64,000 nucleotides of DNA from the NCBI GenBank assembly GCA_029213025.1, contig JARGOZ010000019.1:1-64000 (forward strand). Direction: 5' to 3'. Shown here one piece after another: positions 1-64,000 of this stretch. The position numbers and the translations under genes are program-made. The notes under the pieces were generated by a model that ran no database searches, was not told the origin of the DNA, and was given only the letters and a program-made list of their open reading frames with translations. How positions within the stretch are numbered: the stretch's first letter is position 1; every line of letters begins with the position of its first letter. The stretch comes from Verrucomicrobiales bacterium. GTDB lineage: Bacteria > Verrucomicrobiota > Verrucomicrobiia > Verrucomicrobiales > DEV007.

Positions 1-112
1 GGTCTGATTGGAAAAACGAGCTGCGGATTGTGAGAATCCAGAGGATTTGAGGCGGGACAGTGCGAAACAGGTAGGTGAATTTCTGCGACTTTTCCCGGAA
101 TAAGGAGACATA

Positions 113-1891
113 CTATCCCATCTCCTGTTTTCGGTTACGGGTCATTCGCTCCAGAGCTTCAGCAGTCCAGACATAGGGGTAGATCCTTTCGAAATACCAC
201 AGCTTGGCAAAGTAGAATCCTATCGGGGTTGACGGGAATTCGGTGCCGTTTTTTGTCGCTTTGATCAGCCACGCGATTCCGTTTTCTATATTACTTCGTG
301 ACCGCTCTGTTTCGGGATCGCCGGCCAGTGCGCTTATTGCCAGAGCCGTTTCTTCGATGCTGGAGGGAGTTCGCACTCCGCCTCCCCAGCCGCCGTCGGA
401 GTTTTGGTTTTTTCGAAGCCAGCTGAGTCCCGCTTCGAACATTTCCGGCGTGTCACCGGTTTCAGGCATCACCTCCAGAGCGCGGCAAACCATCGCGGTT
501 CCGTACGTGTGGTTTTCTTCGTCCCGACCCCGGTGTTGATTGCCGAACCAGAGCGGAATCCATGAGCCGTCTCTTTGTTGAGCATTCTTCAGAAAAGCGA
601 GTCCGACTCCGATGCCCCGGTCGATGCGCTTCTGCAAACCGGAGTCAAAATCGGGATACCACTCCTGCCACGCGCGCAAGGTGTGGGCGGTGAGATCCGG
701 TGAGGAACGGTCAAACGGCAGGGCTCCCCAGCCTTTGCAGAAAGTAGGGATTCCGCCGTCGTTATTTTGCAAATCGAGCAGCCAGATGGCGCCTTTCTCC
801 GCAGCGGCGAGGCACTCTGCAGCGGTGGATTCATCCATCAGTTTCCGCAGTGCCAGCATCGCGCCGGGCGTATCGTCAGCATCGGGTACGCCACCGCTCA
901 GGTCGGTCCAGGCCCAGCCTCCGGGCGCGGAGTTAGTAAAGGGGTGAACTGTTTTGTATTGCTGATTGAGGAGCCATCGCAGTACAACTTTCCGGTCGTA
1001 GCCATCCACCCCGGATTTCACTGCCAGAGTCGTGGCCCAGGTGGCGAGATTGGTATCGATCGGCCAGCTGCCGTCCGGTCGTACATTCTCTACCAGAAAG
1101 CGAACTCCGCAAACGGTGGCGGGGTGATCCTGTTTGCCTACCGATGCCAGGGCCATCGTTACGAAACTGGTCAAAGGCGCAGCTTCCAGGTATCCTCCCG
1201 AGGCGGGCTGAATTTCATGTAGCAGTTTCGATGCTTTCGGCCAGGCGAATTGCCGGATCCAGAACAGCGGATTGAATGGAGTCGGTTTCACTTTTTCGAA
1301 CCGGGCTCTACCGATAGCGATGAGAGCCGGCAACGCATAGCTCACTACGGGTAGTTTCATCGCGGCAAACCATTCCCGGGGGCAGGCCGCCATTTCGTAG
1401 GGAAGAGGCAGCACCAGTTTCCAGCCGCGTTTTCCGAGAGTGCCGCAGATCGCGCAGAGCATGAGTATTGGGACGGAAAAAGTGCGGTCTTTGCCGTAGC
1501 GGGCTTTGACGACTTCGGCGATTTTTTCCGGGTCGAGCGAGCCCACATAATCACGGATCCACCACTCCGAATTTCGAATCGCAGTTTGCTCTGCCGGTAG
1601 ACATTTGTATAGCGCGGCACGGCACAGCAGGGTAGTAGAGATATTGGAAAAGCTGCGGGTGGTGTCGCCCCAGCCGCCATCGGAATTTTGGTGGCGGACA
1701 AGCCACCTGGCGCCGGTTTCAATCAGGTCGCGATGAGCCGATTTATCGACACAGTGCAGGGCCACGATAGCGGTTGCTGTAGATAAAGCGGAGGTGGAAA
1801 GCTCTCCTTCCCAATGACCTTGTGGAACTCTTTCGGAGAGGAGGGCTTCAAAACAGTTGTTTCGGAATTGGTTTAGTATCTGAAGATTCAT
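113..1891 (-). CDS. Squalene-hopene cyclase family terpenoid cyclase
   Basis: This 592-residue protein belongs to the class II triterpene cyclase family, which protonates and cyclises squalene-like chains at the membrane. The acid motif DADDT sits at residues 337-341, matching the DxDD motif of squalene-hopene cyclase. QW-type repeats are visible near residues 67-76, 268-276, 374-381, 436-444 and 494-503, and the C-terminus ends in the typical GFYFAKLWYFERIYPYVW region (residues 558-575). It is somewhat shorter than usual bacterial hopene cyclases, the difference lying mainly in the N-terminal half. No hpnCDE squalene genes are next to it. The start codon is followed by the family-like GHWEGEL segment. 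Substrate and product cannot be read from sequence; a hopanoid or other polyprenyl cyclase is the safest statement. Confidence 0.82.
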   Translation of the reverse strand: MNLQILNQFRNNCFEALLSERVPQGHWEGELSTSALSTATAIVALHCVDKSAHRDLIETGARWLVRHQNSDGGWGDTTRSFSNISTTLLCRAALYKCLPAEQTAIRNSEWWIRDYVGSLDPEKIAEVVKARYGKDRTFSVPILMLCAICGTLGKRGWKLVLPLPYEMAACPREWFAAMKLPVVSYALPALIAIGRARFEKVKPTPFNPLFWIRQFAWPKASKLLHEIQPASGGYLEAAPLTSFVTMALASVGKQDHPATVCGVRFLVENVRPDGSWPIDTNLATWATTLAVKSGVDGYDRKVVLRWLLNQQYKTVHPFTNSAPGGWAWTDLSGGVPDADDTPGAMLALRKLMDESTAAECLAAAEKGAIWLLDLQNNDGGIPTFCKGWGALPFDRSSPDLTAHTLRAWQEWYPDFDSGLQKRIDRGIGVGLAFLKNAQQRDGSWIPLWFGNQHRGRDEENHTYGTAMVCRALEVMPETGDTPEMFEAGLSWLRKNQNSDGGWGGGVRTPSSIEETALAISALAGDPETERSRSNIENGIAWLIKATKNGTEFPSTPIGFYFAKLWYFERIYPYVWTAEALERMTRNRKQEMG

Positions 1892-1894
1892 TAC

Positions 1895-1934
1895 GATTCA
1901 ACAGGGTGCAATGTCGGACCTAACAGGGTACAGT
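1895..1934. repeat. Paired AACAGGGTACAGT-type repeat (two direct copies)
   Basis: Two direct copies of an element with core AACAGGGTRCARY lie just upstream of the cyclase start codon, at 1895-1912 and 1919-1934. The same core occurs in pairs at five further places in the window (about 21.26, 38.35, 46.67, 53.8 and 61.78 kb). Position in the leader of a gene could make it regulatory, but the family is more simply a dispersed small repeat. Confidence 0.7.
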
Positions 1935-1967
1935 GCGTGTTTTCCCGCTCGTTAGGTGAAAGCACCT

Positions 1968-3707
1968 CTACAAACGCGGTTTGGCAGGCTTGATCGGCGC
2001 TTTCCATGGCAGCGCCCCTTTGAGGGCCACTTTTCTTTTGAATACTTTGCTTCCGCAGGTGGCGTACAGCGTATCGCCGTAAAACGTGACATTGGAAGGA
2101 TGGCGATCCCCGACAGGCGAAGGGATGATCAAATTCACCCGGCCCGGCATATCACATACCTGGATACCCATCGCGGTAGCTACGAGAAGCCAGCCTTTTT
2201 CGGTAACCGCCATACCGTCGGCGAGGCTGCGGGTATCAATCGACGCGGGAGGAATGTGTAGATGAAAATAGGGCTGTATATATGTCAGGGTTCCGTCTGC
2301 CTGTCTTTGGCCCGACCAGACAAAACGCCCATTGTAATCTGCTGCGAGAACCAGCGACTGATCGGTGCTGAGCACAACTCCGTTGACTCCGGAAAAACCT
2401 TCGCCCGCAGTTTTGGCTTCGCCGCCTCCCGGGGGAATCATCATGATCCGCTTTTTCCGGGGTTCGGAAAAATAGATCGTTCCATCGTGTGCCACGACGA
2501 CATCGTTTGGTCGTGCATTTTTGGCGAGAATGGATTCTTCTCCGGTTTCGGTGTTCCAGGAGATGAGTCGGCCGGGTTCCATCCGGCAACCGATAAGAGT
2601 CTTGCCGTCGATGGAGAAAGCGAGTCCGTTGGTGTGTCCGGTGTTTTCTTTAAATAGAGAAACGTCTCCTTCAGGACTTACTTTCCATACTTTACTCTCT
2701 TCCAAATCGGAGAAATAGAGATCGCCGCTTTCGCTGACGGCCGGGCCTTCGGTAAAGGTATGCCCTTCGCTGACTAACTTCCAGTCTTCGCCGGGGATGA
2801 GGAATTCTTTTGCTTTGCTTTGGCTATTTTCGACGTGGGTTGTTATCTGCGGATTGGTATCCCAGTCATTCCAGAGCCAGCGGAGAACTTTGGGCAGGAT
2901 TGCGTTGCCGTGTTTGCGGTTGTGGCTGCCTTCGCCCCATTCGTGGTTTACCTCGTATCCCGCCCATTGCAGGGAGGCCAGCATATCCTGATTCGCCACC
3001 CACCAACTGCCGCAGTAGATATTGTTATCGTTGCTTCCGTCCTGCAGAAAGATCCGGAGTGGTTTTGGTTCTGTTTTTCGCACGAGGACCGGTAATTCAT
3101 TTCCGCCGCGCAGACCTACGTAGGTCCCGACGGTGGTATAGATTCGGCGAAAGGCGTCGGGACGATCCCATGCGGCGACAAAAGCGGCGATGCCGCCTGA
3201 GCTGGATCCGCAGATGGCGCGAAGATTCGGGTCGTCGGTTACGTTCAGGCCTTTCAGCGCAACCGGCAGGATTTCATCGAGAAGAAACCGGGCATAGCGG
3301 TCGTCCACCGCATCGTATTCGAAAGAGCGATTGTATCTCGCAAGGACGTCGTCGCTGGTCGCCGTAACGACTCCCGGATTGATAAACACTGCCACAGTGG
3401 GAGGCATCGCCTTTTGATGAATCAGGTTATCGAAAACCGTGGGGACATTTTTCAGGTAACCTTTTCCATCCTGGAACACCATGAGCGCAGCCGGGCTTTC
3501 AGCGTCATACTGTGTCGGTTGATAGACGAAATATTCGCGGGAGGTTCCTGGATAGATTTTACTGTCCGCAAAGGTTCCGGATGTGATTTTGCCTGCAGGA
3601 ACACCGTCTTTTTTACGTGTGTCAGGATCAACAGGGTAGGGACCTTCCGCATTTTGCTGAGCGCAAAGTGTAAGCGGAACGAGCATGAGTAAGAGCCATC
3701 GAAGCAT
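1968..3707 (-). CDS. Secreted esterase fused to SMP-30/gluconolactonase-like propeller
   Basis: A two-domain exported protein of 579 residues. The chosen ATG at 3707 gives a good signal peptide (MLRWLLLMLVPLTLCA); a longer frame to 3821 would bury it. Residues of roughly 30-290 form an enterochelin-esterase-like alpha/beta hydrolase with the nucleophile motif GSSSGG (Ser about 169). Residues of roughly 300-560 are an SMP-30/gluconolactonase-like beta-propeller with segments such as FTEGPAVSESGDLYFSD, GHTNGLAFSIDGKTLI and NARPNDVVVAHDGTIYFSEP. Known families would suggest hydrolysis of a carbohydrate ester followed by lactone hydrolysis. It is transcribed alone, and the substrate is unknown. 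Confidence 0.82.
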   Translation of the reverse strand: MLRWLLLMLVPLTLCAQQNAEGPYPVDPDTRKKDGVPAGKITSGTFADSKIYPGTSREYFVYQPTQYDAESPAALMVFQDGKGYLKNVPTVFDNLIHQKAMPPTVAVFINPGVVTATSDDVLARYNRSFEYDAVDDRYARFLLDEILPVALKGLNVTDDPNLRAICGSSSGGIAAFVAAWDRPDAFRRIYTTVGTYVGLRGGNELPVLVRKTEPKPLRIFLQDGSNDNNIYCGSWWVANQDMLASLQWAGYEVNHEWGEGSHNRKHGNAILPKVLRWLWNDWDTNPQITTHVENSQSKAKEFLIPGEDWKLVSEGHTFTEGPAVSESGDLYFSDLEESKVWKVSPEGDVSLFKENTGHTNGLAFSIDGKTLIGCRMEPGRLISWNTETGEESILAKNARPNDVVVAHDGTIYFSEPRKKRIMMIPPGGGEAKTAGEGFSGVNGVVLSTDQSLVLAADYNGRFVWSGQRQADGTLTYIQPYFHLHIPPASIDTRSLADGMAVTEKGWLLVATAMGIQVCDMPGRVNLIIPSPVGDRHPSNVTFYGDTLYATCGSKVFKRKVALKGALPWKAPIKPAKPRL

Positions 3708-3897
3708 CGGAATACCTAAACGGATAAAATCGGAGCGCAAGGAACGGGAAGAGAGGTCCTGGTCCGCGAGAATTGAAAGTAAAGACATGTCATGTAATTG
3801 CTTGCAAAGGCAGTGAAACATTATGATAATTTGCGCTATAGATATTTACTACGGTAATTTCTTTGATTGTTGAAATATTTATTCCTCTACCATACGA

Positions 3898-4560
3898 ATG
3901 GAAATCCTGTCTCCTCTCTTTGATCGTGACCCGGAAGAATGGCGTCCCTGGCTGCTGTTTTTCAGCGGTTTGTTTTGTCTCTCTGCATTTGGCACCGTGC
4001 TGTGGTGGCTTTTGTCGTATGACCGGAAATCAGAGCAAGGCGGGTCCGGGGAGGATATAAAAAAGTGGGGCTATGCGGAAAATTCCGGAAATGGCAGCGC
4101 ATCCCACACTGATTCGGAGCAAAACGGGGAATGGGGTTTTTCGAAAAAACAACCCGTTGCTGAAGCAGAGGAAACTCCAGCGGCAGACGACGGGGGGCAA
4201 AGCTGGCCCCGAATCCCGACCGAGGCTGAGATTGGTGCCCGCGCAGCGATGTTGGCGCAGTGGAGAGAAGAACGCGGTATCGCGGCAAGTCAGGAAGCTG
4301 ACTGGATGCTCGCCGAGAGGGAGCTCTACATGAAAGAATGTGATTTGCGTCCACTTCCTGATAGAGAAGAATTTTACCGGAGCGGAAGATCCTCCGGCGG
4401 CTTCGAGGGCGTTAGTGAAACGGCGGTCAACGAATTGAGTCGACTCGGTCTGACTGACGCCGCATCGGCGGCCGCCTTGTCCGACTCTGACAAAGAGCAA
4501 ATTAGGAAGTGGTTCTCCGGTAGGAACATCGATCTGGATCTCGACAGTCTGGCAGGGTAG
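3898..4560 (+). CDS. Membrane-anchored acidic hypothetical protein
   Basis: Function not recognised. The 220-residue product begins MEILSPLFDRDPEEWRPW, followed by one hydrophobic segment (about residues 18-40) and a long hydrophilic, Glu/Asp/Ser-rich cytoplasmic-type tail. No catalytic motif was seen. The reading frame stays open and protein-like beyond its TAG stop (see 4561-4686), so the natural protein may be longer by 41 residues. It is convergent with the glycosyltransferase gene downstream. Confidence 0.6.
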   Translation: MEILSPLFDRDPEEWRPWLLFFSGLFCLSAFGTVLWWLLSYDRKSEQGGSGEDIKKWGYAENSGNGSASHTDSEQNGEWGFSKKQPVAEAEETPAADDGGQSWPRIPTEAEIGARAAMLAQWREERGIAASQEADWMLAERELYMKECDLRPLPDREEFYRSGRSSGGFEGVSETAVNELSRLGLTDAASAAALSDSDKEQIRKWFSGRNIDLDLDSLAG

Positions 4561-4686
4561 GACGAAACTACAGGCCGTGCGCGGGTCAGTGCCGATGACC
4601 TCGATGAAATCATTACTTCGGAATTTGCCGGGGAAAGTGTAGAGATTCGCGAGCCGATTGTTCCGGAGCGGGAGAAAAGATTTTAA
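4561..4686 (+). other. In-frame continuation after TAG stop (41 codons)
   Basis: Immediately after the TAG at 4558-4560 the same frame continues for 41 sense codons to TAA at 4684-4686. The encoded tail contains VSADDLDEIITSEFAGESVE and EIREPIVPEREKRF, with the same acidic composition as the body of the upstream gene. The frame ends overlapping the convergent stop of the glycosyltransferase gene, as real gene ends often do. This suggests a recent nonsense change, readthrough, or a base-calling error. Confidence 0.5.
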
Positions 4687-5408
4687 TTTCCCGCCTTCTC
4701 TATTAAGCCTCTCTTCTTACATCTCCATCCCGCCTGAATAATCTTGAGACCGATCATTGCGGATCGCCACGCAGAAACTCCGCTGACTTTTTGGAAACCC
4801 GCGAGCCGGGGCTTTTCCCGGATTGAAAAGGCCAGGATGTCCTCATTAAGCTGTGCAGCTCTCAGCTGAGCTTCAATAGTCCATCCCCAAACCTCTTCCC
4901 GAAGTTTCATTTGTCGAAATAAATTTCTCTCAATGAGCCTCAATGGACCAAGGTCTTTGAATAGTTGACCTCCCAGGAGCCGACAGTATAAACCGAGTCC
5001 CCGATTGGGAAGTGTTCTTTTCAAACGCTCGAAAATATTCTCATGCACATATTGACGGATTCCCATGATAAACCGGTAGTCCCCCAATTCAAAATAATCC
5101 ATCATTTTGATAAGATCATTCGGGTCGTTGGCACCGTCGCCGGCAAAAAAAAGATAAGCAGTGGGCACGCAAACTTGATCAACTGCCTCAATGGCAACTT
5201 TACATCCCCGACCGTATCCTGAATGCCTTGTTTCCCCGATAATAACACCTCTCTTTGCACATATGTGGCGGGATTCATCGGTACAAGCATTCAAGCCCAC
5301 GCCTATAATGCAATTATGTGGTAAATGAGATTGTAATTTATCAATAGTAGAACCGATCACGGCCGCCTCATTCTGCACCGGTATGATGATCGCGTAAGTC
5401 TCGGGCAT
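4683..5408 (-). CDS. GT2 family glycosyltransferase (polyprenyl-phosphate sugar type)
   Basis: A 241-residue family 2 glycosyltransferase. The N-terminus YAIIIPVQNEAAVIGSTIDKL is the nucleotide-sugar binding strand, and FAGDGAND (DGAND at 91-95) takes the place of the DxD metal site. No membrane segments are present, so it is a soluble or peripheral enzyme resembling dolichyl-phosphate mannose synthase and related proteins. The PAP2 phosphatase gene lies 30 bp upstream on the same strand, and a GT-C membrane transferase lies across the divergent gap at 7026. Those neighbours support a role in making or using lipid-linked sugars. The donor sugar is unknown. Confidence 0.8.
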   Translation of the reverse strand: MPETYAIIIPVQNEAAVIGSTIDKLQSHLPHNCIIGVGLNACTDESRHICAKRGVIIGETRHSGYGRGCKVAIEAVDQVCVPTAYLFFAGDGANDPNDLIKMMDYFELGDYRFIMGIRQYVHENIFERLKRTLPNRGLGLYCRLLGGQLFKDLGPLRLIERNLFRQMKLREEVWGWTIEAQLRAAQLNEDILAFSIREKPRLAGFQKVSGVSAWRSAMIGLKIIQAGWRCKKRGLIEKAGN

Positions 5409-5438
5409 TGAACGTTAGACGGGGCGATTCTCAAATGC

Positions 5439-6209
5439 TTACTCCTGGAATGGGCTGGACGGACTCTGTTTGAATATCCGGTCTTCATTGAAGAATAACC
5501 TCCATAGAAACCAGAACACCAGGCCGTTTAGTAATACTGAAAATATAACATCCGAAAGAAAGTGAGCCCCAAAACCTATGCGGAGGAATGAAACCACAAA
5601 GATATAAACAATCCCTACCCAAAGGAGTCTGTTTTGCCAGATTTGAGGTAGGAGAGGTATTAGCAATAGCAGCCACATAGCTGAAGAGGTTTCGCCTGAT
5701 ACAAAGGAACAATTGCCCGGGCACTGTTCGGACAATGTCCATGGGAGGACGAAAGTATTTTGTCCTCCGAAAATCTCCAGGTGATATGGTCGCGGCCGCC
5801 CCCAATTGTTTTTGAGAACAAGGTTTGTCAGTAAGCCGGGCCCCATTGCAAGAGCTAAAGTCGGGAAGGCCAGTCTTTTCCACGGGTAAACAAGCATTTT
5901 TGGGCAAGCGGGGATGAATCGTAGAATCCAAAGTGCAACAAGAATGAGAACCGCAATTTTGGTGACTGTGACTGAGGCGGATCTGAATCGGCGTGCTAGA
6001 AAATTTTCTCCAAGGGGGAATTCGCCATTTTCAAAAAAAAGGTGACTTATTCCAATATCCAGTTGCGGAAAGGATCGAAAGACTACCGTCGATAATGTGA
6101 TTAGCATTATCAGCCATAACCCGATCGCTGAATGTTTCGATTCAACACACGATCGTTTCGAGGAAGCAAATACTGATCCGGAACTCCTCTCGTTCATCAG
6201 TTGTAACAT
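5439..6209 (-). CDS. PAP2 superfamily membrane phosphatase (LpxE-like)
   Basis: A 256-residue integral membrane phosphatase. The three PAP2 motifs are present: KNNWGRPRP (K133 to R140-P141, KX6RP), CSFVSGETSS (residues 167-176) and RIGFGAHFLSD (R210, H216, D220). Glu follows SG where most family members have His, a form also seen in lipid A 1-phosphatase-like proteins. At least five hydrophobic segments are visible. It probably dephosphorylates a lipid phosphate or pyrophosphate such as undecaprenyl-PP, lipid A or a phosphatidyl lipid. It is 30 bp upstream of the GT2 gene and probably co-transcribed. M5 is an alternative start. Confidence 0.82.
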   Translation of the reverse strand: MLQLMNERSSGSVFASSKRSCVESKHSAIGLWLIMLITLSTVVFRSFPQLDIGISHLFFENGEFPLGENFLARRFRSASVTVTKIAVLILVALWILRFIPACPKMLVYPWKRLAFPTLALAMGPGLLTNLVLKNNWGRPRPYHLEIFGGQNTFVLPWTLSEQCPGNCSFVSGETSSAMWLLLLIPLLPQIWQNRLLWVGIVYIFVVSFLRIGFGAHFLSDVIFSVLLNGLVFWFLWRLFFNEDRIFKQSPSSPFQE

Positions 6210-6258
6210 CTGCGTTAATTTTTTATTCTACAATGAGCCGGCTTAACGGCGCTTTTCC

Positions 6259-6459
6259 CTACTGGTCTATACAGTCGTGCTGATGTTCTTTCGGAGGTGA
6301 TAGGTCCAGCTCGTTTCTTGTTATAAAGCAAGCTTCCTCAGTGCAGGTAAAGGACAGGGTAATCCATTTGTCCCCTTCGCTATTCATTGCCCGGTCTATA
6401 TCGATTTGAGTAAGGGTGTTGCGGTGTGCAGAGCTTCTTCTTGTTCCCATAATGTTCAC
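6259..6459 (-). CDS. Possible small hypothetical protein
   Basis: A 66-codon frame with a GTG start (alternative ATG at 6450, giving MGTRRSSAHRNTLTQ). The product is hydrophilic with two cysteines and no recognised family. It fills part of a 570-bp gap between divergent genes and overlaps nothing, which is the main support. No ribosome binding site is visible. Confidence 0.3.
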   Translation of the reverse strand: MNIMGTRRSSAHRNTLTQIDIDRAMNSEGDKWITLSFTCTEEACFITRNELDLSPPKEHQHDCIDQ

Positions 6460-6574
6460 TTTCTGTTCAAGGTTAATGGCGGGTTATCCATGCTTTAGTC
6501 GTCTTGAAGCCCGGACCTGTTAACAAGAATATTTTTCTTATGGGGATTCATCCGTCCAGGGTGTGCGAATAAGT

Positions 6575-6629
6575 AAGGAGGTAATCTAGAATGGGTCGAT
6601 CAAGTCGTCCTGGTTACTGGTATTCCTGA
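6575..6629 (+). CDS. Twelve-codon mini-ORF behind a perfect Shine-Dalgarno
   Basis: AAGGAGGT at 6575-6582 lies 8 bases before an ATG at 6591 that opens a 12-codon frame, MGRSSRPGYWYS, stopping at 6629. The complement to the 16S rRNA tail is as strong as possible, while neighbouring full-size genes lack such a site. It could be a leader peptide, a true microprotein, or coincidence. The lipoprotein gene starts about 150 bp downstream. Confidence 0.4.
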
Positions 6630-6776
6630 ATCTGATCTGGCATTTTTTGTAAAATTCCGGGAATAAAATCAACTGATCGGTCTCTTCTCTTTGGTGGAGC
6701 CTGATTTCAAAATCCATTTTTGTGAGGTAGCCCACTTTCTAAACCGAAAAAATCGATATCTACTCATCTTTATTCT

Positions 6777-7019
6777 ATGAAATTTCACCTTTGTTCTATT
6801 GGTATAGTTCTCTCCTTCACTGCCGGATTGATCGGTTTTGCGGCTTTAAGTTCCTGTGGCTCTAATTCGAATTCTCCATCCAGTTCCGGATACACGCCGT
6901 CTGGTAGGTCCTCCAACCGACCCTCTGGCTCAGGAACCAATTCTACGCTGCCTGGGGCCACTTACGCCCCGCAGGGTTCGGGATCCAGCTCGGTTCCTCA
7001 GGGCTCAGGCTATCGGTAA
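6777..7019 (+). CDS. Small Ser/Gly-rich lipoprotein
   Basis: An 80-residue protein with a lipoprotein signal peptide (FAALSSC, predicted lipidated Cys at residue 27). The mature part is almost entirely Ser, Gly, Pro, Asn and Thr, ending in repeats such as PQGSGSSSVPQGSGYR. No fold or function is recognisable. It resembles the lipoprotein at 18577 (both begin the mature part with CGS) and the Gly/Ser tail of the thioredoxin-like protein at 14950. It ends 6 bp before the GT-C gene and may be co-transcribed with it. Confidence 0.65.
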   Translation: MKFHLCSIGIVLSFTAGLIGFAALSSCGSNSNSPSSSGYTPSGRSSNRPSGSGTNSTLPGATYAPQGSGSSSVPQGSGYR

Positions 7020-7025
7020 CCGAAC

Positions 7026-8846
7026 ATGTTGGGCAATTTGAAGCGAAATCACGTCCGTGGTTCGCAAGTTCGTATTCGGATATACCTGTGGGCTGTCGGT
7101 ATTATCCTGGCTCTGTTATGGCTCGGGTTCGCCGTGGTATCAAGGGATTTTGCCTACGATTCGGTGTCCGAAGGTCGTCCTTTTGGGTTTATTGCTTTAA
7201 TCACAGGCATTGCCTTTGCTGCCTATCTTTTTTCGGTCGTCTACTTTAACAGTTCCCGGGCGCAGGGTGTCCGTGGGAGCGATATTTTTCTGATTGCTAT
7301 ACTAATCCGCCTCCCCCTCCTGATCATTTCGCATCCGGTTCAGGAAATCGATTTTTATCGGTATCTATGGGACGGCCAATGTGTGGCGTCCGGGATCTCC
7401 CCTTATCAATTCAGCCCTTCTGACCTTGATCGGCTCCGTATATCTATCGAAAATGAGAGCAAAGTTGAGATCGATTCCAGAGCAGGGCACGAAGATGGAA
7501 AAACTCTTTTAGCGATACAGGATCGTTCAATAGCTCTCCGGACAATTTTTGAGCGAATTGACCATCGCGAAATCCCGACAATCTATCCTTTGGTCAGTCA
7601 GGTGGTATTAGCGATTGCGGCTATGGTCACTCCGGATTTCGCTCCGGTGTTTATTCATCTTTCCGTGTTACGAGCCCTGATCACCGTTTTTGATCTGGGA
7701 ACGGTTTGGTTGCTCATCCTGATCCTGCGAAAGATGAATTTACCTGTCGGACGGGCAATTATCTATGCGTGGTGCCCTCTTGTGATTAAAGAGTTTTCCA
7801 ACGCATCGCACATGGACGCGATTGCCGTCTTCTTTACCGTGGCAGCTTTCTATTCTCAATTGCGAGTCAAACCAAAAGCGGATGAGGGTTTGAATGGGGG
7901 ACGCGATTCAACTGTCTCTATTTGGCTGACGCCGGTTTTCTTTTTCCTGGCCATTTTTGCCAAATGGTACCCCGTTGTCATTGCCCCTGCATTTTTGATA
8001 TACTCGTGGCGGCAAAGGCGATGGAAAGGAGTTATCGCTTATCTTCCGCCAATCGTAACTTTAGGTTTTGTCAGTTTTCTTATTTCACCGGAAAAGGTTT
8101 CCAATATCACATTGGAAACCCCCGGCCGATACATTTCCCACGTCGAAAGTGCCCCGGTCGGAGTGCATGATGATTTGAAGGGCTTACGAACTTTTCTGAA
8201 AACGTGGGAGATGAACGATCTCATCTTCAGTGTAGTCAGGGAGAATCTGCGGACAGAAAATGCTTCAGATCAAAAGGAGGATCGGCCCAACCCATGGTAT
8301 GCGATCTCACCGAATCATTGGCGAACCTTCTGGGCAGACCTCGTAGCAAAGGATTACAAGGGGGCCCCTGATTTTTTGGGTGCCCAACTTGTTTGCGGTG
8401 GAACTTTATTCTTAATCATTGCCTGGCTTTCTCTACGAAACCACGGGCCGGGGCAAATTGGAGAGTTTGAATTCGGGAGGTCCATTTTTCTCATCCTCGC
8501 GGCAAGTTGGTATTTATCCGCCACCCAAAACCCCTGGTATTGGATATGGGCGCTCCCATTTCTGGTTTTTGCGCGTTCTAAAGTCTGGTTGTTTGTTTCG
8601 GCAGCGGCACTGCTTTACTACGCCCGGTTCTGGCTCATTTACCAGTATCCCGATAAATTGTGGGGAGAATACAACGGGAAGCGACTATTTGACGATATCC
8701 TTGTGTGGTTTGAGCACCTACCGATTCTCCTGGCTCTTTCGATCAGTGGGCTGTTTAGAATGCGAATAATCAAGATGCTCGCAATCATTGGCTTCGTGTT
8801 TGCTACGGCATCAACCGGGCCCTCATGCGCATTGACGGGCAGTTGA
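7026..8846 (+). CDS. Polytopic GT-C type glycosyltransferase
   Basis: A 606-residue membrane protein with many hydrophobic segments from about residue 18 to 600. The first periplasmic loop contains QEIDFYRYLWDG (residues 106-117), the acidic loop motif typical of GT-C enzymes that use polyprenyl-phosphate sugars, such as GT87 mannosyltransferases. A large hydrophilic loop lies at about residues 340-440. It likely transfers a sugar from a lipid carrier to an exported acceptor. The nearby GT2 gene could make the donor and the PAP2 enzyme could recycle the carrier. It follows the small lipoprotein gene by 6 bp. The acceptor is unknown. Confidence 0.72.
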   Translation: MLGNLKRNHVRGSQVRIRIYLWAVGIILALLWLGFAVVSRDFAYDSVSEGRPFGFIALITGIAFAAYLFSVVYFNSSRAQGVRGSDIFLIAILIRLPLLIISHPVQEIDFYRYLWDGQCVASGISPYQFSPSDLDRLRISIENESKVEIDSRAGHEDGKTLLAIQDRSIALRTIFERIDHREIPTIYPLVSQVVLAIAAMVTPDFAPVFIHLSVLRALITVFDLGTVWLLILILRKMNLPVGRAIIYAWCPLVIKEFSNASHMDAIAVFFTVAAFYSQLRVKPKADEGLNGGRDSTVSIWLTPVFFFLAIFAKWYPVVIAPAFLIYSWRQRRWKGVIAYLPPIVTLGFVSFLISPEKVSNITLETPGRYISHVESAPVGVHDDLKGLRTFLKTWEMNDLIFSVVRENLRTENASDQKEDRPNPWYAISPNHWRTFWADLVAKDYKGAPDFLGAQLVCGGTLFLIIAWLSLRNHGPGQIGEFEFGRSIFLILAASWYLSATQNPWYWIWALPFLVFARSKVWLFVSAAALLYYARFWLIYQYPDKLWGEYNGKRLFDDILVWFEHLPILLALSISGLFRMRIIKMLAIIGFVFATASTGPSCALTGS

Positions 8847-8996
8847 ATCGGCCCGGTCTGCCGTCCCTGAATGTTTCAATAGGTCTATTGAAGCCATTTA
8901 GAATAGCGACCTTGTCATCTGCTGTTAGACAAGGTCTTTCTAGGGTTATAGTAAAGCAGTGCATTCCGGGCAAGTCGAAGTCCGTCGCGGTGCAGT

Positions 8997-9401
8997 CTAC
9001 AGCGTTGAAAGCGGAATGTCGTTCCTGCCCGCAGCGATATGACAACTCGTGCATTGGTGCCGGGTCGCAACAAAAGCTGCTGCGGCCCTTTCAGCCTGAC
9101 TGTCGCGCAGCGCTGTGAGCAACTCGAGATGGGGCCCTTTCGCCCACGCTTCAAACAACGGAGACATGTCCAATTCTTTTCCGTCGGCCCCTTTTCTCAC
9201 TGGTCTGGCTTCGATGCCCAGCTTCACCGCCTCCCCTGCCTGCTCAGCCAGGGTGATTGCACCGGTCCACTCTCCGGCTAACATTTTCTGTTCGGACTGC
9301 AACAGTTGTGCATCCGCCTCTCTCATGTGTTTACGTGTCGGTGTACAGGAAGTGAGAGTGATGAAGGTCGTAAGACCTGTCAGGAAAAGTATAGTTTTCA
9401 T
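8997..9401 (-). CDS. Lipoprotein with a C-terminal haem c motif
   Basis: A 134-residue exported lipoprotein: MKTILFLTGLTTFITLTSC ends in a lipobox with the lipidated Cys at 19. The mature part is helical, rich in Ala, Glu and Leu, and carries one CTSCH haem-binding motif near the C-terminus (about residues 117-121). The position of CxxCH at the end of a helical domain recalls cytochrome c'-like proteins, but overall similarity cannot be judged by eye. It probably acts in periplasmic electron transfer or ligand binding. It is convergent with the GT-C gene and is followed upstream by a large palindrome. Confidence 0.7.
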   Translation of the reverse strand: MKTILFLTGLTTFITLTSCTPTRKHMREADAQLLQSEQKMLAGEWTGAITLAEQAGEAVKLGIEARPVRKGADGKELDMSPLFEAWAKGPHLELLTALRDSQAERAAAAFVATRHQCTSCHIAAGRNDIPLSTL

Positions 9402-9448
9402 GCGGTATAGATTTTGGTATTAGAAAAAAATTAGATCGACTTTGTCTC

Positions 9449-9518
9449 GTAGGATGGACTGCCGGTCCGTCCGCCGTCGGGAGCCGAGTAATGTGGACGG
9501 ACTAGCAGTCCATCCTAC
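9449..9518. repeat. Large imperfect palindrome (24-bp arms)
   Basis: Arms at 9449-9472 and 9495-9518 begin GTAGGATGGACTGC and pair over 24 bases with two mismatches, around a 22-base loop. It lies between arsC, whose stop is 11 bp away, and the start of the cytochrome-like gene. It may terminate or stabilise the ars mRNA, and its form resembles REP or small MITE-like elements. No second copy was seen in the window. Confidence 0.75.
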
Positions 9519-9529
9519 ATAGAATTAGT

Positions 9530-9967
9530 TTAGTCAATGAATCCGGTCAGCTTCCATTGGTCGAACTGATCGGTGAGAAATTCCTGCATCTCATTGCGAA
9601 CTCTTCGGAAAACTTTGAGCAACTCTTCCGGTGAACCCTCTGCTTTTGCCGGATCATCAAAGCCGAAGTGAATCCGTTTCATCTGCCCTGGAAAAACGGG
9701 GCAGTTTTGATCAACATTGCCGCATACAGTGATGACGAGATGAATCTCCTGGTTCAGAAACTGATCAAGCCCCTTGCTTTCGTGTCCACTGATATCAATG
9801 CCGATCTCAGACATAACCGCGATTGCGAGCGGATGCACATAGCCGGCAGGGCGGGAGCCGGCGCTCGCTACATTAAGGGAATCTCCGGCGAAATCCCGGA
9901 GAATGCCTTCTCCCATATGGCTGCGGCAGGAATTTCCCGTGCATAGTATTAAAGCGGTCGGTTTCAT
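9530..9967 (-). CDS. arsC: Thioredoxin-coupled arsenate reductase
   Basis: A 145-residue low-molecular-weight phosphatase-fold arsenate reductase that converts As(V) to As(III). The phosphate-binding loop is CTGNSCR (C9 to R15), and C82 and C89 in VCGNVDQNC complete the three-cysteine relay known from the plasmid pI258 type ArsC, which is regenerated by thioredoxin. It is the last gene of the arsM-arsS-arsC operon, 5 bp after arsS. It would supply arsenite to the methyltransferase. A thioredoxin-like gene lies nearby at 14950, but that product is exported and so is an unlikely partner. Confidence 0.92.
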   Translation of the reverse strand: MKPTALILCTGNSCRSHMGEGILRDFAGDSLNVASAGSRPAGYVHPLAIAVMSEIGIDISGHESKGLDQFLNQEIHLVITVCGNVDQNCPVFPGQMKRIHFGFDDPAKAEGSPEELLKVFRRVRNEMQEFLTDQFDQWKLTGFID

Positions 9968-9972
9968 TATAT

Positions 9973-10941
9973 TTAGTTCGCAGCGGTGGCGACGGCACTT
10001 TCAAGCGCACCCGTGCAGCTGCTCCCCGCACCGGCGGTGCAGCCAAGACAGTGATTGGCGGTGATGATTTCGTATTCACCAATGGTCTGCGGCGTCACAT
10101 CCCATAGGAACAGGTCTTTGCCATTGCGGAGTTGCATCTTGAGCATTTGATTGAAGTCGCAATCGAAGACTTCGCCTGCCATACCGATGTTGATGGTGCT
10201 GCGACACATCAAGTCATCGACCGTAGAGGGATTGAAGCTGTTCGCCAGCAGATCCATGTAGGCATCCCACTGACCGTGCTCGCGCAACTCTGTGGCGAAG
10301 CGGGCGACAGGTAGATTCGTAATGGTGAAAAGCCGGGTGAATTCTATACCGTAGCGGTCCCGCAATTCACGCTTGTATTCGACTTCGAGTTCCGTCTGAT
10401 TCGGCGGCAGCTTTGGGCCGATCGGATTATAGACCAGAGTCAGAGGTAAACGGGTGCCATAGCCAACAGCGTTGAGTTTGCGCAGGGCGCGAATGCTTTT
10501 TAAAAAGACACCGTCACCGCGTTGTTCGTCCACGTTTTCCTCCAGATAGCAGGGCAGCGAGGCAACCACTTCGACTTCATGCCGCGCGAGGAACTCAGGC
10601 AGGTAAGCGTGGGATTTCGTTTCGATGATCGTTAGATTGTTCCGGTCGATGACATGCGCTCCCACACTGCGCGCGGTCTCGACGAAATAGGTAAAGAACT
10701 CGCTCAACTCCGGTGCACCTCCCGTGATATCTACCGTTTCAGGTTTGTGTTCTTTGATCCATGCACCGACGCGCTTCGCTGTGGACTCATCCATCATCTC
10801 GGTGCGGTGGGGACCGGCGTCGACATGGCAATGCGTGCAGGTTTGGTTGCACTTGCGTCCCACGTTTATCTGAAGGGTCTTAAAAGTCCCCCGTGAAAGC
10901 GGGACTCTGTGGGCGTTAAGTTGTTGTTGGAATCGGTTCAT
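9973..10941 (-). CDS. arsS: Arsenosugar biosynthesis radical SAM protein ArsS
   Basis: A 322-residue radical SAM enzyme with the 4Fe-4S motif CNQTCTHC (C31, C35, C38) after a short N-terminal strand. The C-terminal part has a second Cys-rich region, including CRSTINIG, GEVFDCDFNQ and CLGCTAGAGSSCTGA, as in the radical SAM/Cys-rich family that joins methylated arsenic to the adenosyl moiety of SAM during arsenosugar synthesis. ATG at 10941 was chosen because a longer frame would overlap arsM, whose stop is at 10946. The tight arsM-arsS-arsC order supports the assignment. Confidence 0.9.
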   Translation of the reverse strand: MNRFQQQLNAHRVPLSRGTFKTLQINVGRKCNQTCTHCHVDAGPHRTEMMDESTAKRVGAWIKEHKPETVDITGGAPELSEFFTYFVETARSVGAHVIDRNNLTIIETKSHAYLPEFLARHEVEVVASLPCYLEENVDEQRGDGVFLKSIRALRKLNAVGYGTRLPLTLVYNPIGPKLPPNQTELEVEYKRELRDRYGIEFTRLFTITNLPVARFATELREHGQWDAYMDLLANSFNPSTVDDLMCRSTINIGMAGEVFDCDFNQMLKMQLRNGKDLFLWDVTPQTIGEYEIITANHCLGCTAGAGSSCTGALESAVATAAN

Positions 10942-10945
10942 GGTC

Positions 10946-12115
10946 TTAACAGCAAGTTCCGTTCTTCTCGTCGCAGCACTGGGCCGCCTCGGTGGTTGCA
11001 TCGTAGTCCCGTCCTTTTGTTTCGCGCGGGTCGCGTAAAACAGCTTCCGAACAGGTGAAGGGTTTCGCCTCGTTCAACGGGATGGCTTCCAGAGGCTCGA
11101 TAAATTCGAAATGCCCCGCGTAGGGTGCTTTTTGATAGAGGTTAAAAGTCTTGTCGCAAACCGCGTAGCGCTTGCCCCGTTCCATAGCGTGGTTGTCGTC
11201 GTCGAGCACCTTGAGGAACGGTCCCTTGTAGATCACTGCCTGATTGCGCTCCAGACAGGGTCCCTGCTTGCCTTTCCACGCCTGCACCGTGACGCTGCGA
11301 AACTCGATGCCCTCCACCGTTTGCCAGGGGGCACTATCGCGTTTCAGAATTTCAATACCGTAAAAACCGGCGTCCTCGAAGGCCTTTAGAAAACCGTCCT
11401 CGGTGAAGGCGCCACTAATGCAGCCGCTCCACAGGACGGGATCACATTGCATGTCGGCCGGCACCTCCTCGTCGCTCACTATGTCGGAAATCACCGCGCG
11501 TCCGCCGACCTTTAGCACCCGGAAGATCTCATCGAACAGTTGTCGCTTATGCCGGGACTCGACGAGGTTAAGAACGCAGTTCGACACAACTACATCAACT
11601 TCCCCGGACTTCACTAGCGGATGTTTTTTCCGTAGATCCTCAGTGAATGTATCGGCGGCGAGCAGGGACGCGGCATCCTGTATAGGACGCTTCTCAAGTT
11701 CAGCATCGAGGATCTCCAAATCGAGGGCGAGATCCTGGATACGACCCTTGCCGAATTCTACGTTGGCATAGCCGAGCCGGTCGGCCACGATCGGAGCGTT
11801 GCGTCGGGCCACCTCAAGCATGTTATCCGTCATGTCCACACCGATCACCCTTCCGTTTTTCCCCACGACCTGCGAGGCGATAAAGCAGATCTTGCCTGTT
11901 CCGCTGCCGAGATCCAGGACTGTCTCGCCGGGCTTTAGGTATTTCGACGGATCGCCGCAGCCGTAGTCCTTCTCGATAACCTCCGAAGGAATCACTTCGA
12001 GATATTCAGGATCGTAATCAACCGGACAGCACAGGGCGGCTTCCGGTGCCTGAGCGGCGGCGGCGTAACGGTCGCGGGTCGCGTGTTCCGATAACATGGT
12101 AATTGACGAATTCAT
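10946..12115 (-). CDS. arsM: Arsenite S-adenosylmethionine methyltransferase
   Basis: A 389-residue class I methyltransferase of the arsenosugar-type ArsM group. It has the SAM loop LDLGSGTGK (residues 67-75), conserved cysteines near the N-terminus (CC at 29-30, C53) and in VVSNCVLNL, and a Cys-rich C-terminus (CCDEKNGTCC). The extra C-terminal domain (about residues 275-389) is typical of ArsM proteins coupled to ArsS. It methylates As(III) before sugar attachment. It is first in its operon, and a candidate sigma-dependent promoter lies about 50 bp upstream (12163-12192). No arsR repressor gene is adjacent. Confidence 0.9.
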   Translation of the reverse strand: MNSSITMLSEHATRDRYAAAAQAPEAALCCPVDYDPEYLEVIPSEVIEKDYGCGDPSKYLKPGETVLDLGSGTGKICFIASQVVGKNGRVIGVDMTDNMLEVARRNAPIVADRLGYANVEFGKGRIQDLALDLEILDAELEKRPIQDAASLLAADTFTEDLRKKHPLVKSGEVDVVVSNCVLNLVESRHKRQLFDEIFRVLKVGGRAVISDIVSDEEVPADMQCDPVLWSGCISGAFTEDGFLKAFEDAGFYGIEILKRDSAPWQTVEGIEFRSVTVQAWKGKQGPCLERNQAVIYKGPFLKVLDDDNHAMERGKRYAVCDKTFNLYQKAPYAGHFEFIEPLEAIPLNEAKPFTCSEAVLRDPRETKGRDYDATTEAAQCCDEKNGTCC

Positions 12116-12162
12116 GAAAATAATGGGTGGCCTGTGAAACAGTCAAAGGCCGGTGTTAAGAG

Positions 12163-12192
12163 TGAGTCGTAGAAAGAATCCCAACTCTTAAC
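12163..12192 (-). promoter_or_regulatory. Candidate alternative-sigma promoter for arsMSC
   Basis: On the minus strand GTTAA (12188-12192) is followed after 18 bases by CGACTCA (12163-12169), ending about 48 bp before the arsM ATG. The same two blocks at the same spacing occur upstream of genes at 15840, 18577 and 20384. The arrangement fits a -35/-10 pair. Assignment to the sigma factors encoded next door is inference. The remaining 12193-12491 holds no gene or structure that I can support. Confidence 0.5.
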
Positions 12193-12491
12193 GGATTACT
12201 TTAAATAAATTCAAAGGCTGTTGTTTCGGAGGCCGACCTCAGGGAGAAACAGCGTACGGAACCCTGATAGTTAAACCACTCCTCCAGACCCCGACCAATC
12301 GAGGTATCGTTTTCGGTTGCTACAAAACAGCTTTCGAGAGCGATTCCCGGCGACTCTCCTTAATGCAATGCTTACAGGAAATATATTGCAGAAAGCTCAG
12401 TTCTCATTGTCTTGCGACATAAACCCAAAGGGAGACTGAGATGAAGCCGGAAATCAGGCAGGGACAGGAAATCCGGCTATTTTGTGGCGAA

Positions 12492-12857
12492 TCACTTCTG
12501 ACAGTCAGTGCCATCGTTATCAGTTCCTTTGGTCATTGTTCGCAGGATGCGCTGGCGGGCTTCGTCGGGAAGAGATTTAGCAGGTTCGTCATCTTCCTTC
12601 GCAGGATATGAAGCGCCTCGACTTAGTACTCCTAAACATTCCATTTGTTTCGGTAGCGATCTGCACAAACCACAGCTCATTCGGTGAATGCGAAATCGTA
12701 CTTTCTCACCCTGCGTCAACGGGCGATCCAACCGAACCGAACACAGTTCAGAAAAATGGCGGCACGATAGATGCAGAGGTTTCAGCACCGGCCACATCAT
12801 TTTCTGTATGATGCGATATCGAAGAGGCGGTTCCGGGTTTTGTTTGGTTTCAGGCAT
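12492..12857 (-). CDS. Zinc-finger anti-sigma-like protein
   Basis: A 121-residue soluble protein with CRHFSELCSVRLDRPLT followed by HRMSCGLC (HX3CX2C). This order matches the zinc-binding anti-sigma (zf-HC2) module that holds ECF sigma factors. It lacks a membrane segment, so it would act in the cytoplasm, and the C-terminal third is charged and poorly conserved-looking. It starts 11 bp after the ECF sigma gene stop (12869), so the two are almost certainly co-transcribed and partners. Confidence 0.72.
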   Translation of the reverse strand: MPETKQNPEPPLRYRIIQKMMWPVLKPLHLSCRHFSELCSVRLDRPLTQGEKVRFRIHRMSCGLCRSLPKQMECLGVLSRGASYPAKEDDEPAKSLPDEARQRILRTMTKGTDNDGTDCQK

Positions 12858-12868
12858 CGAACTACCGG

Positions 12869-13450
12869 CTACGGGGCTATATTGTTACTTTGCAGGCAGG
12901 TCCTGATTTTATGACGCGCCCGGGTCAAAAGTACGCCGGCACTGCCAACGGTTACTCCGGCGGCTTGAGCGACTTCTCCTACAGAAAGTTCATCTACTTC
13001 ACGAAGAAGAAACACCATTTTTAAACGATCCGGAAGTCGATCTGTACAATGTTGGACCCACCCCAGAATTTCTTTCCAATGAGCCTGGTCGCTGGGCAGA
13101 TCATTGAGGAATCCCAGAGAAAAATTGGGATCGACCTTCCACGAACCATGAGCATCGAACAGCTGATCCAACGGGTCGTCCTCCCAGGTTTCATCAGGCG
13201 CGCTAACGGAATGTTTATCAGGATCCCGTTTGCAGGCGCGAAAGTAATCAAGAATTTTATATTTCATGATACCTGTCAGCCAGGTGCTGAGTTGTGATCG
13301 CCCGTCGAAATTACCGCGTTTCTCCCAGGCGGTAACTAGGCAAGCCTGAACCAAATCCTCAGCTTGCTGGTGGTCGCCGACTCTCTGCCGTGCGTAAGCA
13401 AAAAGCCGGTCAGCTTCCGCCATGAGGAGTTCAGGAGATATTTCTTTCAT
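12869..13450 (-). CDS. ECF-type RNA polymerase sigma factor
   Basis: A 193-residue ECF sigma-70 factor. Region 2 includes DHQQAEDLVQACLVTAWEK and STWLTGIMKYKILDYFR; region 4 includes VFLLREVDELSVGEVAQAAG and VTVGSAGVLLTRARHKIR. ATG at 13450 (MKEISPELLMAEADRLF) was preferred to an extended frame to 13564 because it starts directly before region 2. It lies between a membrane anti-sigma-like gene and a zinc-finger anti-sigma-like gene. It is a candidate reader of the GTTAA/CGRCTCA motif. Confidence 0.85.
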   Translation of the reverse strand: MKEISPELLMAEADRLFAYARQRVGDHQQAEDLVQACLVTAWEKRGNFDGRSQLSTWLTGIMKYKILDYFRACKRDPDKHSVSAPDETWEDDPLDQLFDAHGSWKVDPNFSLGFLNDLPSDQAHWKEILGWVQHCTDRLPDRLKMVFLLREVDELSVGEVAQAAGVTVGSAGVLLTRARHKIRTCLQSNNIAP

Positions 13451-13556
13451 ATTGATCGGACCTGGCTCAAAAGAAATCATCCCTGTGAAGACGTTTAAAC
13501 TACAGGGAACTTTCTTACTGGATTTGCGGAGTGTTGTCAACACCGCCAGGTTTATG

Positions 13557-14342
13557 CTATCCAAGGGGGATTAGATTCCGGGGATTTTTCTTCGAGTTTC
13601 CTTTCATGACAACCAGGTGAATTTTATCACCCGAATTCCAGGTAGTCGACTTCCAGTCCCCTTCCGGGGTCCGTTTCACTTCGCCATCGTTCCAATGCTG
13701 AATGGCTGATGCGTCGACGGTGAACATATGAATGTCCGCCTTGCTTTCGCCATCCCTTCGATAGCATAGTAAAGAAACTCGATGACCTTTCCATTCCATT
13801 ATTTTGCATCCCGCCAGCTTTCCGTCGTCGACTTCTCCGGGGATCGTAATCTCCAAACCTTGCGATTTGAAAAAGAGCGAAACACTGTTTGGATCATCTG
13901 ATTTATGATCAAGGGTCTTCAGTTCTTTGAGTTGCTGAATCATATCGTTTCGGAAAGTTGCGATGCTATCTGAATTTTGGGAAAAGGGATTCATGATTTG
14001 CCACGCAACGATTCCGATCATCAAACATGCTGCGGCAGCAACGGAGGCGATCATGAACCATCGGTTTGGCTTTGGTTTTGTAGAGACTTTGACCCCTGTC
14101 AGGATAGCGTTTTTGAGACCGGGAGGGACCGGGACCTTCTTTAGCTGGCTGCTCACCGCAGTATCAAATTCACGGACTTCGGTCCACCACTGCTTCAAGC
14201 TTTCGTTGTTTTTCACCATTTTCAGCGCCTCGAAAACCTGTGGATCAGATAGATTCTCCTCTTCATTCCGAATCGCTGATAAAATAAATTTGGCTTCGTC
14301 AATATTCATATCATTTTGTTCAGGTGGTATATAATTATTCAC
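13557..14342 (-). CDS. Membrane anti-sigma-like protein
   Basis: A 261-residue protein with a soluble N-terminal helical part (about residues 1-90), one transmembrane helix (about 95-117, FMIASVAAAACLMIGIVAW) and a beta-rich outer domain. Its position immediately after an ECF sigma gene, with start and stop overlapping by 8 bp if the GTG start is used, argues for an anti-sigma role. An ATG at 14309 (MNIDEAKFIL) is an equally good start. The outer domain contains GCKIMEWKGHRVSLLCYR, and has no recognised sensory family. Confidence 0.65.
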   Translation of the reverse strand: MNNYIPPEQNDMNIDEAKFILSAIRNEEENLSDPQVFEALKMVKNNESLKQWWTEVREFDTAVSSQLKKVPVPPGLKNAILTGVKVSTKPKPNRWFMIASVAAAACLMIGIVAWQIMNPFSQNSDSIATFRNDMIQQLKELKTLDHKSDDPNSVSLFFKSQGLEITIPGEVDDGKLAGCKIMEWKGHRVSLLCYRRDGESKADIHMFTVDASAIQHWNDGEVKRTPEGDWKSTTWNSGDKIHLVVMKGNSKKNPRNLIPLG

Positions 14343-14892
14343 CCGATGCCCATCGTAGGGGTACTATGTTTCTCGGGGTGGTGTCAGTCTCGAGTCGTAA
14401 AATTAGCCAATTCCGCAATTCCGCCCTTCCCCGGTAGAGGCGGGACATCACTGTGCCGGAGGGAACTTTGAGAATTGCCGCAATCTCCTGATAGCTGAAA
14501 TCCTCAAAATAGAAAAGCGCTAGAGGGACTCGAAACACTTCCCGAATCTCGCTTAATCCTTCCATAATCATGGCTTCGCTGGCTTGTTTGAGGACCTCCA
14601 TTTCTACATTATCAGGGGCCTCCACTTCGAGATGTTCCTTTTCATCGATCGCAGTGAATCGACCGGTTTCTTTCCGCATGGAGTAAAACTCGCGGCGCAG
14701 GGTGGTGAACAGCCATGATTTCGCCTTTGCCAGGTCTCTGATTTGACCACCCTTTGCCGCGAGATAGAGGTACGTTTGTTGCGTCAAATCGGCAGCCTCC
14801 TCTTCGTTTCTTGTCAGGCTGAGAGCAAATCGGTAGAGGTTTTCGTAATGTTCGTCTACCAAAGTTGCGATCAAAGCAGGCTTCATTTTCAT
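14335..14892 (-). CDS. ECF-type RNA polymerase sigma factor
   Basis: A 185-residue ECF sigma-70 factor, first gene in a four-gene unit (sigma, membrane anti-sigma, sigma, zinc-finger anti-sigma). Region 2 is seen in YENLYRFALSLTRNEEEAADL and AKSWLFTTLRREFYSMRKE; region 4 in FYFEDFSYQEIAAILKVPSG and GTVMSRLYRGRAELR. It differs clearly from the second sigma factor at 12869, so the pair is not a recent tandem duplication. No copy of the GTTAA/CGRCTCA motif was found in its own upstream region. Confidence 0.87.
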   Translation of the reverse strand: MKMKPALIATLVDEHYENLYRFALSLTRNEEEAADLTQQTYLYLAAKGGQIRDLAKAKSWLFTTLRREFYSMRKETGRFTAIDEKEHLEVEAPDNVEMEVLKQASEAMIMEGLSEIREVFRVPLALFYFEDFSYQEIAAILKVPSGTVMSRLYRGRAELRNWLILRLETDTTPRNIVPLRWASGE

Positions 14893-14949
14893 AGAATATA
14901 CAGCGGAAAGTTGTAATTCCGAAGTAGGTCGTTCCTGCTGTCCGAATAC

Positions 14950-15462
14950 TTACTTGTTACCTGATCCTTTTCGTCCTGATCCTGAACCGGGCTGAGGTGT
15001 TGATCCGCTTCCGGAAGGTCGTTTTGCATCAATTTTTACTTTATCAAGAATTCCGGTAAACTGAGTGGGCGAAACACTACCGGCGAAGTGTCCTATATAG
15101 CTGCCATCCGGGCGGGCGAACGTGATATGAGGAATACCATTGACACCGAATTTTGACATCAACGGTTTATTTTTACTTTCGTCAGCATCAAGGTATGCCC
15201 ATACAAAAGATTCGTGATAGGGCTGTACTTTCGAACTGGGATATACGTTTTTCTTCATCTTCTGACAAGGTGGACACCACGAGGCGGAAAATACTACAAT
15301 GAGTGGTTTCCCGGCTTTGGAGGCACTCGCCAGAGCGGTATTATAGTCGTGATGAAAATAGGGTGCATCGTCTGCAGCTTGTGACTGGCTGTAAATCAAG
15401 CCGATCAGAGCGCACATGACGGCGAGTGATTTGTAACAATTCGAGGTATGGTTCGTCTTCAT
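14950..15462 (-). CDS. Exported thioredoxin-family protein
   Basis: A 170-residue protein with a signal peptide (cleavage near residue 30) and a thioredoxin fold carrying the active site SWCPPC (W62, C63, C66) and the cis-Pro region NGIPHITF. The C-terminal 25 residues are Gly/Ser/Pro-rich (SGSGSTPQPGSGSG), like the tail of the lipoprotein at 6777. It likely reduces or oxidises thiols in the periplasm. It lies 57 bp upstream of the sigma operon on the same strand and could be co-transcribed with it. Confidence 0.82.
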   Translation of the reverse strand: MKTNHTSNCYKSLAVMCALIGLIYSQSQAADDAPYFHHDYNTALASASKAGKPLIVVFSASWCPPCQKMKKNVYPSSKVQPYHESFVWAYLDADESKNKPLMSKFGVNGIPHITFARPDGSYIGHFAGSVSPTQFTGILDKVKIDAKRPSGSGSTPQPGSGSGRKGSGNK

Positions 15463-15748
15463 GAGTATGGTTTTCTATTGCCTGTTTTTGGTATGTTGAA
15501 TTATCTCCGATCCCGTTGACTGGAGAATATTTGTAAACAGAAGAGGGAGATTCCGGAGGAATATTCCCGAAATATTTCATTTTTCTTCGATGCCGGGTCT
15601 TCTGAAGTGTGAAGACGATGTTTTTGCTCAGCGGGTGAACCATTTTTACCGGGTGTGTACAGACCTGAGACACAGGTTTGCGTACAGGTGCAATTGGCCC
15701 CGGGATAGAAACGCCCTGAGGTCGCGGCTAAAAGAAATCAAAAAAGCT

Positions 15749-15777
15749 GTTAAGACCAACCGAAAAATGCCGGCTCA
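15749..15777 (+). promoter_or_regulatory. Candidate alternative-sigma promoter for the DUF547 gene
   Basis: GTTAA at 15749-15753 and CGGCTCA at 15771-15777 are separated by 17 bases and end about 62 bp before the DUF547 start. It is the fourth, slightly divergent member of the motif set at 12163, 18512 and 20285. The rest of the 377-bp gap between the divergent genes (15463-15839) shows no supported gene. Confidence 0.42.
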
Positions 15778-15839
15778 GTTGAGTAACCAAAATCTATAGG
15801 GAGTTACGATCCTAACAACAATCATATAATCGCTAATCA

Positions 15840-16580
15840 ATGAAATTGAAAACCATTTATCTATTTGTCGTCATCATCTCTGCTCTACTCGTTTCCTCGC
15901 TTCGGGCCGATGACTGGGTCGAACAATACGACGAACTCCTGGGGAAATACGTAACGTCAACGGGGGTTAAATATAGGGCATGGCATGGGAATTCAGCCGA
16001 TCGAGAAGCGTTGTCCAGAGTGGTGTCCTCCATCGGTAATGAAAAATTGAGCGGTAAATCCGAAAGCGAAAAGCTCGCCTTTTATTTGAATGCGTACAAT
16101 GCCTGGATCCTTCAGCGAATCCTTGATACCTATCCAACGGCTGGCCCCGGCGGTGGAGGGCTCATTGGCAGAGGTCGCTTTTTCAAAGCGAACAATCTCA
16201 AGGTTGCGGGAAACAAGACCAGTTTTACCGCTCTCGAAAATGACGTGATCCGAACGGAATTCAATGAACCCCGAATTCATTTTGCCTTGAACTGTGCCAG
16301 CGAAAGCTGTCCTCCACTCGCCGGGTCTGCGTTTCGCGGTGCAACCCTCGACTCTGTGCTTACCACACTCGCCTCGAATTTCATCAACCGGAATCCTAAA
16401 GGGGTGGCTTTCTCCGGTGGTGAAGCCAGGATCTCGAAAATATTTGATTGGTATGACTCTGATTTTCAGGCTGAAGGAGGGGTGCTATCATACATCAACA
16501 AGCATAGGAATTTGAAAATCCCTAATGGAGCTAAAGTTTCATTTCAAACTTATAACTGGAGTTTGAACGAAGCGAAATAG
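15840..16580 (+). CDS. DUF547 domain secreted protein
   Basis: A 246-residue exported protein with a signal peptide ending near LRADDWV. The DUF547 core is seen in LAFYLNAYNAWILQRIL, FFKANNLKVAGNKTSFTALEND and RIHFALNCASESCPPL, where the conserved Asn-Cys-Ala-Ser-x-x-Cys-Pro motif lies. The biochemical role of DUF547 is not established; cysteine-protease-like folds have been proposed. DUF547 genes are commonly found near arsS-type and TVP38/oxidoreductase genes, and the same neighbourhood is seen here. A candidate promoter lies upstream. Confidence 0.85.
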   Translation: MKLKTIYLFVVIISALLVSSLRADDWVEQYDELLGKYVTSTGVKYRAWHGNSADREALSRVVSSIGNEKLSGKSESEKLAFYLNAYNAWILQRILDTYPTAGPGGGGLIGRGRFFKANNLKVAGNKTSFTALENDVIRTEFNEPRIHFALNCASESCPPLAGSAFRGATLDSVLTTLASNFINRNPKGVAFSGGEARISKIFDWYDSDFQAEGGVLSYINKHRNLKIPNGAKVSFQTYNWSLNEAK

Positions 16581-16676
16581 AATACCTGCTAAATCCAAAA
16601 TTGGGAATGAAATCAGGCTCCATTAAAATGGACTGTTATCGGAATCAAGCAGCATGATAACGATCAAACCAAACGA

Positions 16677-17786
16677 ATGATGCTGATCGGAATATTGATT
16701 GTCGTATTTGCTTTCGCTTTAGCGTTTGCAAATGGAGCCAATGACAACAGCAAAGGTGTCGCCACATTGATTGGAGGTGGAATCCTCTCCAGTAAAAGAG
16801 CCGTCCTCTTCGCTGGGCTCGCCACTCTTCTGGGTTCAGTGGCTGCGATATGGTATGGTGCTGAACTTGCCAGTAAATTTAAAGGGAAAGGTATTGTGGA
16901 TGCGGCCATTCTCAGCTCTGCACTTTTCCCGTTATGCGTAGCGATCGCCTCCAGCACAACGGTGCTGTTAGCCACCCGTATCGGGATGCCAATCTCGACG
17001 ACTCATGCTCTCGTCGGTTCGATCATCGGTATCGGGTTGGCTGGTAACGGTCTGAACTGGAATGCCGTTTGGAGTAAGTTTTTCTATCCTTTGCTTGCAG
17101 CTCCTCTCACTGCTGTAGGAGTTTCGATCGTTGCTTATGCTATATTTCGAAAGATCCGCATCAACATGGGGATTACAGATCAGACCTGCTTATGTCTTGG
17201 CGAGGTCGATCATCCGGTTGCGATCAACCACGATGGCACCGCCTCCTTCACGGAGACCGGTCTGGAGCTGACGCTTGATCAGAAAAGCAACTGTGTGCGG
17301 CGATACGAGGGGGACGTGTTTGGTATAGATGCACAGGCCATAGTAAATCGTCTTCATCTGCTTTCGGCCGGAGCCATCAGTTTTGCCCGGGGCCTCAATG
17401 ATACCCCTAAAATTGCAGCCCTCTTGATTGGTCTGTCGTTTCTGACCGATCGCAATGCGGTTGCTCTGGTAGGAGCGGGTATTCTCGCCGGGGGATTGCT
17501 GATGGTTCGCCGCGTCTCACAAACGATGAGTTCCGGCATCACCACAATGAACGACGGACAGGCTTTCAGCGCGAATTTGACAACCGCCTTTCTCGTAATA
17601 TTTGCAAGTCGATGGGGATTGCCCGTCAGCACAACGCATGTGACATGCGGTAGTCTCTTCGGGATCGGTCTACTGACGAAACAGGGTGATTCCAAAGTCA
17701 TCGGATCGATCGTTCTCGCATGGATCACAACATTACCTATAGCCGGGGTAATCGGTGCGCTTTGTTGGGTTCTGTTTACCAGATAA
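16677..17786 (+). CDS. pit: PiT family inorganic phosphate transporter
   Basis: A 369-residue cation-coupled phosphate permease. Both inverted halves carry the family signature: GANDNSKG near residue 20 and GLNDTPK near residue 240. TTHALVGS and STTHVTCGS follow in each half. A hydrophilic loop of about 70 residues (about 165-235) separates the halves. Phosphate permeases of this kind also admit arsenate, which fits the neighbouring arsenic genes. It starts about 97 bp after the DUF547 gene and is followed at 14 bp by a secreted protein gene. Confidence 0.9.
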   Translation: MMLIGILIVVFAFALAFANGANDNSKGVATLIGGGILSSKRAVLFAGLATLLGSVAAIWYGAELASKFKGKGIVDAAILSSALFPLCVAIASSTTVLLATRIGMPISTTHALVGSIIGIGLAGNGLNWNAVWSKFFYPLLAAPLTAVGVSIVAYAIFRKIRINMGITDQTCLCLGEVDHPVAINHDGTASFTETGLELTLDQKSNCVRRYEGDVFGIDAQAIVNRLHLLSAGAISFARGLNDTPKIAALLIGLSFLTDRNAVALVGAGILAGGLLMVRRVSQTMSSGITTMNDGQAFSANLTTAFLVIFASRWGLPVSTTHVTCGSLFGIGLLTKQGDSKVIGSIVLAWITTLPIAGVIGALCWVLFTR

Positions 17787-17800
17787 ACCAAAGTAGACAA

Positions 17801-18478
17801 ATGAAATTACTTCTTTTTATTTTTGTGGTACAGGCACTGGTTGCACTGGCAAGTGCAGAGGAAATCCCTCTCAGAGTGAAGAGCACAACGCACCCTTACG
17901 GATGGAGATTGCTTGCATTTAAGAACTCAAAAGCAAATACGCTATATACGAGCAACGGTTCCCTACTGGTTGCTGTTAACGCTTCCTCAGGTCCGCTAGT
18001 CTATAGCTTCGGCGAGGTGAAAACTATTTCCGGATTTACCTTTCAGGGCACCGTAGATGGCTTGATCCTCCTCCCGGCTTTGAAAAACCAGGGCGAATCA
18101 GGAGCTGATGATTTTGTTCTCAGGTTCGGGATTATCCTTTCTGGAGACAAAAAAATGACGCGGTTACAATCCATGCTGGCTCCAGTCTGGGTTCGGGAAT
18201 TGGCGGTGATGGGTCCTAAAGGAACCGGCTTGGGGAAAATTGATTTCTATAATGTAGCGAACGGGAGCGGACCAATTTGGAAACAACGCATGCACCCTTC
18301 CGGTAATCAGATGCTGAAAGAAACGATCGCATGTTCTTTGCAACAGCCCGGAGAGATCTTTCTCGACAAGGCATACTCATCGCCTGTCAGAGCAGTCGGA
18401 CTCTGGATCGCATGCGACGGCGACGACACCGGTTCGAAATTCAATCTCGCAATTGATCGCATCGAAATCCGGCCATAA
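17801..18478 (+). CDS. Secreted hypothetical protein
   Basis: Not recognised. ATG at 17801 gives a signal peptide (MKLLLFIFVVQALVALASA) and a mature beta-rich domain of about 205 residues containing VKTISGFTFQGTVDGLILLP and repeated short strands. The sequence recalls a galactose-binding or jelly-roll type domain but no motif is decisive. It lies 14 bp after the phosphate permease and is probably in the same operon. Confidence 0.65.
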   Translation: MKLLLFIFVVQALVALASAEEIPLRVKSTTHPYGWRLLAFKNSKANTLYTSNGSLLVAVNASSGPLVYSFGEVKTISGFTFQGTVDGLILLPALKNQGESGADDFVLRFGIILSGDKKMTRLQSMLAPVWVRELAVMGPKGTGLGKIDFYNVANGSGPIWKQRMHPSGNQMLKETIACSLQQPGEIFLDKAYSSPVRAVGLWIACDGDDTGSKFNLAIDRIEIRP

Positions 18479-18485
18479 AACAGGC

Positions 18486-18505
18486 CTTCAGATGATCTTC
18501 TGAAG
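18486..18505. terminator. Hairpin after the secreted protein gene
   Basis: CTTCAGA (18486-18492) pairs with TCTGAAG (18499-18505) around a 6-base loop, 8 bp after the stop codon at 18478. There is no T-run, so a terminator role is only plausible. Confidence 0.35.
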
Positions 18506-18511
18506 AAACTT

Positions 18512-18541
18512 GTTAAGACTCCGGAGGCAGATCGCGACTCA
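18512..18541 (+). promoter_or_regulatory. Candidate alternative-sigma promoter for lipoprotein gene
   Basis: GTTAA at 18512-18516 and CGACTCA from 18535 are separated by 18 bases, with the ATG of the lipoprotein 36 bp beyond. Flanks are also shared with the copy at 20285: both read AGAAACTTGTTAA and ATCGCGACTCAYAC, so the two regions may be duplicates. Confidence 0.52.
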
Positions 18542-18576
18542 TACAAGGACATCATTTGGTCCATCACAATAAATCT

Positions 18577-18756
18577 ATGAAAATATTCTTCGTCGCACTC
18601 AATATCGCAGGTCTCAGCCTGTTGTCGGTTTTCACTTCTTGCGGAAGCAAGGCTTCTACTACGATTGGCGATCGAAGCGTCTACACCGGTTCAAATGGCA
18701 CCAACTATGGTGGAGCCTACCAGAGCTCGGGCCGAATCTGCGGCCCTTCGGGATGA
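18577..18756 (+). CDS. Small lipoprotein
   Basis: A 59-residue protein with lipoprotein signal MKIFFVALNIAGLSLLSVFTSC and a Gly/Ser/Tyr-rich mature part of about 38 residues. No function recognised. ATG at 18577 was chosen over an upstream in-frame start because it begins the signal peptide. A candidate promoter of the shared GTTAA/CGACTCA type precedes it and a perfect palindrome follows it. Confidence 0.6.
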   Translation: MKIFFVALNIAGLSLLSVFTSCGSKASTTIGDRSVYTGSNGTNYGGAYQSSGRICGPSG

Positions 18757-18767
18757 CACGGATCATC

Positions 18768-18789
18768 TTTCCGGTAGGTCTACCGGAAA
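18768..18789. terminator. Perfect 10-bp palindrome after lipoprotein gene
   Basis: TTTCCGGTAG (18768-18777) and CTACCGGAAA (18780-18789) are perfect inverted arms separated by two bases, 11 bp after the lipoprotein stop. It is a likely RNA hairpin or a dyad protein site; the following bases are A/T-rich without a clear T-run. Confidence 0.5.
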
Positions 18790-18810
18790 ATCAATAATCC
18801 TGCAATGAAA

Positions 18811-18855
18811 AACGCCCAAAGGGCGTTGCTACAGTAGCCGCGCCCTTTGGACGCT
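18811..18855. repeat. REP-like element A (ACGCCCAAAGGGCGT family)
   Basis: The left half is ACGCCCAAAGGGCGT, itself a palindrome, and the right half is its degenerate reverse complement CGCCCTTTGGACGCT, joined by a short TTGCTACAGTAGC spacer. TGCAATGAAA precedes it, as at copy C (20156). Confidence 0.8.
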
Positions 18856-18881
18856 CTTCTCGAAGCAATTGCGTCTCACCT

Positions 18882-20117
18882 ATGTTTGATAGTTCTTTAC
18901 GCCACAATGGACGCCCAAAGGGCGTCGTAGTAGCAACGCCCTTTGGGCGTTTTCTCATTGCCGCTCCCCAAATTACGGTCCCCTTCCCTCTGATAATCAC
19001 CGTCGCTCTCGTTCTTGCCAATTCCCAACTATTCGCTCAAAATCACTACAGTTACGGAGAGTTTAATCATCGGCTAAACTCCGCAACTGGAGGCGAGCAA
19101 GTATTCGCAAAAAATCTAAAACGATTTCGGAATCCCGAACTTGGCGAAAAACAAACGGGTATCTTTCTCACCGAAAAGTATGACCCACAACGAATCCCGG
19201 TACTTTTAGTTCACGGCCTTCTATCCGGGCCTTACACATGGGAAGAGATGATAAACGGATTACATTGCGATCCGATTATCCAAAAGCGATTTCAGTTTTG
19301 GTACTATTGCCATTCTTCCGCTGCACCCAGTGTGCCGGCAGCCGCAATTATGAAGCGCCACCTCGACCTGGCCGTGTCCAGGGTCGAGAAAACCTATAGT
19401 ATCTCTATGCAACGACGGATCATCGTGATTGGCCATAGTATGGGTGGAATCTTATCGAAGTCACTAATCTCATCATCCGGGGATGACCTGTGGATTACCG
19501 CGTTCCGTGCACCGTCCGCCGAGTTTCACCTCACCCCGGACCAGAGAAACCTGATGGAGAGCGCTTTTCGATATTCCCCGCGGAACTATGTAAAGACCGT
19601 GATCTTTATCGCGACTCCTCACAAAGGCAGTAAAATGGCCAACGGACTACCCGGACGGATAGGCATGGCGCTGGCGAGGCGGCCCGATGAAATCGAAAGC
19701 CTGGCCGATGCCTTCACGACGAGGAACCGTCATCTGTTACAACCGGATTTTGCCGCCTTTGTCGAAGCGGGGGTCAACTCAATCGCAACGATGCGGCCTG
19801 ATTCCCCCATCGCTGATGTCCTCGTAAAACTGCCAATCGATCCCGAAGTTCGATTTTATAACATCGCCGGAGTGAAAAGAGTAAGTAAAGAAATTGGGGA
19901 CGGGGTCGTTCCGCTTAAAAGCGCCATCATCCCTGGAGCGGTTGCCGATTTGGTCATTCAATCAAAGCATCGCGTCCATCAGACTCCAGGCGCTGCACAC
20001 TGGATAAAAGAGATCCTTCAGCATGAAGCCGGGATGATTTCAGAGCAGGAAATGAAGGCGGCTCTGGCTCCCGTTTTATTGAGTCCGGAAAGGTTGGAAA
20101 GCCTGAAATCCCGATAA
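18882..20117 (+). CDS. Exported alpha/beta-hydrolase (lipase-like)
   Basis: A 411-residue frame encoding a lipase-type alpha/beta hydrolase: HGLLSG (about 111-116), nucleophile motif GHSMGG (Ser about 186), acid within GDGVVPL and a His in a C-terminal SKHRVHQ segment. A hydrophobic stretch at about residues 31-50 ending in ANSQLFAQ looks like a signal peptide core. Its positively charged N-region, RPKGVVVATPFGRF (residues 11-24), is encoded by a REP-like repeat (18911-18954). The only ATG before the hydrophobic core is upstream of that repeat. Either the repeat is translated or a non-ATG start is used. Substrate unknown, probably a lipid ester. Confidence 0.75.
   Translation: MFDSSLRHNGRPKGVVVATPFGRFLIAAPQITVPFPLIITVALVLANSQLFAQNHYSYGEFNHRLNSATGGEQVFAKNLKRFRNPELGEKQTGIFLTEKYDPQRIPVLLVHGLLSGPYTWEEMINGLHCDPIIQKRFQFWYYCHSSAAPSVPAAAIMKRHLDLAVSRVEKTYSISMQRRIIVIGHSMGGILSKSLISSSGDDLWITAFRAPSAEFHLTPDQRNLMESAFRYSPRNYVKTVIFIATPHKGSKMANGLPGRIGMALARRPDEIESLADAFTTRNRHLLQPDFAAFVEAGVNSIATMRPDSPIADVLVKLPIDPEVRFYNIAGVKRVSKEIGDGVVPLKSAIIPGAVADLVIQSKHRVHQTPGAAHWIKEILQHEAGMISEQEMKAALAPVLLSPERLESLKSR
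18911..18954. repeat. REP-like element B, overlapping lipase 5' end
   Basis: This is the best copy of the family: ACGCCCAAAGGGCGT, then a GTAGTAGCA spacer, then ACGCCCTTTGGGCGT. It lies inside the open reading frame of the lipase, between the only ATG and the signal-peptide core. Confidence 0.85.
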
Positions 20118-20155
20118 ATCGGCAAAGGCAAACACTGTTCGCTGCAATGAAACAG

Positions 20156-20214
20156 ACGCCCAAAGGGCGGCCCCCCCCGGGCGTAGCTACGGTAGCCACG
20201 CCCTTTGGGCGTTT
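20156..20214. repeat. REP-like element C
   Basis: ACGCCCAAAGGGCGG and ACGCCCTTTGGGCGT flank a longer spacer that includes a run of eight C. It lies 38 bp after the lipase stop, preceded by TGCAATGAAAC as at copy A. Confidence 0.85.
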
Positions 20215-20284
20215 TCCCATCGCGAATTTTGGAATAAAAGCTGAGTGAAATTTAGCTTTCATCCATTTTTCCCCAAAGAAACTT

Positions 20285-20313
20285 GTTAATACACAGGAAG
20301 GAATCGCGACTCA
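20285..20313 (+). promoter_or_regulatory. Candidate alternative-sigma promoter for TVP38 gene
   Basis: GTTAA (20285-20289) and CGACTCA (20307-20313) are 17 bases apart. The extended match to the site at 18512 covers AGAAACTTGTTAA and ATCGCGACTCAYAC. The TVP38 start is about 70 bp beyond, and a decayed REP-like element sits in between. Confidence 0.5.
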
Positions 20314-20324
20314 CACATGAAACT

Positions 20325-20360
20325 AACGCCCAAAGGGTGTTGCTACTGCAACCGCGCTCT
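20325..20360. repeat. REP-like element D, degenerate
   Basis: ACGCCCAAAGGGTGTTGCTACTGCA matches the left half of copies A-C, while the right half (ACCGCGCTCT) has decayed. It lies in the presumed leader of the TVP38 gene. Confidence 0.6.
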
Positions 20361-20383
20361 GAACTAATACCAAAATCATTACT

Positions 20384-21100
20384 ATGAATACAGCAGAACA
20401 AATCACCCAACCGAAACGCAGAATCCCCTGGAAAAATATCGTCGTTGCACTTTTTGTCATCGGAACGATCGGGGGCTTGCTTTACGTATTACCAATAGGT
20501 GAATACCTGACGAAATCGATTTCGTGGATTGAGACCCTCGGGGTTTGGGGGCCAATCGCCTTTATCGGAATCTATATTTTGGCTGTCGTGTTCTTTGTGC
20601 CCGGCTCTCTTTTAACCGCTGCATCAGGGACGATCTTCGGTGTTGTGTGGGGGGCCGCTTATGTCTCTATCGCATCGACATTGGGGGCAACTTTGGCTTT
20701 TCTGATCGGCCGCTATCTTGCTCGAGGCTGGGTCGAAAAGAAGATTGCCGGGAACGAGAGCTTCAGTGCAATCGACAGTGGCGTAGCAGAACAGGGTTGG
20801 AAAATTGTCGGACTGACCCGCCTGTCACCCGTGTTCCCGTTTTCTTTACTGAACTATGCCTACGGAATCACAAAAGTTAAATTAAGACACTACGTCCTCG
20901 TCTCGTGGATAGGTATGTTTCCCGGCACCCTGTTATATGTCTACATCGGTTCGCTGGGGAAAGCTGCGACTGAGTCGGGAAGCAAAAGCCCTGCCGAATG
21001 GGCAATGTATGGAGTCGGACTGCTGGCGACCGTTGTAGTAACGATATACATCACAAAGATCTCCAGGAAAGCCCTTCAGCAGAAAATTGAAGAAAAATAG
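20384..21100 (+). CDS. TVP38/TMEM64 (SNARE-associated, DedA-like) membrane protein
   Basis: A 238-residue polytopic inner membrane protein. The family core is FVPGSLLTAASGTIFGVVWG (about residues 75-95), ATLAFLIGRYLARGW, and GLTRLSPVFPFSLLNYAYG, followed by a C-terminal TM segment. DedA-superfamily proteins act in lipid-carrier flipping or membrane homeostasis. TVP38 domains are known to occur fused to FAD-dependent disulfide reductases of the type encoded at 26239, and the two occur separately here within 6 kb. It is preceded by a candidate promoter shared with arsM and DUF547. Confidence 0.85.
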   Translation: MNTAEQITQPKRRIPWKNIVVALFVIGTIGGLLYVLPIGEYLTKSISWIETLGVWGPIAFIGIYILAVVFFVPGSLLTAASGTIFGVVWGAAYVSIASTLGATLAFLIGRYLARGWVEKKIAGNESFSAIDSGVAEQGWKIVGLTRLSPVFPFSLLNYAYGITKVKLRHYVLVSWIGMFPGTLLYVYIGSLGKAATESGSKSPAEWAMYGVGLLATVVVTIYITKISRKALQQKIEEK

Positions 21101-21157
21101 AAGTATACCTGTGCTGGAATGACGCAAGAAAATCGATATATACCGGCGATTCCAGGA

Positions 21158-21247
21158 AAACGCTCAATGGGCATTGCTACTTTAGCCGCCTCCTTTGGAG
21201 GTGAAGTTTCAACTGGCATACCTATAGACGGCCAAAGGCGTTTTCTT
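21158..21247. repeat. REP-like element E, decayed
   Basis: Fragments such as AAACGCTCAATGGGCATTGCTAC and TCCTTTGGAGG (21158-21202), then GACGGCCAAAGGCGTTTTCTT (21228-21247), align with the ACGCCCAAAGGGCGT family with several changes. It seems to be an old copy. Confidence 0.45.
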
Positions 21248-21252
21248 AGCGG

Positions 21253-21289
21253 CTGTACCCTGCACGCTCACACACTGTACAGGGTACAG
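21253..21289. repeat. AACAGGGTACAGT-family inverted pair
   Basis: CTGTACCCTG (21253-21262) and CAGGGTACAG (21280-21289) are perfect inverted arms around 17 bases. They lie 66 bp upstream of gdhA, so the element could sit in its promoter or leader. Confidence 0.7.
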
Positions 21290-21354
21290 TCGATAGCATC
21301 AACCCTCTCCTTTTCACCACGAATTAACTACACGAAATCACAAAAACAATCACG

Positions 21355-22698
21355 ATGAAAAATACATGCACAGACATCAACGCCTTTATGTCTGGTCTCC
21401 GGAAACGCAACCCCGGCCAACGGGAATTCCACGACGCTGTTCAGGAAGTGGCTTCGGACATCATACCATTCCTCGCCGATCATAAAGAATTCCAGGGAGA
21501 ATGCCTACTGGAGCGCCTTACCGAACCTGACCGGGTCATTTCATTTCGCGTCAGCTGGGTCGATGACGAGGGCAATGTTCGCGCCGATCGCGCCTGGCGG
21601 GTTCAGTTCTGCAATGCGATCGGCCCCTACAAAGGCGGGATGCGATTTCACCCTACTGTGACTGAAAGCGTTCTGAAGTTTCTCGGTTTCGAACAAATCT
21701 TTAAAAACAGTCTGACGGGTCTGCCCATGGGCGGTGCCAAGGGCGGTTCCAATTTTAATCCCAAAGGCAAGAGCGACGGCGAAGTGATGCGCTTTTGCCA
21801 ATCGCTGATGATCGAACTTCATCGCTATATAGGTCCGGATACTGATGTGCCCGCCGGTGACATCGGAGTCGGCGCTCGCGAGGTCGGGTATCTGTTCGGA
21901 AAATACCGGCGCCTCTCCAACACATTTACCGGAGTATTAACTGGCAAAGGGCTGAATTTCGGAGGCAGCATCGGCCGTAAGGAAGCGACCGGTCACGGCG
22001 TCGTCTACTTCATGCGCGAAATGTTGGCAACCAGAGGCGATGGGATCGAAGGCAAGACCGCAGTCGTTTCCGGATCGGGCAACGTTGCACTTTATTGTAT
22101 AGAGAAACTGATCCAGCTCGGCGCAAAACCCGTTACCGCCAGCGACAGTTCCGGCTTTATCTACGACCCTAATGGTATCGACGAGGAAAAGCTGGCTTTC
22201 CTCAAAGATCTGAAAGAAGTCCGTCGCGGCCGAATCGAGGAGTATGCCGAAAAATACGGATGTACTTTCTCCGTCGGCCGCCCGTGGGCAGCGAAAGCCC
22301 ATCTGGCATTCCCTTGTGCGACCCAAAATGAAATTACTGAAGACGACGCGAAAACACTAATCGCCAACGGACTCATGGCACTGGCCGAAGGGGCCAACAT
22401 GCCCTGCGAACCGGGAGCTCAGCACCTGCTAAGGCAGAGCGTCCTCTACGCTCCGGGGAAGGCATCGAACGCAGGTGGTGTAGCGGTTTCCGGTCTCGAA
22501 CAAAGCCAGAATGCTATGCGTATCAATTGGTCGCTTGAAGAGGTGGATCAACGTCTGCAGATCATCATGAGCGATATTCACGGGAAATGTAGCAAGTACG
22601 GAAAGCACGCTAACGGTGGTATCGACTACGTGCGCGGGGCAAACATTGGCGGGTTCACGAAAGTTGCCAGTGCGTTGCAGGAATGCGGTGTTGTTTAG
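21355..22698 (+). CDS. gdhA: Glutamate dehydrogenase (NADP-type)
   Basis: A 447-residue hexameric-type glutamate dehydrogenase converting 2-oxoglutarate and ammonium to glutamate. Characteristic parts are YKGGMRFHPTVTESVLKFLGFEQIFKNSLTGLPMGGAKGG with the catalytic Lys in GGAKGG, DVPAGDIGVGAREVGY, and the Rossmann loop VSGSGNVA near residue 240. The length matches the small NADP enzymes. It starts a run of co-oriented genes (acetolactate synthase 30 bp downstream). A repeat pair lies in its leader. Confidence 0.93.
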   Translation: MKNTCTDINAFMSGLRKRNPGQREFHDAVQEVASDIIPFLADHKEFQGECLLERLTEPDRVISFRVSWVDDEGNVRADRAWRVQFCNAIGPYKGGMRFHPTVTESVLKFLGFEQIFKNSLTGLPMGGAKGGSNFNPKGKSDGEVMRFCQSLMIELHRYIGPDTDVPAGDIGVGAREVGYLFGKYRRLSNTFTGVLTGKGLNFGGSIGRKEATGHGVVYFMREMLATRGDGIEGKTAVVSGSGNVALYCIEKLIQLGAKPVTASDSSGFIYDPNGIDEEKLAFLKDLKEVRRGRIEEYAEKYGCTFSVGRPWAAKAHLAFPCATQNEITEDDAKTLIANGLMALAEGANMPCEPGAQHLLRQSVLYAPGKASNAGGVAVSGLEQSQNAMRINWSLEEVDQRLQIIMSDIHGKCSKYGKHANGGIDYVRGANIGGFTKVASALQECGVV

Positions 22699-22728
22699 TA
22701 TAGAATCATCTCAAACAATTATCTACCA

Positions 22729-24369
22729 ATGAAAGCATCCGACCTGTTTGTAAAAGCTCTCGAAAACGAGGGCGTGGAATATATCTTCGGCATTCCCGGC
22801 GAAGAAAACCTCGACTTCCTCGACTCCCTGTCGCGCTCACCGATCAAATTGATCCTTACCCGTCACGAACAGGCCGCCGGATTTATGGCAGCGACCCTCG
22901 GCCGCCTCACCGGCAAGGTCGGAGTTTGTCTTTCGACCCTGGGACCCGGGGCGACAAATCTCGTTACCGCAGCCGCCTATGCGCAACTGGGTGGTATGCC
23001 GATGCTCATGGTTACCGGGCAAAAGCCGATTAAGAGTAGTAAGCAGGGGCAGTTTCAGATCATTGATGTAGTGGACATGATGCAGCCCATCACGAAATAC
23101 AGCCAGCAAATCGCAAGTGGAGATAATATACCCAGCCGGATCCGCGAAGCCTTCCGGCTCGCTGCCGAAGAGAAGCCGGGCGCGGCCCATTTGGAGCTGC
23201 CCGAAGACATCGCTGCCGAGGAAACCAACCGCAAGCCAATCGACGAAAGCCTCGCTCGCCGCCCTGTCGCCGAAAGTAAAGCGGTAGCCAGCGCCATTAA
23301 TTTGCTAACAGCAGCGAAGCACCCGCTACTCGTCATCGCAGCCGGCGCAAACCGGAAACTGACCGCCACTCAATTACGGGAATTTGTTGATCGGCAGCGC
23401 ATTCCTTTCATCACAACGCAGATGGGGAAAGGCGTCGTCGATGAACGCCACGAGCTGTTTCTCGGCAATGCAACCCTGTCCGCAGGAGACTTTCTCCACC
23501 GCGCTATCGAAAAGGCTGATGTGATCGTCAATATCGGGCACGATGTCGTAGAGAAGCCTCCATTCTTTATGGACAAAGGTGAGCGCCAGGTTATCCACGT
23601 AAATTTCAACTCAGCGGCAGTCGATCCTGTCTACTTCCCACAGATCGAAGTCATCGGAGATATAGCCAACAGCATTTGGCAAATCAATGAAGGGCTTGTT
23701 CCGCAGGAAAACTGGGACTTCGAATGGTTTATGAAATGCCGTGCCGCCACTGAAGAGCACATCAGCGAAGGCAGCGATGCAGCGGAGTTCCCGGTCCGCC
23801 CGCAGCGCCTCGTTGCCGATGTCCGTTCCGTCATGCCGGACAACGGGATCATCGCCCTTGACAACGGGGTGTATAAAATCTGGTTCGCCCGCAATTACAA
23901 AGCTCACAGGCCAAACACTGTCCTCCTCGACAACGCGCTCGCCTCGATGGGTGCCGGACTTCCTTCCGCTATCGCAGCAAAAATCGTACACCCCGACCGC
24001 CCTGTGATCGCGATTTGCGGAGATGGAGGTTTTATGATGAATTCGCAGGAGTTGGAGACCGCCGTTCGGCTCGGGCTGGATCTCATCGTTTTGATACTAA
24101 ACGACTGTGCCTACGGCATGATCAAATGGAAGCAGGCGCACATGCACTTTCAGGACTACGGCCTCGATTTCAAAAATCCCTGCTTCGTAAAATACGCAGA
24201 CAGTTATGGCGCGACCGGGCATCGCCTCGCAGCAACCGATGAACTCGCCCCGCTGATCCGCAATTGTCAGCAACAGGGCGGGGTTCACCTCATCGATATA
24301 CCAATCGACTACTCGGAGAATGATCGCATTCTAAATGTGGAACTACCACAGCGCAGCGCCCAACTCTAA
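22729..24369 (+). CDS. Acetolactate synthase large subunit (AlsS-like)
   Basis: A 546-residue thiamine-diphosphate enzyme that condenses pyruvate to acetolactate. The catalytic Glu is in LTRHEQAAGFMA (E47), the substrate loop TLGPGATNL follows, and the ThDP motif is GDGGFMMNSQELETAVRLGLDLIVLILND (about residues 430-458). No regulatory small subunit gene is adjacent, which is typical of the catabolic AlsS form. The next gene, an aldehyde dehydrogenase, begins 15 bp later. The alternative is a related ThDP carboligase. Confidence 0.83.
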   Translation: MKASDLFVKALENEGVEYIFGIPGEENLDFLDSLSRSPIKLILTRHEQAAGFMAATLGRLTGKVGVCLSTLGPGATNLVTAAAYAQLGGMPMLMVTGQKPIKSSKQGQFQIIDVVDMMQPITKYSQQIASGDNIPSRIREAFRLAAEEKPGAAHLELPEDIAAEETNRKPIDESLARRPVAESKAVASAINLLTAAKHPLLVIAAGANRKLTATQLREFVDRQRIPFITTQMGKGVVDERHELFLGNATLSAGDFLHRAIEKADVIVNIGHDVVEKPPFFMDKGERQVIHVNFNSAAVDPVYFPQIEVIGDIANSIWQINEGLVPQENWDFEWFMKCRAATEEHISEGSDAAEFPVRPQRLVADVRSVMPDNGIIALDNGVYKIWFARNYKAHRPNTVLLDNALASMGAGLPSAIAAKIVHPDRPVIAICGDGGFMMNSQELETAVRLGLDLIVLILNDCAYGMIKWKQAHMHFQDYGLDFKNPCFVKYADSYGATGHRLAATDELAPLIRNCQQQGGVHLIDIPIDYSENDRILNVELPQRSAQL

Positions 24370-24384
24370 CACATCACCAATACC

Positions 24385-25812
24385 ATGCTCGAACCACAAT
24401 ATCCCTACTACCTCGCAAACGAGGCCTGCCAACCCAATGCCGATCTCGAAGTCACCGACAAATTCACCGGCGAGGTCGCGACCCGCGTCGCACTGGCTGA
24501 TGCCAAAGCAATCGACGAGGGAATCTCATGGACAGTGAAAGCCGCCGGAGAAATGGCGCGCATGCCCGCCTACGAACGTCAGGAGATCCTCAACCACTGC
24601 GTAAATCGATTCACCGAGCGCTCCGAAGAACTTGCACAAGCACTATGTGTAGAAGCCGGCAAGCCGATCAAAGACAGCCGTGGCGAAGTCTCCCGACTGA
24701 TCGATACCTTCCGCATCGCCGCCGAAGAATCGGTGCGAATGCACGGAGAGGTGCAGGAACTGGAAATCGCCAGGCGAGCTCGCGGCTATCGCGGCATGTG
24801 GAAGCGCGTTCCCATCGGGCCGTGCTCATTCATCTCGCCATTTAATTTTCCCCTTAATCTCGCCGCTCACAAAGTCGCCCCCGCGATCGCCACAGGATGC
24901 CCCTTCGTCTTGAAGCCTGCAAGCCGCACCCCGATAGGCGCTCTTATTATCGGCGAGACTCTGGCCGAGACCGATTTGCCGAAAGGCGCCTTTTCCATAC
25001 TTCCCTGCAGTCGTGACGGAGCAGATTTGTTTACTACCGACGAGCGATTCAAACTACTCAGTTTCACCGGATCCCCCGGAGTGGGTTGGAATCTAAAAGC
25101 AAACGCCGGGAAGAAAAAAGTCATCCTCGAACTCGGCGGGAACGCAGCCGTGATCGTCGATCAAGACGCCGATCTCGACGACGCGGTGGAGCGGATCATT
25201 TTCGGCGCCTTCTACCAATCCGGCCAAAGCTGTATCGGTGTCCAGCGCATTCTTATTCACGAAAAGCTTTACGATCAATGTAGGGAAAGGCTGATCGCAG
25301 CCACGAAGGTTCTCCGCTCCGGCGATCCCAAAGACGAAAACACTTTCATCGGACCAATGATCGCGGAGAGCGAAGCCGAGCGACTCGAGAACTGGATCGG
25401 CGAAGCCGTCGCTGCCGGTGCACAGGTCCTTTGCGGAGGCAAACGCAATGGAGCAATGCTAGAAGCGACCCTCCTCGAAGGCGTCTCACGCGAGCAGAAA
25501 ATCTGCGCCGAAGAGGCCTTCGGCCCGGTTGCTATCCTGAGTTCCTTCAGCGGTTTTGATACCGCTTTAGCAGAGGTAAACGATTCCAAATTCGGCCTGC
25601 AAGCCGGCATTTTTACCCGCGATCTCTACAAAGCCCATCAAGCGTGGGACACCCTTGAAGTCGGCGGCGTCGTCATCGGAGACGTGCCATCGTGGCGGGT
25701 CGACAACATGCCTTACGGCGGCGTGAAAGACAGCGGGCTCGGGCGGGAAGGCATCCGCTTCGCCATGGAAGACATGACCGAAATCCGCAACCTCGTCATC
25801 CGCTTTCCATAA
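24385..25812 (+). CDS. NAD(P)-dependent aldehyde dehydrogenase
   Basis: A 475-residue aldehyde dehydrogenase. The proton-relay Asn is in SPFNFPLNLA (N154), the general base in ILELGG (E249) and the catalytic Cys in GQSCIGVQR (C283). The C-terminus PYGGVKDSGLGREG is the usual family end. It resembles lactaldehyde or phosphonate-type aldehyde dehydrogenases more than betaine aldehyde dehydrogenase, but the substrate cannot be fixed by eye. It lies in the gdhA-alsS operon, immediately before the malic enzyme remnant. Confidence 0.87.
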   Translation: MLEPQYPYYLANEACQPNADLEVTDKFTGEVATRVALADAKAIDEGISWTVKAAGEMARMPAYERQEILNHCVNRFTERSEELAQALCVEAGKPIKDSRGEVSRLIDTFRIAAEESVRMHGEVQELEIARRARGYRGMWKRVPIGPCSFISPFNFPLNLAAHKVAPAIATGCPFVLKPASRTPIGALIIGETLAETDLPKGAFSILPCSRDGADLFTTDERFKLLSFTGSPGVGWNLKANAGKKKVILELGGNAAVIVDQDADLDDAVERIIFGAFYQSGQSCIGVQRILIHEKLYDQCRERLIAATKVLRSGDPKDENTFIGPMIAESEAERLENWIGEAVAAGAQVLCGGKRNGAMLEATLLEGVSREQKICAEEAFGPVAILSSFSGFDTALAEVNDSKFGLQAGIFTRDLYKAHQAWDTLEVGGVVIGDVPSWRVDNMPYGGVKDSGLGREGIRFAMEDMTEIRNLVIRFP

Positions 25813-25814
25813 TT

Positions 25815-26205
25815 ATGAGTCCCGATAACAACTACGCCGAATGCAGCCTCATCATCCAAGAGCAGCTCAGAGGAAAAATCGGTGCCTACAGCAATATGCC
25901 GGTCACTACTACCGGCGATCTATCCATTGCCTACACCCCGGGAGTGGCCCGCCCCTGCGAAGCCATCACTGCAAACGCGGCGCTGACTCGCAAGCTCACC
26001 ATCAAACACAATTCTGTAGCTGTCGTTACCCGAAATCATGCCTGATGAAGCCCGCCGCGCCGGTGCTGCCGTAGTAGGAACCGGTCGGATCGATTTTCCT
26101 AATCAGATCAATAACGTTCTCGCCTTTCCCGGCATCTTCCGTGGAGCCCTCGATGCAGAGGCTGCGAGAATCGCCGGAGCGTTTGCCAAAGCCTACATAA
26201 ATTAA
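25815..26205 (+). pseudogene. NAD-type malic enzyme remnant, middle deleted
   Basis: The N-terminal 70 or so codons (MSPDNNYAECSLIIQEQL, then GDLSIAYTPGVARPCEAI and KHNSVAVVT) match the start of NAD-type malic enzyme. The frame then jumps by one base straight into its C-terminus: [40 protein letters not shown], ending at 26205. The malic and NAD-binding domains, about 270 residues of the usual 400, are missing. Both ends are intact and the junction lies at gttAccCGaaatc near 26032. It looks like one internal deletion in a formerly functional gene in this operon. Confidence 0.88.
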
Positions 26206-26238
26206 AACCAATACCAATACTTAGACCAATATTTCACC

Positions 26239-28221
26239 ATGTCAGACGAAAACACCAACCTCGGAGATGCCTTTGCCGAAGGCGAACTCGAAACAATCAT
26301 CGCAAATCTGCGCGAAAAATTTACTATCAAGGATCGCACCCACGGCTTTCCCAGAAAGAACTACCCGAAATCTTTCGTTGGTAGGGAAGCTGTGAGCGTA
26401 ATCGTCTCCGAAGGTCTCGCCAACTCGCGGGAGGACGCCGTCCAGCTCGGCGATATGCTGCTCAATGAAGGTGTCTTTCAACATGTGATGAAGGAGCACT
26501 CATTCAAAGACGAAAAGCTCTACTACCGTTTCAAAGAAGACCAGGACCACGGCGAAACGGCCAAAGATTTTGAAGGCAATCCAGTGAGTTGGGCCGACTT
26601 CCTCGCCCCTTTTTCCGGTAATCCAGCGACGAGATCCCTCCAACCGAACATCCCGGAACGCGATCCCGATCTCGCAAACTTTGCCGCTGATGAACTTGAT
26701 GCCTGCGGAGTCGAACCGCTCGACGAACACAACATCAAGCTGCTCGACAACACCCATCCCCGCGAATGGATCGACCCTGAGCCGGATGGGAAATACAATC
26801 TCGTGGTAATCGGTGCCGGGGCCGGAGGTCTGGTGACAGCGGCAGGCGCTGCCGGTGTCGGTGCCAAAGTCGCGTTGATCGAATCGCATCTACTCGGGGG
26901 TGATTGCCTCAATGTCGGTTGCGTGCCGTCGAAAGCATTAATCAGCGCCGCGCGGGTTGCTGCGACGGCGCGTCGGGCCGGTGAATTTGGTGTCAACACA
27001 GGCGAGGTGACCGTCGATTTCGCGAAAGTGATGGAACGACTGCGGAAGCTTCGCGCAAATATCTCTCCCGTCGATTCGGCGGACCGATTCAGTAAAGAAT
27101 TGGGCGTCGATGTCTTCATCGGGCGGGGAAAATTTACCGGTCCCGACACGGTCGAAGTAAATGGCAAAACTCTGAAATTTGCCAAAGCCGTCGTCGCGAC
27201 CGGAGGCAGCGCCGCAGTCCCGCCAATCGAAGGACTCGCCGAAGCTCCCTACCTGACCAATGGAAACATCTTCAACCTCACCGAACTGCCTGCTCGGCTC
27301 GGGATCATCGGCGCGGGACCAATCGGTATGGAGTTGGCTCAATGCTTCCAAAGATTTGGATCCGAGGTATCGGTATTTTCCCGCCGGGACGGGATCCTCC
27401 CGAAAGAGGATCCCGAAGCCGCAAAAATCGTCGAGGATTCGATGCGTCGTGACGGAGTCAACTTCATACTCAACAGCACCTACCGGAAAATCATCAGCGA
27501 CGGCCCCGGAAATCCCATCACCGTAGTTTACGAACAGGCCGGTACCGAGCACACGATCGAGTTCGATGCTATACTTGTCGCGACGGGCCGCAAACCCAAC
27601 GTCGAGGGTATGGGGTTGGAGAAAGTCGAGGTGGAATACGACAAGCGAAACGGTATCAAAGTCGATGACAACCTGCGCACCACCAACTCCCGAATTTTCG
27701 CAGTCGGCGATGTGGCCAGTAAGTATCAGTTTACCCACATGGCCGATTTCATGGCTAGAATCGTGATACGCAACTCCCTGTTCTTCGGTCGCGACAAATT
27801 CTCCGATCTTCTCATTCCGTGGGCGACCTACACCGATCCCGAAGTCGCCCATGTCGGACTATATGAAGCCGACCTGAAAGAACAGGAGATCGAATACGAA
27901 ACATTCACCAAAACTTTCGAACATCTCGACCGCGCCATCCTCGAAGGGGAGACCGAAGGGTTCGTCAAAATCCATGTAGAGAAAGGCAGCGATAAAATCC
28001 TCGGTGCCACCATCGTAGGTTCCCATGCCGGTGACATGATCAGTGAAATCAGCGTGGCCATCAAAGCCGGAATGGGGCTAGGAACCCTCGCAGGAGTCAT
28101 CCACCCTTACCCCACCATCGCCGAAGCGATTCGCCAAAGCGGGGATCTCTACAGCCGAACCCGCCTGACGCCCATGGTGCAAAAGATTTTCAATCGACTT
28201 ACCGCCCTGCAGAGAGCATAA
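26239..28221 (+). CDS. DEP domain fused to FAD/NAD(P) disulfide reductase
   Basis: A 660-residue two-part protein. Residues of about 18-98 form a DEP-like domain: FTIKDRTHGFPRKNYPKSFVG, NSREDAVQLGDMLLNEG and FQHVMKEHSFKDEKLYYRF. Residues of about 185-660 form a mercuric-reductase-like flavoprotein: FAD loop IGAGAGG (192-197), redox disulfide GGDCLNVGC (C223, C228), NAD loop IIGAGPIGMELAQ and C-terminal HPYPT. The linker ADELDACGVEPLDEHNIKLL and WIDPEPDGKYNLVVIGAG is typical of the unfused relatives. No mercury-specific C-terminal cysteine pair is present. Substrate unknown. Confidence 0.85.
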   Translation: MSDENTNLGDAFAEGELETIIANLREKFTIKDRTHGFPRKNYPKSFVGREAVSVIVSEGLANSREDAVQLGDMLLNEGVFQHVMKEHSFKDEKLYYRFKEDQDHGETAKDFEGNPVSWADFLAPFSGNPATRSLQPNIPERDPDLANFAADELDACGVEPLDEHNIKLLDNTHPREWIDPEPDGKYNLVVIGAGAGGLVTAAGAAGVGAKVALIESHLLGGDCLNVGCVPSKALISAARVAATARRAGEFGVNTGEVTVDFAKVMERLRKLRANISPVDSADRFSKELGVDVFIGRGKFTGPDTVEVNGKTLKFAKAVVATGGSAAVPPIEGLAEAPYLTNGNIFNLTELPARLGIIGAGPIGMELAQCFQRFGSEVSVFSRRDGILPKEDPEAAKIVEDSMRRDGVNFILNSTYRKIISDGPGNPITVVYEQAGTEHTIEFDAILVATGRKPNVEGMGLEKVEVEYDKRNGIKVDDNLRTTNSRIFAVGDVASKYQFTHMADFMARIVIRNSLFFGRDKFSDLLIPWATYTDPEVAHVGLYEADLKEQEIEYETFTKTFEHLDRAILEGETEGFVKIHVEKGSDKILGATIVGSHAGDMISEISVAIKAGMGLGTLAGVIHPYPTIAEAIRQSGDLYSRTRLTPMVQKIFNRLTALQRA

Positions 28222-28245
28222 TCGGGTACTGGCGAAAATGGATAA

Positions 28246-28273
28246 ACTGACTTCGAGCGCCCTCTAAGTCAGT
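28246..28273. terminator. Hairpin after DEP-reductase gene
   Basis: ACTGACTT (28246-28253) pairs with AAGTCAGT (28266-28273) around 12 bases, 24 bp after the stop. No T-run follows. The rest of the gap to 28547 holds no gene, RNA or repeat that I can support. Confidence 0.4.
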
Positions 28274-28547
28274 CTATGAAAACGGGTTCGAGGTTGGGAC
28301 CGCCGACTATATTTACCTTTTGCTCAGATCCAATCAGAATCCGAAAGGGAAGCGGGTTTCCAGCCATAGGAGAGGTTGTTTGCTTAGGTCTTTCTCTGCC
28401 TGAACGGCGGGTGAGTTAGGGACGTAAAGATTGTATCCCGCGAGTGGATTGCGATTCTCTCAAGACCGTTAATCAGGCGGCTCACAGCGGATTTCCTCCA
28501 TTGACCGGGGTAGTTTTGTGCAGTTGATTTGGTCGTTATTTCGTAGC

Positions 28548-31094
28548 ATGAGATTCTGCCTCTTTTCTGTGTTTTTTGTTTTGCTGGCTGCCTTCGCCGG
28601 GGCGGAGGAGCGGGCGTTGGTGCCGGAGGCTCATTTTGCGATGTTTGAGAAATACTGCCTCGAATGTCACGACGGATCGACGGAAAAAGGCGGGGTAGAT
28701 CTGGAGGATCTTTCTTTCGATATCTCTACCGTCGAGTCGGCGGAAAGGTGGCAGAAAGTTCTCAATGTAATGAATTCCGGAGAGATGCCGCCGGAGGATG
28801 AACCGCAGTTGACTGATGGTGAAAAAACCGTCTTTCTCGACGATTTGTCACACCAGATGGTCGTGGCGCGTGAGCTCCTCAGCGACACGGGTGGCGTGAT
28901 CACTATGCGCAGGTTGAACCGCCGGGAATACGAAAATACTGTTTTCGATCTACTCGGCGTGCGGGTCGATGCCGGTGAGTTGCCGGACGATTCAAACTCC
29001 GGCGGGTTCGATACCACAGGGGCTTCGCTGTTCTTTTCCAGTGATCAGTTCGAACAGTATTTAAAGCTGGCCAACCGGGCGCTCGATGCCGCGTTTGTGT
29101 TCGGAAAAAAGCCGAAGATGGTTTCGATGCATCACGAATCGGAGAAAGACGCGAACAAAAAGATCAGGAGAATATCGGCGAAACTAAAAAAGGACTACGA
29201 TCAGGCGCAGGCGTGGAGAGCCACCGAAGGTGCAAAAGAGCCGAAGGATTTTGGTTTTCTGGATGAAAGCGATGTGCGCTTTTATGAACGGATTCACAAC
29301 CAGAAGTATAAAACCTTCGAGGATTATCTGAATCGTCCCGAATCTCAATCGGGCGTGTTACTTTCCAGTTTCTTCGACGGAGCTACCGTGGACTCAATCA
29401 GGATTCCCAATAACTGGCCTGCCGGGGAATACATTCTTTCGGTTCGGACTGCGACTCTTCCCGGAGCTCAGTCCCATGAGACCTTCCTCGAATATGGAAT
29501 GATCGAAAACGGAGCGCGGACAGGCGAATTGAGTCTCCTCGGTTGCCGGAAAGTGACGGGCACTTTGGAAAATCCACAGACTCTGAAAATACCTGTCGAA
29601 GTAACAAAAGACGGCGGCCGGGTTTTCGGGCTGCGGCAGCGCCAGCATAACAACCGGGATGCCGTTCGCCAGGAGTTCCTGAGATCGTTGAATCAAACGG
29701 GTCTCGGCCCGCCTCCGGCTCTGTGGATCGACTCGGTATCTGTTGAAGGACCAAATATAGAAAAGTGGCCGTTACGAGGTGTTTCAAAATTGTTTTTCGA
29801 CGGGATGTGGTGGACCCATGAGGACGAAGACGCCTACGCAAGAAAGATCATCTCGCGGTTCGCCAACCGGGCTTTTCGTATTAGAAAACCATCGGAAGCA
29901 TTTCTGGAAAAACTCTATAGTCTCTATCTGGATAACAAAGCAAGCGGTATGAAATTCCAGGAAGCGATCCGCGACCCACTGGCGGTGGTGATGACTTCGC
30001 CGGGTTTTCTCTACTTAATTGAACCGATTCCCGGAGAGCAAAAAAGAGAACTCACGGATGAGGAATTCGCGGTTCGGTTGGCCTACTTCCTCTGGAGTGC
30101 TCCTCCGGATCATGAGCTTCGAGTCGCGTCGAGATCGGGTGCGTTCAAAAAACCGGCTACGCTGGCAAAGGTCGTGGAGCGAATGCTGAACGATCCCCGC
30201 TCCGATGAATTTATTGCCAGTTTTACTCACCAGTGGTTGCACATGGAGCGGCTCGATTTTTTTCAGTTCGACTCTTTGAAATATCCCGAATTTGACTACA
30301 GCGCAAAAGAATCCGCCCGGCAGGAAGTGTTTCAGACAATGCGTTCGATCCTTGAAGAAAACCGTCCCCTCTTCGATTTATTGAAAGCGGATTACGTCGT
30401 GGTGAACGATGTGTTGGCTGACTACTACGACCTGCCGCCCGTGGCGGGGAGTGAGTTTCAAAAAGTATCACTCCCGCTGGATTCTCCCCGCGGAGGCCTG
30501 CTCGGAATGGCGGCGATCCATGCGATGGGTTCGGATGGAAACCATACCTCGGTAGTGGAAAGGGGAGCCTGGGTGATGCGTAAATTACTCCATGATCCAC
30601 CGCCGCCCGCCCCGGCGAATGTACCGCAGCTGAGTCGGGTGCAGGGAAAATTGCTTACTCCGCGCATGCAGCTGGATGCTCACATGGAAGAGGCGCAGTG
30701 TGCCCAGTGTCACCGGAAAATTGACCCGATCGGACACGGGTTGGAGAATTTCGACGCCGCCGGAAAATGGCGCGACGAACTGCTGCTGACAAAAGTAGTT
30801 CGCAAAAAAGTGAGGCAGAAGAAAAAGGTTACGGTAGATGCGAGCGGACAATTGCCTGACGGCAGCAAGTATGATGATTACTTTGGGTTACGCGACCAGG
30901 TGGCGAAGAAACAGGATGCCTTTTCCCGCAGTTTCGCCGAATCTTTGATCAGTTACGCACTGGGTCGTCCTTATGGATTTTCCGATGAAAGTCTGCGCGA
31001 ACGGATGATCAAACGCGCCAATGCGAAAGACGGTGAAATGCGCGAATTTATCGTAGCCCTGATTCAATCCAAAGCCTTCCGAACCAAAAAATGA
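28548..31094 (+). CDS. DUF1592/DUF1588 planctomycete-cytochrome protein
   Basis: An 848-residue exported protein (ATG at 28548; a GTG at 28518 is an alternative). The N-terminus has a PSCyt1-like haem motif KYCLECHDG (CxxCH at about 37-41). The order then follows the DUF1587/DUF1592/DUF1588/DUF1585 set: MRRLNRREYENTVFDLLGV, TDEEFAVRLAYFLWSAPPD, ANVPQLSRVQ...CAQCHRKIDPIGHGLENFDAAG, and SFAESLISYALGRP. Such proteins are periplasmic and abundant in planctomycetes and verrucomicrobia; their function in oxidation of carbohydrates or other substrates is unproven. Translation is coupled to the DUF1552 gene (4-bp overlap). Confidence 0.88.
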   Translation: MRFCLFSVFFVLLAAFAGAEERALVPEAHFAMFEKYCLECHDGSTEKGGVDLEDLSFDISTVESAERWQKVLNVMNSGEMPPEDEPQLTDGEKTVFLDDLSHQMVVARELLSDTGGVITMRRLNRREYENTVFDLLGVRVDAGELPDDSNSGGFDTTGASLFFSSDQFEQYLKLANRALDAAFVFGKKPKMVSMHHESEKDANKKIRRISAKLKKDYDQAQAWRATEGAKEPKDFGFLDESDVRFYERIHNQKYKTFEDYLNRPESQSGVLLSSFFDGATVDSIRIPNNWPAGEYILSVRTATLPGAQSHETFLEYGMIENGARTGELSLLGCRKVTGTLENPQTLKIPVEVTKDGGRVFGLRQRQHNNRDAVRQEFLRSLNQTGLGPPPALWIDSVSVEGPNIEKWPLRGVSKLFFDGMWWTHEDEDAYARKIISRFANRAFRIRKPSEAFLEKLYSLYLDNKASGMKFQEAIRDPLAVVMTSPGFLYLIEPIPGEQKRELTDEEFAVRLAYFLWSAPPDHELRVASRSGAFKKPATLAKVVERMLNDPRSDEFIASFTHQWLHMERLDFFQFDSLKYPEFDYSAKESARQEVFQTMRSILEENRPLFDLLKADYVVVNDVLADYYDLPPVAGSEFQKVSLPLDSPRGGLLGMAAIHAMGSDGNHTSVVERGAWVMRKLLHDPPPPAPANVPQLSRVQGKLLTPRMQLDAHMEEAQCAQCHRKIDPIGHGLENFDAAGKWRDELLLTKVVRKKVRQKKKVTVDASGQLPDGSKYDDYFGLRDQVAKKQDAFSRSFAESLISYALGRPYGFSDESLRERMIKRANAKDGEMREFIVALIQSKAFRTKK

Positions 31095-32389
31095 ACACTC
31101 GATTTTCCCTTCAACGCCGAAGCTTTTTGCGTAGCAGCTCGGCACTTATCGCACTGCCGTCTCTGGAATCGCTCGGCTTTCGCCGGTTCGCTTCTGCAGC
31201 CAAACCGGTTGCCGCTCCGAAACGATTTGTCTTCCTCGGAATGGGCTTCGGGGTCACGGCGGATACCTGGTATCCCGATCAGAAGACGGCGGGGCGGGAC
31301 TATCTGCTTCCGGAGGGGCTGCAGCCTCTGGCCCGTCATAAAGACGACCTCACTATCGTTCAAAACCTGGCGAATCAGTATAATAATGAAGCCCACTGGG
31401 GCAGCACTTTTTGGCTGACCGGGGCAAATCGCTATGCTGAGCCGGGCCAGAGTTTTCACAACACCATTTCCGCCGATCAAGTGGCGGCGGAAACTCTGGG
31501 CAAAGAGACCCGCTTTTCTTCCGTTCAACTGGGCACGACTGGTAAAGAAAATTCCGGTCATGGCCCGGGACTTTCACTATCATGGAATCGCCAGGGCAAA
31601 CCGATGGCGGGACTGAATACCCCGGTAGCAGCGTTTCATCGTTTGTTTTCCGATGACAGCACCCCTCTCGAACAGCGCCAGGCTGCCCTACGCAAACAAC
31701 ACAGTATTCTCGATACAGTTCTGGAAGATGCCCGGTCCGCGAAACGGGGGTTAAGCAAAGCTGATACCGATAAACTCGACGAATATTTTCAATCGATTCG
31801 CGAAATCGAAACACGCCTGTCGAAGGAAGAGGAATGGCTCGAAGTGCCGAAAAAGAAACCTTGCAAAGATGTAAAGATGCCGGAGAAGGGAGTTAATGGG
31901 GTCGAGGAACTTAAGGTGATGTATGATCTTATGGTAGCTGCCATGCAGGTCGATGCGTCGCGTGTGTTCACCTATCGCCAGCCGCTGGAAACCGTGATCA
32001 AAAGTATGGGCGCAACGATCACTGCTCACAACATGAGTCACTATGGCGAAGGGGATCGTAAAGAAGTATCAAAACAGAGGGATCAAAAACAATCCGAGCT
32101 GTTCGCTCATTTTATCGATCGATTAAAAGCGACGCCCGACGGTGAGGGGACTTCCCTGTTTGATAACACCACTTTGACTCTCGGTACCAATATCCATTCC
32201 ATCCATTATCTGACCAATTGCCCGACTGTCGTAACCGGCGGAGGTTCCGGTATTCAGCATGGTCGTCATTTTGTGATGGAACCGAAGACACCGCTTTGTA
32301 ACCTGTGGCTGAGTCTCCTCAACGGCTCCGGGATTCCTACAGAATCCCACGGCGATTCCACCGGACAGATCGATGAGCTGTTCGGCTAA
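31091..32389 (+). CDS. DUF1552 domain Tat-exported protein
   Basis: A 432-residue protein, classic partner of DUF1592 proteins. The N-terminus LQRRSFLRSSSALIALPS is a twin-arginine signal. The conserved body includes RFVFLGMGFGVTADTWYP, LTGANRYAEPGQSFHNTISADQVAAETLG, HNMSHYGEGDRK and LWLSLLNGSGIPTESHGDST. Function unproven; it resembles a fold related to alkaline-phosphatase-type DUF1501 proteins. It overlaps the upstream gene by 4 bp and is followed by a sulfatase. Confidence 0.87.
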   Translation: MNTRFSLQRRSFLRSSSALIALPSLESLGFRRFASAAKPVAAPKRFVFLGMGFGVTADTWYPDQKTAGRDYLLPEGLQPLARHKDDLTIVQNLANQYNNEAHWGSTFWLTGANRYAEPGQSFHNTISADQVAAETLGKETRFSSVQLGTTGKENSGHGPGLSLSWNRQGKPMAGLNTPVAAFHRLFSDDSTPLEQRQAALRKQHSILDTVLEDARSAKRGLSKADTDKLDEYFQSIREIETRLSKEEEWLEVPKKKPCKDVKMPEKGVNGVEELKVMYDLMVAAMQVDASRVFTYRQPLETVIKSMGATITAHNMSHYGEGDRKEVSKQRDQKQSELFAHFIDRLKATPDGEGTSLFDNTTLTLGTNIHSIHYLTNCPTVVTGGGSGIQHGRHFVMEPKTPLCNLWLSLLNGSGIPTESHGDSTGQIDELFG

Positions 32390-32503
32390 TAGGTGATTCC
32401 ATTGCCGGCAGGGCCAGAGTGGAGACTCAACTTTCAGAGGTTGCCGGAATACCACCGATGTCCGCTATTGTGCGCCGGGCCGGAATATGGAACAAAGGTG
32501 GTA

Positions 32504-33889
32504 ATGAAAGCGATCGCTCTTTTCGGCTTACTCACCGCTGCTCTTTTATCTCAGGCCACCGCGGCTGATAAGCGACCGCACATTGTAGTAATTCTGGTCG
32601 ACGACCTTCGCTGGGACGAACTCGGCTGCACCGGGCATCCGTTTTCCCGAACGCCGAACATCGACCGGATCGCGAACGAAGGGGCTCGCTTCCGCAACGC
32701 GTTCTGCACCACGCCGCTGTGTTCGCCGTCGAGGGCGAGTTTGCTGACCGGATTGCATACTCGACGCCACGGTATTCTCGATAACATCAATCGAAGTGAG
32801 CAGAGCCACCGGTTGGAGACGTTTCCGAAAATGCTGCATGAGGCGGATTACGAAACGGCTTACATCGGCAAATGGCACATGGGCAACGACGACACCGCCC
32901 GTCCTGGATTCGACCACTGGGTCTGTCTACAAGGGCAGGGCACGTCGTTCGATCCGGTTCTCAACGAAAACGGAACCCGGACGCAGAACAAAGGCCACAC
33001 CACCGACGTGCTGAATTCCCGGGCCGTTGATTTCATTTCCCAAAAGCGGGACAAACCATTCTGCCTCTATCTTGCACATAAGGCGCTGCATCCCGAGCTG
33101 GTGCAACGCGACGATGGCAGCATTACCGATCCGAAGGCGGCGAGATTTCTCCCCGCAAAACGTCATGAGGATTGGTTCAAAAGCGATGCGATTCCCCGTC
33201 GGCTCAATGTGATCGACGATCTCGCCGGGAAGCCGGCGCTCGCGCGTGACATCGAGGGGAAGCCGCCTCTCAGTCGCGAGACCGGAACGAGCGATGAAAC
33301 CGTACGCGACCGGCTCAGGATGCTGGCCGGCGTGGATGACGGAGTCGGAATGATCTTCGACGCTTTGGAGAAATTCGGCGAACTCGACAATACCGTCATC
33401 ATTCTCACCAGCGACCACGGTTATTGGTATGGTGAACACGGTCTGAGTGTCGAGCGGCGACTCGCCTACGAGGAAGGTCTGCGAATTCCGCTCCTCGTCC
33501 GCCATCCTGCGACGATCAAGTCCGGGCAATTGATCGACAAAATGGCTCTGACCATCGACCTTGCTCCGACCGTTCTGGATATGACCGGGGTTTCCGGCGG
33601 GGAACAACTCGACGGTCGCAGTCTCGTCCCGCTCCTTCGCGGAGAAGCTCCGGACGACTGGCGCGAGTCGTTCCAGGTGGAATACAACACCGACACTGTT
33701 TTTCCCCGGGTTTTCAAAATGGGCTATCGCGCGATCCGGACTGAAAAGTGGAAGCTCATCCGCTACAAAGATCTCTCCGGCATGGACGAACTCTACAATC
33801 TCATCGACGACCCCTACGAACTCGAAAACCTCATCAACAGCGACGCGGTAAAACCGGTCATGGCAGAGCTTGACCGGAAACTCGACTAA
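32504..33889 (+). CDS. Secreted formylglycine sulfatase
   Basis: A 461-residue type I sulfatase. The chosen ATG gives signal MKAIALFGLLTAALLSQATAA. Metal ligands begin with VDDLRWDELG (D33, D34), and the modification site is CSPSRASLLTG (C73), the Cys type needing formylglycine-generating enzyme. AYIGKWHMG and ILTSDHGYWYGEHG complete the site. It probably removes sulfate from a polysaccharide or glycan in the periplasm. It is downstream of DUF1552 and 18 bp upstream of a CocE-type hydrolase gene. Confidence 0.9.
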   Translation: MKAIALFGLLTAALLSQATAADKRPHIVVILVDDLRWDELGCTGHPFSRTPNIDRIANEGARFRNAFCTTPLCSPSRASLLTGLHTRRHGILDNINRSEQSHRLETFPKMLHEADYETAYIGKWHMGNDDTARPGFDHWVCLQGQGTSFDPVLNENGTRTQNKGHTTDVLNSRAVDFISQKRDKPFCLYLAHKALHPELVQRDDGSITDPKAARFLPAKRHEDWFKSDAIPRRLNVIDDLAGKPALARDIEGKPPLSRETGTSDETVRDRLRMLAGVDDGVGMIFDALEKFGELDNTVIILTSDHGYWYGEHGLSVERRLAYEEGLRIPLLVRHPATIKSGQLIDKMALTIDLAPTVLDMTGVSGGEQLDGRSLVPLLRGEAPDDWRESFQVEYNTDTVFPRVFKMGYRAIRTEKWKLIRYKDLSGMDELYNLIDDPYELENLINSDAVKPVMAELDRKLD

Positions 33890-33907
33890 CCACCAAAACA
33901 GAAATCC

Positions 33908-35653
33908 ATGAGACGTTTCACATTGCTGATTTGCTTTTTTCTTTCTTCCTTCACGGCCGCAAAGGAGAAACCCGGGATCTCCGAAGAACTGAATGTCGAC
34001 GTCCCAATGCGCGACGGGACGATTCTGCGGGCTGACGTTTTCCGTCCGGTGGGGGAAGGTCCGTTCCCCGTCCTCATGGCGCGGACTCCGTATGATAAGA
34101 CTGGCCTCCGCAAAGGGGCTCGTCGTTTCGCTGAAAAAGGATATATCGTCGTCATCCAGGATGCCCGCGGGCGCTTTAAGTCCGAAGGCGAATGGGAATC
34201 GTTTGTCCGGTTCGATACCAACGATGGTCGCGATGGATACGACACCGTTGAATGGTCCGCCAAACTGCCCGGTTCCACCGGCAAAGTCGGGACCTACGGA
34301 GCCTCCTACAATGCCTTTTTGCAATGGCGAACCGCTGCGCTCGCTCCGCCCTCGCTCGTTTGCATGTCCGCCCACAGCATCCCGGCCCGCTACACAGATC
34401 TGGAGGGAATGGGCTCGATCAAACCCGGCCGAAGACTGCAGTGGTGGTATGCCTCGATGACCCCCGACTTGCGCAAACGGTCCGGAAATCCGGGGACGAC
34501 ATCGAAGGGCGAAGCGAAGAAACTTTGGCAGGAGGGGAAAGACAAGTGGCTTAATTTTGTGCCGTGGCTGGAACTACCGAAAACATTCTGGGAGGAGGAA
34601 ACCGAAGCCGTCCACGCCTGGCTGAAGAATCCGGCGCTCGATCCCTGGGCGCTGCACAAAGGTGTCCCCCGGGTGAAGGTTCCGAACTTCAATGCCATTG
34701 GGTGGTTTGATCATTGCAACGGCAACCTGCTGCTCGATACGGAGACATTCGCCAACGCCGGGACACCCGTGGCACGCGAGCGATCATATACTCTCGTCGG
34801 TCCGTGGAGCCACACGGGGCGGGGCGGACGCAAAGTCGGGGAAATCGATTTTGGCCCTGAAGCGCGGGTCAACCTGTTTGCGCTGGAGCTGCAATGGTTC
34901 GACTACTGGTTGAAAGGCGAAGGAGAATCGCCCGCGCCGGACACGCCCTACCGAATCTTCGTGATGGGCGACAACAAGTGGCGCGACGAACCCGCCTGGC
35001 CGCTTGAGCGTGCCGTGGCCCGATCCTGGTTTCTCACCAGTGGAGGCGACGCCAACACGCCACGGGGCGATGGGAAATTGACTCCTGAGCAACCCGCCGA
35101 TAGCAGTCGGGACACCTACGAATACGATCCGGAGAACCCGGTTCCCACCCTGTATTCCGCTGCCGCTTTCACCGTTCCCGCCGATCAGTCACCCCATGCA
35201 GAGCGCGGGGACATCCTGGTTTATCAGAGCGAGCCGTTGAAAGAACGGATCGAAGTCACCGGCAATCCGGTTTTCGAACTGTTCGCCGCAACTTCGGCTG
35301 CCGACACTGACTTTTTCGCCCGCCTGATCGATGTGGCTCCCGACGGAACCAACGTCGACGTTTCGCTCGGGATGATCCGCGCCCGCTACCGCAACGGTTT
35401 GGAGGAAGAGGCACCCGTCACTCCCGGCGAAGTGGTTCGTTACGAGATCGAGATGAATCCCACCTCGATCGCATTCCATGCCGGCCATCGCATCCGTCTC
35501 GACATCACCAGCAGCGATTTTCCGAATTTCGACCGCAATCATAACACCGCCGCCAACCCCAACGCTGATCCGGAATTGAAAATCGCAACGCAGACGATTT
35601 TCTCCGGCGGCGAGACGGCCACAGTGCTGCGGCTGCCGGTGATTCCGGAGTGA
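33908..35653 (+). CDS. CocE/NonD family secreted hydrolase
   Basis: A 581-residue exported serine hydrolase of the X-prolyl peptidase/cocaine esterase family. Signal peptide MRRFTLLICFFLSSFTAA. The nucleophile lies in GTYGASYNAF (S133), with GPWSHTGRGG carrying the probable catalytic His and DITSSDFPNFDRN in the C-terminal jelly-roll domain. The family hydrolyses esters or amides, and the substrate here is unknown. It follows the sulfatase by 18 bp. Confidence 0.86.
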   Translation: MRRFTLLICFFLSSFTAAKEKPGISEELNVDVPMRDGTILRADVFRPVGEGPFPVLMARTPYDKTGLRKGARRFAEKGYIVVIQDARGRFKSEGEWESFVRFDTNDGRDGYDTVEWSAKLPGSTGKVGTYGASYNAFLQWRTAALAPPSLVCMSAHSIPARYTDLEGMGSIKPGRRLQWWYASMTPDLRKRSGNPGTTSKGEAKKLWQEGKDKWLNFVPWLELPKTFWEEETEAVHAWLKNPALDPWALHKGVPRVKVPNFNAIGWFDHCNGNLLLDTETFANAGTPVARERSYTLVGPWSHTGRGGRKVGEIDFGPEARVNLFALELQWFDYWLKGEGESPAPDTPYRIFVMGDNKWRDEPAWPLERAVARSWFLTSGGDANTPRGDGKLTPEQPADSSRDTYEYDPENPVPTLYSAAAFTVPADQSPHAERGDILVYQSEPLKERIEVTGNPVFELFAATSAADTDFFARLIDVAPDGTNVDVSLGMIRARYRNGLEEEAPVTPGEVVRYEIEMNPTSIAFHAGHRIRLDITSSDFPNFDRNHNTAANPNADPELKIATQTIFSGGETATVLRLPVIPE

Positions 35654-35659
35654 ACACCG

Positions 35660-35740
35660 TGTTGCGGACACTACTGTCCGCAAATCCGGGTTCACTGGTT
35701 TGCGATGACTCAGCAAGACACGGACAGGAGTGTCCGCGAC
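35660..35740. repeat. Two facing GCGGACACTMCTGTCCG palindromes
   Basis: TTGCGGACA-CTAC-TGTCCGCAA (35662-35683) and CGGACA-GGAG-TGTCCG (35721-35736) are two inverted copies of one element. They lie between convergent genes, where bidirectional termination would be expected, and have the form of a REP pair. Confidence 0.7.
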
Positions 35741-35750
35741 ACAAATCCCG

Positions 35751-36986
35751 CTAATAGAGATCTTTCCCTGGCTTATATCCATTGCCAAGATGTTCCGCCG
35801 GAGCAAAGACTGTCATCGGATTGGCGGGTAGATCCCCGGCGGCAATGGTTCCCTCGATACGTTGCAGGCCGGGCATAGGGTGTAGATTGGGGGCGGCCTG
35901 TTCGGGGTCGACGTGGTAGGTAAATATATAGTGCGGAGTGGTCGCTTTGTATGGCGAAACATGAAGAATTCCGTGAGGGCCGCTATACGGCTTCCCAGTC
36001 TTTGAATCGCCACCCTGGAGTCGCCGGTATTCGAACCGGGTGATTTTCATGGATTTAACCGGAACATTGGTAGCAAGCGCAACCGGATACTGATGCATAC
36101 GCGGATCTTCATCGACCCATCCGGTATCAATATCATAGGAAACCCGGTTGATTGTGAGTTGCCGTGGTGCCGGGGCGTAGGCCGGGCTCGCGGGATCGGT
36201 TACGGGATTAAGAACAAAGCCTTCGTGGCCGCTTTTTATATCTACGTTTTCGATGAAAATTTCACCGACCGTCCCGCTTTGTAGCTGCATGGCATCGCAG
36301 TGCAGTCCTTCCCCGATTCCTTCGACCACATTGTGCCCTCTGAATCCTGTGACTCGACTGTTGATCAGAACGATTTTCCGGTTTGCCAGCTGGTCGTCGG
36401 TTGTTTGTCCGTGATTGGGAGATGGAACAATCGCGTCTATGTTGTTGCCGTTGCAGTCTATGTCGCAGCCTTCAATATATAGAACATGGGAATGTGCTAT
36501 ACCAAGAGCAGCACCGGCAGGCACCCGCGGATAGGGATTGGCGAACTGGATAAAACCCGCACCGTCGGAATTCTTTAGTTTGCCTTTCTCACCTTCGGCC
36601 GGTGCTTTGAGCTTCATTTTCAGTCCGATGAGCCGAACGTTGCGCGCCTGCCAAATGCGCAACGGCAGGGTGACAGCGCCTGCCTCGGAGCGCAGATCGA
36701 TGATCACATCGCTTGTTGCAGCAACTCCGGTCGCTGGTCCGGGGTAGTAGACGGGACCCGCAGGATATAGTGGGGATTCGCCGGATGGGACAGGATTTGG
36801 ATTGGTGGGGCTGGTTTGAATATGCTTCTCCAGCTGTGCCAGACTGGAAATGATGATCGGGTCAGTCATCACCGGAGCATCCGGTGCCTTCGTGTTTTTC
36901 CAGGTAAATGTCTCACTGTAAGCAAGCCGGCCAAAGGCGGTGAATGCGATTGAAAGGCTGATAGTCAGACAGGTATATTTTTGCAT
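35751..36986 (-). CDS. Secreted right-handed beta-helix protein
   Basis: A 411-residue exported protein (signal MQKYTCLTISLSIAFTAF). The central part has the alternating short strands of a parallel beta-helix, for example NVRLIGLKMKLKAP, VLYIEGCDIDCNGNNIDA, KIVLINSRVTGFRGHN and EIFIENVDIKSGHEG. Pectate-lyase-like or polysaccharide-binding function is plausible, but no catalytic motif is recognised. It is divergent from another beta-helix protein gene (37144); the 157-bp gap presumably holds both promoters. Confidence 0.72.
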   Translation of the reverse strand: MQKYTCLTISLSIAFTAFGRLAYSETFTWKNTKAPDAPVMTDPIIISSLAQLEKHIQTSPTNPNPVPSGESPLYPAGPVYYPGPATGVAATSDVIIDLRSEAGAVTLPLRIWQARNVRLIGLKMKLKAPAEGEKGKLKNSDGAGFIQFANPYPRVPAGAALGIAHSHVLYIEGCDIDCNGNNIDAIVPSPNHGQTTDDQLANRKIVLINSRVTGFRGHNVVEGIGEGLHCDAMQLQSGTVGEIFIENVDIKSGHEGFVLNPVTDPASPAYAPAPRQLTINRVSYDIDTGWVDEDPRMHQYPVALATNVPVKSMKITRFEYRRLQGGDSKTGKPYSGPHGILHVSPYKATTPHYIFTYHVDPEQAAPNLHPMPGLQRIEGTIAAGDLPANPMTVFAPAEHLGNGYKPGKDLY

Positions 36987-37143
36987 TTCATCTTTGGCGT
37001 GATTTGAGGTTGTCAGAAGGTTCCCGACAGGAACTACTTTTCAAGGACGTTTTTCGGCGGAATGGTCGGCGCACTGTGAATTGCCTGGACAACACCCCGC
37101 AGAACGCGCTTCCTGTTCAATGTGTTTTCCGACCCGATCTTCG

Positions 37144-38283
37144 ATGCCGCTTTTGAATATGTTGCTGTTCACTGCTGCCATATCGATGACTTCGGGGATT
37201 GCTCAGTCAGGTAAATTACGGGCGGGAGGAAATAAGTCCTTCGCAACTCCTGCAGAGCGAATCGAGAGCTTGCTCAGTCAACGTTTCGGATTTGGCGCCG
37301 AAACAATTGGTGGTGCGGAGGGCGTCATGACGGAAATCACAAGCCTGACGGACGACTCGCTTTTAACTGCGATTACCGACGACACTCCGAGGTGGATCTA
37401 CTTTCACCCGTCTTTGGACGGTCAGACCTGGCAGGTGCCGCACGGTTCCATCGCGATCAATAAATATAAAACCATCGACGGCAGGGGCGTCTCTATTACC
37501 TGGCAATACGGTATACCGAATAATGATCGCGGTATCAATCTGCCGCCGACCCAAACTCCGGTAAAGAACGGTCAGCTTAATGCGCAAAAAGGGCAGTTGA
37601 TCATGACCGGGATCACCCATGTCGGTGATCTTGGTTGGCCCTATGCCTACGAAAAACCCTGGTTCAAAAACGGAGCGACGGATGGATTGGAAATATGGGG
37701 AGGAAAGCACTACTGGATTCACAACAATACCTGGAAGCGAATGTCTGATGAATCGTTGGGCGCTTATCACAACGGCGGCATTCCTGACTTGATCACCTAT
37801 TCAAAGAATACCTTTTTCGAAACCAAAACCGGTTCATTGATCGGCAACGGCACAGCTACCGATTCCGGGCGGATCACTATCGCTTACAATCTATACAACA
37901 CCATGGTAAACGGCCGGTCGCCCGGCGAATTCCGCAATATGCACGCGCATGTTTACAACAACGTCATCGGCTACGTCAACGATGAGGGGATGCGGGTCGG
38001 AACGAAAGGCCGGGTGATCTCAGAGGCAAATGTGTTCGATATGGGATGCAACAGCGCAGTTTCCGGACCGAGGGTGATCAGGTACGTTTTACCCAACGAG
38101 AAACCCAACGGGATTCTCTACTCTGAAGGCGATCTGGTCAGCCCAAAAGCAGCCAATTGTCCGTTTACGCTCGACGAGGGATTTGTCACCGCGCCGACCG
38201 CCCGGCCATTTCCGATTCCCTATCAATACAAACTACTGAAATCGCGAGCGGAGATCCTCAAATTTGTAGGGACTCCCCGCTGA
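37144..38283 (+). CDS. Pectate lyase-like (PL1-type) secreted protein
   Basis: A 379-residue exported protein; ATG at 37144 starts the signal MPLLNMLLFTAAISMTSGIA. Features of the PL1 beta-helix include YKTIDGRGVSITW, WGGKHYWIHNNTWKRMSDES, TFFETKTGSLIGNG and FRNMHAHVYNNVIG with an Arg just before (RSPGEFR). Catalytic Asp/Arg positions look partly altered, so activity is uncertain. It is divergent from the beta-helix gene upstream. Confidence 0.72.
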   Translation: MPLLNMLLFTAAISMTSGIAQSGKLRAGGNKSFATPAERIESLLSQRFGFGAETIGGAEGVMTEITSLTDDSLLTAITDDTPRWIYFHPSLDGQTWQVPHGSIAINKYKTIDGRGVSITWQYGIPNNDRGINLPPTQTPVKNGQLNAQKGQLIMTGITHVGDLGWPYAYEKPWFKNGATDGLEIWGGKHYWIHNNTWKRMSDESLGAYHNGGIPDLITYSKNTFFETKTGSLIGNGTATDSGRITIAYNLYNTMVNGRSPGEFRNMHAHVYNNVIGYVNDEGMRVGTKGRVISEANVFDMGCNSAVSGPRVIRYVLPNEKPNGILYSEGDLVSPKAANCPFTLDEGFVTAPTARPFPIPYQYKLLKSRAEILKFVGTPR

Positions 38284-38336
38284 AAAGTTCAGTGAGGTTG
38301 CCTGGTAAAAACCAGCCTGTTTGATCTCACGGGGTG

Positions 38337-38372
38337 ACTGTACCCTGTTCAATTCTGAACTGTACAGGGTAC
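38337..38372. repeat. AACAGGGTACAGT-family inverted pair
   Basis: GTACCCTGT (38340-38348) and ACAGGGTAC (38364-38372) are inverted arms, with TTCA/TGAA extending the symmetry. It sits just upstream of the leader ORF and marC. Confidence 0.7.
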
Positions 38373-38385
38373 GATGGCGTTTGAA

Positions 38386-38452
38386 AAGGAGGTAAAAAAC
38401 TGCGATGAAAGTTGGATTGGCGGCTGGACGTGGTGCTATGGTGAATCAATGA
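38386..38452 (+). CDS. Fifteen-codon leader ORF coupled to MarC gene
   Basis: AAGGAGGT at 38386-38393 lies 11 bases before ATG 38405, which opens a 15-codon frame, MKVGLAAGRGAMVNQ. Its TGA at 38450-38452 overlaps the marC ATG at 38449 (ATGA), the classic arrangement for translational coupling. It is either a short leader peptide or an artefact of the marC start. Its strong Shine-Dalgarno stands out among neighbouring genes. Confidence 0.5.
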
Positions 38453-39048
38453 CAATAGCTTCGGCGGCAATTCTGATCTTCCTCATCATGGACCCATTTG
38501 GCAACATGGTGATTTTTAATTCCTTTCTGAGAAAGCTGAGCCAGAAGCGGCGTCTGGTGGTAACCGTGCGCGAGTCATTAATCGCTTACGCCATACTGAT
38601 CCTGTTTCTGTTCACCGGCGACCGTATGCTCGATTTTCTGGGGTTGCGCGAAGCGGCACTGAGCATTTCCGGTAGCATTATTCTGTTTTTGATTGCGCTC
38701 GGTATGGTTTTCCCCCGCAAGAGCGTCATCGATACCGAAAGTGATCCGTCGGACGGCGAGCCTTTGATCGTCCCTCTGGCGATGCCGTTTCTGGCCGAGC
38801 CGTCCTGTATTGCTGCACTGCTTTTGCTGGCCAGCAGGGAGCCGGCGAGAATGCAGCATTGGGTTATCGCGCTGACAATTGCCTGGCTGGCTTCGACTAT
38901 TATTCTGACCGCATCGGTGCCGCTCTATCGATTTCTCGGACGCAGGGGATCAGCCGCAATTGAAAGGCTGATGGGTATGCTGCTGGTAATGATCGCGGTC
39001 CAGTTGTTTCTGGATGGAGTTCAGTCTTATTTGTCGTCGATCAAATAG
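38449..39048 (+). CDS. MarC/UPF0056 family membrane protein
   Basis: A 199-residue polytopic membrane protein of the MarC family, with FLIMDPFGNMVIFNSFLRKL near the N-terminus and GLREAALSISGSIILFLIALGM. Six hydrophobic segments are visible. The biological role of MarC proteins is unclear. ATG at 38449 is preferred; a longer frame to 38374 would start before the strong Shine-Dalgarno of the leader ORF. Confidence 0.83.
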   Translation: MTIASAAILIFLIMDPFGNMVIFNSFLRKLSQKRRLVVTVRESLIAYAILILFLFTGDRMLDFLGLREAALSISGSIILFLIALGMVFPRKSVIDTESDPSDGEPLIVPLAMPFLAEPSCIAALLLLASREPARMQHWVIALTIAWLASTIILTASVPLYRFLGRRGSAAIERLMGMLLVMIAVQLFLDGVQSYLSSIK

Positions 39049-39108
39049 GTGCACAATGCGGCGCTATGACGTGTGCTGTTTTTCGGGAATTCAACCTATC
39101 GTCACTTG

Positions 39109-40158
39109 ATGAAATTCAGAAATATCTCCGTATTGTTTCCGGTTCTATTATTCGCCATGGGTGTCGCACAGATCAATGCAGAGGAACTCGAAGCCGCGCC
39201 GGACGGTTCGTTCACTATTGTTGTCATCCCGGACACGCAACACTATTTCGGTGAAGATACAAAGTTAACCCCTGACAGTACGGAGCCACTGACGAACCCT
39301 GTTTTTGATCGGTTGACCGACTGGACCGTGGAAAATCTCGACCGTCAGCGAATCGCTTTTGTGAGCCATGTTGGAGATATTGTTGATAAAAATAATCGCG
39401 AACAATGGGCCCTGGCGAATCGAATGATGAATAAACTGCACGGCAAGGTTCCTTACGGCATTTCGGTTGGTAATCACGACATGCGGTCGAACGGCGATTC
39501 GAGTTTGTTTCAGGAAGTGTTTCCGAAGTCGCAATTTGAAGGATTTGATTGGTATGGCGGATGTTTTGATAAACCCGATGGATCGGTCGCCATTTCAGGA
39601 AACAACGCGAACAGCATTCAACTATTCGAAGCCGGTGGGCTGAAATTTGTTTGTCTTCATTTGGAATGCAACGCGCCGGACGACGTCCTGGCATGGGCGG
39701 ATTCTATGCTTGAAAAACATGCGGACCGCCGGGCGATCATTACTACACATATGGACCTTGGTCCTCGGGAGAAACCGAAAACGAATCAGGAATATTTTTC
39801 ACTGCCAAAAGGTCGCATGACCTGGAAGAAGATGCATGGGGCGCTGGGTAATACATCGCAGCAAATGTGGGACAAATGTTTTCGCAAACACCCCAACCTG
39901 TTTCTGATTTTATCCGGAGATCAAAGTAGAACCCAGGCGTACCGGTTGAATTCAACCGGTGATCAGGGAAATACCGTTTATGCCCTGCTGTCTGACTACG
40001 GAGCTGAGGGTCTGCGGGCGATGCGGTTTGTTACGGCGGAAAACCGCATCGAAGTTCGCACCTGGAACCCTATAGAAGGCAGATTGTGCGAATCCACGAA
40101 AATCGTTCCGGAGCGACAACAGCATCAATTCACACTGGAGTATGAGATGACGCCCTGA
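39109..40158 (+). CDS. Secreted metallophosphoesterase
   Basis: A 349-residue exported calcineurin-fold phosphoesterase. ATG at 39109 starts the signal MKFRNISVLFPVLLFAMGVA. Metal motifs are VIPDTQHY (D42, H45), SHVGDIVDKN, SVGNHDM and TTHMDL. It lies 60 bp after marC on the same strand. The substrate could be a nucleotide, phosphodiester or organic phosphate. Confidence 0.85.
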   Translation: MKFRNISVLFPVLLFAMGVAQINAEELEAAPDGSFTIVVIPDTQHYFGEDTKLTPDSTEPLTNPVFDRLTDWTVENLDRQRIAFVSHVGDIVDKNNREQWALANRMMNKLHGKVPYGISVGNHDMRSNGDSSLFQEVFPKSQFEGFDWYGGCFDKPDGSVAISGNNANSIQLFEAGGLKFVCLHLECNAPDDVLAWADSMLEKHADRRAIITTHMDLGPREKPKTNQEYFSLPKGRMTWKKMHGALGNTSQQMWDKCFRKHPNLFLILSGDQSRTQAYRLNSTGDQGNTVYALLSDYGAEGLRAMRFVTAENRIEVRTWNPIEGRLCESTKIVPERQQHQFTLEYEMTP

Positions 40159-40199
40159 TGCCCGGCCCGGACTCAGGCAACTACATTCCCTGTCTATAT

Positions 40200-41630
40200 T
40201 TACTTTTTCAGCTCAGCGAGCATTTCAAGTAGTTCGTCGGTAAGGATTCGTGAGGCATCGTGTTGCACTTTACAGGTGCCCAGCCAGGTTTCGTAACCAC
40301 CCAGCTTATGCTGTCCGGGAGTGGGAAGGTAGCCGAAGGCACCATTGGCGAGCTCGATTGTGAAAGTGTGAGGGAAGGGGCTTTTCTCTTTCAGCTCCAG
40401 TCCTATTTCAACCAGGGTTTCAAAAGGCAGGGAGACAATGGCCTGATCACCAATCCGCAGCGCCTGGATCGTGACATCGACAGTGTCGGGCTGGTCTGCG
40501 GCTGACAGCGTTCTCAATGCGTAGTGCCCGGCGAGTTTGGAGAGTTTGGCTTCCTTCATTTCGTCCGGACTCATTTTGAGGATGGCACGGGACTGCTCAA
40601 TCAGGTTTTCATCAGGCTTCCGATATTTCAGAGTGACTGACCGTTGGGTCATCTTGACCGGAGCATCCTTAGCGTAGTCGATTTCCCGGGTGGCCCGCCA
40701 GGCTGCGTCGGCTACTTTGCCGGCGACGATTTGAATTTGTTCAAAAGGAGCACGGGGAGCCCGTTTGCCGGTGAAATCGATGTTATTGATGTCACCGCTG
40801 GTTCCGTTGCTAAGTATACCTACAAATTTCTCCGGCGGAGTGCGCCCCGCTATCCGGAACGGAACAATTTTCGCAAACTCGCCGAAGTAGTCGGCTGATA
40901 CCTGGGCGCCGGGAACGGCTCCGACATAATGCAGAGAATAGTTGCCCAGTAAAGCGAGTGGTCGACCCCTGGCTGTCTGAACGGATACTACTGCTACTTC
41001 CGGATCGGTAGGTCCGGCCGGTTTGGTGATATGGCTGCGGTTGGGATTCATTTTTACGGTATCGTATCCGCCGAATGGATTTACCGGCATAGTTCCCTCT
41101 TCCAGATACCAGCGACGGTTGAAAACTTCATCGGGGACTTTATCCGAACCAAAGCCGACACGGGCCGGTTCGAGGTTTTTGATTGCTTTGGAAATGGCTT
41201 CTACGATTCCATCGGCAGCCCGCTTGCGAAAAGCCACCTCGGCAGGCGCGGATGCTTCCCCGTACGGGGCCGGGGCACTGTGGGTGTGTGTGCCGGCGAG
41301 AAGTATATTTTCCACCGGCCAACCAGTGGCTGCCGCTGCTGCCTGGCGAATAGTTCCGCTGGCGGGTTCGGTAATGATCACGTCGGCCACGCAAATTACC
41401 GCTTTGCCTGCCCCGTTCCGGAAAGCGAGGGCTCTGGCATGGAGTGGGTCGTGGGCGGATTCTTTCGGTTTCGGGTTGAAACTTCCGCGGGTGACGACCG
41501 GCCATTCCTGTGGAGTGATTTCGACGATTGCAGCTCCCGCTTCGAGTTGGTCTGCGTGGCTGGTTCCCTGAAACAAAGTGAAAGATACCAACAACGCTGA
41601 CAGCAAAGAAACAGATCGGATCGAATTCAT
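40200..41630 (-). CDS. Ceramidase-like secreted hydrolase
   Basis: A 476-residue exported protein (signal MNSIRSVSLLSALLVSFTLF; a longer frame to 41666 is possible). It resembles neutral/alkaline ceramidase-type proteins that are common in Planctomycetes-Verrucomicrobia: LEAGAAIVEITPQEWPVV near the N-terminus, HARALAFRNG, LLAGTHTHSAP with the metal-binding His pair, and GNYSLHYVG. The catalytic Ser region is less clear. Substrate amide or ester unknown. Confidence 0.78.
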   Translation of the reverse strand: MNSIRSVSLLSALLVSFTLFQGTSHADQLEAGAAIVEITPQEWPVVTRGSFNPKPKESAHDPLHARALAFRNGAGKAVICVADVIITEPASGTIRQAAAAATGWPVENILLAGTHTHSAPAPYGEASAPAEVAFRKRAADGIVEAISKAIKNLEPARVGFGSDKVPDEVFNRRWYLEEGTMPVNPFGGYDTVKMNPNRSHITKPAGPTDPEVAVVSVQTARGRPLALLGNYSLHYVGAVPGAQVSADYFGEFAKIVPFRIAGRTPPEKFVGILSNGTSGDINNIDFTGKRAPRAPFEQIQIVAGKVADAAWRATREIDYAKDAPVKMTQRSVTLKYRKPDENLIEQSRAILKMSPDEMKEAKLSKLAGHYALRTLSAADQPDTVDVTIQALRIGDQAIVSLPFETLVEIGLELKEKSPFPHTFTIELANGAFGYLPTPGQHKLGGYETWLGTCKVQHDASRILTDELLEMLAELKK

Positions 41631-41700
41631 GGATTCACTTTTCACGGTTTCAAAGAATTTCGCCACTTTTCATTACCCGCTATGACGTTAAGAATAAGGC

Positions 41701-41994
41701 ATGATTCAACACACGGTTGCGTTCCGTCTGAAACATCCTTCCGGCTCGGCGGATGAACGGGAATTTCTGGATGCCACACTGGAAATGAAAGACATTCCTG
41801 GCGTTTCGAATTTTCAAAGATTCCGGCAGGTGAGTAAAAAATCTTCGTTCACTTTCGGTCTGTCGATGGAATTTGCCGATCAGGAGGCATTCGACGGATA
41901 TTGCTCCCATCCGGTTCACCAAAACTTTGTTGAAAACCGGTGGATTCCCGAGGTAGCCGAATTTCAGGAGATCGACTACGTGCCGTTTGGGTAG
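41701..41994 (+). CDS. Dabb family (stress-responsive A/B barrel) protein
   Basis: A 97-residue ferredoxin-like dimeric A/B barrel protein: MIQHTVAFRLKHPSGS at the start, FLDATLEMKDIPGVSNFQ, FTFGLSMEFADQEAFDGYCS and HPVHQNFVENRW. Function is not predictable. It is divergent from the ceramidase-like gene and 78 bp upstream of the GMC pair. Confidence 0.85.
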   Translation: MIQHTVAFRLKHPSGSADEREFLDATLEMKDIPGVSNFQRFRQVSKKSSFTFGLSMEFADQEAFDGYCSHPVHQNFVENRWIPEVAEFQEIDYVPFG

Positions 41995-42072
41995 CGTTTT
42001 TCCGAGCCTGTTCACCTACCCGAAATCCGTTGACCCGGAATTTCGTAAGCTATAGCCTTGAAACAGTAAATT

Positions 42073-42612
42073 ATGATGAATCGCAGGGAAGCAGTAGAAC
42101 GAATTACCTTAATGCTGGGGGGAGCAATCGCCCCGCAAATTTCCTCCGGCTTGATGGGGCAGGTAACCAATACGGGGCCGAGTGTTGCCGTGAACGAAGC
42201 GCAGACACTACTCCTTGCTGAGTTGGCGGATGTCATCATTCCGACTACGGATACTCCCGGAGCGAAGGCGGCGGGAGTAGAGCAGTTTATCATCCGTCTG
42301 ATGCGGGATTGCTACATAAAAGAGGATCAGGAAAAGTTTTACGCAGGTCTGACGAAGCTGGATGAAGCCTGTCGCGCAGCGCACGGCAAAGGCTATGTGG
42401 AGGCTGATGCCGAACAAAAAGAGGCATGCCTGACAGACGCGATGAAAACCAATAAAGCGTTTTTTAAACAAATGAAGCAATTGACGGTGACCGGGTATTT
42501 CACTTCGGAAATCGGAGCCACTCAGGCTTTGGAGTATCTACCAGTGCCGGGGCGGTTCGAAGGCGATGTTCCGCTGCAGCCGGGTCAAAAGGCGTGGGCG
42601 ATCAGTCGCTGA
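42073..42612 (+). CDS. Gluconate 2-dehydrogenase subunit 3-like protein
   Basis: A 179-residue small subunit partner of a GMC dehydrogenase. The N-terminus MMNRREAVERITLMLGG is a twin-arginine-like signal, and LLAELADVIIPTTDTPGAKAAGVEQFI is the family core. In known complexes it escorts the flavin subunit through the Tat pathway. The GMC subunit begins 28 bp downstream and has no signal peptide of its own. Confidence 0.83.
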   Translation: MMNRREAVERITLMLGGAIAPQISSGLMGQVTNTGPSVAVNEAQTLLLAELADVIIPTTDTPGAKAAGVEQFIIRLMRDCYIKEDQEKFYAGLTKLDEACRAAHGKGYVEADAEQKEACLTDAMKTNKAFFKQMKQLTVTGYFTSEIGATQALEYLPVPGRFEGDVPLQPGQKAWAISR

Positions 42613-42640
42613 GCAATAGAAAATGTAGTGGAGTACAGAT

Positions 42641-44356
42641 ATGGCAAACGTGAACATCAAAGCGGATAAAGCGAACACCTACGATGCTATTGTCGTCGGG
42701 TCGGGAGTGTCGGGCGGTTGGGCGGCGAAAGAACTGACAGAGAAAGGTCTCAAGGTTCTTATGCTGGAGCGGGGGAAACAGCTCAATCACGTAGTCGACT
42801 ACGACTATGCGATGAAGGCGCCGTGGGAAACGAAATACAACGGCAAACTGACAGTCGAGCAAAAAGAGACTCATCCCAAGTTGGCGAGGGATTATCCTTA
42901 CAACGAAATGACCGAAAAATACTGGTTCAAGGATGTGGATTCTCTATATCGCGAAGACAAACGCTTTGACTGGTATCGCCCCAATATTGTCGGCGGCAAA
43001 TCGATCATGTGGGGGCGGCAGTGCTACCGGCTCAGCGATCTTGATTTTGAGGCCAATGCGAAAGAGGGAATCGCTGTCGACTGGCCGATTCGCTACCAGG
43101 ATATCGCGCCGTGGTATTCCTATGTGGAAAAGTTCGCTGGAATTTCCGGTGAAAAGCTCGGTCTTCCCCAGTTGCCGGATTCGGAGTTTCTTCCGCCGAT
43201 GGACATGTTTTTCATTGAGAAAGAAGTGCGGAAAAGAATAGAGAAAAACTTCCCCGGCCGACACATGACAATTGGCCGGGTGGCAAACCTTTCTAAAGCA
43301 GCCGCTGCTCAACAGGGTGTGGGCAGGGGATCATGTATGTTCCGCAACCGGTGTTCCCTGGGTTGTCCTTTCGGAGCGTACTTCAGCACGCAGTCGGCTA
43401 CTCTGCCGGCAGCGGCGAAAACCGGAAACCTTACCCTGAGGCCGGACTCGGTAGTTCGTGAGATCGTCTATAATCCGGACACGAAAAAGGCGACCGGCGT
43501 TCAGGTGCGCGATGCGGTGACGATGGAGGATCGCGAGTTTCACGCAAAGATCATTTTCGTTTGCGCCAGTGCGATCAGCTCCACTTCTCTTTTGATGAAT
43601 TCGGCTTCGGACCGCTTTCCCGATGGGTTGGGCAATGATTCCGGTGAATTGGGCCACAATTTGATGGATCACCATTTCCGGGCCGGAGCCAGCGGCAACT
43701 GGGAAGGCGATCTGGATCGCTATTACTACGGCCGACGCGCCAACGGCATCTATGTTCCCAGATATAGAAATGTAGGTGACGATAAGCGGGAATACCTGCG
43801 TGGGTTTGGCTACCAGGGAGGTGGCAGTCGCACCGGTTGGGAAAGGAATGTCGCTGAGCTGGCATTTGGTGCTGAGCTCAAGGAGGAGCTGACCAAACCG
43901 GGCAACTGGAGAATGGGGCTGGGTGGCTTCGGTGAGACGCTTCCCTACCACGAAAACCGGATGTATTTCGATAAAGAGAAGCGGGACAAATGGGATCTTC
44001 CGATCATCGTGTTTGATGCGGAATTCCGGGACAACGAGAAAAAAATGCGCATCGACATGATGAACGATGCGAAAGAAATGCTCGAGTCATCCGGATTGAA
44101 AAATGTCAAAACCTTCGACAACGAATCCTATCCCGGAACAGCCATTCACGAAATGGGAACCGCCCGGATGGGGCGCGATCCGAAGACATCGGTTCTCAAC
44201 GGTTGGAACCAGGTGCACGAAGTGAAAAATGTATTTGTGACCGATGGGGCCTGTATGACTTCAGCGTCCTGCGTGAACCCGTCGCTTACCTTTATGGCGT
44301 TGACTGCCAGGGTGGCGGACTATGCCGTGCAGGAAATGAAAAAACAAAATCTGTAG
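42641..44356 (+). CDS. GMC family FAD-dependent dehydrogenase
   Basis: A 571-residue glucose-methanol-choline flavoprotein, large subunit of a gluconate/sugar-dehydrogenase-type complex. The FAD loop is IVVGSGVSGGWAAKELTEKG (about 17-36); GGKSIMWGRQCYR, CMFRNRCSLGCPFGAYFSTQ and the C-terminal TAIHEMGTARMGRDP and VFVTDGACMTSASCVNPSLT complete it. It lacks a signal and probably travels with the Tat-signalled subunit encoded 28 bp upstream. Sugar substrate unknown. A sulfatase begins 14 bp downstream. Confidence 0.9.
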   Translation: MANVNIKADKANTYDAIVVGSGVSGGWAAKELTEKGLKVLMLERGKQLNHVVDYDYAMKAPWETKYNGKLTVEQKETHPKLARDYPYNEMTEKYWFKDVDSLYREDKRFDWYRPNIVGGKSIMWGRQCYRLSDLDFEANAKEGIAVDWPIRYQDIAPWYSYVEKFAGISGEKLGLPQLPDSEFLPPMDMFFIEKEVRKRIEKNFPGRHMTIGRVANLSKAAAAQQGVGRGSCMFRNRCSLGCPFGAYFSTQSATLPAAAKTGNLTLRPDSVVREIVYNPDTKKATGVQVRDAVTMEDREFHAKIIFVCASAISSTSLLMNSASDRFPDGLGNDSGELGHNLMDHHFRAGASGNWEGDLDRYYYGRRANGIYVPRYRNVGDDKREYLRGFGYQGGGSRTGWERNVAELAFGAELKEELTKPGNWRMGLGGFGETLPYHENRMYFDKEKRDKWDLPIIVFDAEFRDNEKKMRIDMMNDAKEMLESSGLKNVKTFDNESYPGTAIHEMGTARMGRDPKTSVLNGWNQVHEVKNVFVTDGACMTSASCVNPSLTFMALTARVADYAVQEMKKQNL

Positions 44357-44370
44357 AAACTTTCCCACTC

Positions 44371-45828
44371 ATGTTTGCGCGATTTCTCTTGCTGGTCTCT
44401 CTATTGGTAGTTTCCATTTGCTCTGTTCGGGCGGCGGACAGTCCCAATATCCTTTTCGTTTTCACCGATGACCAGGCTCCCTGGGCAGTCGGTGTGGCGG
44501 GTCATCCCATGGCGAAGACGCCGCATATGGATGCTCTGTTTAACAGTGGGGCCTATATCCCGAACAGTTTTACGGTGACTCCAGTCTGCAGTCCGTCGCG
44601 CGCCAGTTTGATGACCAGTCGCTACGGCACCGAGGTGGGTATCTCTGACTGGATTAAGCCCTATCAGCGATGGGACCCCGAGACCGGTCTGGGTGGCACA
44701 GAGTGGGGGTTGGATCCGGCTCTGGCTGTGTGGCCGCGGTTGCTTCGCGAGGCGGGATATGACACCGCCCTGATCGGTAAGTGGCATCTGGGTCAGCCTG
44801 ATTTCTATCACCCCACAAAGCATGGATTTGGTCTATTCGTCGGCCATCGTCACGGCGGATGGAAAACGGTGGATCCGGTAATGGAAAAGGGTAAAAAAGA
44901 TCAGGGGTTTACCGGGCTGACAGCCGATATCCTCGCCGACGAAGTGATTGCCTTTCTGAAGAAGAAACGCAAAAAGCCTTTTCTTTGTTGCTGGCACACC
45001 CGGGCTCCCCATACCGCGTGGTTACCGGTAAGCGAAGAGGATGCGGCTCCTTATGCTGACATGACTGATGAGCAAACACCGGTTCCGCATCCTGACTATC
45101 CGAATCTGGATACAGCGAGAGTAAAGAGAATGACTCGCGAGTACTTCTCTTCGGTTCGCAGTGTGGACCGCAATCTGGGCCGGGTGATGGAGGAGTTGAA
45201 AACTCTCGGGCTGGAGGAAAATACCATCGTGATTTTTTCATCCGATCACGGCTATAATATGGGCCACAACGGAATCTGGCACAAAGGCAACGGTCACTGG
45301 GTGGTGAAACCCCTGCCCGAAGTAACCAATCCGAATATACCAAAAGGACAGCGCCCCAATATGTATGATACATCCATCAAAGTCCCTACTGCCGTTCGCT
45401 GGCCCGGTGTGATAGAACCCGGCACGGTAATCGATGAAACGATAACCAATCTGGACTGGTTTCCAACAATCTGCGCTATGGCGGGGGTAACGCTTCCCGG
45501 GGATACCACGATCCGGGGTAGAGATTTTACCCCTCTGTTAAAGGGTGGAAAGGTAGAGGGTTGGGAGAATGCCTACTACGGGCAATACTCGACTTTGCAC
45601 CAGTCCCACACTCACATGCGTTGTTGGCGGACGGCTGAATACAAACTGATCCGTGACTTTCTGAATCCGGAAAGAGACGAATTTTACGATCTGAGCAACG
45701 ATCCCGGTGAGACGAAAAATCTGATCGGAACCACGGACGAATCTCTACAGGAAATCATCGCCGACTACGATGAAAAGATCCGCGGGAAAATGCGGGAAAC
45801 GGGCGATGCGGTGATCTCGGAAAATTAG
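44371..45828 (+). CDS. Secreted formylglycine sulfatase
   Basis: A 485-residue sulfatase with signal MFARFLLLVSLLVVSICSV. FTDDQAPWAVG provides the first metal ligands and CSPSRASLMTS (C73) the formylglycine site; ALIGKWHLG and VIFSSDHGYNMGHNG follow. It lies 14 bp downstream of the GMC dehydrogenase, suggesting joint action on a sulfated sugar. It is convergent with pbpC (stop at 45840). Confidence 0.9.
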   Translation: MFARFLLLVSLLVVSICSVRAADSPNILFVFTDDQAPWAVGVAGHPMAKTPHMDALFNSGAYIPNSFTVTPVCSPSRASLMTSRYGTEVGISDWIKPYQRWDPETGLGGTEWGLDPALAVWPRLLREAGYDTALIGKWHLGQPDFYHPTKHGFGLFVGHRHGGWKTVDPVMEKGKKDQGFTGLTADILADEVIAFLKKKRKKPFLCCWHTRAPHTAWLPVSEEDAAPYADMTDEQTPVPHPDYPNLDTARVKRMTREYFSSVRSVDRNLGRVMEELKTLGLEENTIVIFSSDHGYNMGHNGIWHKGNGHWVVKPLPEVTNPNIPKGQRPNMYDTSIKVPTAVRWPGVIEPGTVIDETITNLDWFPTICAMAGVTLPGDTTIRGRDFTPLLKGGKVEGWENAYYGQYSTLHQSHTHMRCWRTAEYKLIRDFLNPERDEFYDLSNDPGETKNLIGTTDESLQEIIADYDEKIRGKMRETGDAVISEN

Positions 45829-45839
45829 TCAGAGAACAG

Positions 45840-48110
45840 CTACAGCGACTCAACGGTGATGCGACACTTTTTCGTTTCTCCGGATGCCGTGTGGATCGCT
45901 TCGACCAAGTGGGTGCCGGGTTCGAGGAGGAGGAAGTGGGCGTTGCCCCGTTTCTCGATTTGCAGACTTTCGCTGACCCACTGAACGTCCGAACCGTGAG
46001 CGCCTGCAAACCGTAACGGGAAACGCTGACCGCCTGCAGGCAGGTCCGGATCGAGGTAGGCGACGGTTCCATCCTTTGGACTGAGAACTTCAAAACGATG
46101 GTCGTTTTCCGATGGCTTTACGAAAGCTACATTTTTGATCGGATTGAGAGGCGTATCCCACCAGATAGCGTAGTCAGGCTGAAGTAGAGTTTTCCCGTCT
46201 GAAGTATAGTTTTCCGGTTTGGCGGATGCAGGAATCTGCGAGCCGACGAAATATTCCTCTACCATACGCTTCGGTTTAACCGGCAGTTCATCGGAAACCA
46301 GCAGACCGTTGATTTGATCGATTTTGTGCTTTTGGATTCCATCCGGTTTCGGATACCAGGAGGGCTCCTGTTCCTGGTAGAGATAAGACATCACTTCGTG
46401 GAAAATCGGCCCGGCTCCGAGAGCGCCGGTCAGGCCTTCGGGCAACGGGTCATTATCGAATTTCCCCATCCAGACTCCGACGGTGTAGGCGGGCGTGAAA
46501 CCCAGCGTCCAGCAATCCCGAAAATCAGTGGAAGTCCCGGTTTTTGCGGCAACCCGGAACGGCAGTCTGAGCGGAGACTGAACTCCGAAAGCCGGGGCGC
46601 GCGCATCGTTGTCGGACAGGATATCAGCGAGAATCCATGAATTTTCCCGACTAAACAGGGTGTGGTCCGGGATTGTACCCTGTTGAATGAAGGTACAGGG
46701 CTTCCACTTCCCGAGTCGTGCCAGGCAGGCGTAGGCATTGGTCAGTTCCAGCAGGCGGACTTCGGCATTTCCTATAGTAAGTCCGAGCCCGTAAATATCG
46801 CCGTTTTCCTGGAGGCTGGAAAAGGCGAAGTCGTCTTGGAGGAGACTGTGGAGAGCGCGGGGGCCACCGACCTTTTGGAGGAGACGAACGGCGGGAACAT
46901 TCAATGAAGTGGCCAGGGCCCGGCGAAATGTGACGGGGCCCTGAAAGGTGCGGTCAAAGTTCACCGGTTGAAAGGCGCCGGCGGCACTTACATATTCGAC
47001 CGGGATGTCGGCGAGAATCGAGGCTGCGGTGTAGCCTTTCTCGAGTGCCATCAGATAGGTGAAAGGCTTTAAGGTGGATCCTGCCGAGCGCGGTTCCCAG
47101 GCACCGTTGATCTGTCCGGCTTCGCTGTTGAAAAAGTCGCGGGATCCTGTCAGGGCAAGTACTTCGCCGGTCGGGTTGTCGATCACGACGACGGCGGCAT
47201 GGATGGTTTCCCCGGATTCAATTTTCTCCAGTCTCGATGTGGCGGCTCTCTCTACCAATTGCTGCAGTGGAAGGTCCAGTGTAGTGACTACCTGTTTGGA
47301 GGTTTTATCGTGTTGCCGGAGGAACAGTTCGACGAAGTGGGGAGCTTCGAATTCTCCGGAATGATCTGTATTGAGAACCAGGCCGGAATGGATCGCGACA
47401 CTGTATTGGTTAGCGGAAATAAATCCTTCTTCCCGCATGCGCTTCAAAACGAAATGCTGCCTTTTTTGGGCGGCTTTGAAGTTGCGATAGGGATTGAGAT
47501 AGGACGGGCGGTTGGGCAGGCCTGCAAGAAACGCCGCTTCTGCGATAGACAAATCCGACAGAGGTTTGCCGAAATAGCGACGCGCAGCGCTGCGGCAGCC
47601 GGTGAGCTGGTTGCCGTAGGGCAGGCGGTTCAGGTAGGCGGTGAGAATCTTTTCTTTACTGGTGAAAAACTCCAGTTTTCTGGCGCTGTTGATTTCGATC
47701 ACTTTGGTTGCCAAAGACCGGCTCCGTTGCGGAGAACTGATTTTGACCAGTTGCTGCGTAATGGTGGAGGCTCCGGAAACCATGCGGCGGTTTTTTATCG
47801 AGTCCCGAAGGGCCCGGCAGGTGCCGATGTAGTCCACTCCGAGGTGATGGTAAAAGCGCTGGTCCTCTACCGCAATCGTTGCCTGGAGGAGATGCTCCGG
47901 AATCTCTTCGAGCGTCGCAAAAGCATCAATCCGTAAACCGTCCTCAGTGAGAAACCTCCGCAGCGGAGTTCCGTTCCGGTCGGTTAATACCGCTCCCTGC
48001 TCCGGCGGGTTGTCGAGATCTTCCGGGAGGGGAAAGAAAAGCGGGATAAGATAGAGAAACATTCCTCCGCAAAGAAGTGTGACTCCGATCCATTTCCCCG
48101 CTTTCTTCAT
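45840..48110 (-). CDS. pbpC: Penicillin-binding protein 1C
   Basis: A 756-residue bifunctional peptidoglycan synthase. N-terminal TM (about 5-28); GT51 domain with catalytic Glu in VEDQRFYHH (E82) and STITQQLVK; transpeptidase with SAGSTLKPF (S345, K348), TSLN (402-404) and AKTGTS (523-525); and a C-terminal BiPBP-type domain (about 650-756). It is 8 bp downstream of the alpha-2-macroglobulin gene, the usual pairing. Residues 474-486 (FIQQGTIPDHTLF), in a variable stretch between SxN and KTG, are encoded by a dispersed repeat. Confidence 0.93.
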   Translation of the reverse strand: MKKAGKWIGVTLLCGGMFLYLIPLFFPLPEDLDNPPEQGAVLTDRNGTPLRRFLTEDGLRIDAFATLEEIPEHLLQATIAVEDQRFYHHLGVDYIGTCRALRDSIKNRRMVSGASTITQQLVKISSPQRSRSLATKVIEINSARKLEFFTSKEKILTAYLNRLPYGNQLTGCRSAARRYFGKPLSDLSIAEAAFLAGLPNRPSYLNPYRNFKAAQKRQHFVLKRMREEGFISANQYSVAIHSGLVLNTDHSGEFEAPHFVELFLRQHDKTSKQVVTTLDLPLQQLVERAATSRLEKIESGETIHAAVVVIDNPTGEVLALTGSRDFFNSEAGQINGAWEPRSAGSTLKPFTYLMALEKGYTAASILADIPVEYVSAAGAFQPVNFDRTFQGPVTFRRALATSLNVPAVRLLQKVGGPRALHSLLQDDFAFSSLQENGDIYGLGLTIGNAEVRLLELTNAYACLARLGKWKPCTFIQQGTIPDHTLFSRENSWILADILSDNDARAPAFGVQSPLRLPFRVAAKTGTSTDFRDCWTLGFTPAYTVGVWMGKFDNDPLPEGLTGALGAGPIFHEVMSYLYQEQEPSWYPKPDGIQKHKIDQINGLLVSDELPVKPKRMVEEYFVGSQIPASAKPENYTSDGKTLLQPDYAIWWDTPLNPIKNVAFVKPSENDHRFEVLSPKDGTVAYLDPDLPAGGQRFPLRFAGAHGSDVQWVSESLQIEKRGNAHFLLLEPGTHLVEAIHTASGETKKCRITVESL
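46652..46688. repeat. AACAGGGTACAGT-family element inside pbpC
   Basis: A degenerate copy TAAACAGGGTGTG (46652-46664) and a near-consensus copy in the opposite orientation, ATTGTACCCTGTTGAAT (46672-46688), lie in the pbpC reading frame. The frame is kept; the element adds about 12 residues. Confidence 0.65.
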
Positions 48111-48118
48111 ATATCCGG

Positions 48119-51100
48119 CTATCGCAAGGCTACCTCAGGATTCGCACCGGGATTAAACCGGCGGGCGGAGAGGGTCCGGGTATCGCTCAATCCATAGCGA
48201 TCCGGATCATACATGGCCTCTACCTTGGAAGGTGGAGCGATACTGTCGCCCGGAGCGATTACTCTGGTTAAATACTGGACCCGTTGAACGCCCTTGCGAT
48301 GCACATAGTTGGCAAAGAACAAAGTCCGGTCCTTGCGCAACTCGCGGTGATTGGTGTAGAGGTAGTGAATCTTCTCATCTTTCTTTTTGGTTCGTTTCAC
48401 GCTGAGGGTGTCCTGCGTTTTGAAGTTGGGATTGATCGCTTCGAGGATCGAGGGGAGGGGATCGTCGATCGCGAGGTAGTCCAGTTTTCCTTCGGGCATA
48501 TCGACATCAAGACGCACAAGGACGAGATCGCCCACCATCAGATTTTCGGCCGGGTGGAGGTTGCCTTCCATATCCACTTTCTGATAGGTTCTACTTATTC
48601 CGAAGCCCTTGTTTTCCGCTCCCAATGGCAGGAGTTTCGGCTGGGTTGCTACTTTGATTTGTGTATAGATTTTTCCGGGGTTTTGCACCTTCAGATTCAT
48701 CAGTTGTTTGGTGAGATCGCCTTCAAAAGGGAAGGCCAGAGTGCGGGTTCCAGGAGTTCCGTCAAATGCGACCGTTTCGGTCCGTCCGCCGAATTGAACG
48801 GTAACTTTATTCTGACTTTGCGATGCACTGCTGTTTTCCGTATGAGCGGCCAGCGCCATCAAAGGCCAGGCATTGGAATAGGTGCTGCCCCAACCGCGAC
48901 TACCCCGGCGCAGATCGATAAGCTCGCTGAGGAGTTCGTCGGTTTTTTCGGAGCCGCTTCGGAATTGGGACCACGCCATCAGCTCAGTCGCTTTCAGGTA
49001 GGGTTTGCGATACCAGGATGCCTCGGAAACCGCGTCTCCGGGAGCGGCGGTGAGAAGTTTCTCCACCCTTTGATCGGGAACCGCCGGGTCCTGGTTGCTT
49101 TCCATGATTGCCATCGCGAGCAAAGAACGCGCTTCACGGGGGAGATTCTCCCGTTTGCTATATAGCAAATCGAGATAGGCGGGTTCCGGTTTTCCGGCGA
49201 CTGCGAGAGTATAGGCGGCCAGACAACGCTGCGAGAGTTCGTAGGGTTTGGTTAATTTAGCCGAGTTCCGCAGTTTAACAGAGAGGTATTTCCAAAGGTC
49301 GTCGAGACTGTCTTTGGGGAGGTCGACACCGTTTTTGTCAGCAATGGCGAGAGCCAGACCGCCGTAAGCGCTTCCCCACAATATAGATTCCCTTTCTCCG
49401 GGCCAGTAGCTGAGACCTCCATCCCTCGTTTGCATGGAAAGCAGACGGGTGGTGCCTTTTTTGATTGCTTTATTGATCTCTGCATCGGCGATGTCCAGTG
49501 AGGGAAGCACTTTGCGCATATTGCCGGTGCTCAACCACGGTATGGTAGAGGATGTCGTCTGCTCGACACATCCGTAGGGGTATTCCAGGAGATAGTCGAG
49601 AGCGTCGGTCGCTTCGATCATTCGGGAATTGGACACGGTGATATTGATTTCCCCGATACCATCGAGAAGTAGCGGGTCGACTTCGGAAAGTATATTGTCG
49701 ATTTCCGTTTGCTCGCTGGTTGTCAGTTTCTTTGACGACTTGAGGAGAGGCAGAGGGAATCCAACCGGGATTGTCGATTCGGTGGCGTCGACCAGTCCCG
49801 GGTCTGTGAGGGAATCCACTTTCCATTTCCATTTTGCGTCGCCGGTTTTGGTCATAGCTGTCGGGAAATGGAGAGCGCGGGTATCGCCCGGATCGATAGA
49901 AATCTCTACTGTCCGTTGTTTGGCATCAGTCGGCAGGGTGGAAAGATTGGTCGGAAGAATTTCTCCGAGCTCCTGAACAAACACCGCGTGATCATCAAGA
50001 GTAACAGACACACGAATCTTTTGGTTTTCCTCCGTATTGTTGTGCAGCACTGCTGTGAGATCGATTTGATCGCTCAAGTTGCTGAACGAAGGTAGGGCCG
50101 GTTCGATAATAAGCGGTTTGTTGATCACTACCGGTGCATCGGCGGAACCGAAGCGGTTTTGTTTCGCTACTACCGCAATGAGGCGGAACCGGGTCAGATT
50201 GTCGGGGGCAGTGAATGTGTGAGTAACTTTACCGTTTTCATCGGTAACTAAATCCGGTTTCCAGAAGGCCACTGCTTTAAAGTCTTTGCGCACCTTCTTT
50301 AAATTTCCGGTCATGTCGTCGGCCATACCGCCGCCGCCGATGACAAAGCCTTTGTTACCAAAGTCGCGCTCCAGCGGGTTTTCCGGCAGCAGGTCGGACA
50401 GGGACTGGCCCATCATGACACTGAGCGGAAAGGTTTCGTTGAATACTTTGCCCGGGTCGGGGGTGTTGTATCCGGTCAGGCTCAGGATGCCCTCGTCGAC
50501 AGCGTAAAAAGTTACTTCAGCGCCGGCGATTCCGTTGCCATTCTCACCGGTCACCAGAGCCGCCACTTCCACCGGTTGGCCGGGGATATAGTATTTTTCG
50601 TTACCGGTATCGAGAGTGATATTCAGATCGATACCGGGGTCTTCTACATCGAGCCTGCAAAAGCCGAGCCGGTAGTCCGCTGTAGGATGCTTGTGGGGAC
50701 TTTGATCCGAACCACGCACAAGAAAAACCGACGCGAAAATATTCGGAGCGGCGCCGGGCTCAACCGGAATATCGATGACTGTCTCGTGTTCGGATATTTC
50801 TATAGTTTTAGTTGTTTTGACATCACCTCGCTCTGTAGTAACCAGAGCTTTTCCGAAAACGGGAGAGCGAACCAGTAGTTTTGCGGTGTCGCCGATTTTA
50901 TAGGACTTCCGGTCCGGGATAACGTCGATGGCGACAACATCATTCCACGCCCAGGCGGGTTCCTCGGCTCCAATGACCCGGAAGTTTTGCCGGGTGAGGA
51001 CTTTTCGTCCGTTGTTATCTTTCGACTCCAATGTGATCACGTAGTCACCGGCCTCTTCGAATGTAATCGAGTGGCTCTGGGCCCGGGGCAGGGAGGTTGC

Positions 51101-53572
51101 TTCGTCGACGAGAGATGTGAACTCCACCGTTTCCTGATGCTTCAGGTCATGTTGTTTTTCGTTCCGGTGAGTGATCTTTCCGTCGGAACCTTTTACCTTT
51201 ACGGTGGTCCAAATTTCCTTTTCCACCGTGATGTTGGTCTTTACTGGATCACTATAGACTTTTCCACCGGTATCGATGTTGACGATAGAAAATGGAACCG
51301 AATCCCCGGCCCGGTGAATGCCTTCCGGACGGCGCAGACCGATATAGAAATCCGAACTGTGGACTGTGAAGCTGGTATGGCCGCTGATGGTTTGCTGATT
51401 GATATCTGTGACCTCCGCACGCACTGATACATGTCGGGGAGCCGGGCTTTCCGGGTTGATGGGGATTTCGAGATCGATATTGGCTTCGCCGCCGCGGCTT
51501 AAGCGGATCTCTTCGTTTTTCGAATTGCCATCGCTGTTGAGATCGCGGTCTCCGAAACTGAATTCATCGAATCCATCGGGGTGCAGGTATTGATTCCTCG
51601 AATAGGCATTCCAGTTTACTTTAGCTCTCGAAAGAGGTTTGCCCATGTAGTACCGGGCGGACAGCGGAACGGTAACGTTGTCTTTCGCCACGACATCTTT
51701 TGCCTCAAGGTTTACTTCGAATGTATTGACCCGGTATTCGGCGACATTGAAGCTGTGGTAACTGATCCGGTCCCACTCACGATCGCCGTCGCTGTCCGGA
51801 TCATTGAAATCGATCTTTATAGAGTGATAGCCCAATCCGTTTTCCGGAAGTGTGATCTGGTCGTGAAACGTCCCGTTTTCACTTAAGGTGATTTCTTTAC
51901 TAACCAGTTTTTTGTCGCGATGATCTGTGATCGTCAGTTCGGCTTTGCACGACGTGGCCGGTAATAAATTGTCACTGTTGATTGTCCGGGAAATACATTT
52001 CAGGTATACCGTTTCGCCCGGTTTGTAGACATCGCGGTCAGTGAAGAGGAGGGTGCGGCGTTCGCCTTCGGTGACGCCGTTGTAGCGGTAGGGGATATCG
52101 AAACTCCACAGGCCGATGCGCTCGAGATTTTTCGAAAACGGCATGACGTGGCGATCTTTGTCCAATGTGGCGTCCAGCCAAAGTTCGCTGTCCTTGTAGG
52201 TGTTCTCCGCGAATTTCGCGATACCTTCGGCATTGGTAGTTGCAGTAGCGATCTCCCCGCCCTCGTCGGTCACAAGCCGGATTGTCATATTGTTTTTCGG
52301 AGATCCGTTTTTGATAGAGAAGGCATAGATCAGAGTTTCCTCTTTCGTTTGTTTCCACGCCATACCGATGTCGGTGACTTGAACCAGAGCGTGTGTTCCA
52401 AATGTAGTGCCGTCGGTTCTGGAGGTCCCGCCGACATTGACAAAGTAGGCTCCAAAGTTCGAGGTGGTGTCAATGTCACTCCAGCTTTGCGTAAACTTTT
52501 CGGTGAGATCCACTTCTTTGGCGGGTTCTTTGGTCTGATCAAAAATGGTTTTGCCCGGGACGAGAGAAAACGGGATGGTGCGGTCCCCGCCGTGGCCCTC
52601 GTAACCGTCGGCGTATCCTTTCAGGGCGAAGATCAGATTGTCTCCTTTCAGGGCTTTGATCCGGGTGCGAATCGTCTCCAGGTTGGCGGACTCAACATCG
52701 AATGAACGGTGGCCGCTTGCGTTCTGGGTTTCGGAGAAAAGGGGCAGTCTGACGAAGCCGCGGTTGGGGGAGAATATGACGGTTTTCTTTACTTCTTTAG
52801 TGAGTGCGATTGTATCATTACCTATCAGGCCCGGTTGAATCGTTACTTCGTAGTTGCTGTCATATTCAAACTTACCTTTGAGCCGCATGCCGTAGGTCTC
52901 GATTTCAATGGCCAGGTCTTCCGGCGCGGGAGATACCGAAACGAACTGGCCGAGCTTTTCGGTATCGAAGGATTTGTCGAGCTGGTATTTGTTATGGCCT
53001 ATATAGATAGTCATATCCACGTCGTAGGGATTGACCGGGCTGATTGAGCTGATGGCAAAAGCATTGAGATAGCCGATCGTCGTTCGGTAATCTTTCTTGA
53101 GATGATAGGTATTGGCGAAATTGGAAAGTCCCTGTTTTACCTGAAGCAGCCACTTATTGCCGGTGGTAAGGGGCTGAGAGGGCTCGATCAAAACAAAGCG
53201 GTTGAGAAACGAGGCTTGTTTTTCCTCTGCAAGCTCTTTGGGAACAAGAGAGGTTCCGAAGCGGCGAATATCTTCCAATGTTGGTCGTTGAGCTTTTACC
53301 GGGATTTGTGTGATCTCCGTTTCTTTATCCGGTTCGTTCTGAAACACAAAGTGATCAGGGATTCGGTCAGCGTCGACTTCGGCGTTAAAGCGGAGCAGGA
53401 GTTTCTGGTTGGGGACGAGAGGTTTCCTGCTGTCGAACCGGGAAGGGAAGCGGGAAAAATCCAGCGGTTTGGAGATTTCTTTACTTTCCTGGGCCTTTAG
53501 GAAAACTCCGGGGAAAGATGTGATGAAGAAGAGAGCGAGGCAGGCTCTGACGATTCGGGTCGGTTTGTTCAT
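48119..53572 (-). CDS. Alpha-2-macroglobulin family protease trap
   Basis: An 1817-residue bacterial alpha-2-macroglobulin. It has a cleavable signal peptide (MNKPTRIVRACLALFFITSF, then LKA) but no lipobox, unlike E. coli YfhM. Macroglobulin-type beta domains fill the N-terminal half, for example DRDVYKPGETVYLKCI. The thioester site is YPYGCVEQTTSS with C1335 of CVEQ. The receptor-like C-terminal domain carries LAIDDPLPSILEAINP. It would entrap proteases in the periplasm. The paired pbpC lies 8 bp downstream. ATG at 53572 starts the signal peptide. Confidence 0.9.
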   Translation of the reverse strand: MNKPTRIVRACLALFFITSFPGVFLKAQESKEISKPLDFSRFPSRFDSRKPLVPNQKLLLRFNAEVDADRIPDHFVFQNEPDKETEITQIPVKAQRPTLEDIRRFGTSLVPKELAEEKQASFLNRFVLIEPSQPLTTGNKWLLQVKQGLSNFANTYHLKKDYRTTIGYLNAFAISSISPVNPYDVDMTIYIGHNKYQLDKSFDTEKLGQFVSVSPAPEDLAIEIETYGMRLKGKFEYDSNYEVTIQPGLIGNDTIALTKEVKKTVIFSPNRGFVRLPLFSETQNASGHRSFDVESANLETIRTRIKALKGDNLIFALKGYADGYEGHGGDRTIPFSLVPGKTIFDQTKEPAKEVDLTEKFTQSWSDIDTTSNFGAYFVNVGGTSRTDGTTFGTHALVQVTDIGMAWKQTKEETLIYAFSIKNGSPKNNMTIRLVTDEGGEIATATTNAEGIAKFAENTYKDSELWLDATLDKDRHVMPFSKNLERIGLWSFDIPYRYNGVTEGERRTLLFTDRDVYKPGETVYLKCISRTINSDNLLPATSCKAELTITDHRDKKLVSKEITLSENGTFHDQITLPENGLGYHSIKIDFNDPDSDGDREWDRISYHSFNVAEYRVNTFEVNLEAKDVVAKDNVTVPLSARYYMGKPLSRAKVNWNAYSRNQYLHPDGFDEFSFGDRDLNSDGNSKNEEIRLSRGGEANIDLEIPINPESPAPRHVSVRAEVTDINQQTISGHTSFTVHSSDFYIGLRRPEGIHRAGDSVPFSIVNIDTGGKVYSDPVKTNITVEKEIWTTVKVKGSDGKITHRNEKQHDLKHQETVEFTSLVDEATSLPRAQSHSITFEEAGDYVITLESKDNNGRKVLTRQNFRVIGAEEPAWAWNDVVAIDVIPDRKSYKIGDTAKLLVRSPVFGKALVTTERGDVKTTKTIEISEHETVIDIPVEPGAAPNIFASVFLVRGSDQSPHKHPTADYRLGFCRLDVEDPGIDLNITLDTGNEKYYIPGQPVEVAALVTGENGNGIAGAEVTFYAVDEGILSLTGYNTPDPGKVFNETFPLSVMMGQSLSDLLPENPLERDFGNKGFVIGGGGMADDMTGNLKKVRKDFKAVAFWKPDLVTDENGKVTHTFTAPDNLTRFRLIAVVAKQNRFGSADAPVVINKPLIIEPALPSFSNLSDQIDLTAVLHNNTEENQKIRVSVTLDDHAVFVQELGEILPTNLSTLPTDAKQRTVEISIDPGDTRALHFPTAMTKTGDAKWKWKVDSLTDPGLVDATESTIPVGFPLPLLKSSKKLTTSEQTEIDNILSEVDPLLLDGIGEINITVSNSRMIEATDALDYLLEYPYGCVEQTTSSTIPWLSTGNMRKVLPSLDIADAEINKAIKKGTTRLLSMQTRDGGLSYWPGERESILWGSAYGGLALAIADKNGVDLPKDSLDDLWKYLSVKLRNSAKLTKPYELSQRCLAAYTLAVAGKPEPAYLDLLYSKRENLPREARSLLAMAIMESNQDPAVPDQRVEKLLTAAPGDAVSEASWYRKPYLKATELMAWSQFRSGSEKTDELLSELIDLRRGSRGWGSTYSNAWPLMALAAHTENSSASQSQNKVTVQFGGRTETVAFDGTPGTRTLAFPFEGDLTKQLMNLKVQNPGKIYTQIKVATQPKLLPLGAENKGFGISRTYQKVDMEGNLHPAENLMVGDLVLVRLDVDMPEGKLDYLAIDDPLPSILEAINPNFKTQDTLSVKRTKKKDEKIHYLYTNHRELRKDRTLFFANYVHRKGVQRVQYLTRVIAPGDSIAPPSKVEAMYDPDRYGLSDTRTLSARRFNPGANPEVALR

Positions 53573-53790
53573 GGGATAGTTGAGTTGTTGTCGTGACACT
53601 GAGCCGCCCGTCATTATCCCGTTGGAAAAATGCACAGAACCGGATGCGGGCCGACCCTACCTTCCCAAAAACGCGATAAAAAATCGAATTGCTCCGGTTT
53701 CTTATACGAATGACCCCTGGTGATCTTTCAGGTTAATTGTAAAAAGGATGTAAGGTTTGGCGGGATTCGGATGGAAAGCGGTAAAAACCT

Positions 53791-53835
53791 CAGACTTAAC
53801 AGGGTACAATTTGCGATTGTACCCTGTTAAGTCTG
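53791..53835. repeat. Perfect 20-bp-arm palindrome of the AACAGGGTACAGT family
   Basis: Arms at 53791-53810 and 53816-53835 are exact reverse complements (core AGACTTAACAGGGTACAAT) around a 5-base loop. It lies in the 359-bp gap upstream of the alpha-2-macroglobulin gene; the rest of that gap (53573-53931) shows nothing I can support. Confidence 0.85.
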
Positions 53836-53931
53836 CCTGAAACGACGTGTTTCGGGCTGAGATTCCGGAGCGTTAAGCCGCGGAGCAACACCGGGGAGGT
53901 TGCGGGATTTAGTAGAACCTGGCTGAGGATT

Positions 53932-54948
53932 TCAGCTTTCGCTTCTCCATGATTCAAACCACGATACCGGGGGAATGTCGACCATCGTTTTTAAGCCGGG
54001 GGAGCTGTGCAGGACTTGGGGAATCGCATTCAGGATGATCGCGCAGGTGGCGACATCGCCGTTGATGCCTCCTTCAATTCGGGAGACAAAAGAGGGGTTT
54101 CCGGTGATTTTGACTTCGTCGTAACTGCCGGGTTCGCCAATAGCTGCCTGAAAGTTGAGTTCGATAACTACCCGGCCATTTCTATAGCCGCGTCCGGTCT
54201 GGCGAACGCCGGTGGCGTCTCCCCTGGCTATCGATATCATTTCAGTAGAGATGTGTTGTTCTGCGATCACCGGTGTAATGATGTCTTCGGTTCGATCCAG
54301 ATCCCAACCCAGGCGCTGGGCGATCATGTGGATGCTTTCCGTAAGGCCCACATGGCGCAGGGATTGTTTGTTGACCCGTTTTTCGAATTCTTCCAGGGTT
54401 AGTCCGGCACCGATTTTTCTCTGAAACGGCAGCCGGCGCAACTCAGCATCCTGGAAGCGGTTTACCACTATGGAATCGACTTGCTGACAAATCGCGGTAA
54501 GCATAGTGGGTAGTGTATCCATGAGGAATCCGGGATTTACCCCGGTCGCAAGAACGGCGACGTTGTTCTTTTTGGCGGCTCTGTCGATACGGTCGGTCAG
54601 TTCCGGTTCGGTTTGGAACGGGTAGCTGAGTTCCTCGCAGGTGGTGATCACCGGAATTTTTGTCTGCACGATTGCCTCGATTTGCGGGGCGATTGATTCA
54701 ATTCCGGAAACCGTCGCTAAAATAGCGATATCAGGATTGTGATCGCGGACGGCTTCTTCGATCGAAGATCCGATTTGAACATTGGGGTTGTCGGTATCAG
54801 TGAGCGGGCCGAAATCGGCCCCGATCAGAGCCGGGTTGGTGTCTACGGCAGCCACCGTTTTCAGGGAGTTACGCGCGGCTATGAATTGGGCGATTCTGAC
54901 GCCGAGTGGCCCCATGCCGATTTGCAGGATTTTGATTTCGTTCGCCAT
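53932..54948 (-). CDS. DapB-like / 2,4-diaminopentanoate dehydrogenase-like oxidoreductase
   Basis: A 338-residue NAD(P)-binding oxidoreductase. The Rossmann loop is IGMGPLGVRIAQ near the N-terminus, and the dihydrodipicolinate-reductase-like core includes AILATVSGIESIAPQIEAIV and VLATGVNPGFLMDTLPTMLT. Length and the C-terminal part resemble the 2,4-diaminopentanoate dehydrogenase group. ATG at 54948 was chosen since a frame to 55080 adds an unlikely leader. It is divergent from the M15 peptidase gene. Confidence 0.75.
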   Translation of the reverse strand: MANEIKILQIGMGPLGVRIAQFIAARNSLKTVAAVDTNPALIGADFGPLTDTDNPNVQIGSSIEEAVRDHNPDIAILATVSGIESIAPQIEAIVQTKIPVITTCEELSYPFQTEPELTDRIDRAAKKNNVAVLATGVNPGFLMDTLPTMLTAICQQVDSIVVNRFQDAELRRLPFQRKIGAGLTLEEFEKRVNKQSLRHVGLTESIHMIAQRLGWDLDRTEDIITPVIAEQHISTEMISIARGDATGVRQTGRGYRNGRVVIELNFQAAIGEPGSYDEVKITGNPSFVSRIEGGINGDVATCAIILNAIPQVLHSSPGLKTMVDIPPVSWFESWRSES

Positions 54949-55031
54949 TTGTACATGATGTAATACGTCATGAAAACGGATGAAAGCACTTTCAAAATAG
55001 CCGAATTCAATGGAGATTCCGGTCCGCCACC

Positions 55032-56132
55032 ATGAAAATACTGTTCTTCGTTTACCTCTTGAGTATTGGTCTGAGCCCACTTTGCTACGGGGAGGGGAGT
55101 CGAATTCCGCAATTCAAAAAAATTCCTAAAGACGCGATCCCGCATCCGGGTGTGGAAGGGAATCGCGATTTGCAAGAGCAGGAAAGAATCCGCGCTACCG
55201 ACGGACCGACCCGACTCGGCTTTGCTATCGAGTTTGATGACCTGCGAAACTACTGGTCGGTCATGACCGCAGCGCGATTGCCCCGGCAAATTATTTCGAT
55301 CCGGATCGGCGACGGTCCGGCGAACGGCAAGTATAAAATCACCGCGGATGACGGAACCATTGAGGTAGTGGATGAACGGGCCTGGTATTGGCAGGCCCCA
55401 CGTGAGCCCGGTCTGTATCGAATAGAAATCAAAGAACAGATCACAGAGGAGGTGATGATTCTGAATATGGCGGTATTGCATCGCTGGGATGGGGCGCCGG
55501 TTTTCAATAACTATAAAATCGGTCAGTATCAGGAAGAGTGGTACAAAGATCTCTCGATTTATAAAAAGCCGGTTGGTTTCATCGAGGTGACTGAAGAAAA
55601 TAAAGATACCTGGGTGTCGCCCCATTTTCGTTTGAAACAGTTTGTCTGCAAACAAACCGATACGTACCCCAGGTATATTTTGCTCGAAGCACGGTTGCTT
55701 TTAAAGCTGGAATTGCTGATCGAGAATCTGGAAAACAAAGGCTTCAGGACGGACGGGTTCTATTTGATGAGTGGTTATCGTACACCCGCCTATAACAGAG
55801 CTATTGGTAACAGCACGACGTACAGCAGGCATCTCTATGGAGACGCGGCGGATATCTATGTCGATGTGAATGGCGACGGCAGAATGGACGATCTCGATCT
55901 GGACGGGGTAAGCGGTGACTCGGATGCTGATATACTTTTTGAAGCGGTCCACGAGATTTTGACCGAGCCGTGGCATGATCAACTGATCGGCGGACTCGGT
56001 TTCTACAAAAACCGTTCCTACCGCGGCCCGTTTATACATATTGATACCAGGGGGTATGATATCGAATGGGGCAAACCGAAACCGAAGCAGCCGGAAACGA
56101 AAGCGGCGGAAGCCGGTGAGGCGGAAGAATAA
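55032..56132 (+). CDS. M15-like peptidase with EF-hand-like insert
   Basis: A 366-residue exported protein (signal MKILFFVYLLSIGLSPLCYG). The C-terminal part is a D-Ala-D-Ala carboxypeptidase/M15-type zinc fold: LMSGYRTPAYNRAIG, YSRHLYGDAADI (H267, D274) and PFIHIDTRG near residue 345. Directly after the Asp ligand is DVNGDGRMDDLDLDG (about 278-292), an EF-hand/dockerin-type calcium loop. The N-terminal 180 residues are unassigned. It probably acts on peptidoglycan. Confidence 0.75.
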   Translation: MKILFFVYLLSIGLSPLCYGEGSRIPQFKKIPKDAIPHPGVEGNRDLQEQERIRATDGPTRLGFAIEFDDLRNYWSVMTAARLPRQIISIRIGDGPANGKYKITADDGTIEVVDERAWYWQAPREPGLYRIEIKEQITEEVMILNMAVLHRWDGAPVFNNYKIGQYQEEWYKDLSIYKKPVGFIEVTEENKDTWVSPHFRLKQFVCKQTDTYPRYILLEARLLLKLELLIENLENKGFRTDGFYLMSGYRTPAYNRAIGNSTTYSRHLYGDAADIYVDVNGDGRMDDLDLDGVSGDSDADILFEAVHEILTEPWHDQLIGGLGFYKNRSYRGPFIHIDTRGYDIEWGKPKPKQPETKAAEAGEAEE

Positions 56133-56142
56133 GAGCCGTCAA

Positions 56143-56946
56143 CTAACTCTGCACAATCGCGGCGACGTGGCGGTCCACCGTTTTTCCGGGGTAATCCAGT
56201 TCGCGGGTGTGGGGATTCTGTTCGGTGAATAGTACGTTTCCACCGAGAGTTTTTAACAGTTCCAGAGCAAGAATATGTTCCCGGTCGAAGTAGGAAGTAA
56301 TAAATAAAACTCCGTTATCCGGTTCGAGTCGGTTGATAACAAACTCGTAGATTTTTTTCCATACCTCCCGGTCATGCCAGAGGTTTTGGTGGCGGATGAA
56401 AATCACATCAAACCGGGCCGGAACCTGACCGTATCCGACTAGGTGAGTGGCGTCATCGGCGACGAATTCAACCGTGTTTCGTTCGTCTTTTTCGCGGACC
56501 CGGGGAATGCCTGCCTTGCGGAAAAGGTTTTCGGTCATGTTATAGCGGCGCCTGGCTTTATCGATCTCACGGTCGCGAAGATCCATAGCAAACTGTCGGA
56601 CCCGTTTGCCGCCTTTTCCAAAGAACGCCGGTAGGATGGAGCCTTCTTCGCAGTGGCCGCAAGCGAGATTTAGAAGTCGAATTTGATCATCGATTCCAGG
56701 GTTCCGGCCGGTTTTTGTCAGCGCTTTTTCCAGCATAAGCCAGAGGTTTTTCATATCCTGGCTGAAGAATGGGCTGCGTTCCAACTCTTCGCGAAGTTCC
56801 TTGATCAGTTTTGGATCGAGGTCGGAAATGGTAGCTTCGCCGTCTGAGAAATGATGGATCAGAGCATCGAGGAGGTCTGTTCCGGCACCCGTCCCTTCGC
56901 CCGGGAGGATGATCAGTTTCTTTTCGTTGGCAGGTTCGTTCGGCAT
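56143..56946 (-). CDS. SAM-dependent methyltransferase (CheR-like)
   Basis: A 267-residue protein with a class I methyltransferase core: LLNLACGHCEEGSILPAFFG as motif I, FAMDLRDREIDKARRRY, then DVIFIRHQNLWHDREVWKKI and GVLFITSYFDREHIL. The SAM loop LACGHC is less glycine-rich than usual, so the substrate group is unclear; CheR-type protein methyltransferase is one option. ATG at 56946 was preferred to a TTG at 56979. Confidence 0.65.
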   Translation of the reverse strand: MPNEPANEKKLIILPGEGTGAGTDLLDALIHHFSDGEATISDLDPKLIKELREELERSPFFSQDMKNLWLMLEKALTKTGRNPGIDDQIRLLNLACGHCEEGSILPAFFGKGGKRVRQFAMDLRDREIDKARRRYNMTENLFRKAGIPRVREKDERNTVEFVADDATHLVGYGQVPARFDVIFIRHQNLWHDREVWKKIYEFVINRLEPDNGVLFITSYFDREHILALELLKTLGGNVLFTEQNPHTRELDYPGKTVDRHVAAIVQS

Positions 56947-57068
56947 GGCAGAAAATCGGTCATCATTGGGTGGAGGCAACCTGTGATATTGGTCGGATGA
57001 GTCATATGGGACATTGATCTCCCAAATCGCGGACCTGTTGCCTTTCTGTATCGGGTCTATAAAAGCCC

Positions 57069-58520
57069 ATGCGAAAATCGATTTATCTGTTTCTGGCGGC
57101 TACCTTATTTGTTTTTTCCGGTTTTTCCGAAGCAAAGCCCAATGTGCTTTTCCTGATTTGCGATGATCTGAATTGCGATCTGGGTTGCTATGGACACGAC
57201 CAGGTGCAATCACCGAACATCGACAGCCTCGCGAAGCGCGGGGTAAGGTTCGATCAGACCTATTGCCAGTATCCGCTCTGCGGTCCGAGTCGGGCGTCTT
57301 TTATGACCGGTCTCTACCCGGATCAAACTCTGATTCACCGCAATGCTATCTACATTCGCGAGCATTTGCCGAATGTGAAAACCATGTCCCAGTTGTTTCG
57401 GGATGAGGGGTATTTCGCAACCCGGATCGGAAAAATCTACCATTACAATGTTCCCAAACACATCGGTACCAGTGGCCACGATGATCCCTATTCGTGGAAC
57501 GCTACTTTTAATCCCCGGGGCCGGGATGTGGAGGAAGAGGATAAGATTTTTTCGCTGAGACCGGGAAGTTTCGGCGGTACACTCAGCTGGTACGCCGCTG
57601 ATGGCACGGATGAAGAACAAACCGACGGTATGATCGCGGATGAAGCGATTGCCCAGCTTCGTAAGTCGGCGGAAAACGGAAAACCGTTTTATCTTGCTGT
57701 GGGAATGTTTCGTCCGCACACGCCGTATGTAGCTCCGAAAAAGTATTTCGATCTATATCCTCTCGACTCAATAAAAGTTCCAACTGAACCGGCAGGATAC
57801 TTTGACACGATTCCGGGACCGGCCCGCAAATCAGTTCGGCGTAAGAAGGATCAGATCAATCTCAAAGACAGCCTCGCCCGCGAGGTGATTCAGGCCTACT
57901 ACGCATCGATCACTTTTGCCGATGCTCAGATCGGCCGGGTTCTGGATGCTTTGGAGGAAACAGGATTGAGCAAAAATACCATTGTTCTATTTACTTCTGA
58001 TCACGGCTATCACATGGGGGAACACGGTCACTGGCAGAAAACGACTCTTTTTGAAAACGCGACACGGGTTCCTCTGATTTTGGCCGGACCCGGTGTCACA
58101 GCAAAGGGGGAGACGTCCCGTTCGCCGGCGGAGATGGTGGATTTTTACCCGACGCTTGCGGAACTGGCCGGGATCGGAGCGAAGACGCCGAAATATATAT
58201 CCGGGGTCAGCCTTGTACCTGCGCTGTCTGATTCCGGAGCGGAGCCGAGAATAGATGCTCTCTCTCAGTATGAATCCGGATACAGTCTGAGAACCACCCG
58301 GTATCGCTATACCGAATGGGGCGAAGACGGGAACCTGGGGAATGAGCTCTACGACCACGAAACTGATAAAGATGAAATGAAAAATCTGGCTGGTGATCCG
58401 CAGTTTGAGACTTTGGTAAAAGAACTCTCAGCCCGTCTTCAGGAGCGGATTGCGGAATCAAAAAGCAGGCCGGAGGGACTACAGCAAATTCAGTTCGAAA
58501 ACCGGAGAAGGGTGCGCTGA
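57069..58520 (+). CDS. Secreted sulfatase (iduronate-2-sulfatase-like)
   Basis: A 483-residue sulfatase with signal MRKSIYLFLAATLFVFSGFS. LICDDLNCDLGCYG holds the first metal ligands and CGPSRASFMTG (C71) the formylglycine site; the CGPSR form and IDALSQYESGYSLRTTRYRY resemble iduronate-2-sulfatase-type enzymes. It is not in the same transcription unit as the other two sulfatases. Confidence 0.88.
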   Translation: MRKSIYLFLAATLFVFSGFSEAKPNVLFLICDDLNCDLGCYGHDQVQSPNIDSLAKRGVRFDQTYCQYPLCGPSRASFMTGLYPDQTLIHRNAIYIREHLPNVKTMSQLFRDEGYFATRIGKIYHYNVPKHIGTSGHDDPYSWNATFNPRGRDVEEEDKIFSLRPGSFGGTLSWYAADGTDEEQTDGMIADEAIAQLRKSAENGKPFYLAVGMFRPHTPYVAPKKYFDLYPLDSIKVPTEPAGYFDTIPGPARKSVRRKKDQINLKDSLAREVIQAYYASITFADAQIGRVLDALEETGLSKNTIVLFTSDHGYHMGEHGHWQKTTLFENATRVPLILAGPGVTAKGETSRSPAEMVDFYPTLAELAGIGAKTPKYISGVSLVPALSDSGAEPRIDALSQYESGYSLRTTRYRYTEWGEDGNLGNELYDHETDKDEMKNLAGDPQFETLVKELSARLQERIAESKSRPEGLQQIQFENRRRVR

Positions 58521-58676
58521 AGCGGATTTTCGACACACAACAGCATACTACTTTTTTGACAAACTTGACACGCGACTGCGGTTGAAGGGCGTGGCGGAGG
58601 ATGAATGTTAGCGCCGTCAGAGAGAAAATTCTCTGGCCGAACAAAACAAAACTAAATCGCACTCATTATAACATTC

Positions 58677-59489
58677 ATGAAACAATCAATTGCGCTATTT
58701 GCTGCTGCAGCCCTTGCAACCGGATCGGTTCTCGCTGAAGACAAAATCGTTATCAAGGGTTCCGACACTCTTGGTGCCAAGATGGTTCCTCAGCTTGCTG
58801 AGGCATATAAAGCTGCTGGAAACGAAGTAAGCTTTGAGATCGCAGCGGAAGGATCTTCCACTGCTTTCACCAACCTCCTCGCAGGAACCGGCGACATCGG
58901 AATGTCCAGCCGTAACATCAAAGATTCCGAAGTAGAGAAATTCACTGCTGATGGAATGGAAATCAAAGACTGGACAGCTGCTTACGACATGATCGGAGTG
59001 ATCGTGAACGAAAACAGCGGCGTCAGCACCCTTACTCTCGAGCAAGTCGAGGGGATCTTCACTGGTGACATCACTGACTGGAGCGAAGTGGGCGGTCAGG
59101 CAGGTCCTATCTCAGTTTACACAAGAAACACTTCTTCCGGGACTTACAAGTCTTTCCAGGAGTTGGGGATGAACAAGCGTGACTACGGTTCTGACACCCA
59201 GAAAATGGCTGGTAACGAGCAGATTGCTGAAGAAGTGGCTAAAAATGCCAACGGAATCGGATATGTTGGTCTGGCTTACACAGACAAAGAGGGAATCAAG
59301 CCTGTTCTGGTTGACGGTGTTGAGCTTAAGCCGAAGAATGCTGAAGAGTATCCTATCGCCCGCAGCCTTCATTACTACACTATTGTAGGAAAGATTTCTC
59401 CTGCTGCTGAAAAGTTCCTTACCTGGGCAACTACTACAAAAGAAGCTGGTGAAGTGGTAGACCGTGTTGGGTTTATTCCTGCTAACTAA
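58677..59489 (+). CDS. pstS: Phosphate ABC transporter substrate-binding protein
   Basis: A 270-residue periplasmic phosphate binder with signal MKQSIALFAAAALATGSVLA. The binding site segments are IKGSDTLG, AEGSSTAFTNLLAGTGDIGMSSR and TRNTSSGTYKSFQELGM. Codon choice differs from neighbouring genes (many AT-ending codons), as often seen in a highly expressed gene. It starts the pstSCAB-phoU operon; two hairpins after it may leave it more abundant than the rest. Confidence 0.93.
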   Translation: MKQSIALFAAAALATGSVLAEDKIVIKGSDTLGAKMVPQLAEAYKAAGNEVSFEIAAEGSSTAFTNLLAGTGDIGMSSRNIKDSEVEKFTADGMEIKDWTAAYDMIGVIVNENSGVSTLTLEQVEGIFTGDITDWSEVGGQAGPISVYTRNTSSGTYKSFQELGMNKRDYGSDTQKMAGNEQIAEEVAKNANGIGYVGLAYTDKEGIKPVLVDGVELKPKNAEEYPIARSLHYYTIVGKISPAAEKFLTWATTTKEAGEVVDRVGFIPAN

Positions 59490-59495
59490 TTTGGG

Positions 59496-59557
59496 CGGAG
59501 TCTCGTCAAGACTCCGGCAATCATTATATCGTAATCCCGGTGCGGCAACGTGCCGGG
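59496..59557 (+). terminator. Two hairpins between pstS and pstC
   Basis: CGGAGTCT (59496-59503) pairs with AGACTCCG (59509-59516). A second stem at 59536-59557 (CCCGGTGC with GTGCCGGG, two G-T pairs) is followed by a T-rich stretch. Together they look like a partial terminator or mRNA stabiliser that would raise pstS over pstCAB. Confidence 0.55.
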
Positions 59558-59680
59558 TTCTTTATTTCCGGCAACGGTGACAAAATCGTTACGACTGAAA
59601 AGAGGTAAACCTCACCCTTTCGTTTACTATCAAACCCGTGGAAAACAGGGAAGTTTTCCGGAACGCACAATATTACTGGA

Positions 59681-61759
59681 ATGAGTCAATCCGACCCTTC
59701 TTCTACTCCTTCTGCCGATAGCAAAATCCGCGGCGGGCAATTTCGAAAAAAAGGCTTCACGGTTTTCGGCCTTGATTTACAAGACTTTATCCGCTTTTTC
59801 TTCAGCGGGAACGCAAGTCTCGCCATCGTGATTTTGGTCCTGATTTGTGTGTTTCTGGCCCGGGAGGCGCTGCTGTTTTTCCCGGATCATCACCAGGGTT
59901 TGAAAGCATACCGGAAATCCGGACAGGAGTTTGTCGACTTCGTCGGGGATGAAGTAAACGATTTTACGATACTTTACAGTAACGCGAACGTTGCCTACTA
60001 CGCCGAGCTGAATCAAACCTCTCTGGAGCAGGATAACCTCCTGGCTGCCTACCGGGCGGTGCAGAGTTTGGTGAAAAATGAGACCTCACGGGTTCGGGAC
60101 CGGCTCGAAGATCATTTGGATGACCTGGAGGATGTGGTCGATGATCTCGAAGAGGCAGAGGAGGATCTCGCAAAACTTGACCCCGCTGTGGACGGCGAAA
60201 AAATCGCTGAGCTGAAGAAAGAGATCAGCGAACTCAACGCGGAGAAACAACAACTCGAGCCGGTTATCGCGGAATTGCGACCGGAACTGCGCAAGGCATC
60301 GGAGACCATATTGAACAACAGCCTGACCTGGAAGTTTGACGATGCCAGTCTTAAGCTCAGCGAAGAGCAGAGGGAAAAATTTCGCGAAGCGGTTCTTCGC
60401 GATGAGCCCGATGCGCAGGGGGATCATCCTTATGTTGCTGAGTTGAAAAAAATCAGTGCCGGGAAAAAAGCCGCCGCAGCTGAGCAACTCGTTGATTTTA
60501 AGGCGACGGTGACTGCTCTGCGGGATGCCGCAAAGCCGCTCAAATCGCTTCACTCGAAACTGAAACGCGTGGCTTCCGAGGCAAAAAGAGAGTCGGAAAA
60601 GTTTGATACCGCACCGGGCCGTCGGGCTGCATTGCTGGAGGGCGCTGCGAAAACCAGTGATCCGGAGGAAAAGGCGAGAAAGATAAAAATGGCGGAAGCT
60701 GTCATGATTAAGGAGCCGGACTTTGCGACCTTAACGCAACCGCTCTATGCGGCGATTCCCGAACACAAAGCGATAGCCGAAAAAATGCGCACCGAAGTTG
60801 CTGCTTTGGTTAAACAGCTTCCTGAAAAAGCCTCTACCCAGGGGGCTCGCGAGAGGTTGAAGCATGCCCGCAAAGCGGAGCGTACTTTTGACTCCACCGT
60901 TTCCGCCAGTCTGAAAAAGATGGATAAATGGAACCACGATAAACGCTATTCGGTCATTGGTTCCGTGACGGCATTTATCTTCGGGAAAGACTGGGTGACG
61001 AACAGTTCCTGGCACGATTTTTACGGGTTACTTCCGCTGTTTACCGGTTCGCTTATGATCTCGATTATCGCACTGGTGGTCGCCGTTCCGTTTGCCGTTT
61101 CCGCTGCGATCTATGTGAATCAACTCGCTCCGGTGCATGAGCAGAACCTTGTGAAGCCGGCGATCGAATTTATTGAAGCGATTCCATCGGTTGTTCTCGG
61201 ATTTTTCGGGATTTTTGTTCTCGGAACCATGCTCCGGAATGTCAGCCAGGTCGAATGGCTCTCCTGGGTTCCGGGATTCCCGATGTCGGAACGTCTTACG
61301 ATTTTGAACGCCGGATTGCTCCTCGCCTTTATGGCGGTGCCGACGATTTTCACCCTCGCGGAAGATGCTCTTAATAACGTTCCAGGGGCTTTTTCGGAAA
61401 ACTCACTCGCTTTGGGTGCCTCGAAACTGCAAACCGTTCTTCAAGTGGTATTTCCGACCGCTATGTCCGGTATTATCGCAGCGGCCCTGCTCGGCTTCGG
61501 TCGCATTATCGGGGAAACCATGGTGGTGCTGCTTGTCGCAGGTAACAAAATCAAAATTCCCGACTTCAGTGAAGGCCTCGGGGTTATAGCGCAACCGGCC
61601 CACACGATGACCGGGATTATTGCACAGGAACTCGGAGAGGTAGATAACGGATCTCTACACTGGAGAGCCCTTTTTATGGTGGGGATGGTTCTATTCTTCA
61701 TCTCCCTTGCGGTGAACTACGGCGCACAGAAAATCCTGATTCGCTTCCAGAAAGTATAG
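59681..61759 (+). CDS. pstC: Phosphate ABC transporter permease with coiled-coil insert
   Basis: A 692-residue protein. A first TM lies at about 46-64. A long hydrophilic stretch of about residues 80-430 then follows, mostly heptad-like helix rich in Glu, Lys and Leu (DRLEDHLDDLEDVVDDLEEA, for example). The permease part resumes near residue 450 (LPLFTGSLMISIIALVVAV) and has the EAA-type loop ENSLALGASKLQTVLQVVFP. Ordinary PstC has about 300 residues, so roughly 350 are an insert predicted to be periplasmic. PstA and PstB follow. Confidence 0.9.
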   Translation: MSQSDPSSTPSADSKIRGGQFRKKGFTVFGLDLQDFIRFFFSGNASLAIVILVLICVFLAREALLFFPDHHQGLKAYRKSGQEFVDFVGDEVNDFTILYSNANVAYYAELNQTSLEQDNLLAAYRAVQSLVKNETSRVRDRLEDHLDDLEDVVDDLEEAEEDLAKLDPAVDGEKIAELKKEISELNAEKQQLEPVIAELRPELRKASETILNNSLTWKFDDASLKLSEEQREKFREAVLRDEPDAQGDHPYVAELKKISAGKKAAAAEQLVDFKATVTALRDAAKPLKSLHSKLKRVASEAKRESEKFDTAPGRRAALLEGAAKTSDPEEKARKIKMAEAVMIKEPDFATLTQPLYAAIPEHKAIAEKMRTEVAALVKQLPEKASTQGARERLKHARKAERTFDSTVSASLKKMDKWNHDKRYSVIGSVTAFIFGKDWVTNSSWHDFYGLLPLFTGSLMISIIALVVAVPFAVSAAIYVNQLAPVHEQNLVKPAIEFIEAIPSVVLGFFGIFVLGTMLRNVSQVEWLSWVPGFPMSERLTILNAGLLLAFMAVPTIFTLAEDALNNVPGAFSENSLALGASKLQTVLQVVFPTAMSGIIAAALLGFGRIIGETMVVLLVAGNKIKIPDFSEGLGVIAQPAHTMTGIIAQELGEVDNGSLHWRALFMVGMVLFFISLAVNYGAQKILIRFQKV

Positions 61760-61764
61760 AGAAC

Positions 61765-61804
61765 GATTCAACAGGGTACAGTCGCACATTCAACAGGGTA
61801 CAGT
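61765..61804. repeat. Two direct AACAGGGTACAGT-family copies
   Basis: ATTCAACAGGGTACAGT occurs twice (61766-61782 and 61788-61804) with a 22-base period, in the 62-bp gap between pstC and pstA. The operon probably reads through them. Confidence 0.8.
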
Positions 61805-61821
61805 TTAAAGTAGATACTTCG

Positions 61822-63018
61822 ATGAACGAATTTTCTGATAATCAAATTCTCAACAAAGAGAGACCTTTTGCGCCGCAAACTCAAAAGCGTCGCCAAACGG
61901 ATACCGCAGTGAGTTGGGTGTTTCGTCTCGCCACTTACGGGATTCTTGCCTGTGCCGCCTATATATTCGGCGACATCATAGTCAAAGGCGCTCCGGTTGT
62001 TTTCAGGGCGGAAGCTCCATTTATCAATGTCGAATTCTTTACCCGCAGTCCGGAAACGTTAGTGGTTTTCGAAACGCAAGACGGAACTGAGAGGCAGCTG
62101 GCTTTCTCCGATTACTCGCAGTGGAAAAAAGACAATCCGGGTGTGGAAATAGCCAAAGAGCACACTCACTCTTATTCCGGAGGAGGGATTTTGGGTCCAT
62201 TGGTAGGAACTGCGTTACTTACCATTATCTGTATCGTGATTGCTTTGCTAATTGGTCAGGCTACAGCGATCTTCCTGAACGAATACAGTTCAAAAGGCCG
62301 GTTTATCAATGTGATCCGCCTGGCCATTATGAACCTCGCCGGTGTTCCATCGGTGGTTTTCGGTCTTTTTGGTCTGGGTTTGTTCTGTCTCTTCTTCCCG
62401 GTCATTACAACCGCATCGGAACTGCGGGTGGAAGGATGGAGAGCTATTCAGTTGTTCGGTACCGAAAAATATCTCGCCTTTCAGGGGTGGGGGACCTGTA
62501 TGCTGGCCGGGGGTTGTACCCTGGCCGTCATGGTGCTGCCGGTAATCATCACCGCCTGCGAAGAATCGCTGAAAGCCATTCCTATGGGGTTTCGCGAAGC
62601 TTCACTCGCCCTCGGTGCGACCAAATGGCAGACAATCCGGACATCCGTTCTTCCCTACGCATTTCCCGGCATGTTGACGGCATCGGTTCTCGGAATCACC
62701 CGTGTGGCCGGAGAAACGGCTCCGATTATGTTTACCGCAGCTCTGGCGCACAAAGATAAACTGCCCTGGCAGGGGTTGGCAGTGAACCCGGAATCCGGAT
62801 TTTTCGGAAGGATGCTGTCCCAGGTGTTCGGCTTCTTTACCGAATCGGTTCAGGCAATGCCTTACCACATCTACACTGTGGCTGCGAGGATTCCGCAATC
62901 CGAATATACCAGACCCATGCAATACGGATCTGTATTTGTATTTATGGTTTTGGTGATGTGCCTCTCCGCGTTGTCGGTATTTCTTCGTATCCATTACCGG
63001 AAAAAAATGAAGTGGTAA
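61822..63018 (+). CDS. pstA: Phosphate ABC transporter permease PstA
   Basis: A 398-residue permease. It has an N-terminal TM (about 32-55), an extra periplasmic stretch (about 65-118, including [17 protein letters not shown]), then [20 protein letters not shown]. The EAA loop is [19 protein letters not shown]. The usual PstA is near 290 residues, so this one too carries extra loop sequence. It is between pstC and pstB. Confidence 0.9.
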
Positions 63019-63082
63019 TCGTCACACAAAAAATCGAACTAATATCTCAACAACCGATAGAATCCCGAAACTGAAAATTCGA

Positions 63083-63946
63083 ATGAGCAGCAGTAAAGTT
63101 CTTATGCCAACCGAGGAAAATATAAGCCCTCCTGCACCGGAAAGTAGTGCCGTCACATCGAGCCACGAAAGCTCGCAGGAAGAAACCGAAAAAGTGATCA
63201 AAGTAAATGATCTGAACTTTGCCTATGACGGCAAAAAAGATGTGCTGCGCGATATCTCGTTGGAGATTCAAGGGGGCGAAGTTACCGCCTTCATTGGACC
63301 TTCCGGGTGCGGTAAGTCGACGCTGTTGCGTTGTTTCAACCGGATGAACGACCTCATCCCGACCGCATCGATCACCAAAGGAAGTATCGAAATCCTCGGC
63401 ACCGACATTTACGATCAATATGTAGACGAAATCGAACTGCGTAAGCACGTCGGAATGGTATTCCAGAAATACAATCCGTTCCCGAAAAGTATCTACGAAA
63501 ACGTCGCCTATGGTTTGCGAATTCAGGGTATCAAAGACAAAGCGACACTCGATCAATCGGTAGAGGAAAGTCTGATTGGCGCCGGGCTTTGGGAAGAAGT
63601 TAAAGACCGGCTCGATGCCAGTGGCCTCGGTCTTTCCGGTGGCCAGCAGCAGCGTCTTTGTATTGCCAGAACCATTGCCGTTCAGCCGAAAATCATTCTG
63701 ATGGATGAGCCCTGTTCCGCGCTCGACCCCATATCAACCGCCACAGTGGAGGATCTGATTACCCAGTTGAAATCGAAGTTTACCATCGTCATTGTTACGC
63801 ATAATATGCAGCAGGCGACCCGCGTCTCGGATAAGACCGCGTTTTTCTATCTGGGAGAACTGATCGAATACGATTCAACCACCAGGTTGTTTGGATCTCC
63901 TGCCGTTAAACAGACCGAGGATTATATATCCGGTCGTTTTGGCTAG
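63083..63946 (+). CDS. pstB: Phosphate ABC transporter ATPase
   Basis: A 287-residue ATPase with Walker [10 protein letters not shown] (about 72-80), signature [16 protein letters not shown], Walker [14 protein letters not shown] and the switch His in VIVTHNM. The 35-residue Ser/Glu-rich N-terminal extension ([20 protein letters not shown]) is unusual. M8 is an alternative start. Confidence 0.95.
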
Positions 63947-63968
63947 CCCTCTAATTTACTACTACAAT

Positions 63969-64000
63969 ATGAACGAAACTCCGCACATTATCCGTGACTT
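63969..64000 (+). CDS. phoU: Start of phoU (partial, cut by window end)
   Basis: An ATG 22 bp after pstB opens MNETPHIIRD before the window ends. Position directly after pstB is the normal site of phoU, the regulator of Pst and the PhoR kinase, but ten residues are too few to prove it. Confidence 0.5.
   Translation, partial: MNETPHIIRD

Follow-up and report, generated by a model that had tools for sequence, protein, structure and literature searches.

DEP domains have been studied mostly in eukaryotic signalling, and in autoinhibited P-Rex1 and Epac they act as lids. Such domains, and reductases of the kind treated here, have been described in connection with membranes: the tandem DEP of DEPTOR is stated in excerpts of one paper to bind phosphatidic acid (PMC8439649), animal GPR155-type transporters carry a DEP domain according to parts of another (PMC9330825), and COG0398 DedA proteins, proposed phospholipid scramblases, are described in excerpts of a third (PMC10127716) as having their commonest fusions with an oxidoreductase of the present kind, TVP38 being fused to such reductases in other lineages.

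The window, i.e., the whole 64-kb stretch of DNA that was analysed, encodes a flavoprotein disulfide reductase that has a DEP domain fused at its N-terminus (DEP-FAD, Table 1). Its reductase half resembles the FAD-containing oxidoreductases of NCBIfam NF004991 (PRK06370.1-3), since residues 156-659 fill nearly the whole model (6-508 of its 509 positions) and score 755 bits where the cut-off is 620, but the protein adds a DEP domain and a linker, and has S381-R382 where 16 of 18 aligned relatives carry an acidic residue at position 381. It shares the kind of reductase and the kind of TVP38 partner with the TVP38/TMEM64 (COG0398 DedA)-oxidoreductase fusions, whereas in the window the reductase is fused to DEP and TVP38 has a gene of its own. 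By sequence and predicted fold this is the same domain as in DEPTOR, P-Rex1, Epac, LYCHOS and Dishevelled, although no eukaryotic DEP protein among the sequence and fold matches listed is named an oxidoreductase. The MscS-DEP and small DEP proteins of cyanobacteria are likewise bacterial, with DEP domains 37-49% identical to that of the window depending on the stretch aligned, yet none of their 37 reading frames matches the reductase, and a second-helix tryptophan found in 7/7 cyanobacterial rows is missing from all four known fusions.

Table 1. Positions of DEP-FAD, its parts and neighbouring genes in the window (loci are labelled L and genomes G, followed by a number)
Feature	Position	Strand	Basis or remark
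arsS (9973-11001, over cut-off) and ArsM-like methyltransferase (10946-12115, under cut-offs)	9973..12115	-	profile search
DUF547 protein	15840..16580	+	DUF547 genes also near DEP-FAD in L004, L005
Separate TVP38/TMEM64 (VTT domain) membrane protein, recurrent genomic partner	20384..21100	+	VTT_dom 2.3e-31
NADP-specific glutamate dehydrogenase	21355..22698	+	passes NADP-specific model; also L004, L005, L072
Acetolactate synthase (PRK08322)	22729..24369	+	also in L004
Aldehyde dehydrogenase	24385..25812	+	no model over cut-off among matches listed
Probable malic enzyme gene remnant	25815..26202	+	N- and C-terminal fragments in separate frames, middle part absent
DEP-FAD, DEP domain fused to flavoprotein disulfide reductase, 660 aa	26239..28221	+	ORF, Pfam, NCBIfam
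DEP domain, residues 29-98	26323..26532	+	Pfam PF00610, fold
Conserved linker, residues 111-184: W(A/S)DFL, PERD, PLDEHN..HPxxW blocks	26569..26790	+	alignment
FAD and NAD(P) binding domains (Pyr_redox_2), residues 186-503; S381-R382 cofactor signature	26794..27747	+	Pfam, alignment
Redox-active CLNVGC, C223 and C228	26905..26922	+	alignment
Dimerisation domain (Pyr_redox_dim), residues 526-633; HPYPT with Tyr624	27814..28137	+	Pfam, alignment

Domain layout and cofactor signature of DEP-FAD

The reading frame runs uninterrupted from ATG to stop, and Pfam, fold and alignment agree with the earlier note in placing a DEP domain before a flavoprotein disulfide reductase that is complete and has C223 and C228; the 18 Pfam families listed for the whole protein include no VTT domain. 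The Pfam DEP profile, proposed there as a check, matches well above its cut-off of 32.7 bits (E 8.5e-18, 64.5 bits; 68.8 bits when residues 1-114 are searched alone), and the top PDB sequence relatives of the region are DEPTOR DEP domains (E 3.3e-24), with P-Rex1, LYCHOS and Epac also among the sequence relatives with solved DEP domains. A structure model of the domain on its own (residues 12-106, alignment of 11 rows, pLDDT 77) is likewise predicted to have the DEP fold: its best Foldseek match is 7dkl (DEPTOR, 1.4e-07), with 37 matches at E<=0.001, and its best VIA match is P-Rex1 (Z 13.9, rmsd 2.2, 92 aligned), the first 38 rows of the VIA ranking being entries of DEP-containing proteins, among which we take the GATOR1/DEPDC5 entries to belong, and the 39th not. 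A low-complexity variable tail, which had to be considered for this region, is ruled out, as the first 150 residues of the window protein are 46% identical to those of L004/L005 and 56% to those of L006. The core residues F46, G48, E50, H82, H87, F89, K90, Y96 and F98 are invariant in two alignments (10/10 and 11/11 rows). Profile matches and predicted fold thus confirm that the window protein has a true DEP domain.

Bacterial DEP domains are not unique to DEP-FAD, and DEP is not a eukaryote-only module: it was found in 19 of 244 cyanobacterial genomes. The 37 cyanobacterial frames (identical domains removed, some frames cut by locus ends) comprise 13 that match the MscS part of L009/L012, 11 that match the short N-terminal region of L013 and 13 that match neither. 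MscS-type channels with a C-terminal DEP are seen at L009 3925-5880 and L012 8363-10291 (Pfam on L009 only), and a tandem DEP pair follows a short N-terminal region with no Pfam match at L011 3317-4147.

Between the two halves, the PLDEHN..HPxxW block of the linker is common to the DEP clade and unfused relatives, and the W(A/S)DFL block is found in the DEP clade only; all four fusions begin with MS, and their linkers have, besides that block, one reading PERD or PDRD. The full-length structure model is poor (pLDDT 50) and gives no basis for placing the DEP domain on the dimer.

In the reductase half, the FAD and NAD(P) glycines, C223, C228 and Y624 are invariant in 23/23 homologues, and Y338 is kept in 21/23. 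The score falls below the cut-off of the dihydrolipoyl dehydrogenase model TIGR01350 (393.9 against 408.8 bits). Residues 381-382 are S-R in all five DEP-clade rows, while in the 18 other relatives residue 381 is E (15), D (1), V (1) or T (1) and R382 is never found. Since the mercuric reductase 5x1y has an arginine aligned with R382, and NADH enzymes usually carry an acidic residue at the cofactor site, this signature suggests that the DEP clade may use NADPH in place of NADH. In total, 23 positions separate the clade from the other 18 relatives. An adjacent Cys-Cys pair in the NAD(P) domain, at the place aligned with window residues 411-412, is present in 13/18 non-clade relatives and in 0/5 DEP-clade rows.

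Distribution of the fusion and its probable gain and loss

The fusion is rare, occurring as four proteins in three Verrucomicrobiota genomes: in the window, in L006 (the same sequence as G415:C335 and L063, with G415 belonging to another genus of the window's family) and as two paralogues, L004/L007 and L005/L008, in G320, a member of another family. DEP is intact and in frame in all of them, and the window's genome has a single DEP. Counting in each case the genome searched from, DEP-carrying genomes amount to 2/387 in the phylum sample, 2/74 in the family, 1/384 in the class and 1/6 in the order of G320. A scan of genome contigs that relies on two short peptide patterns gave 49 matching stretches; relatives are encoded in 10 of them (3 verrucomicrobial and 7 cyanobacterial loci). 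Neither the N-terminus nor the full alignment gave a relative in scans of viral contigs, and DEP had no match in plasmids or phages; with the full protein as query, the best 5 of 76 phage records align to the reductase half only (32-35%). An assembly artefact is ruled out, because the same fusion with its conserved linker is found in three assemblies, and the neighbourhood is partly repeated in two of them, the third fusion contig (L006) having only 3.8 kb.

A tree of the reductase halves of 23 proteins joins the four fusions in a single clade (100/100) with L078, a locus from the window's genus that has no similarity to DEP and whose catalytic half remains at about 81% identity. The N-terminal stretch of L078 retains WADF, which is seen in just 5/23 rows (the fusions and L078), so that L078 appears to have lost its DEP, the WADF being a probable scar. 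One gain and one loss would be the simplest account of this history; the tree alone requires two changes, and as the fork within the clade is weak (88/63), it does not fix their order. The fusions also form one clade in a DEP-only tree (100/99), in which the nearest cyanobacterial DEP is poorly resolved. Identity among the four is 47-64% for DEP, 53-73% for the linker and 72-82% for the reductase half. Directly upstream of L078 lies a 326-aa reading frame for an apparent multi-spanning membrane protein.

Neighbouring genes and the separate TVP38

The earlier note was right that TVP38-reductase fusions exist elsewhere, as stated in excerpts of PMC10127716 and as seen in Burkholderia glumae, where such a fusion protein is encoded, and that the TVP38 of the window, which would belong to COG0398, is a separate protein (Table 1). 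A TVP38 gene was found in 13 of 22 fetched NF004991-family neighbourhoods, several of them only a few kb long, as well as in the window; nine have none, including the full 19.5-kb L062 and L081. In Pseudanabaena TVP38 adjoins the reductase. Three of the 13 TVP38s (L069, L070 and L073) belong to a distant branch. The TVP38 tree is mostly unresolved, and in it the TVP38s from the DEP clade do not come together. The further suggestion that DEP may replace the TVP38 fusion, the two alternating between lineages, found no support: 11 of 19 unfused reductase loci also have a separate TVP38. It is therefore more likely that TVP38 already had its own gene when the reductase acquired DEP.

Other genes in the 22 neighbourhoods, many of which are short contigs, were DUF547 (7), glutamate dehydrogenase (3), ArsS (3), malic enzyme (2) and acetolactate synthase (1), the references for malic enzyme, one DUF547 and DUF3047 coming from L004 itself; the window adds one each to the tallies of TVP38, glutamate dehydrogenase and acetolactate synthase, while its DUF547 and arsS genes lie about 10 and 15 kb upstream of DEP-FAD. 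In L004 these genes follow one another: TVP38, malic enzyme, glutamate dehydrogenase, acetolactate synthase, DUF547, DUF3047 and DEP-FAD. The malic enzyme gene is intact in that cluster, as opposed to the probable remnant in the window, of which the N-terminal piece matches Pfam malic below the cut-off (E 0.0003, 21.1 against 23.1 bits) and the C-terminal piece was matched by eye to the L004 enzyme. Promoter and terminator scans gave no more than shuffles, and the DUF547 protein of L004 has no solved relative by sequence. Plants have proteins with glutaredoxin, DEP and DUF547 in a single chain, which would match DEP-FAD beside DUF547; this parallel is unproven, and no passage bearing on it was found in the literature consulted.

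Candidate functions of the fusion and its reductase family

The reading we prefer, and in which we place even confidence, is that of a homodimeric dithiol reductase that depends on NADPH and that DEP keeps at the membrane, close to TVP38. NADPH would reduce FAD, which would then reduce the C223-C228 disulfide, and the resulting dithiol would reduce a substrate, either the disulfide of a small thiol or a species of metal or metalloid. The two DEP domains of a dimer would bind a phospholipid or a partner in the membrane and in this way keep the enzyme on the inner side of the cytoplasmic membrane, most likely close to the separately encoded TVP38. We infer the dimer, the use of NADPH, the docking and the partnership with TVP38; the domains and their recurrence, the genomic link with TVP38, the cofactor signature and the missing DEP of L078 were observed directly. 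Membrane targeting by DEP is plausible, since DEPTOR binds phosphatidic acid (as stated in the excerpts cited above), cyanobacterial DEP domains sit on MscS-type channels and the reductase family is linked to TVP38; the completeness and conservation of both halves and the NADP-specific glutamate dehydrogenase of the cluster also count in favour of the preferred reading. Against targeting stands the lack of net positive charge in the DEP regions (-6 to 0 over residues 16-105 of the four fusions), with the hairpin stretch at +3 to +6, and so basic, in three of them and neutral in the fourth. The greater divergence of DEP than of the flavoprotein, the absence of DEP from L078 even though a TVP38 gene is retained there, the nine neighbourhoods lacking TVP38, the three distant TVP38s and the failure of the TVP38 tree to group those of the DEP clade count against the preferred reading as a whole. 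In DEP-FAD there is a straightforward way to ask whether the membrane-adaptor use of DEP is more portable than the roles it has in signalling.

Instead of a membrane anchor, DEP may be a regulatory lid that folds on the flavoprotein and gates the active site, membrane binding being secondary or absent. The P-Rex1 and Epac domains, from entries titled autoinhibited, are among the closest folds to the DEP model, and the long linker, conserved among the four fusions and with its clade-specific WADFL block, would suit a docking segment; but a DEP-flavoprotein contact is not seen in structure, the full-length model being too poor, and L078 keeps its catalytic half well with no DEP. We regard a lid as rather unlikely. 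The loss in L078, where only the scar is kept, together with the patchy occurrence in the family and the divergence of DEP relative to the catalytic half, would also fit a weakly constrained passenger, i.e., one chance fusion kept in few genomes and now being lost. Such a passenger is hard to reconcile with the invariant DEP core and with a domain intact and in frame in the window, G415 and both G320 paralogues, and we consider it quite unlikely. That the protein is a mercuric reductase with a targeting domain is highly improbable, and this identity was rejected: mercuric reductases are among the solved relatives (best E 2.4e-82), the CxxxxC motif is shared, and Tyr624 and Tyr338 align with tyrosines of 5x1y, but the MerA model TIGR02053 gives 410.6 bits, below its cut-off of 454.45, and the C-terminal cysteine pair that MerA carries is absent, the only cysteines being at 156, 223, 228 and 369, with none after residue 369 of the window protein and none in the last 20 residues of any of the 23 rows.

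A role in arsenosugar/arsenolipid synthesis is compatible with the membrane-held dithiol reductase we prefer: the enzyme may reduce methylated arsenic species for ArsS at the membrane, with DEP and TVP38 positioning it where arsenic-containing lipids form. The presence of NF004991 tracks arsS, strongly so at the genome level. ArsS was found in 33/34 cyanobacterial genomes over the NF004991 cut-off and in 7/64 others (98 genomes, p 4e-18), in 33/34 against 7/23 among the 57 of at least 2.5 Mb (p 6e-08), and in 18/20 against 16/38 in the window's family (58 genomes, p 6e-04), p-values which ignore kinship and come from related genomes, so that the tests are not independent, and from a search that scored just part of the candidates in each genome. 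Four of the seven cyanobacterial ArsS genomes outside the first group have NF004991 matches just or well below the cut-off (518-610 bits). Gene order points the same way, being TVP38, reductase, arsM, TVP38, arsS in Pseudanabaena, while two arsenosugar glycosyltransferase genes lie near the TVP38-reductase fusion of B. glumae and each of the two arsS genes in the window's genome lies on a contig that also has an NF004991 gene. On the other hand, G320 (86% complete), with its two fusions, has no ArsS match, and the DEP clade therefore seems not to need ArsS; the arsS of the window is far from DEP-FAD, three genomes (G459, G389 and G408, the last with a fragment of 96 bits) have the reductase and lack a full ArsS, and no arsenic gene was seen near the Variovorax relative. 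We hold this role of the enzyme to be unlikely. The more elaborate idea that the DEP clade is a membrane-docked, NADPH-switched branch of an arsenic-lipid reductase family working with a scramblase-like TVP38, in which DEP would read a lipid or TVP38 and bring the dithiol centre to a membrane-bound substrate, is very unlikely to be right in full.

As the uncharacterised NF004991 reductase and its TVP38 neighbours are tied to arsS, their function is testable in cyanobacteria. The window's genome has two arsM-like/arsS pairs, one in the window (9973-12115) and the other at L062 6168-8308, where the genome's unfused paralogue of the reductase lies, each on a contig with an NF004991 reductase.
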